This document shows, piece by piece, positions 1 through 20,443 of a stretch of DNA of 20,443 bases. Both the position numbers and the translations under genes were made by a program. Position 1 is the stretch's first letter; every line of letters begins with the position of its first letter. The notes under the pieces were generated by a model. It ran no database searches. It was not told the DNA's origin and worked only from the letters and a program-made list of their open reading frames with translations. This DNA comes from Neoconidiobolus thromboides FSU 785 (taxonomy: Eukaryota; Entomophthoromycota; Entomophthoromycetes; Entomophthorales; Neoconidiobolaceae), in NCBI GenBank assembly GCA_025603075.1, contig MU626552.1, positions 1 to 20,443 on the forward strand, given 5' to 3'.

Positions 1-48
1 AATAGCTGTTCTTGACTCCAAACCCTGAGTACCAGATTTCACACCCAT
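1..48 (-). CDS. Possible 5' end of a gene leaving the left edge
   Basis: On the minus strand an ATG at 48-46 opens 16 codons (MGVKSGTQGLESRTAI) that stay open to the window edge. The stretch is clearly richer in G and C than the AT-rich DNA just upstream of it, which is how exons look elsewhere in this window. I do not recognise the protein, and sixteen open codons is weak evidence alone. It could instead be an internal exon or a chance open frame. The plus strand of the same bases is open for only a few codons. Confidence 0.3.
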   Translation of the reverse strand, partial: MGVKSGTQGLESRTAI

Positions 49-836
49 AAGTTTTAATAAAGTCTTATTTATTTAAGATCAAAATATAAAATATAAAATA
101 AATTTTTATATTGATTTTAATTATAATATCTAAAAATATTCAATTTTGCTTAAATTTAGCTCTTATAAAATTAATGCTATATGAGTATGTGTTTTTTGTT
201 TAAGAATTTTGTTAGAATCTTTCCACTCAAATAACACTTAAAAAAATGAAAAAATAACAAAATCAAAATACACCCATATACTAAAGTTTTTGCAAACTTT
301 TATAAATCAAAACATTAAGTTTGATTTAAGCTTGGATTTTAAAAAGAGCAAGTTATAAAAATATAATATTAGATTTAATTTTATAGTTGAAATTGCTTTA
401 AAGCAATTTGATAGATTGGATTTTTATTTAGTCATAGTCATAAGGCTTTATGATTATTTGAAAATTAAAATCTTAATAATTTTGTGATGAATTTTAACTA
501 TTTAATATATATATATCATCTTAATTTAAAGCATATAATTTTAATTTAAACATTTTTTGAAATTTAACTAAATAAACTAATACTAATAAAAGTAAATAAT
601 CACTTTTTATACAATAAAGCTCTAAAAATTTTATTATAAATGATACTAATTTTTTTAGACTAACACCAGCTTATATTAAAAAAATTTCAAAATTTTTCTC
701 TTTTAATATCAATTTATAACTTTTATGAGATTTATACATCCTTTTTAAAAATAATTATTAAGTTAAGTCCAAAAGTTTAATATTTTTCTAATATTAATTG
801 CTTATAAAAGCTAAAAACTGGTTGTATAAGTATAGA

Positions 837-876
<40 letters not shown>

Positions 877-1222
877 TATTAGCAATTGTAGTTTATAAAC
901 CTATATATTATTAAAAAACACTTGAAACTTGTCTGATTGTCACTATCTCATTATTGAATTATCATAAGGGGCTGTTTTTTTTAGTTTCATTATTTTTCCA
1001 TTTTTTAAGCGCTATTTATGTGGAAAAATTGTTAGTAAAATTCTTAAATACAAAAATACATCCCCATAACATCATTCACTCTTTATTTTAAGGAATAGTC
1101 TATACTTTTCTAAAATAGGGTCTACTATTGGTCTAATTTTAAAAAAAACACGATAATATAAACTTTGAAATTTGATATTAAATCAATTTAATATTTTAAA
1201 ACTTAATTATCATCTATTAACA
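49..1222. other. AT-rich intergenic spacer
   Basis: No convincing gene is visible. The spacer lies between a possible minus-strand start at 48 and the thioesterase ATG at 1223, so it may hold two divergent promoters. It contains an ATT trinucleotide run (838-876), a TA run near 505-516 and a CCAAT-box core on the reverse strand (ATTGG, 1127-1131) about 92 bases before the thioesterase start. Confidence 0.6.
838..876. repeat. (ATT)13 microsatellite
   Basis: Thirteen uninterrupted ATT units read directly from the sequence in the intergenic spacer. The run is likely to vary in length between strains. No coding potential is evident. Confidence 0.95.
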
Positions 1223-2046
1223 ATGCTTTTTCAACAATTAAAAACAAGTCGAACTAAATTAATTTATAATAATATATTAAAAAAACGTTATTTGCATCAA
1301 TGGATTCCAGAAATTCAAGAAAAATTAAACTCATTTCCTTCCGTTATTACAATACCAGTTCAATGGGGTCAACAGGTAAACTTAAATTTTTAAAATTCTA
1401 AATCTATAGTAAAAAGAAGACTATTAATAATGTTAATAAAATTTTAGGATACTTTTCAACATTTAAATAATGTGGATTGGCTACGATTTATTGAAAGTGG
1501 TAATTAAAACATTATTATTGAAATTAATTTGTATAAATGGTTAATTCAATTATATAAAAGGTAGAATCGATTACATGTACTTATTAACTTTAAACATGGA
1601 TAAAACAGAAGCAAATAAATTTGTAACTGGAGATGGTGCTGGTTTAATTGTTAAATCTCAAGAATGTAAATATAAACATCCGATTACTTATCCTGACTCA
1701 GTAAGTTTATTATTATAATTAACATCATCTATATCTTATCAATTATTTGTTGTTTACTTTATTTTTATGATATTCGAAAATAATGAACCTTTTCTTCTTA
1801 TAGTTAACTGTTGCGACTAAGATTGAGAATTTAACTAGAGATCGATTTGTATTTTATACATTAACTTATTCTCTAAAGCATCAAAAATTAGCATCTGAAT
1901 CCAAAGTTTTATGCGTTTCTTACGATCATAAGAAATTAGAGAAATCTGATTTTTCAGAAAGTTTCGTTAAGGCAGTGATTAAGATGGAAAAGAATCCGGA
2001 GAAGATACATAAGGAAGCAATGGAGTTACCAATCAGGAAGTATTAA
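1223..2046 (+). CDS. Hot-dog fold thioesterase (4HBT type), 4 exons
   Basis: Predicted acyl-CoA thioesterase-like protein of 195 residues. Exons are 1223-1375, 1448-1499, 1561-1700 and 1804-2046; introns are GT-AG, of 72, 61 and 103 nt, and all phases close. The start is the ATG at 1223; an upstream in-frame TTG is ignored. Residues 46-69 carry the family signature: PVQWGQQ, then DTFQHLNN, then WLRFIESGRI, matching the usual V-x-WGDxD-x-F-x-HxNN-x-x-Y-x-R-Y-x-E-x-x-R pattern. The first aspartate of the WGDxD core is glutamine here, while the second is kept (D52). An intron falls exactly between them. The basic N-terminus (residues 1-27, few acids, several Lys and Arg) could be a mitochondrial presequence. 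Substrate is unknown. The family call is solid; enzymatic activity is inference. Confidence 0.85.
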
Positions 2047-2571
2047 TAGCCAAACAGGTTATACATCAAAACAAAAATGAAAGTTGAAGTGAGTTTTTAT
2101 TAAAGAAGGATATTTTAGAATCAATTTAAGAGATTTATTAATGTTAATTCTATTTTATAAATCTTTGAATTTTGATAAATGAATAAAATATTTAGTTAAA
2201 TTTATATAAATGAACTAAATAAATATATAAAATGAAATTACTTTAAACTCTTTATTAAAATAATAGTCATTTACTTTGTATTAATATATATATATATTAT
2301 CTTATAAACTATAATAATTCTATTTTTTCAACTTGATCAATTATTTAACTCTTAATAATAAAATACTCATAATTCAACCCAATCAATTGATTAAATTCCA
2401 TAAGAGAACAATTGTTTAACATTTAATTTGTCAATACTTCAATAACCTTAATTAAACCCCCAAAACTCAATAAAATTAATAAATTAAATTCATCAAAATT
2501 TCTTAAAACTAATAACTTTTTATTCTTCTTTTCAATTAATAAAACGTAATATATTCTCTCTTCCATATCAA
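2047..2571. other. AT-rich spacer, bestrophin promoter region
   Basis: No gene is seen. The spacer separates two plus-strand genes. It contains a TA run near 2284-2296 and a forward CCAAT (2379-2383, context CCCAATCA) about 190 bases before the bestrophin start, a plausible NF-Y/HAP site. The last 60 bases before the ATG are pyrimidine-rich, including TTCTTCTTTTC and TCTCTCTTCC. Confidence 0.5.
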
Positions 2572-3493
2572 ATGGATCAACCAACAACTAAATATAATCC
2601 ATTTAAAACTACTGCCTTTCATTATAAAGGTTCTGTATTAATCTATGTTTTGCCCAAAGCCATCTTCTTTACTATATGGTCTGTGTCTATCTGGGCAATT
2701 GAAGTCTATGGCAACTTATCTTCAACAGTAATAAAGACTATTGCATTCAACAATGCATTGATCGTTTTACTCGGACTAGTAATCTCCTTATTACTTGTTT
2801 TTCGTACTAATACAGCTTATGATCGATATTGGGAAGGAAGAAGACTTTGGTCAGATATGACCATGATCATTCGTTCAACAGCAAGAACTATATGGGTCCA
2901 AGTAGAACAAGTAGATTCTTTTGATAAAGATATGAAATTACAAGTGATACATTTATTAGTTGCTTATGCTTACGCATGTAAACATAATATTAGGGGTGAG
3001 TTTGGAGAACATGCTTCAGATTTAGAAAACTTCTTATCTCATTTGACAGAGGGTAATGGTATGCCAATGTCACCTGAATCAACTAGATCAAATTCAACAA
3101 ATTCAGTTACTAAATTAATTAAAAAAACATTTGATAAAAAAGATAATGATTTTCTACCAATATTAATTACTCATAAGATTACTTTAGTTATTGATTATTG
3201 GTTTAAAAATGAAAAAATAGCCCCAGCAGTAGCTACTATTTTATTAAATAATTTAAATGTCATGGTAACTTCATATGCAGGGTTTGAAAGAATTTTAGAT
3301 ACGCCAATTCCAATGGCTTATGCTATTCATTTATCTCAATGTGTTTGGCTATTTTGTTTATTATTACCATTTCAATTATTGTTCTTATTTTCAGGTGTTT
3401 ATAAGTTTTTTGCTATTTTATTTACACTTGTCTCTGCTTTTACTATATTTGGTATTATTAACATTGGTGAAGAAATTGGTAAATTATTATATT

Positions 3494-3532
<39 letters not shown>

Positions 3533-3770
3533 TTATTATTATTTTATATTAATTCGTTTTTACTTTTACTTAGAAAATCCATTTGGATACGATGCAAATG
3601 ATTTACCATTAAATGAATACTGCGAAATTTTGAATTTAGAAATTAATCAAATGATCAAAAAAGTAGCACCAAATGTTAAAGATTGGGTATTTAATAATGA
3701 TCATATTAAATATATTAAAAAAACATTTTCTATTAAATCAAAAAATCATACTAAGATTATTATTAATTAA
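2572..3770 (+). CDS. Bestrophin family (UPF0187) membrane channel, 2 exons
   Basis: Predicted anion channel of the bestrophin family, 367 residues, from exons 2572-3478 and 3574-3770 with a 95-nt GT-AG intron. Hydrophobic segments lie near residues 21-43, 61-77 and in a long stretch about 250-300. The hallmark motif FRTNTAYDRYWEGRRLW sits at about 77-93, right after the second hydrophobic segment, as in bacterial and fungal members. The exon junction completes GEEIENPFG, followed by YDANDLPL (about 307-314). In animal bestrophins this NPFG-plus-acidic segment contributes to the calcium clasp; whether calcium binds here is inference. A Ser/Thr/Asn-rich stretch (about 163-180) is probably a disordered loop. 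Without splicing, the first exon runs into the intron microsatellite and ends in a false poly-hydrophobic tail, so the spliced model is preferred. The gene is convergent with the PPIP5K gene. Confidence 0.9.
3493..3541. repeat. (TTTA)10 plus (TTA)3 microsatellite inside the bestrophin intron
   Basis: Ten perfect TTTA units (3493-3532) are followed by three TTA units. The run takes up about half of the 95-nt intron at 3479-3573. Length changes would alter intron size but not the protein. Confidence 0.95.
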
Positions 3771-3918
3771 AATTAAAATATTATATTATATTATCATTAT
3801 TAATTTTATTTTTCAACTTTGTTTTTTATATGTTATACTTTATATTTTATACTTTATATTTTATAAAAAAATACTTAAAATTATATAATTTTAACAAATC
3901 ATTTGTAATTAATTTCAA

Positions 3919-6900
3919 TTAAGAACTATCTTTCAATAAACTAGGAGTAGACCCTTTAGATCCTACTGAATAATTACTGGGTGAAAGAATAGGAGATATG
4001 TTATCTGGGGAATTAATAGGAGATTCCCAGTTTTCTAAAGTAAAATCTGGAATATCTCTATAATCTTTAGATAATAATTGATTAAAATTATTAATAGCAA
4101 CATCTAAATCCATATGATCTGTTAAATTAATTCTTGAAGCTACTGAAAGTGCATGATGTTCATCCATTTGTAAATCCATAATAAAAGAATGATGAGCACC
4201 TGGAGAAAACCCTAATCGTAATGAGAATTCTTTTTCATCCATATCATCTTTTTGACATTCATATAATTCAAATGTTATTTGTGTTAAATAATCTAATTCC
4301 CCAATTTCATGGGCTCTTAAATTCACTGGTAAGCCACCATTTAATACAATATTTAATAAGGTATGAACATGGGATTCTAAACAAAAATAATAAATTCAAT
4401 ATTAAATAACCTAATAATATTATAATATTTAATTAAGTTTACCTTTAGTAAAATAAAGAATAGTAGCTGGTTTTGTAGAATCTCTAATAGTCAATAAATC
4501 CTTTAAAATATTAGTCAATAAATTTCTACTTGTCAACATACCAATAGATAACTTCTCTTCGTTAGTAATGCCATATTCTCTAGGTGCAATCATATCAAAA
4601 AATAACTTAGCACTCCTATACAATTGTTTAAGTGGTTCTAAAGAATATTCATCTTTTTCACAACAAAATACTTCTTCCAAAAAATCTCGATTATGTAATG
4701 CATCATATTTTAAACTATCATATAATTCACATACTTTTCCTGGATCAAATCTAGATTGTTCAACATCACAATATTCTTTAATTAGTTTTTCCCATCGTTC
4801 TTTAAATAATTGTGGGTTATCATTACAACACCATTTTTCTTCTTTTAAGACTGATAAATTCATTTTTTTTAAATTATCTCTCATTATGTCTCTTAATCGA
4901 ATTAACGATTCTTTAATCTTTTCTGCTAATTCTCTAGGAGTTTCTCCATTTGGTGTTTCAAAATAACTTAATAATGGGGAAGTACTATTTAGTTTCATAC
5001 ATTCTTTTAATTCTGCTTTGACTATATCTGTTTGTTCTTTAGCATCATTACTATCATCTAACATTTCTTTTTCAACTTGTATAAAATTTGGATCGATTTC
5101 TTTTAAATTTAAAAAGGGTTTGATAAATGATTCAGCTAAGAGATAATTTTATTATTATTATTATTAAATTATATAATATAAATTACCTGTAGCTACTACT
5201 CTTCTTTCCGAACTTGAATAAACTTTAACATCATCTAATAAATTTTTATTGATAATTGTTAAATCTTTTCGCATATTTAAACCAAGATCAGATGAATGAT
5301 GGGTAGCTGCATGAGTAAACTAAATATAAAAATTAAACATCTTAATTAAATTATATATTATAATTATAGTTACCTCTCCACCCCATTTGATAATAACTTG
5401 CATTGAATCTAAAATCCCATTGATTTTATTAAAACTTGGTTTCACTTGAATTTTAGTACCAGGTAATGAACCTTTCTTTTTCAATATTAAATCAATTTGA
5501 ATTAATTTTGTTTTCTCTTGTCCATCTTCTTTTTCAATTGCCTTTTTAATACTTTCTTTAAATTCTTTAATATTTTCAGGTTTACGAATAATCACTTCTT
5601 CTTTAGAATCATTTAACCAATTAGCAATGAATTTAGAGGTCATCTTAAACTTTGCTTTTTGTTTAGGTGTACGATCTGCATGTCTTAAGACCGAAATAAA
5701 TCCTTTTAATGTCCAAACATTTTCGAAAGTTGGTTCGACATCGGTAACATGAGAAATATATTTCCTTTTTTCTGCATTTTTAAACATCTCCAAAAATAAT
5801 GCCGCTGTCTTTGCATAATATTCTTGATTACCTTTAACAAAGGACCAACCATTAACATCAATAACATAAGATTTTCCATTAGCTCTTAATAAATCCAAAC
5901 CACAAATTGTTTGTCCAAATGTTAAACATACGTTTTTAGCTATCTCTTTTTCTATTTTAGATAACTCAGTTACATACCGCATTTCTTTACCATCCACATT
6001 ACGTCGAACTAAGCCATCCACTACTGGTGATTTTCTTGTTTCTGCATGGGCAAACTCAGGTCCTACAGTATATACTTTGATATCTTCTGAATTATCAACA
6101 TCAATAAATTTTTCATAAATAAAAGAACCATCCATTCTTAATTCATTTTCATTGGGGAAAAATTCACTTGATTTATTTGCTATTTTACGAAATAATTTTC
6201 GAGTACCACCACCTTGAGAAGAATGATAATAAATATTAATATTATGATTTTCTCCATCCACTGGTTTTTCAACAAATGGTTTACTTAATCTTACACCATC
6301 TACTTCAATAGTATCCTGATCGATGACTTTTAATTCATTATTTTTCAACGATTTGATATATTCAATTGCTTTTAATGGCAATTTTTCCATGTATTCTAGA
6401 TCCAAGTTCGGGCCATTGTCTCTAGTAACTGTTAATCTTTGAGGAGTAGGAACACCTACCGCTTCAAGAATACCAAGTACTAATCTTCGATCCCATAATA
6501 CCTTTTGTAAATATAAGTCATTGACACAAAAAGGTTTTCTTAATTCAACATATTTTATAGCTTTATCTAAGGGAAAACCACTCGAAAAAAAAGAAATTAA
6601 AAAATCACATACTGGCCATTTTTCTACCTCTATTTGATATTTAATTTACTTAGTGAGTGAGAGGATGATGAAAAATAGTTGATAAATTACCTTCATCTAA
6701 TATAACTTTGTCACCAAAGATAATAATTTCATAATCAACTTCACTTTCTATAATTCGATTTAAGATATCTCTCATTGGTTTAGATCTTGCTTTAACATCA
6801 CGGGCACAGACACCAATGATAGCTATTTTGAAAAGATATTAGTTACCAGTGAATGAGACTAAAGATGAATAATAATAAAACTCACGTTTCTTTTTACTAA

Positions 6901-6958
6901 TTCTTGGTAATTGAAAAAAACTTCTATAAGAAGAAGATAAGTCGAATAGTCGCTGCAT
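3919..6958 (-). CDS. vip1: Inositol hexakisphosphate/diphosphoinositol kinase (PPIP5K, Vip1/Asp1 type), 6 exons
   Basis: Bifunctional enzyme of inositol pyrophosphate metabolism, 914 residues, close to the length of fission yeast Asp1. Exons are 6958-6886, 6822-6691, 6629-5374, 5319-5187, 5135-4443 and 4376-3919; introns are 51 to 66 nt, GT-AG, and all phases close. The N-terminal half is the ATP-grasp kinase: [16 protein letters not shown] follows the first intron, then [33 protein letters not shown] and [14 protein letters not shown]326 in that last motif corresponds to the catalytic aspartate of Asp1 and Vip1. The C-terminal half is a histidine-phosphatase-type domain beginning with [10 protein letters not shown] (384-393, H385), with ESHVHTLLN across the last junction as its second signature. 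Both active-site signatures are intact, so both activities are expected. The tail holds four Ser-Pro sites ([15 protein letters not shown]), possible targets of proline-directed kinases. Confidence 0.95.
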
Positions 6959-8070
6959 TTTTGTTATCTAAAAATAAGAGAAATGATGAGAAAAAAAGAG
7001 TTGAAAATACTTTTAAAAGTTGCTGAATGCTGAGTTTCTATGGGTGTTATTTTTAAGTTTTTAATACTGATATTAAATTATTAAAATTAAAATTAAATTT
7101 TGTATTAAAATAATAAAAACTAATTTTAAATTTAATTAATTGATTTGTTAATCTTTGAACTGAGCATAGTTTTAAGTTTAAATTTAAAAATAGCTTAAAG
7201 TTAAATTAGTCACTTTTACTACACACAAAAGTTTTATTAAAGTTAAATGAAGTATATAACGAAATATATAATATCAAAACTAATTATTAGAGTCATAATA
7301 ACTTTAAAACTTATTCTTTCATTTTATTATATAAAAAATAGCGTGTAAACTTTATGAAATAGTAAAATAGGATAGAAAATATTAAATACTAAAATCTTAA
7401 TTTAAGCTCACCAATTAAACTTGAAAGATAGTATAAAGTTAAAACTCATAAATTGAAACTGAAAAAATGATATTTTAAAATCCTACAAAAATGATACAAT
7501 ATTGTATAAGTGGAATAAAATAGCAGAATATAATATAAACAACATAATAGTAGTGATAAAATTCGAGAAAGCTATTCCTTTATTCATCTCACTTTTATAC
7601 ATAGATGAACTAAAACTAAAAACTTTAGTTGAGTTAATCCCAAATAAGTAAAATTCCAAGTTTTCTTTTATGATTTTGTCCATTTCTTGTAGCATAAATA
7701 TTCAAACTAATCCACTATCAAAAATAAAAACAAAATCTAAAAAATTTATTTAGAAATTAGACAGAGACAGAGCTATTTTCAATAAGAGTAACAACCATGT
7801 AAGTTGAAGCTTTTTTAATATTATAATTTTTGTCAACAAGATAATTAATAGATGTTTATATTATAAAAACCTATATATCTAATTGTAACTTTACTAAAGA
7901 CCAATAGTAATTACGTTTTGAGTTTAGTAATTATTTTTCTTATTGAATTAAATTCCTGCAATGAAAAATTGAAATTGGGTTCTTGTTACTCCATGTTGAA
8001 TAAATAGAATTGATTGGTTTTAATTAGTAGGCATTTATATATAGATTTTATTCTTAGAAATAAAATGAAA
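6959..8070. other. Spacer upstream of the PPIP5K gene
   Basis: AT-rich DNA between the PPIP5K start and the tRNA. No recognised gene is present. The one notable open frame is a 70-codon minus-strand ORF at 7695-7483, listed separately. A 13-codon ORF (MVVTLIENSSVSV) lies upstream of it from the ATG at 7798 on the same strand. Confidence 0.5.
7483..7695 (-). CDS. Small ORF with C-terminal membrane segment, uncertain
   Basis: A 70-codon ATG-started frame. The first half is charged (MLQEMDKIIKENLEF), and the last 25 residues are strongly hydrophobic (ITTIMLFILYSAILFHLYNI), as in a tail-anchored protein. I do not recognise it. Frames of this length arise often by chance in such AT-rich DNA, and T-rich codons make any chance frame look hydrophobic. 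It lies between the tRNA and the PPIP5K promoter with no clear transcription signal, so it is as likely spurious as real. Confidence 0.2.
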   Translation of the reverse strand: MLQEMDKIIKENLEFYLFGINSTKVFSFSSSMYKSEMNKGIAFSNFITTIMLFILYSAILFHLYNIVSFL

Positions 8071-8077
8071 GATCAGG

Positions 8078-8089
8078 TGGCCGAGTTGG
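8078..8089 (+). promoter_or_regulatory. RNA polymerase III A box
   Basis: TGGCCGAGTTGG inside the tRNA D arm matches the A-box consensus TRGCNNAGYNGG. Confidence 0.85.
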
Positions 8090-8131
8090 TCTAAGGCGCC
8101 GTGTTAAGGCCGCGGTCTCTTCGGAGGCGTG

Positions 8132-8142
8132 GGTTCGAATCC
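8132..8142 (+). promoter_or_regulatory. RNA polymerase III B box
   Basis: GGTTCGAATCC in the T arm is a perfect B box (GGTTCRANNCC), the TFIIIC binding site. Confidence 0.9.
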
Positions 8143-8153
8143 CATCCTGATCA

Positions 8154-8158
8154 TTTTT
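8154..8158 (+). terminator. RNA polymerase III T-run terminator
   Basis: Five T residues directly follow the tRNA discriminator base. This is long enough for Pol III termination. Confidence 0.8.
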
Positions 8159-8207
8159 GTGGATTAAAATTTGATTTTTTATAATAAAATATATAATAGT
8201 TAGTTCT

Positions 8208-8315
8208 TTAAAAGAAAACAAATACTAAACACAGAGTTTGATATTGAGTAGAATGGGCTAATCTTAGCTCCAAGGTTCCACTTTTTCCCGATATTTCTAC
8301 TGTCGAAGAAATCAT
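8208..8315 (-). other. Coding-like island, unassigned
   Basis: An ATG at 8315 opens 35 codons beginning MISSTVEISGKSGTLELRLA, with a mixed, non-repetitive composition unusual for this spacer. Without splicing the frame ends in LCLVFVFF; a GTATTT after LCL might be a donor, but I could not find a partner exon. It may be an exon of an unrecognised gene, a decayed gene or chance. Confidence 0.2.
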
Positions 8316-9743
8316 AAATTAAGCATAAATTGGATGATAATAGAGGCTGTTCTTTATATAAAAATTAGACAAAATATTTTTAAAACCTCCACCTAGATCA
8401 AATCAAAAATAAGAATATTACTCAGAGTTTTGAGTTCAACTCCTATTCTTTAAACATAATGAATTTTATTTAAATAATACACCACCTTTGTTCACTTTGC
8501 GAATCCATAAAGTAAGTCTATTGAGGTTTAAAATAGATCCCAGCAAAACTTAAAGATCAATTACTATTTTTCAGCGGAGTTCTGAATACTGCATTTATAG
8601 TTTAAATTTCAAATGAAACCAGAAATTTAGTTTAAGAAGAATCAATAGCCTTTGTTTTGTTTATTATTGTTTTTGTTAAAATCAAAGGTTCAAATCAACC
8701 ATTTACAAAATTTTATATATTATTTTAACAGTCTTATAAGACTACAATGTGTTGTTACTATTAACTATTATTTATAAGTGTAATTGAAAATATATTCCAT
8801 AAAAAGAAGGATAAAAATTTAAAGTGTTGGGGAAAATGATATTATAATTAATTAATTATTTTATAGAATACTTAAATAAAATGATAACAAATTAAAGACT
8901 TTGATTGTAACTGTAATTAATAATATATACTAAAATTAGTAATTCATTTATAATTTTAGTGTTCTTGCTTTTTTATAATATTTTATTTGACTTATCAATG
9001 CTAAATTACAGTAGGATAATAGGGTTAATCTCAAAAGCGAATATTTGAAATATTTAACAAAAACAAATATTACTATAATAACCAAATTTTAGATCGTAAT
9101 ATAAATAGCATTTATCGATAAATAAACAAATAAATAGGCTATATTCTTTATATTCAAATATATGACGTAAATTTCAATAAAAAAGATCAACAAAGTAATC
9201 TATTTACTAGTGGGTTTAATAGCATGAATTGATTTGTTGACATGGCTTTAACAGTAGCATTTTAAGTTGATATTTACATTATAAAAATACAGGTATGATA
9301 ATGAATAGAAGAGAATTTATTGTTGAACATCAACAAGTTGAAAATACAAAACTTATTTTAATCTAATTCATAGTATTACTATGGTCTTTTTATTCAGAAT
9401 AATAAGTTTTAGATAAAAGGTGTAGTAAAGAATAAAAAAAGAAAGGAGAAATAAGTGGAATTCGAGATCAAACTCATTGTTAATTTACGGATAAAAAACT
9501 GAAATGGACAAGTTTTATTCAACAAAATATGAAAAAAACCCTGCTTTTAAACTTTAATTTTAGCTTAATTAAGTAGATGACAAGGAGTGAAAATCATATG
9601 CTAAAAAGGAGAGCCAATAACAAGTGTTAAAGATTAATTAAAGTGGGGTGCTTTTGAAAAAAGTATCCAGTTAAAATAACATGGTAACTTGAAATTTATT
9701 CAACAATAAGATGCTTGGTAAAGCAGTTTAATTACTATATTGG

Positions 9744-9942
9744 GTAAGTGACCTAAAAACTGTTAGAAACAAATTTAAACTCTTTAATGAATAGCATGGG
9801 TACTTTTCCTATTAATTAACGACGATGAAAATTATTATCAACAATCAAACTCAAGCCTAACTAAAATTTTAAAACTATATAAATCAATTAAATTTTTCTT
9901 TTAATTTTTTTGATTTTTATTTTTTTGTTTTTATTTATTTAG
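9744..9942 (+). other. Candidate 5'-UTR intron of the kinase gene
   Basis: GTAAGT at 9744-9749 matches the donor used in other genes here. A long T-rich tract ends in TTTATTTAG at 9942, twenty bases before the kinase ATG. The pair would define a 199-nt intron, longer than the window's coding introns, which is common for UTR introns. No transcript evidence exists here, and T-rich tracts before start codons also occur without splicing. Confidence 0.25.
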
Positions 9943-9961
9943 ATTTTTTATAATAATTATA

Positions 9962-11263
9962 ATGATGAGTGACAATTTAACTAGTTTAAATGAATTTCAA
10001 AGTAAAAGATGGAGTGGTTACGATAGATATGCTGTAAGAAGAAGTATCTATCTAAGTGATTCTGATAATAATGAGTTGATCAATGCCTCAAGTACATTTG
10101 ATAGTAGTAATAGTTCTTATTTACCTTTACAATTAGTAGCTTCTCGTTTTCAATTTCCAAACATTAATCCGAATTTAGTGAATAAACAAACTCAATTATC
10201 CACTTTAGAGAACAAACAAAAAAAACGATTCTCTATCAATTTTCTTACTAAACGTAAAAGAATCGATAATCAATTTAAAATTTTACATGAAGTAGCAACT
10301 ACAAAGTTTAAAAATAGTTATGAATTAACCCATACCGAATTGGGTCGTGGTGTAAGTGGTGCTGTATTCTTAGTTAGGCGGATAGTGGATGGGGAATACT
10401 TGGCAGCAAAAGCTTATGTCAAAAAGAGTAATTCTGGTAAATATTCAAAAACAAAGTTTTTAAATAAGATAGCTTCAGAAGTAGTTATGTTGTCTCAACT
10501 TCATCATGAAAATGTAATCAAAACAATTGATGTAGTTTCTCATTATGACCAGATAGTTACCATTATGGAATTTTGTCCTGTTAATTTATTCCGTTTAATC
10601 AAAGAAAAATCATTAAATTTATTTGATTTACAAGAATATTTCAGTCAATTAGGAGCTGGTGTAGCTTATCTACATAATGAATGTGGAATAGCTCATCGTG
10701 ATTTAAAGTTAGAAAATTTGGGTATTGGTCAAGATGGTCAATTAAAAATTTTGGATTTTGGGTCTGCTATTTGTCTTGCTCCTAATTCCCCTTCCATTCC
10801 AGAACATACTTGTCCAGTGTGTCCACCACCTATGATCACCTCATGCCGTTCTTCATCTTCATCAAGTGATTTTTTATTTAAACAAAACAAACGTGTACCT
10901 TCTATAAAAGTTAAAGGTCTTTGTGGTTCAGATCCTTATATTGCCCCAGAGATTTGGGAAACTGTAGCAAATTTAAGACGTGGTACTGGAAATTGCCATT
11001 GTTGTAGACAATGTGGTTATGATCCATTTAAAGCGGATATTTGGTCTTTAGGAGTAATCTATGTTTCTATGCATTCGGGTAAATTTCCTTGGGGTGTAGC
11101 TAAGCCTCATGATGCTGATTTCAATCTATTTAAAAGTAATCGAGTAGGTAGACTATCTAGGTTTAGAGTACCCAATTATTCGTTAAAGATGTTAATGGGC
11201 ATGCTTACACTTTGTCCAATGGAAAGGTTTGATATCGATATGGTGATGTCATATAATAATTAG
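9962..11263 (+). CDS. HAL4/NPR1-type Ser/Thr protein kinase
   Basis: Intronless kinase of 433 residues. The N-terminal 118 residues are Ser/Asn-rich and probably disordered. The kinase domain runs from about 120 to the end: Gly loop GRGVSGAV (128-135), ATP lysine K150, helix-C glutamate E173, HRDLKLEN (245-252), DFG (265-267), APE (328-330), ADIWSLGVIY (358-367) and the late arginine R422. AHRDLKLENL, LKILDFGSA and LCGSDPYIAPE resemble the fungal group containing Hal4/Sat4, Hal5 and Npr1, which controls ion and nutrient transporters. Two inserts are unusual. After DFG there is a Cys/Pro/Ser-rich insert with CPVC (284-287), C295 and a seven-serine run. After APE there is CHCCRQC (345-351). These cysteines could bind metal, which is inference. 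The domain ends soon after R422, so the C-lobe is minimal. The start may be either of two adjacent ATGs. Confidence 0.9.
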   Translation: MMSDNLTSLNEFQSKRWSGYDRYAVRRSIYLSDSDNNELINASSTFDSSNSSYLPLQLVASRFQFPNINPNLVNKQTQLSTLENKQKKRFSINFLTKRKRIDNQFKILHEVATTKFKNSYELTHTELGRGVSGAVFLVRRIVDGEYLAAKAYVKKSNSGKYSKTKFLNKIASEVVMLSQLHHENVIKTIDVVSHYDQIVTIMEFCPVNLFRLIKEKSLNLFDLQEYFSQLGAGVAYLHNECGIAHRDLKLENLGIGQDGQLKILDFGSAICLAPNSPSIPEHTCPVCPPPMITSCRSSSSSSDFLFKQNKRVPSIKVKGLCGSDPYIAPEIWETVANLRRGTGNCHCCRQCGYDPFKADIWSLGVIYVSMHSGKFPWGVAKPHDADFNLFKSNRVGRLSRFRVPNYSLKMLMGMLTLCPMERFDIDMVMSYNN

Positions 11264-12501
11264 AACCTCCCATTTTGTTGATTTGTAGAAGCTTTATTAA
11301 CCAATTTTTATTAACCTATTTTGTATAATAAAATCATTTTTTTTAACTGTAATTTATGCTTTCTCCAGTTCAATTTTTTGTCAGTTTAGTAACATTTATT
11401 TTAATAAATACAAACAGCATAGTAAAACCGATATTAAATTACTATGAATTTAACTGTATTTTTATTGAACTGACGTTAAAAATAATATACACATAAATGG
11501 ATTTTACCCCATCTCAAAGCTTGCATTTGTTGATTTAATATTAGCTTTAATTAAATTCTTATTTTAATTTACTAATAAAAAAGTTGAATTTTAAATTTTC
11601 ATAATGATAAAATTATATTTTTAATTATAAAAAATATTTTGATTTAAAAACTCTCAAATAATAACAAAGTATGTATGAATTTAAAAGCCCAATTAGAATT
11701 ATAAATGATTTTGATTTTTTGCAGAATTTCTTAAATTCAGATGAGGTAATTTCAAATTAAGAAAAAACATTTAGAAAGTGAGTTTTTTTTATTTTTAAGA
11801 AACAAAATCAGAAAATACTTAATTTCTAAAATATGCACCCATTTCCACACTATTTATACTGCTTAATTTGTTATTTTTGCAATAAACCAAAACTCGAAAA
11901 AAGTTGAGGTTTGAGTTGAAATTAACCTGTATAACACAATATCAACTTAATATACTAATTTATTATAAATATATATAATATACCATTTAAGTTTATCATT
12001 ATATATAATCATCATTCCTAAAAGCTGATTATTTGGAATAGACACAGAATTAATTACGCAACTAATATTATATAATAAAAACCAAACTAGCTTTTCAAAA
12101 GTTCAATAATATTGTAGAGTGATTAATTAAAGTATGATTTCAATTTCATCAATATGTAATAAATAACTTATAGATAACAATTTAATTTAGTCATGATAAA
12201 CAAATGGCTTAAAATAGTATTATAATCTAAACACTATAAGTAAAAACAATATATACATCAAATTCATAGATCAAAGTAGTAAACACATAAAATTACATAA
12301 AATAAAATTTAACATTCATAAAAACAAAAAAATAAAGATTTAAAAATATTTATAATAATAATCGCTCTTTAAGTTATCAACATAAAATTGTTTTGTAAAT
12401 AAATTTTTATGATAAATAAGTTTCAATTATATGCTATTAAGTAAAAAAATTAAACTAAGTGTAACTGATAAGCCATGGTCCAACATTCCATATTTCTTTT
12501 C
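11264..12501. other. Convergent AT-rich spacer between kinase and Rab5 genes
   Basis: No gene is seen on either strand. It holds the 3' ends of two convergent genes. An AATAAA at 11327-11332, 64 bases after the kinase stop, is a candidate polyadenylation signal, though this hexamer is common by chance at such composition. Confidence 0.5.
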
Positions 12502-13514
12502 TCAGCATGCACATCCCTCTACCTTTTCTTCTCCACGATCTAAATCGACTCTAGCTCCATTTTGATTACCTCTACCAAGTCGATTACGTACTGAAGAAGT
12601 AGGTTCTAATGGCATTTTCTTGGCTACAAAGAAATACAATTTAATTACAAAATATGAAAAACTTAATTTAAAACTCATACCTAATTCTGTAAATAATTCT
12701 TGAATATTGACAGATCCTTTTGCTGAAGTTTCAAAAAATATAAGTCCTGCTTCTTGAGCAAATTCTCTAGCCTCATCTGTACTAATGGCTCGACGGGATT
12801 CCAAATCACATTTGTTTCCTGCTAATGCTATCACTATATTTGAATCTGCTTGCTTATGTAATTCCTCAATCCATGCTTTAGCTTTTTCTAAAGAGGCCTA
12901 ACAATCATAAATTAATAAATGCTCATACTGGAATTATATATTATTACAGGCTGGGTAATATCATACACAACTATGGCGCAGTTAGCGTTACGGTAATACA
13001 TAGGCGCTAAAGACTATATAATTATATTAAAAATTATTATTTTAAATTTAATTTCAATCTTTACTCTATATCTTTCTTGGCCAGCGGTATCCCTTTGTTT
13101 AATTTATAATTAAATTTTTTGTTTATAAAAGACACTATTATTTATTACCATATTTCAAACTTGACTGTAGTACCATTTTCAAGTACAAGGGATTGGGTTA
13201 AAAAAGCGGCTAAATTAAATAATTTAATTAAAAAGTAAAGTTAGATTTAATAGTCACTTACCACCAATGGTACTCTCCCTGTAGTCATCAAATTGGTCTT
13301 TAACAAATCTTAATACAAGACTAAAAAGTCGTTTTAATTTTTATTCCATTCTTTACAAACTATAAATTCTACCTTGATTTACCAACTGCAGACTCACCTA
13401 ATGAAAATATTTATAAGTAACAAAATCATTAACAAAAGCACTAAGCTTACCTAGTAATACCAATTTAAATTGAAAGGTATCATTAGATACCAATGAGTTA
13501 CGTTTTGAAGACAT
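12502..13514 (-). CDS. ypt5: Rab5-type small GTPase (Ypt5), 8 exons
   Basis: Early-endosome Rab of 213 residues, the GTP switch for endocytic fusion and sorting. Exons are 13514-13451, 13397-13373, 13320-13262, 13209-13149, 13092-13065, 13013-12948, 12897-12681 and 12623-12502; the seven introns are 50-57 nt, GT-AG, and all phases close. Motifs are the P loop GESAVGKS (22-29), switch I YRESTIGAAF with T47, [20 protein letters not shown] (70-89, Q75), the guanine motif NKCD and ETSAK. STIGAAFLTQ and the [11 protein letters not shown] block are diagnostic of Rab5. The C-terminus EGCAC is a CXC signal for double geranylgeranylation. The P loop and the DTAGQERYR switch II motif each sit on tiny exons of 25 and 28 nt. 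All catalytic residues are present, so the protein should be active. Confidence 0.95.
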
Positions 13515-14897
13515 TATAAAATCGTAGTTTTAGAACAAATAATAAAAAATTAGTTTTAGATTTTAGCTGTTAGTTGATCCTATTTTTCATGGCTTATTAA
13601 TTTCTCCACTTCAATAAACAAAAATGTTATCTTTTAGCCATTTACTTGATCACTATTGGTTGAGTAATGTGTTATCGTAGATTGTGATTCGTTACTATTG
13701 GCCAATTAATTTTATTTGGTCACAATTACTTGAGGCTTTTTATATCTTTTTTTGGTTTATATTTGATTTTTTAGATAGTGTGGAGTTTCCAGTTTGGGTT
13801 TAGCTTTAGCTTTAGCCATGATTTAATGAGTATTTTAAGTTCATTAACTACTTGAGTACTATAAATGAGTTTTACTTGTCAAATTAGCTTTAACTAAGTA
13901 AAAGTCATCCTCAAATAATCAAAAGGATCAAGAATTCTGATCCAATCAAACAGAATTTTTTTTGGATGTTTGGTACTTAAAGGGTTAATATTAATATTAA
14001 ATAATGTTTTTGATATAGTTTTACCATCACTTTAATGAATATATAATTAGTATATAAACTGGAACAACTTTAAATGAATTTGCGGTTTATAGATGGTTTA
14101 ATTAAAGCAACTATAACTAGTTTATAAACATTGTGAACTGCTTTTTATTCATAGTAATTTAAACATATAAAGTGTTGTATTATAGTTTATTACTGCTATG
14201 TTTTCTAACAAATAATGGTTAATTAAATTTTTATCTGTTTTCTTACAATTATCTTTTGAATATCTAAAAGTATTTTAAGGCCTTGGCTATTTGTTTAAAA
14301 CTTTGATTTAAATTTTATTTTAAACTTAAAATTATTATCAAAACATTATTGATTAAAAAAACAGTAAATAATGATTATTGTGTGTTAAAAATGGAATATT
14401 TATTACTGTTGCTTACAATATATATTCAATTTTGAAGAGTTGATATTAAAGAGTCAATATTAAACATATAGAGCAAGAAGCATGAATACAAATTCATTAC
14501 CTTACATAAATTACAACTATTTGGTAATTGTATAAATAATATTAAAACCTAGATAAACTCAAATAAGAATTATAAATGTATAATTGATACAAACTTTTTA
14601 ATACGTTCATTTACTACATATACTTATAGTGTACAGTAAAGCCTAGACCTTAATAATGATAGTTTTTATAAAGAAATATATAAATTTATAGGCTTTTACT
14701 AATTCTATCTTTTAAAAGTACCAAATAAGTTTAACTATAACAAAAATATATCTTGGTTTCTATAATGTAATTATATAATAATATTCTTACAATCATTAAT
14801 TTCATTTAATTATCCATTTTAATTACCGTTTGTAAACCATAATTATCAAAGTAAGATGTAGAAAAAAAAACAAATTTATCACAAACTATATTTGTGA
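13515..14897. other. Rab5 promoter region and HMG gene 3' flank
   Basis: No gene is seen. The Rab5 side has reverse-oriented CCAAT cores at 13655-13659 and within the palindrome ATTGGCCAAT (13697-13706). Three tandem TTTAGC units lie at 13799-13816. The far end has a perfect stem-loop beside the HMG gene stop codon (14878-14898). Confidence 0.5.
13697..13706. promoter_or_regulatory. Palindromic CCAAT element upstream of Rab5
   Basis: ATTGGCCAAT carries a CCAAT core on each strand, about 185 bases upstream of the Rab5 ATG; a second ATTGG is 42 bases closer. CCAAT boxes are bound by NF-Y/HAP complexes in fungi. Position and symmetry are suggestive; function is inferred. Confidence 0.3.
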
Positions 14898-14898
14898 T
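14878..14898 (-). other. Perfect hairpin at the HMG gene stop codon
   Basis: ATCACAAA, a 5-nt loop, then TTTGTGAT form an 8-bp perfect stem. On the transcript the stem begins at the last base of the UAA stop (14900-14898). It could influence mRNA 3' processing or stability; in AT-rich DNA a chance inverted repeat is also possible. Confidence 0.4.
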
Positions 14899-15779
14899 TA
14901 ATCAGAATAATCCATTCCTTGTTCATCAAATTGTTCATTAGGATCACGAGACTGTTCGAAGTCATCTTCGTAAAATGTTTCACCTTCTTCTTCAAGACCT
15001 CCTTCATTAGAATCTTCAAAATTTTCTTCGATAATTTGTGGTTCTGGTTTTTGACCATTACCTGGTGCATACGATGACATCTCTTTTTCATATCTTATTT
15101 TGTCTTGATCATACATACGATAATATTTCTATCATATTTTTAGCTTTGTCTTTATACGTAAATTCCAGTTGTTACCTCTTTTTCTGAATTATCAAGCTCT
15201 TTCCAGCGTGCTCCAAGTAATTTAGTAAGATCACTTAAAGTAGCATCTTGATTTTCTTCCCTCATTTTTGCTCTTTCGAGCTGACAAAACATAAAAAATG
15301 CGTTAGCTGGTCTTTTTGGTGCATTAGGATCTTTTTCAGGTCTTCTTTTTTCAACTACTACTTCTTCCTATAATTATGAATAACAGGTTTTCGAAACATA
15401 ATATTTATTACGTCAGATGATATATCACTGTCAACTGGTGAACCTTCGCGCATTTCTGTAAGCTTTTCAAGTAGAATACTAAATTTTTAGTTATTATTTT
15501 ATAACTTTTTTCTTTAAATTTGTACCTCTTTTCAAATTTTAACTCTTTTAGTCGACGATCGTATTTTGCCATCTTTTTGGCTAAGTCTTCAGCTTCCTAT
15601 TTTTGGCTTAATTTTAGTTTACTAAGTTACTATTGACTTACAGTTTCTGCATCTCGTACTTGTACTTTTAAAGATTTATACTTTCTTTTATATTTTGCAT
15701 CATTTTTGTCTATCTATTTTTAATATCAATTTCAAACTAATTATAATACAAAATTACCCTCCATTACTCTTGATGCCAT
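14898..15779 (-). CDS. nhp10: HMG-box protein, Nhp10-like (INO80 subunit), 6 exons
   Basis: Predicted chromatin protein of 216 residues. Exons are 15779-15758, 15709-15642, 15596-15526, 15478-15412, 15367-15176 and 15128-14898; introns are only 44-48 nt, GT-AG, and all phases close. Residues about 8-70 are Lys/Glu-rich and heptad-like (YKRKYKSLKVQVRDAE, LAKKMAKYDRRLKELKFEKR), likely a coiled coil. The HMG box spans about 91-160: PNAPKRPANAFFMFCQLERA, LLGARWKELDNSEKE and YYRMYDQDKIRYEKEM. The tail (about 168-216) is strongly acidic and ends in DYSD. A coiled coil followed by a single HMG box with the FCQLERAKMREEN style of helix 1 resembles fungal Nhp10, which binds DNA as part of the INO80 remodeler. 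A generic HMGB-like protein is the alternative. The HMG-box call is firm; the Nhp10 call is moderate. Confidence 0.88.
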
Positions 15780-16753
15780 TAACAATGTAAATTAAAAAAG
15801 GTTTACAATTATTTAAACTTTAAATGAGCTAGGTTTGTTATTTTGTCAACATGTTACTATCTATTTTGCCTAAAATCAAATCAGAATCCCATGTCACTTG
15901 GGCAATAAGCATTGGTTACTATTTATTCATTTTGTATCACTTGGTGCTTTTAATTTCAATTTTCCTAATTCAGTAAAATTAAAAGTTAATGTAAACTATT
16001 CCCTGCCCAAAAAATCCATATAATAACATTTAACAAGCTTTAAAGATATTAGTATTAACATTTAATTAATATAAGATAATCAAAAAAGCGATGTGTCTTA
16101 AAAAAAAGTGTATAAACCATTTATAAAAGTTAATTATAGTCAATAAAATCGTTTTTAAAGTGCTATTGAGTTAAAACTAGTATTTTGATAAAAACACCCA
16201 TCAAATATTACTTGTAAATAATTCTTTATGATGTGAAATTACTTTAGTTAAATAGATAGCTATGTGCAATAGTTTAGTTATGGACAATGAGGTAAATAGC
16301 CCACTCTCATTTAGAAGCATAACCTTTTCAGTCAAACTTGATAGTTTAATAGATTTAATAGTCAACCATTATTTTAGTTCTTTTTATATTTCTAAGCAAT
16401 TTTGTGGCACTTTAAAATGGAAGTATAAAATTAAAAATAATAATTCAATATATAGAATGTTGATATCATAAGTAGTAATTAAGGGAAATATAAATAATAA
16501 AATAAAGAATTAAAAGGATACCAAGGCTACTGCAAATCAAGTCAATTGAATACACAAAACTATCAAGCACTACAAACTAAAAGAATTGAAAAAATATAAT
16601 ATCCATGTTTAGCTTTATTTTTAAGCTCTTATGAAGAAAAACAACTGCAAAAACAATAAAGTTATACGTGAATAAAATTTATAAAAAAAGATTGCTACTT
16701 CGGATAGCTATAGCACTATATAATTTAAAATTATAATTAATATAAATCATTTC
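15780..16753. other. Spacer between HMG and PKA regulatory subunit genes
   Basis: Holds the HMG gene promoter and the 3' flank of the PKA gene. An ATTGG (reverse CCAAT) at 15911-15915 lies about 132 bases upstream of the HMG ATG. A 69-codon plus-strand frame at 16262-16471 has mixed composition but no recognised motif, and I do not call it a gene. Confidence 0.5.
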
Positions 16754-18164
16754 TTATTTCTGGTCATCATTAGTAAGTGAATAATTCTCACTATTTCTTT
16801 TGATGATTTCTACAACTGGACCAAGTAAGCGTACAAATGCTTTTTTACCAAGAGTGGCGCATTTTAGTCGACCACGAGCACTAACTGTGGCCTTTCTTGG
16901 TTCCTCATTCAGTAGTGCAAGTTCTAAATATTATAAAAAATAATCAAAAATAATTAAAAATAACGATTTAAAAATTACCTCCAAAATAGTCTCCCTTTTT
17001 CAATGAAGGTAAGCTATGTGCGACACCATTTTCATCTGTTTTAGTTATTGAGGCTTCCCCAGATTCGATAATATAAAAGTTTTCGCCAGTATCCCCTTGT
17101 TTAAGTACAATTTCTCCATCATTATAAATAATTGATTCTAAAGCATCAGCAACCTTATGCCTTTCATAGGGCTCAAGGTTAGTCAACAAAGGAACCTCTT
17201 CAAGGAAGGATTCATACATGCGACGTTTTCTAGAAGTTTGTTCCATCAAAATTTTTCTAAAAGTTACTCTATCCAATGCCCAAAGTACAGCATCCTCTGT
17301 ACAAGTTACAGTTGCTGCACGTGGTGCATTATACATCAATGCTAATTCTCCAAAACTACCTCCTGCGCTATAAGAAAGCACTTTAACTTTACCACCATCT
17401 TTTTCAACATAAACATCAAATGACCCGCTTTCTACCACATAAAAATAATCTCCTACCCCTCCCTGTACAATAATATCTTCCCCTCTAAAAACTCGCTTTT
17501 CTGACATGGCATCGATAACGTCTTTGTGTTGTTCTTCATCAAGGTTTTTAAATAAAAAGTTATTAGATATAGAACTTTCAATCCGACTACGTTGTTCTGG
17601 GTTTTTATCTACATAGATTTTAACAAATTCACCATCTTTTGTTGGTGCCATGGATTCAGCACTGATGGAGGTACGTCTGCCCCTATTATAAGATGGTGGC
17701 TCAAACGGAACATCATCATCATCACTTGAAGATAACAGAAAACTACTATCTGAAGCAGCATCTGAAATTATTTCATTTCCAGATAAATATACATCACTTC
17801 CGTCTGTGGACTCTAAGGTATTAATTGGCTCTTCAGCTGAGAAATCAACTGGGAAATCAGCTGGAAGAGATATCAAATCTTTATTTTCATTAATAGAACG
17901 TTTTTGTATTTCGTTATTGTTTTCAGCTCTAGTGACTAAAATAAAAGGTAAATTGTATTATTTAAACGATAATAAAAATAAGATACCTAAATTTAAAAGA
18001 TTTAAACGCTGTTCAATTAACTTTTGATTAAAATAATCAGCACAGTATTGATATATATCTTTTGGGTTATCTTTGGTAAGTTCCGCCTTTAATTTTTCAC
18101 ATAGAGTTTCTACAGAAGGAAAAAGCTCCTCGATAGAATAGTTTAAAGAAGAGTTATTGGACAT
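16754..18164 (-). CDS. bcy1: cAMP-dependent protein kinase regulatory subunit, 3 exons
   Basis: PKA regulatory subunit of 434 residues, which inhibits the catalytic subunit until cAMP binds. Exons are 18164-17987, 17935-16979 and 16923-16754; introns are 51 and 55 nt, GT-AG, and all phases close. Residues 1-58 form the docking/dimerisation region ([32 protein letters not shown]). An acidic linker ([12 protein letters not shown]) precedes the inhibitor site RRTSIS (146-151), a phosphorylatable RRxS, so this is an RII-like substrate inhibitor. Two cyclic nucleotide-binding domains follow, each with an intact phosphate-binding cassette: [16 protein letters not shown] (254-269, E256 and R265) and [16 protein letters not shown] (about 377-392, E379 and R388). 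The second intron splits the second cassette between Gly and Glu. ATTGG cores about 220-255 bases upstream may be promoter elements. Both sites should bind cAMP. Confidence 0.96.
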
Positions 18165-19484
18165 GCTTCAATATTAAAATAACCTATTTTAAATGTTTCG
18201 TTCGTTCAACAATAATATCGTTATTATGTATTATAGATTTCAATCCTCTAATTTAATAATTAAATTGATTATAATACTCACTATTTTTAAAAAAAAGAGA
18301 TTATTTCCTCCAAACTTAACGTTCAACTTATTTTAAGTTTCTAACTTAGCCAATTCAGTCACAATAAGTCGAATAGTTATTACTTAATTGGTTATTCCAT
18401 TCTGCCACTTTTCTTTCATTGGTTTGCTAAATTTAATTCTTATTTAAAATGGAATCCTACTTTATAATTGCACATCATCAAAATTAAAATGACTTAAAGT
18501 AACCTAAAAAATAAGACTTATATTCTGTGTAGCTAATAATAGAGACCGAGTTATTACTTATTTTTATATTTAAGCTCTCAAATTTAAAAATATAAGTATA
18601 ACTATTTCAAATAGAAGTTATTATGCTATATTACTGATGAAATTTATTTCCATAAGAATCAAGATTTTCAAAACCGGTATTTTTTATTATGAAAGTCTTA
18701 TGGGTAAAAAAATTTAATGTCAATTTTATAAAAATATTCTAAATTTAAAGTCATCAATTATTCCTTAACATGATCAAAGTAAAAAATAATGGTACCTTAT
18801 ACATCTCAATTGCCCAACCTCAAAACTGAAGTTTATATTAAACTAGTTTTATACAATTTCAAGGTGTTGATTTAAAAAAATGAAACTAATTTTTACTTAA
18901 TATTTTTAAACTCATTCAAGTTTTACAATAATTGTTCAAAATGAGATGCATCTTTTTTACTAATGATAAAAAAAGTATCCTATTTTATCAAAAGTAACTC
19001 TTTCATAAAAAACATTGAAATTGTAAATATTAATGCTCTAAAAAAAATTCTACAGAATTTTCAATTTCTTGTTCAGAATAAAATTGTATTTTAATAAATT
19101 TGATGCCTTTATTACCATGTTTAACACTTTGTTGGAAAAAATAGTCTTCAATTATTTGTATGGTGTCATTAATTAGCTTTTAAACATCAATGAAAAAAGT
19201 GCAATTTCAACTTATTTTAAATAAAACGAGCAACACTATTGCATCTTTTAAAGTTCTATTTTGGAATCTTTTTATTAAAATGTATACAAAAATATGATGA
19301 ATAAAAAGAACCAGTATCAAGCTGCTTACATATCAGTACGGTTACTATCAACTTAAAAGAATATTAAAAGAATAACTAAAGACACATTTTTTAAAAGACA
19401 TTTCAAGCTAGGCAGTAGATTTAAGCCAATCGATATTTTATTTTAGCAAAAAAAGCAATAAATCTACTGTAGTAGCTTTCAGAA
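18165..19484. other. Spacer upstream of the PKA gene, with a possible small gene
   Basis: The part from 18165 to about 19029 shows no gene, only AT-rich DNA with ATTGG cores near 18388 and 18418 upstream of the PKA regulatory subunit. The rest (about 19030-19401) holds a possible small multi-exon gene described separately. The remaining 83 bases separate that candidate from the LDAH stop codon. Confidence 0.45.
19030..19401 (-). CDS. Possible small multi-exon gene, unassigned
   Basis: The best-supported piece is 19176-19030: 48 codons from an AAAAG acceptor to a TAA, with mixed composition (IIEDYFFQQSVKHGN, then IKFIKIQFYSEQEIENSVEF). A second piece, 19267-19228 (FQNRTLKDAIVLL), joins it in phase across a 51-nt intron, but the donor GTTTTA is weak. 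A third, ending at 19330 (DSNRTD) with a good GTAAGC donor, joins the second in phase across 62 nt. The ATG at 19401 (MSFKK) is a possible start, but its link to the third piece is unclear. I do not recognise the protein. Intron sizes and phases fit the other genes here; chance remains possible, because open frames of about 50 codons are common at this composition. Confidence 0.28.
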
Positions 19485-20443
19485 TTAAACGAACTTCTTC
19501 AACCATTTAGTAACCATTTTCGCCATAAGGGAGGAATGATCTAAAACTCTTATTACTTGTTGCCATTAAAGAACAAGTAATAACTTACCTAATATAAAAG
19601 CATGGGGGATTTGTTGGTTACAAAGGAGGATATTAGCTAAATAAAAATTATTAAATTATACCGAAGTATACAATACAAATCTTTACCATTAGGAATTAAT
19701 TCCTTCATATTAACATAATGCTTTTCAGGTGCCCAGCCATCATTTTTGCCGTAGTAGATTGTTAACTTGTTCTCATTTTTAATATAAAATTCTTCATTTA
19801 AATCAGAGATTTGGATCATTTCCTCAAATCCTGTCTGTAAACAATTTTGGGCATTTTTATGTGTACTAAAAATAATAGAAGTTAAGATTAATAATATAAT
19901 ATATGACATAATATATATCAAACAAAAGGATATAATGCTACATTATCTACGGTAATTGATGTATATCTATCGCTATGCCATGTAAAAAGTTTTACAGTTA
20001 AAAATTTAACCCAGCGTGGCAATAGACTTATCAAAAATATAATCCACATCGCTATCATCATCGGGTATTTTAAAAATAAAAACTAGCAATGATATAGAAT
20101 GATTTGCTTAAAAAAATAAATGTTCCTTACACTACACATTTTAATACCATTAGGTGTATTTCTGATATCACATAAAGCAGGGAACAAGTTGATTATATGC
20201 TTAATATTATAATCTGGCCTTTGTTTTAAAACCTTCATATATATATTAAAGTATAAAAAATGAATAATTCTATAGACTTACTTGTTCAGTTAACCAGCCA
20301 CCCATAGAATGGGACATAAAAAAATAATCAGTATCCTTTGGGTAGCTTTCAACTATCTTATCTAAACAATGAAGTTTGAACTCCACTTGGTCATTTAAAC
20401 TATATATACTTTCTGAGACCAGGTTTAAACTTTGACTTGAGCT
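19485..20443 (-). CDS. LDAH: Lipid-droplet-associated hydrolase (LDAH), C-terminal part, 6 exons visible
   Basis: Alpha/beta hydrolase; 231 C-terminal residues are visible and the N-terminus lies beyond the right edge. Exons are 20443-20282, 20232-20131, 20082-19934, 19865-19687, 19636-19589 and 19540-19485. The nucleophile elbow is SHSMGG, where the usual motif is GHSxG, so the first glycine is serine. LFPALCDIRNTPNG matches the LDAH block after the nucleophile. Exon 3 encodes a hydrophobic stretch (MMIAMWIIFLISLLP), as in the membrane hairpin that targets LDAH to lipid droplets. The acid is probably the aspartate of YYGKNDGWAP and the histidine that of QIPHAFIL. The last residues, SSLMAKMVTKWLKKF, fit the family end. 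Four introns are GT-AG, of 48-50 nt; the third looks U12-type (see next feature). Esterase or lipase activity on neutral lipids or sterol esters is inferred from the family. Confidence 0.88.
19866..19933 (-). other. Candidate U12-type (minor spliceosome) intron in LDAH
   Basis: The intron begins ATATCCTTTT at 19933, a perfect match to the U12 donor consensus (A/G)TATCCTTT. It contains TCTTAAC, matching the core of the TTCCTTAAC branch site. It ends in TTTTTAG (19866) about 16 nt later, or in TAC (19863) about 19 nt later. Both ends join exon 3 to exon 4 in phase 2, giving VAFTHKNAQNCLQ or VALHKNAQNCLQ. Every GT in exon 3 near this place is at phase 0 and cannot use the 19866 acceptor. A U2 alternative (GTTTGA at 19923 to CAG at 19835) is open but removes NAQNCLQ. 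Confidence 0.6.

What the first reader, a model, noticed from the sequence alone, without database searches (positions are those of the whole stretch)
19863..19933. Likely U12-type AT-AG or AT-AC intron in the LDAH gene
Exon 3 and exon 4 can be joined with the family-like segment NAQNCLQTGFEEM kept only from an ATATCCTTTT donor. A CTTAAC branch core lies 16-19 nt before an AG or AC end, and both ends preserve phase. All nearby GT donors have the wrong phase for that acceptor. Most ascomycetes and basidiomycetes have lost the minor spliceosome, while some early-diverging fungi keep it, so this would place the organism and imply U11/U12 snRNAs elsewhere in its genome. Caution: other perfect TATCCTTT donors occur in this window by chance (for example 20331 on the plus strand), so the motif alone is not proof.
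Basis: partly seen in the sequence, partly recalled or inferred. Interest (0 to 1): 0.75.

Follow-up and report, generated by a model that had tools for sequence, protein, structure and literature searches.

The report
AT-AC minor-spliceosome intron in a fungus
A gene of the early-diverging fungus Neoconidiobolus thromboides carries a rare AT-AC intron of the kind cut out by the minor spliceosome, and the genome holds the matching machinery, one RNA of which looks oddly altered where it should read the start of the intron.

Summary
Confirmed and extended. The window is a whole contig of Neoconidiobolus thromboides FSU 785 (Entomophthorales). The LDAH-like gene (minus strand) needs a 71-nt intron at 19933-19863: donor ATATCCTTTT, branch TCTTAAC, end TAC. 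No GT-AG pair near the joint (0 of 8) keeps the segment that 9 of 9 aligned relatives have; the AT-AC product has the family's spacing (8 of 9 exactly). The deposited model (GT 19941/AG 19835) alone lacks 12 residues. Genome-wide the donor+branch pattern occurs 20 times against 1 for its reversed control (3.6 expected); 7 of the 20, LDAH included, have homology or a deposited protein across the AT-AC junction. AT-AC is preferred to AT-AG. Minor introns of fungi are known (Rhizophagus, Basidiobolus, Rhizopus, Phycomyces): a new member of a known kind. Unexpected: the only U6atac found pairs with U4atac through three helices, with compensatory changes, yet has GUUGA for the 5'-splice-site box AAGGA and GGC for the AGC triad, although donors stay canonical.

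The parts
19863..19933 (-). U12-type AT-AC intron, 71 nt (68 nt if the AG at 19866 is used)
   Evidence: frame, family spacing and genome-wide pattern
19924..19933 (-). 5' splice site ATATCCTTTT
   Evidence: predicted U11 5' end pairing -6.2 kcal/mol
19881..19887 (-). branch element TCTTAAC, branch A 19882 or 19883
   Evidence: same element in the PP5-like sister intron L065; predicted U12 pairing -5.6 kcal/mol
19863..19864 (-). 3' splice site AC (preferred)
19866..19867 (-). alternative 3' splice site AG (AT-AG reading)
   Evidence: in frame; product one residue longer
20282..20443 (-). LDAH-like exon, 5' end beyond the contig
20131..20232 (-). LDAH-like exon
19934..20082 (-). LDAH-like exon before the AT-AC intron
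19687..19862 (-). LDAH-like exon after the AT-AC intron
19589..19636 (-). LDAH-like exon
19485..19540 (-). LDAH-like last exon with TAA
   Evidence: sequence read by eye against deposited protein P0001
19835..19941 (-). GT-AG intron implied by the deposited model, judged wrong
   Evidence: P0001 reads VDN-TGFEEM; 12-residue gap

Best explanation
The interval is a genuine U12-type (minor) AT-AC intron of 71 nt in an LDAH-family gene of Neoconidiobolus thromboides. Shown by sequence: donor, branch element, AC end, kept frame, kept family spacing, and minor snRNAs in the genome. Inferred: U11 pairs with the donor and U12 with the branch site, the tri-snRNP of U4atac/U6atac and U5 joins, U4atac leaves, and the RNA is joined between 19934 and 19862. 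AC rather than AG end: about 0.8.
For: No nearby in-frame GT-AG pair keeps the conserved segment. Pfam 144.1 bits against 130.8, 128.8 and 128.7 for three GT models; nine shuffles of the 12 residues give 136.5-142.7. 9 of 9 aligned relatives have residues in all 12 columns, 8 of 9 with the same 19-residue spacing. Pattern 20 against 1 control. Same architecture in sister introns, two with gap-free homology across the junction, one in a deposited protein. All four minor snRNAs and 35K.
Against: No transcript evidence; the deposited LDAH model uses GT-AG. U12 and U4atac score below the Rfam cut-off; U6atac just above and altered in its donor-pairing box. Eight of the 20 pattern matches gave no convincing join. 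Two in-frame GT-AG pairs with a far, poor donor also keep the segment.
Confidence: 0.94

Rival explanations
1. An ordinary U2-type GT-AG intron at 19941-19835, as in the deposited model, gives a protein 12 residues shorter.
For: Deposited protein P0001 has this junction; TTACAG is a good acceptor and the frame is open.
Against: 15 bits lower in Pfam; 12-residue gap seen in none of 9 aligned relatives; donor GTAGCA is poor beside GTAAGT, GTAAGG and GTAAAG of the same gene.
Confidence: 0.03
2. Same minor intron but ending at the AG (AT-AG, 68 nt).
For: AG lies first after the branch, 15 nt away, in frame; Pfam 144.0 bits.
Against: One residue longer than the AT-AC product, a spacing that 0 of 9 relatives show; sister introns join at TAC. 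The confidence given is within the best explanation's, as a sub-case.
Confidence: 0.2
3. A chance motif in a decayed or mis-sequenced gene.
For: AT-rich genome (36.2% A, 36.7% T in a 200-kb sample), so such words are common; contig end.
Against: 20 against 1 control; other splice sites and frames of the gene are intact; sister introns share the architecture.
Confidence: 0.02

Closest known systems
U12-type AT-AC introns (PMC10639083 and PMC2846911, passages read)
   Same: ATATCCTT donor, CTTAAC branch element close to the 3' end, AC end, minor snRNAs in the genome.
   Different: Strict matches here are AT-AC with a long T-run after ATATCC; no GT-AG minor intron was recognised by eye among the four strict GTATCC matches; relaxed donors not searched.
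Minor introns of Basidiobolus meristosporus and Rhizophagus irregularis (PMC10639083, passages)
   Same: Early-diverging fungi with minor introns; all four minor snRNAs are reported there for Rhizophagus.
   Different: N. thromboides is not named in that main text by the terms searched (Conidiobolus, Entomophthor-: 0); its supplement was not readable.
U6atac snRNA, RF00619
   Same: 33.6 bits, cut-off 33; GUGUUG start, GAGAGA, U4atac-pairing stretches, T-run end.
   Different: GUUGA for AAGGA and UUGGCA for UUAGCA.

Membership tests
U12-type AT-AC intron | 5' splice site ATATCCTT | tested here: met
   ATATCCTTTT at 19933
U12-type AT-AC intron | branch element like TCCTTAAC near the 3' end | tested here: met
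   TCTTAAC, one base off, 18 nt before the end (AC) or 15 nt (AG)
U12-type AT-AC intron | AC end | tested here: inconclusive
   AC preferred by family spacing and sister introns; AG possible
U12-type AT-AC intron | minor snRNAs in the genome | tested here: met
   U11, U12, U4atac, U6atac all at E below 0.01, the criterion quoted in PMC10639083
U12-type AT-AC intron | minor-spliceosome proteins | tested here: met
   35K: best solved relative is 35K, 105.7 bits, against 64.6 for U1-70K. 48K zinc finger not found
U12-type AT-AC intron | spliced in RNA by the minor spliceosome | not testable with these tools
   no reads held; one other AT-AC junction is in a deposited protein
U6atac (RF00619) | score over the curated cut-off | tested here: met
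   33.6 against 33 bits
U6atac (RF00619) | base pairing with U4atac | tested here: met
   13, 7 and 10 bp, colinear
[quoted passage not shown]
   GUUGA and GGC; predicted duplex -2.7 against -7.9 kcal/mol for the consensus. So it is filed as a probable, divergent U6atac

The most novel reading that the evidence does not exclude
The minor spliceosome of N. thromboides works with a U6atac that no longer reads the 5' splice site by the usual AAGGA helix, and carries GGC for the AGC triad, while donors stay ATATCCTTTT(T). Donor choice would rest on U11, U6atac would engage by a short or shifted pairing, and the minor introns would be nearly all AT-AC.
Probability: 0.35. Interest if true: 0.78.

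Novelty: new member of a known kind. Interest (0 to 1): 0.5.

Why it matters
It points to a working minor spliceosome in Entomophthorales and shows how GT-AG gene calling mis-splices such a gene (the deposited LDAH lacks 12 residues). [quoted passage not shown]

Tried and rejected
GT-AG models of the interval: 8 of 8 near ones lose the conserved segment; 2 of 13 over all of exon 3 keep it, from a poor far donor that deletes most of the exon. Donors that the altered U6atac would prefer (ATATCAAC): 2 of 50 ATATC...TCCTTAAC matches, total 50 against 47 control, so not enriched. A second U6atac copy: none by DNA search; of the 18 RF00619 hits I read six in alignment, and five of these (L008, L009, L010, L013, L014; 18.6-23.8 bits) share a sequence that looks like a repeat. 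PF05253 (48K) hit: antisense to a 682-aa frame. The best hit to 35K, on C48, lies in a frame that reads by eye as a cyclophilin with an RRM, not 35K. A check of the 65K-like exon against solved structures found nothing. Rows dropped: one search gave 15 proteins, of which P0001-P0010 were aligned and P0011-P0015 were not; one of 21 matches (C332) was not fetched. Paper searches: (capped listings; minor spliceosome or U12-type, with Conidiobolus) hold 0 papers. Passages only were read, of PMC10639083, PMC2846911 and PMC10599564.

Full report
WHAT THE WINDOW IS. The window is the whole of contig C295 (20,443 b) of a 23.1-Mb, 392-contig assembly. The spliced LDAH-like protein finds K502DRAFT_368491 of Neoconidiobolus thromboides FSU 785, on a contig of 20,443 b; this is an entomophthoralean fungus.

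THE OBSERVATION. On the minus strand the gene (PF10230) has ordinary introns with donors GTAAGT, GTAAGG and GTAAAG. Between the exon ending in SITVDN(VA) and the exon with NAQNCLQTGFEEM, 8 of 8 in-frame GT-AG pairs with donors from 20000 on lose the latter segment. Over all of exon 3, 2 of 13 GT-AG and 4 of 10 GC-AG pairs keep it; the GT ones start at 20047 (GTGGATTA) and would delete most of exon 3. The AT donor at 19933 with the AC at 19863 (71 nt) or the AG at 19866 (68 nt) keeps frame and segment. Pfam: AT-AC 144.1, AT-AG 144.0, three GT models 130.8, 128.8 and 128.7 bits. Nine hand shuffles of the 12 residues score 136.5-142.7, so most of the gain is length and a smaller part is sequence.

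Of the 15 proteins that a profile search returned, ten (P0001-P0010) were aligned with the AT-AC product. P0001 is the deposited model of this very gene. The other nine all have residues in each of the 12 columns, and 8 of 9 have the same 19 residues between the IT motif and the conserved E-M (one has 18); P0001 has 7 there. The AT-AG product would have 20.

GENOME-WIDE TEST. TATCCTTN{18,48}CCTTAAC occurs 21 times against 11 for the reversed pattern (11.3 expected). ATATCCTTTTN{14,44}CTTAAC occurs 20 times against 1 (3.6 expected). All 20 were read with flanks. Seven have homology or a deposited protein across the junction: LDAH; a PP5-like phosphatase and an HBS1-like GTPase, both without a gap at the junction against solved proteins; a PPME1-like protein (weak, 29.8 bits); an MCM OB domain (45.1 bits) and a cofilin-like domain (27.7 bits); and a protein that I take for NR2C2AP-like (name recalled), whose deposited form K502DRAFT_320238 is identical to the AT-AC product across the junction. 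Four more join open frames without such a test: L047 (Rab2-like by recall), L049, L057 (an IPK domain starts at residue 92, the junction being residue 91) and L066. L044 would need a micro-exon. Eight (L052, L062, L063, L064, L067, L068, L069, L070) gave no convincing join.

The ten sister introns read out are 61-74 nt, begin ATATCCTTTTT, have CCTTAAC or TCTTAAC, and join at TAC 9-18 nt after it; for some an in-frame AG is also open. LDAH has 18. In one search the base before TATCC is A in 11, G in 4, T in 3 and C in 2 of the 20 fetched matches. None of the four G cases read as a coding join to my eye; they were not tested further, and relaxed donors were not searched.

MACHINERY. U11 at C14:11757-11880 minus (65.4 bits, cut-off 39). 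U12 at C12:151736-151892 plus (34.7, cut-off 53), with GUAAGGA opposite the branch element. U4atac at C25:43214-43362 minus (40.9, cut-off 53). U6atac at C1:41699-41843 plus (33.6, cut-off 33). In the 14 control genomes these families reach no match over the cut-off, though weak ones ring in 3, 8, 1 and 1 of them. U4atac and U6atac share three colinear helices: U6atac 38-50 with U4atac 8-20 (13 bp, -20.9 kcal/mol; best of 2000 random genomic 80-mers against U4atac 1-70: -16.3), 24-30 with 63-69 (7 bp) and 1-10 with 76-85 (10 bp). Against the Rfam consensus the 7-bp helix has two pairs changed on both sides (G-C to A-U, A-U to G-C), read by eye. Human 35K finds exons at C14 (read in L059) that match solved 35K with 105.7 bits and U1-70K with 64.6. 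Human 65K finds an exon at C80 (E 1.1e-10, residues 149-263, read in L061); that part of my query was not verified and no solved structure covers it. The 48K zinc finger was not found; 31K was not searched.

THE ODD U6ATAC. The consensus reads AAGGAGAGA...UUAGCA; here GUUGAGAGA...UUGGCA. Predicted pairing with AUAUCCUUUUUUU falls from -7.9 to -2.7 kcal/mol, whereas U11 keeps -6.1 and U12 keeps -7.3 and -5.6 with two branch words. A donor that fits the altered box (AUAUCAAC, -7.3) is not enriched (2 of 50). The locus is single by DNA search. Since it co-varies with the only U4atac found, I take it for the working gene; a copy outside the assembly or a sequence error is not excluded. That AAGGA pairing is needed in human cells, and that the AGC triad is near-universal, are recalled.

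MECHANISM. Shown by sequence: splice elements, frame, snRNA genes, 35K. Inferred: recognition by U11 and U12, catalysis with U6atac, U12 and U5, removal of 19933-19863. What the enzyme does in the fungus was not studied.

NOVELTY. Minor introns of fungi are in print: 205 in Rhizophagus and 249 in Basidiobolus (PMC10639083, passages), a few in Rhizopus and Phycomyces (PMC2846911, passages). In the held library no paper holds both minor spliceosome or U12-type and Conidiobolus; supplements were not readable. So: a new member of a known kind, with an unusual U6atac as the part worth following.

Noticed in passing
L007:1501-1645 (G000:C1:41699-41843): Single U6atac candidate with GUUGA for AAGGA and GGC for the AGC triad, co-varying with U4atac.
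   Followed up: partly
window 19835-19941, minus: Deposited protein K502DRAFT_368491 is spliced GT-AG here and lacks 12 residues present in the nine aligned relatives; likely an annotation error.
   Followed up: yes
L008:1460-1660; L009, L010, L013, L014: A repeated element of about 100 b (L008 shows ends like ggggatgtttt / aaaatacatcccc) that weakly resembles U6atac; may be a small inverted-repeat transposon.
   Followed up: no
window 16968-17957, minus: cAMP-dependent protein kinase regulatory subunit (233.6 bits to a solved type II-beta subunit).
   Followed up: partly
window 5320-6838 minus; 12502-12897 minus; 15152-15367 minus; 9914-11263 plus: Frames that look, by eye, like a VIP1/PPIP5K kinase, a Rab GTPase, an HMG-box protein and a protein kinase.
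   Followed up: no
L061 from about 2840: A long run of N in the assembly inside a tandem-repeat frame (YTSSYSAPA-like units) beside the 65K-like exon.
   Followed up: no
L056:150-760, minus: Deposited protein K502DRAFT_320238 already uses an AT-AC junction, so the annotation of this genome holds at least one such intron.
   Followed up: yes
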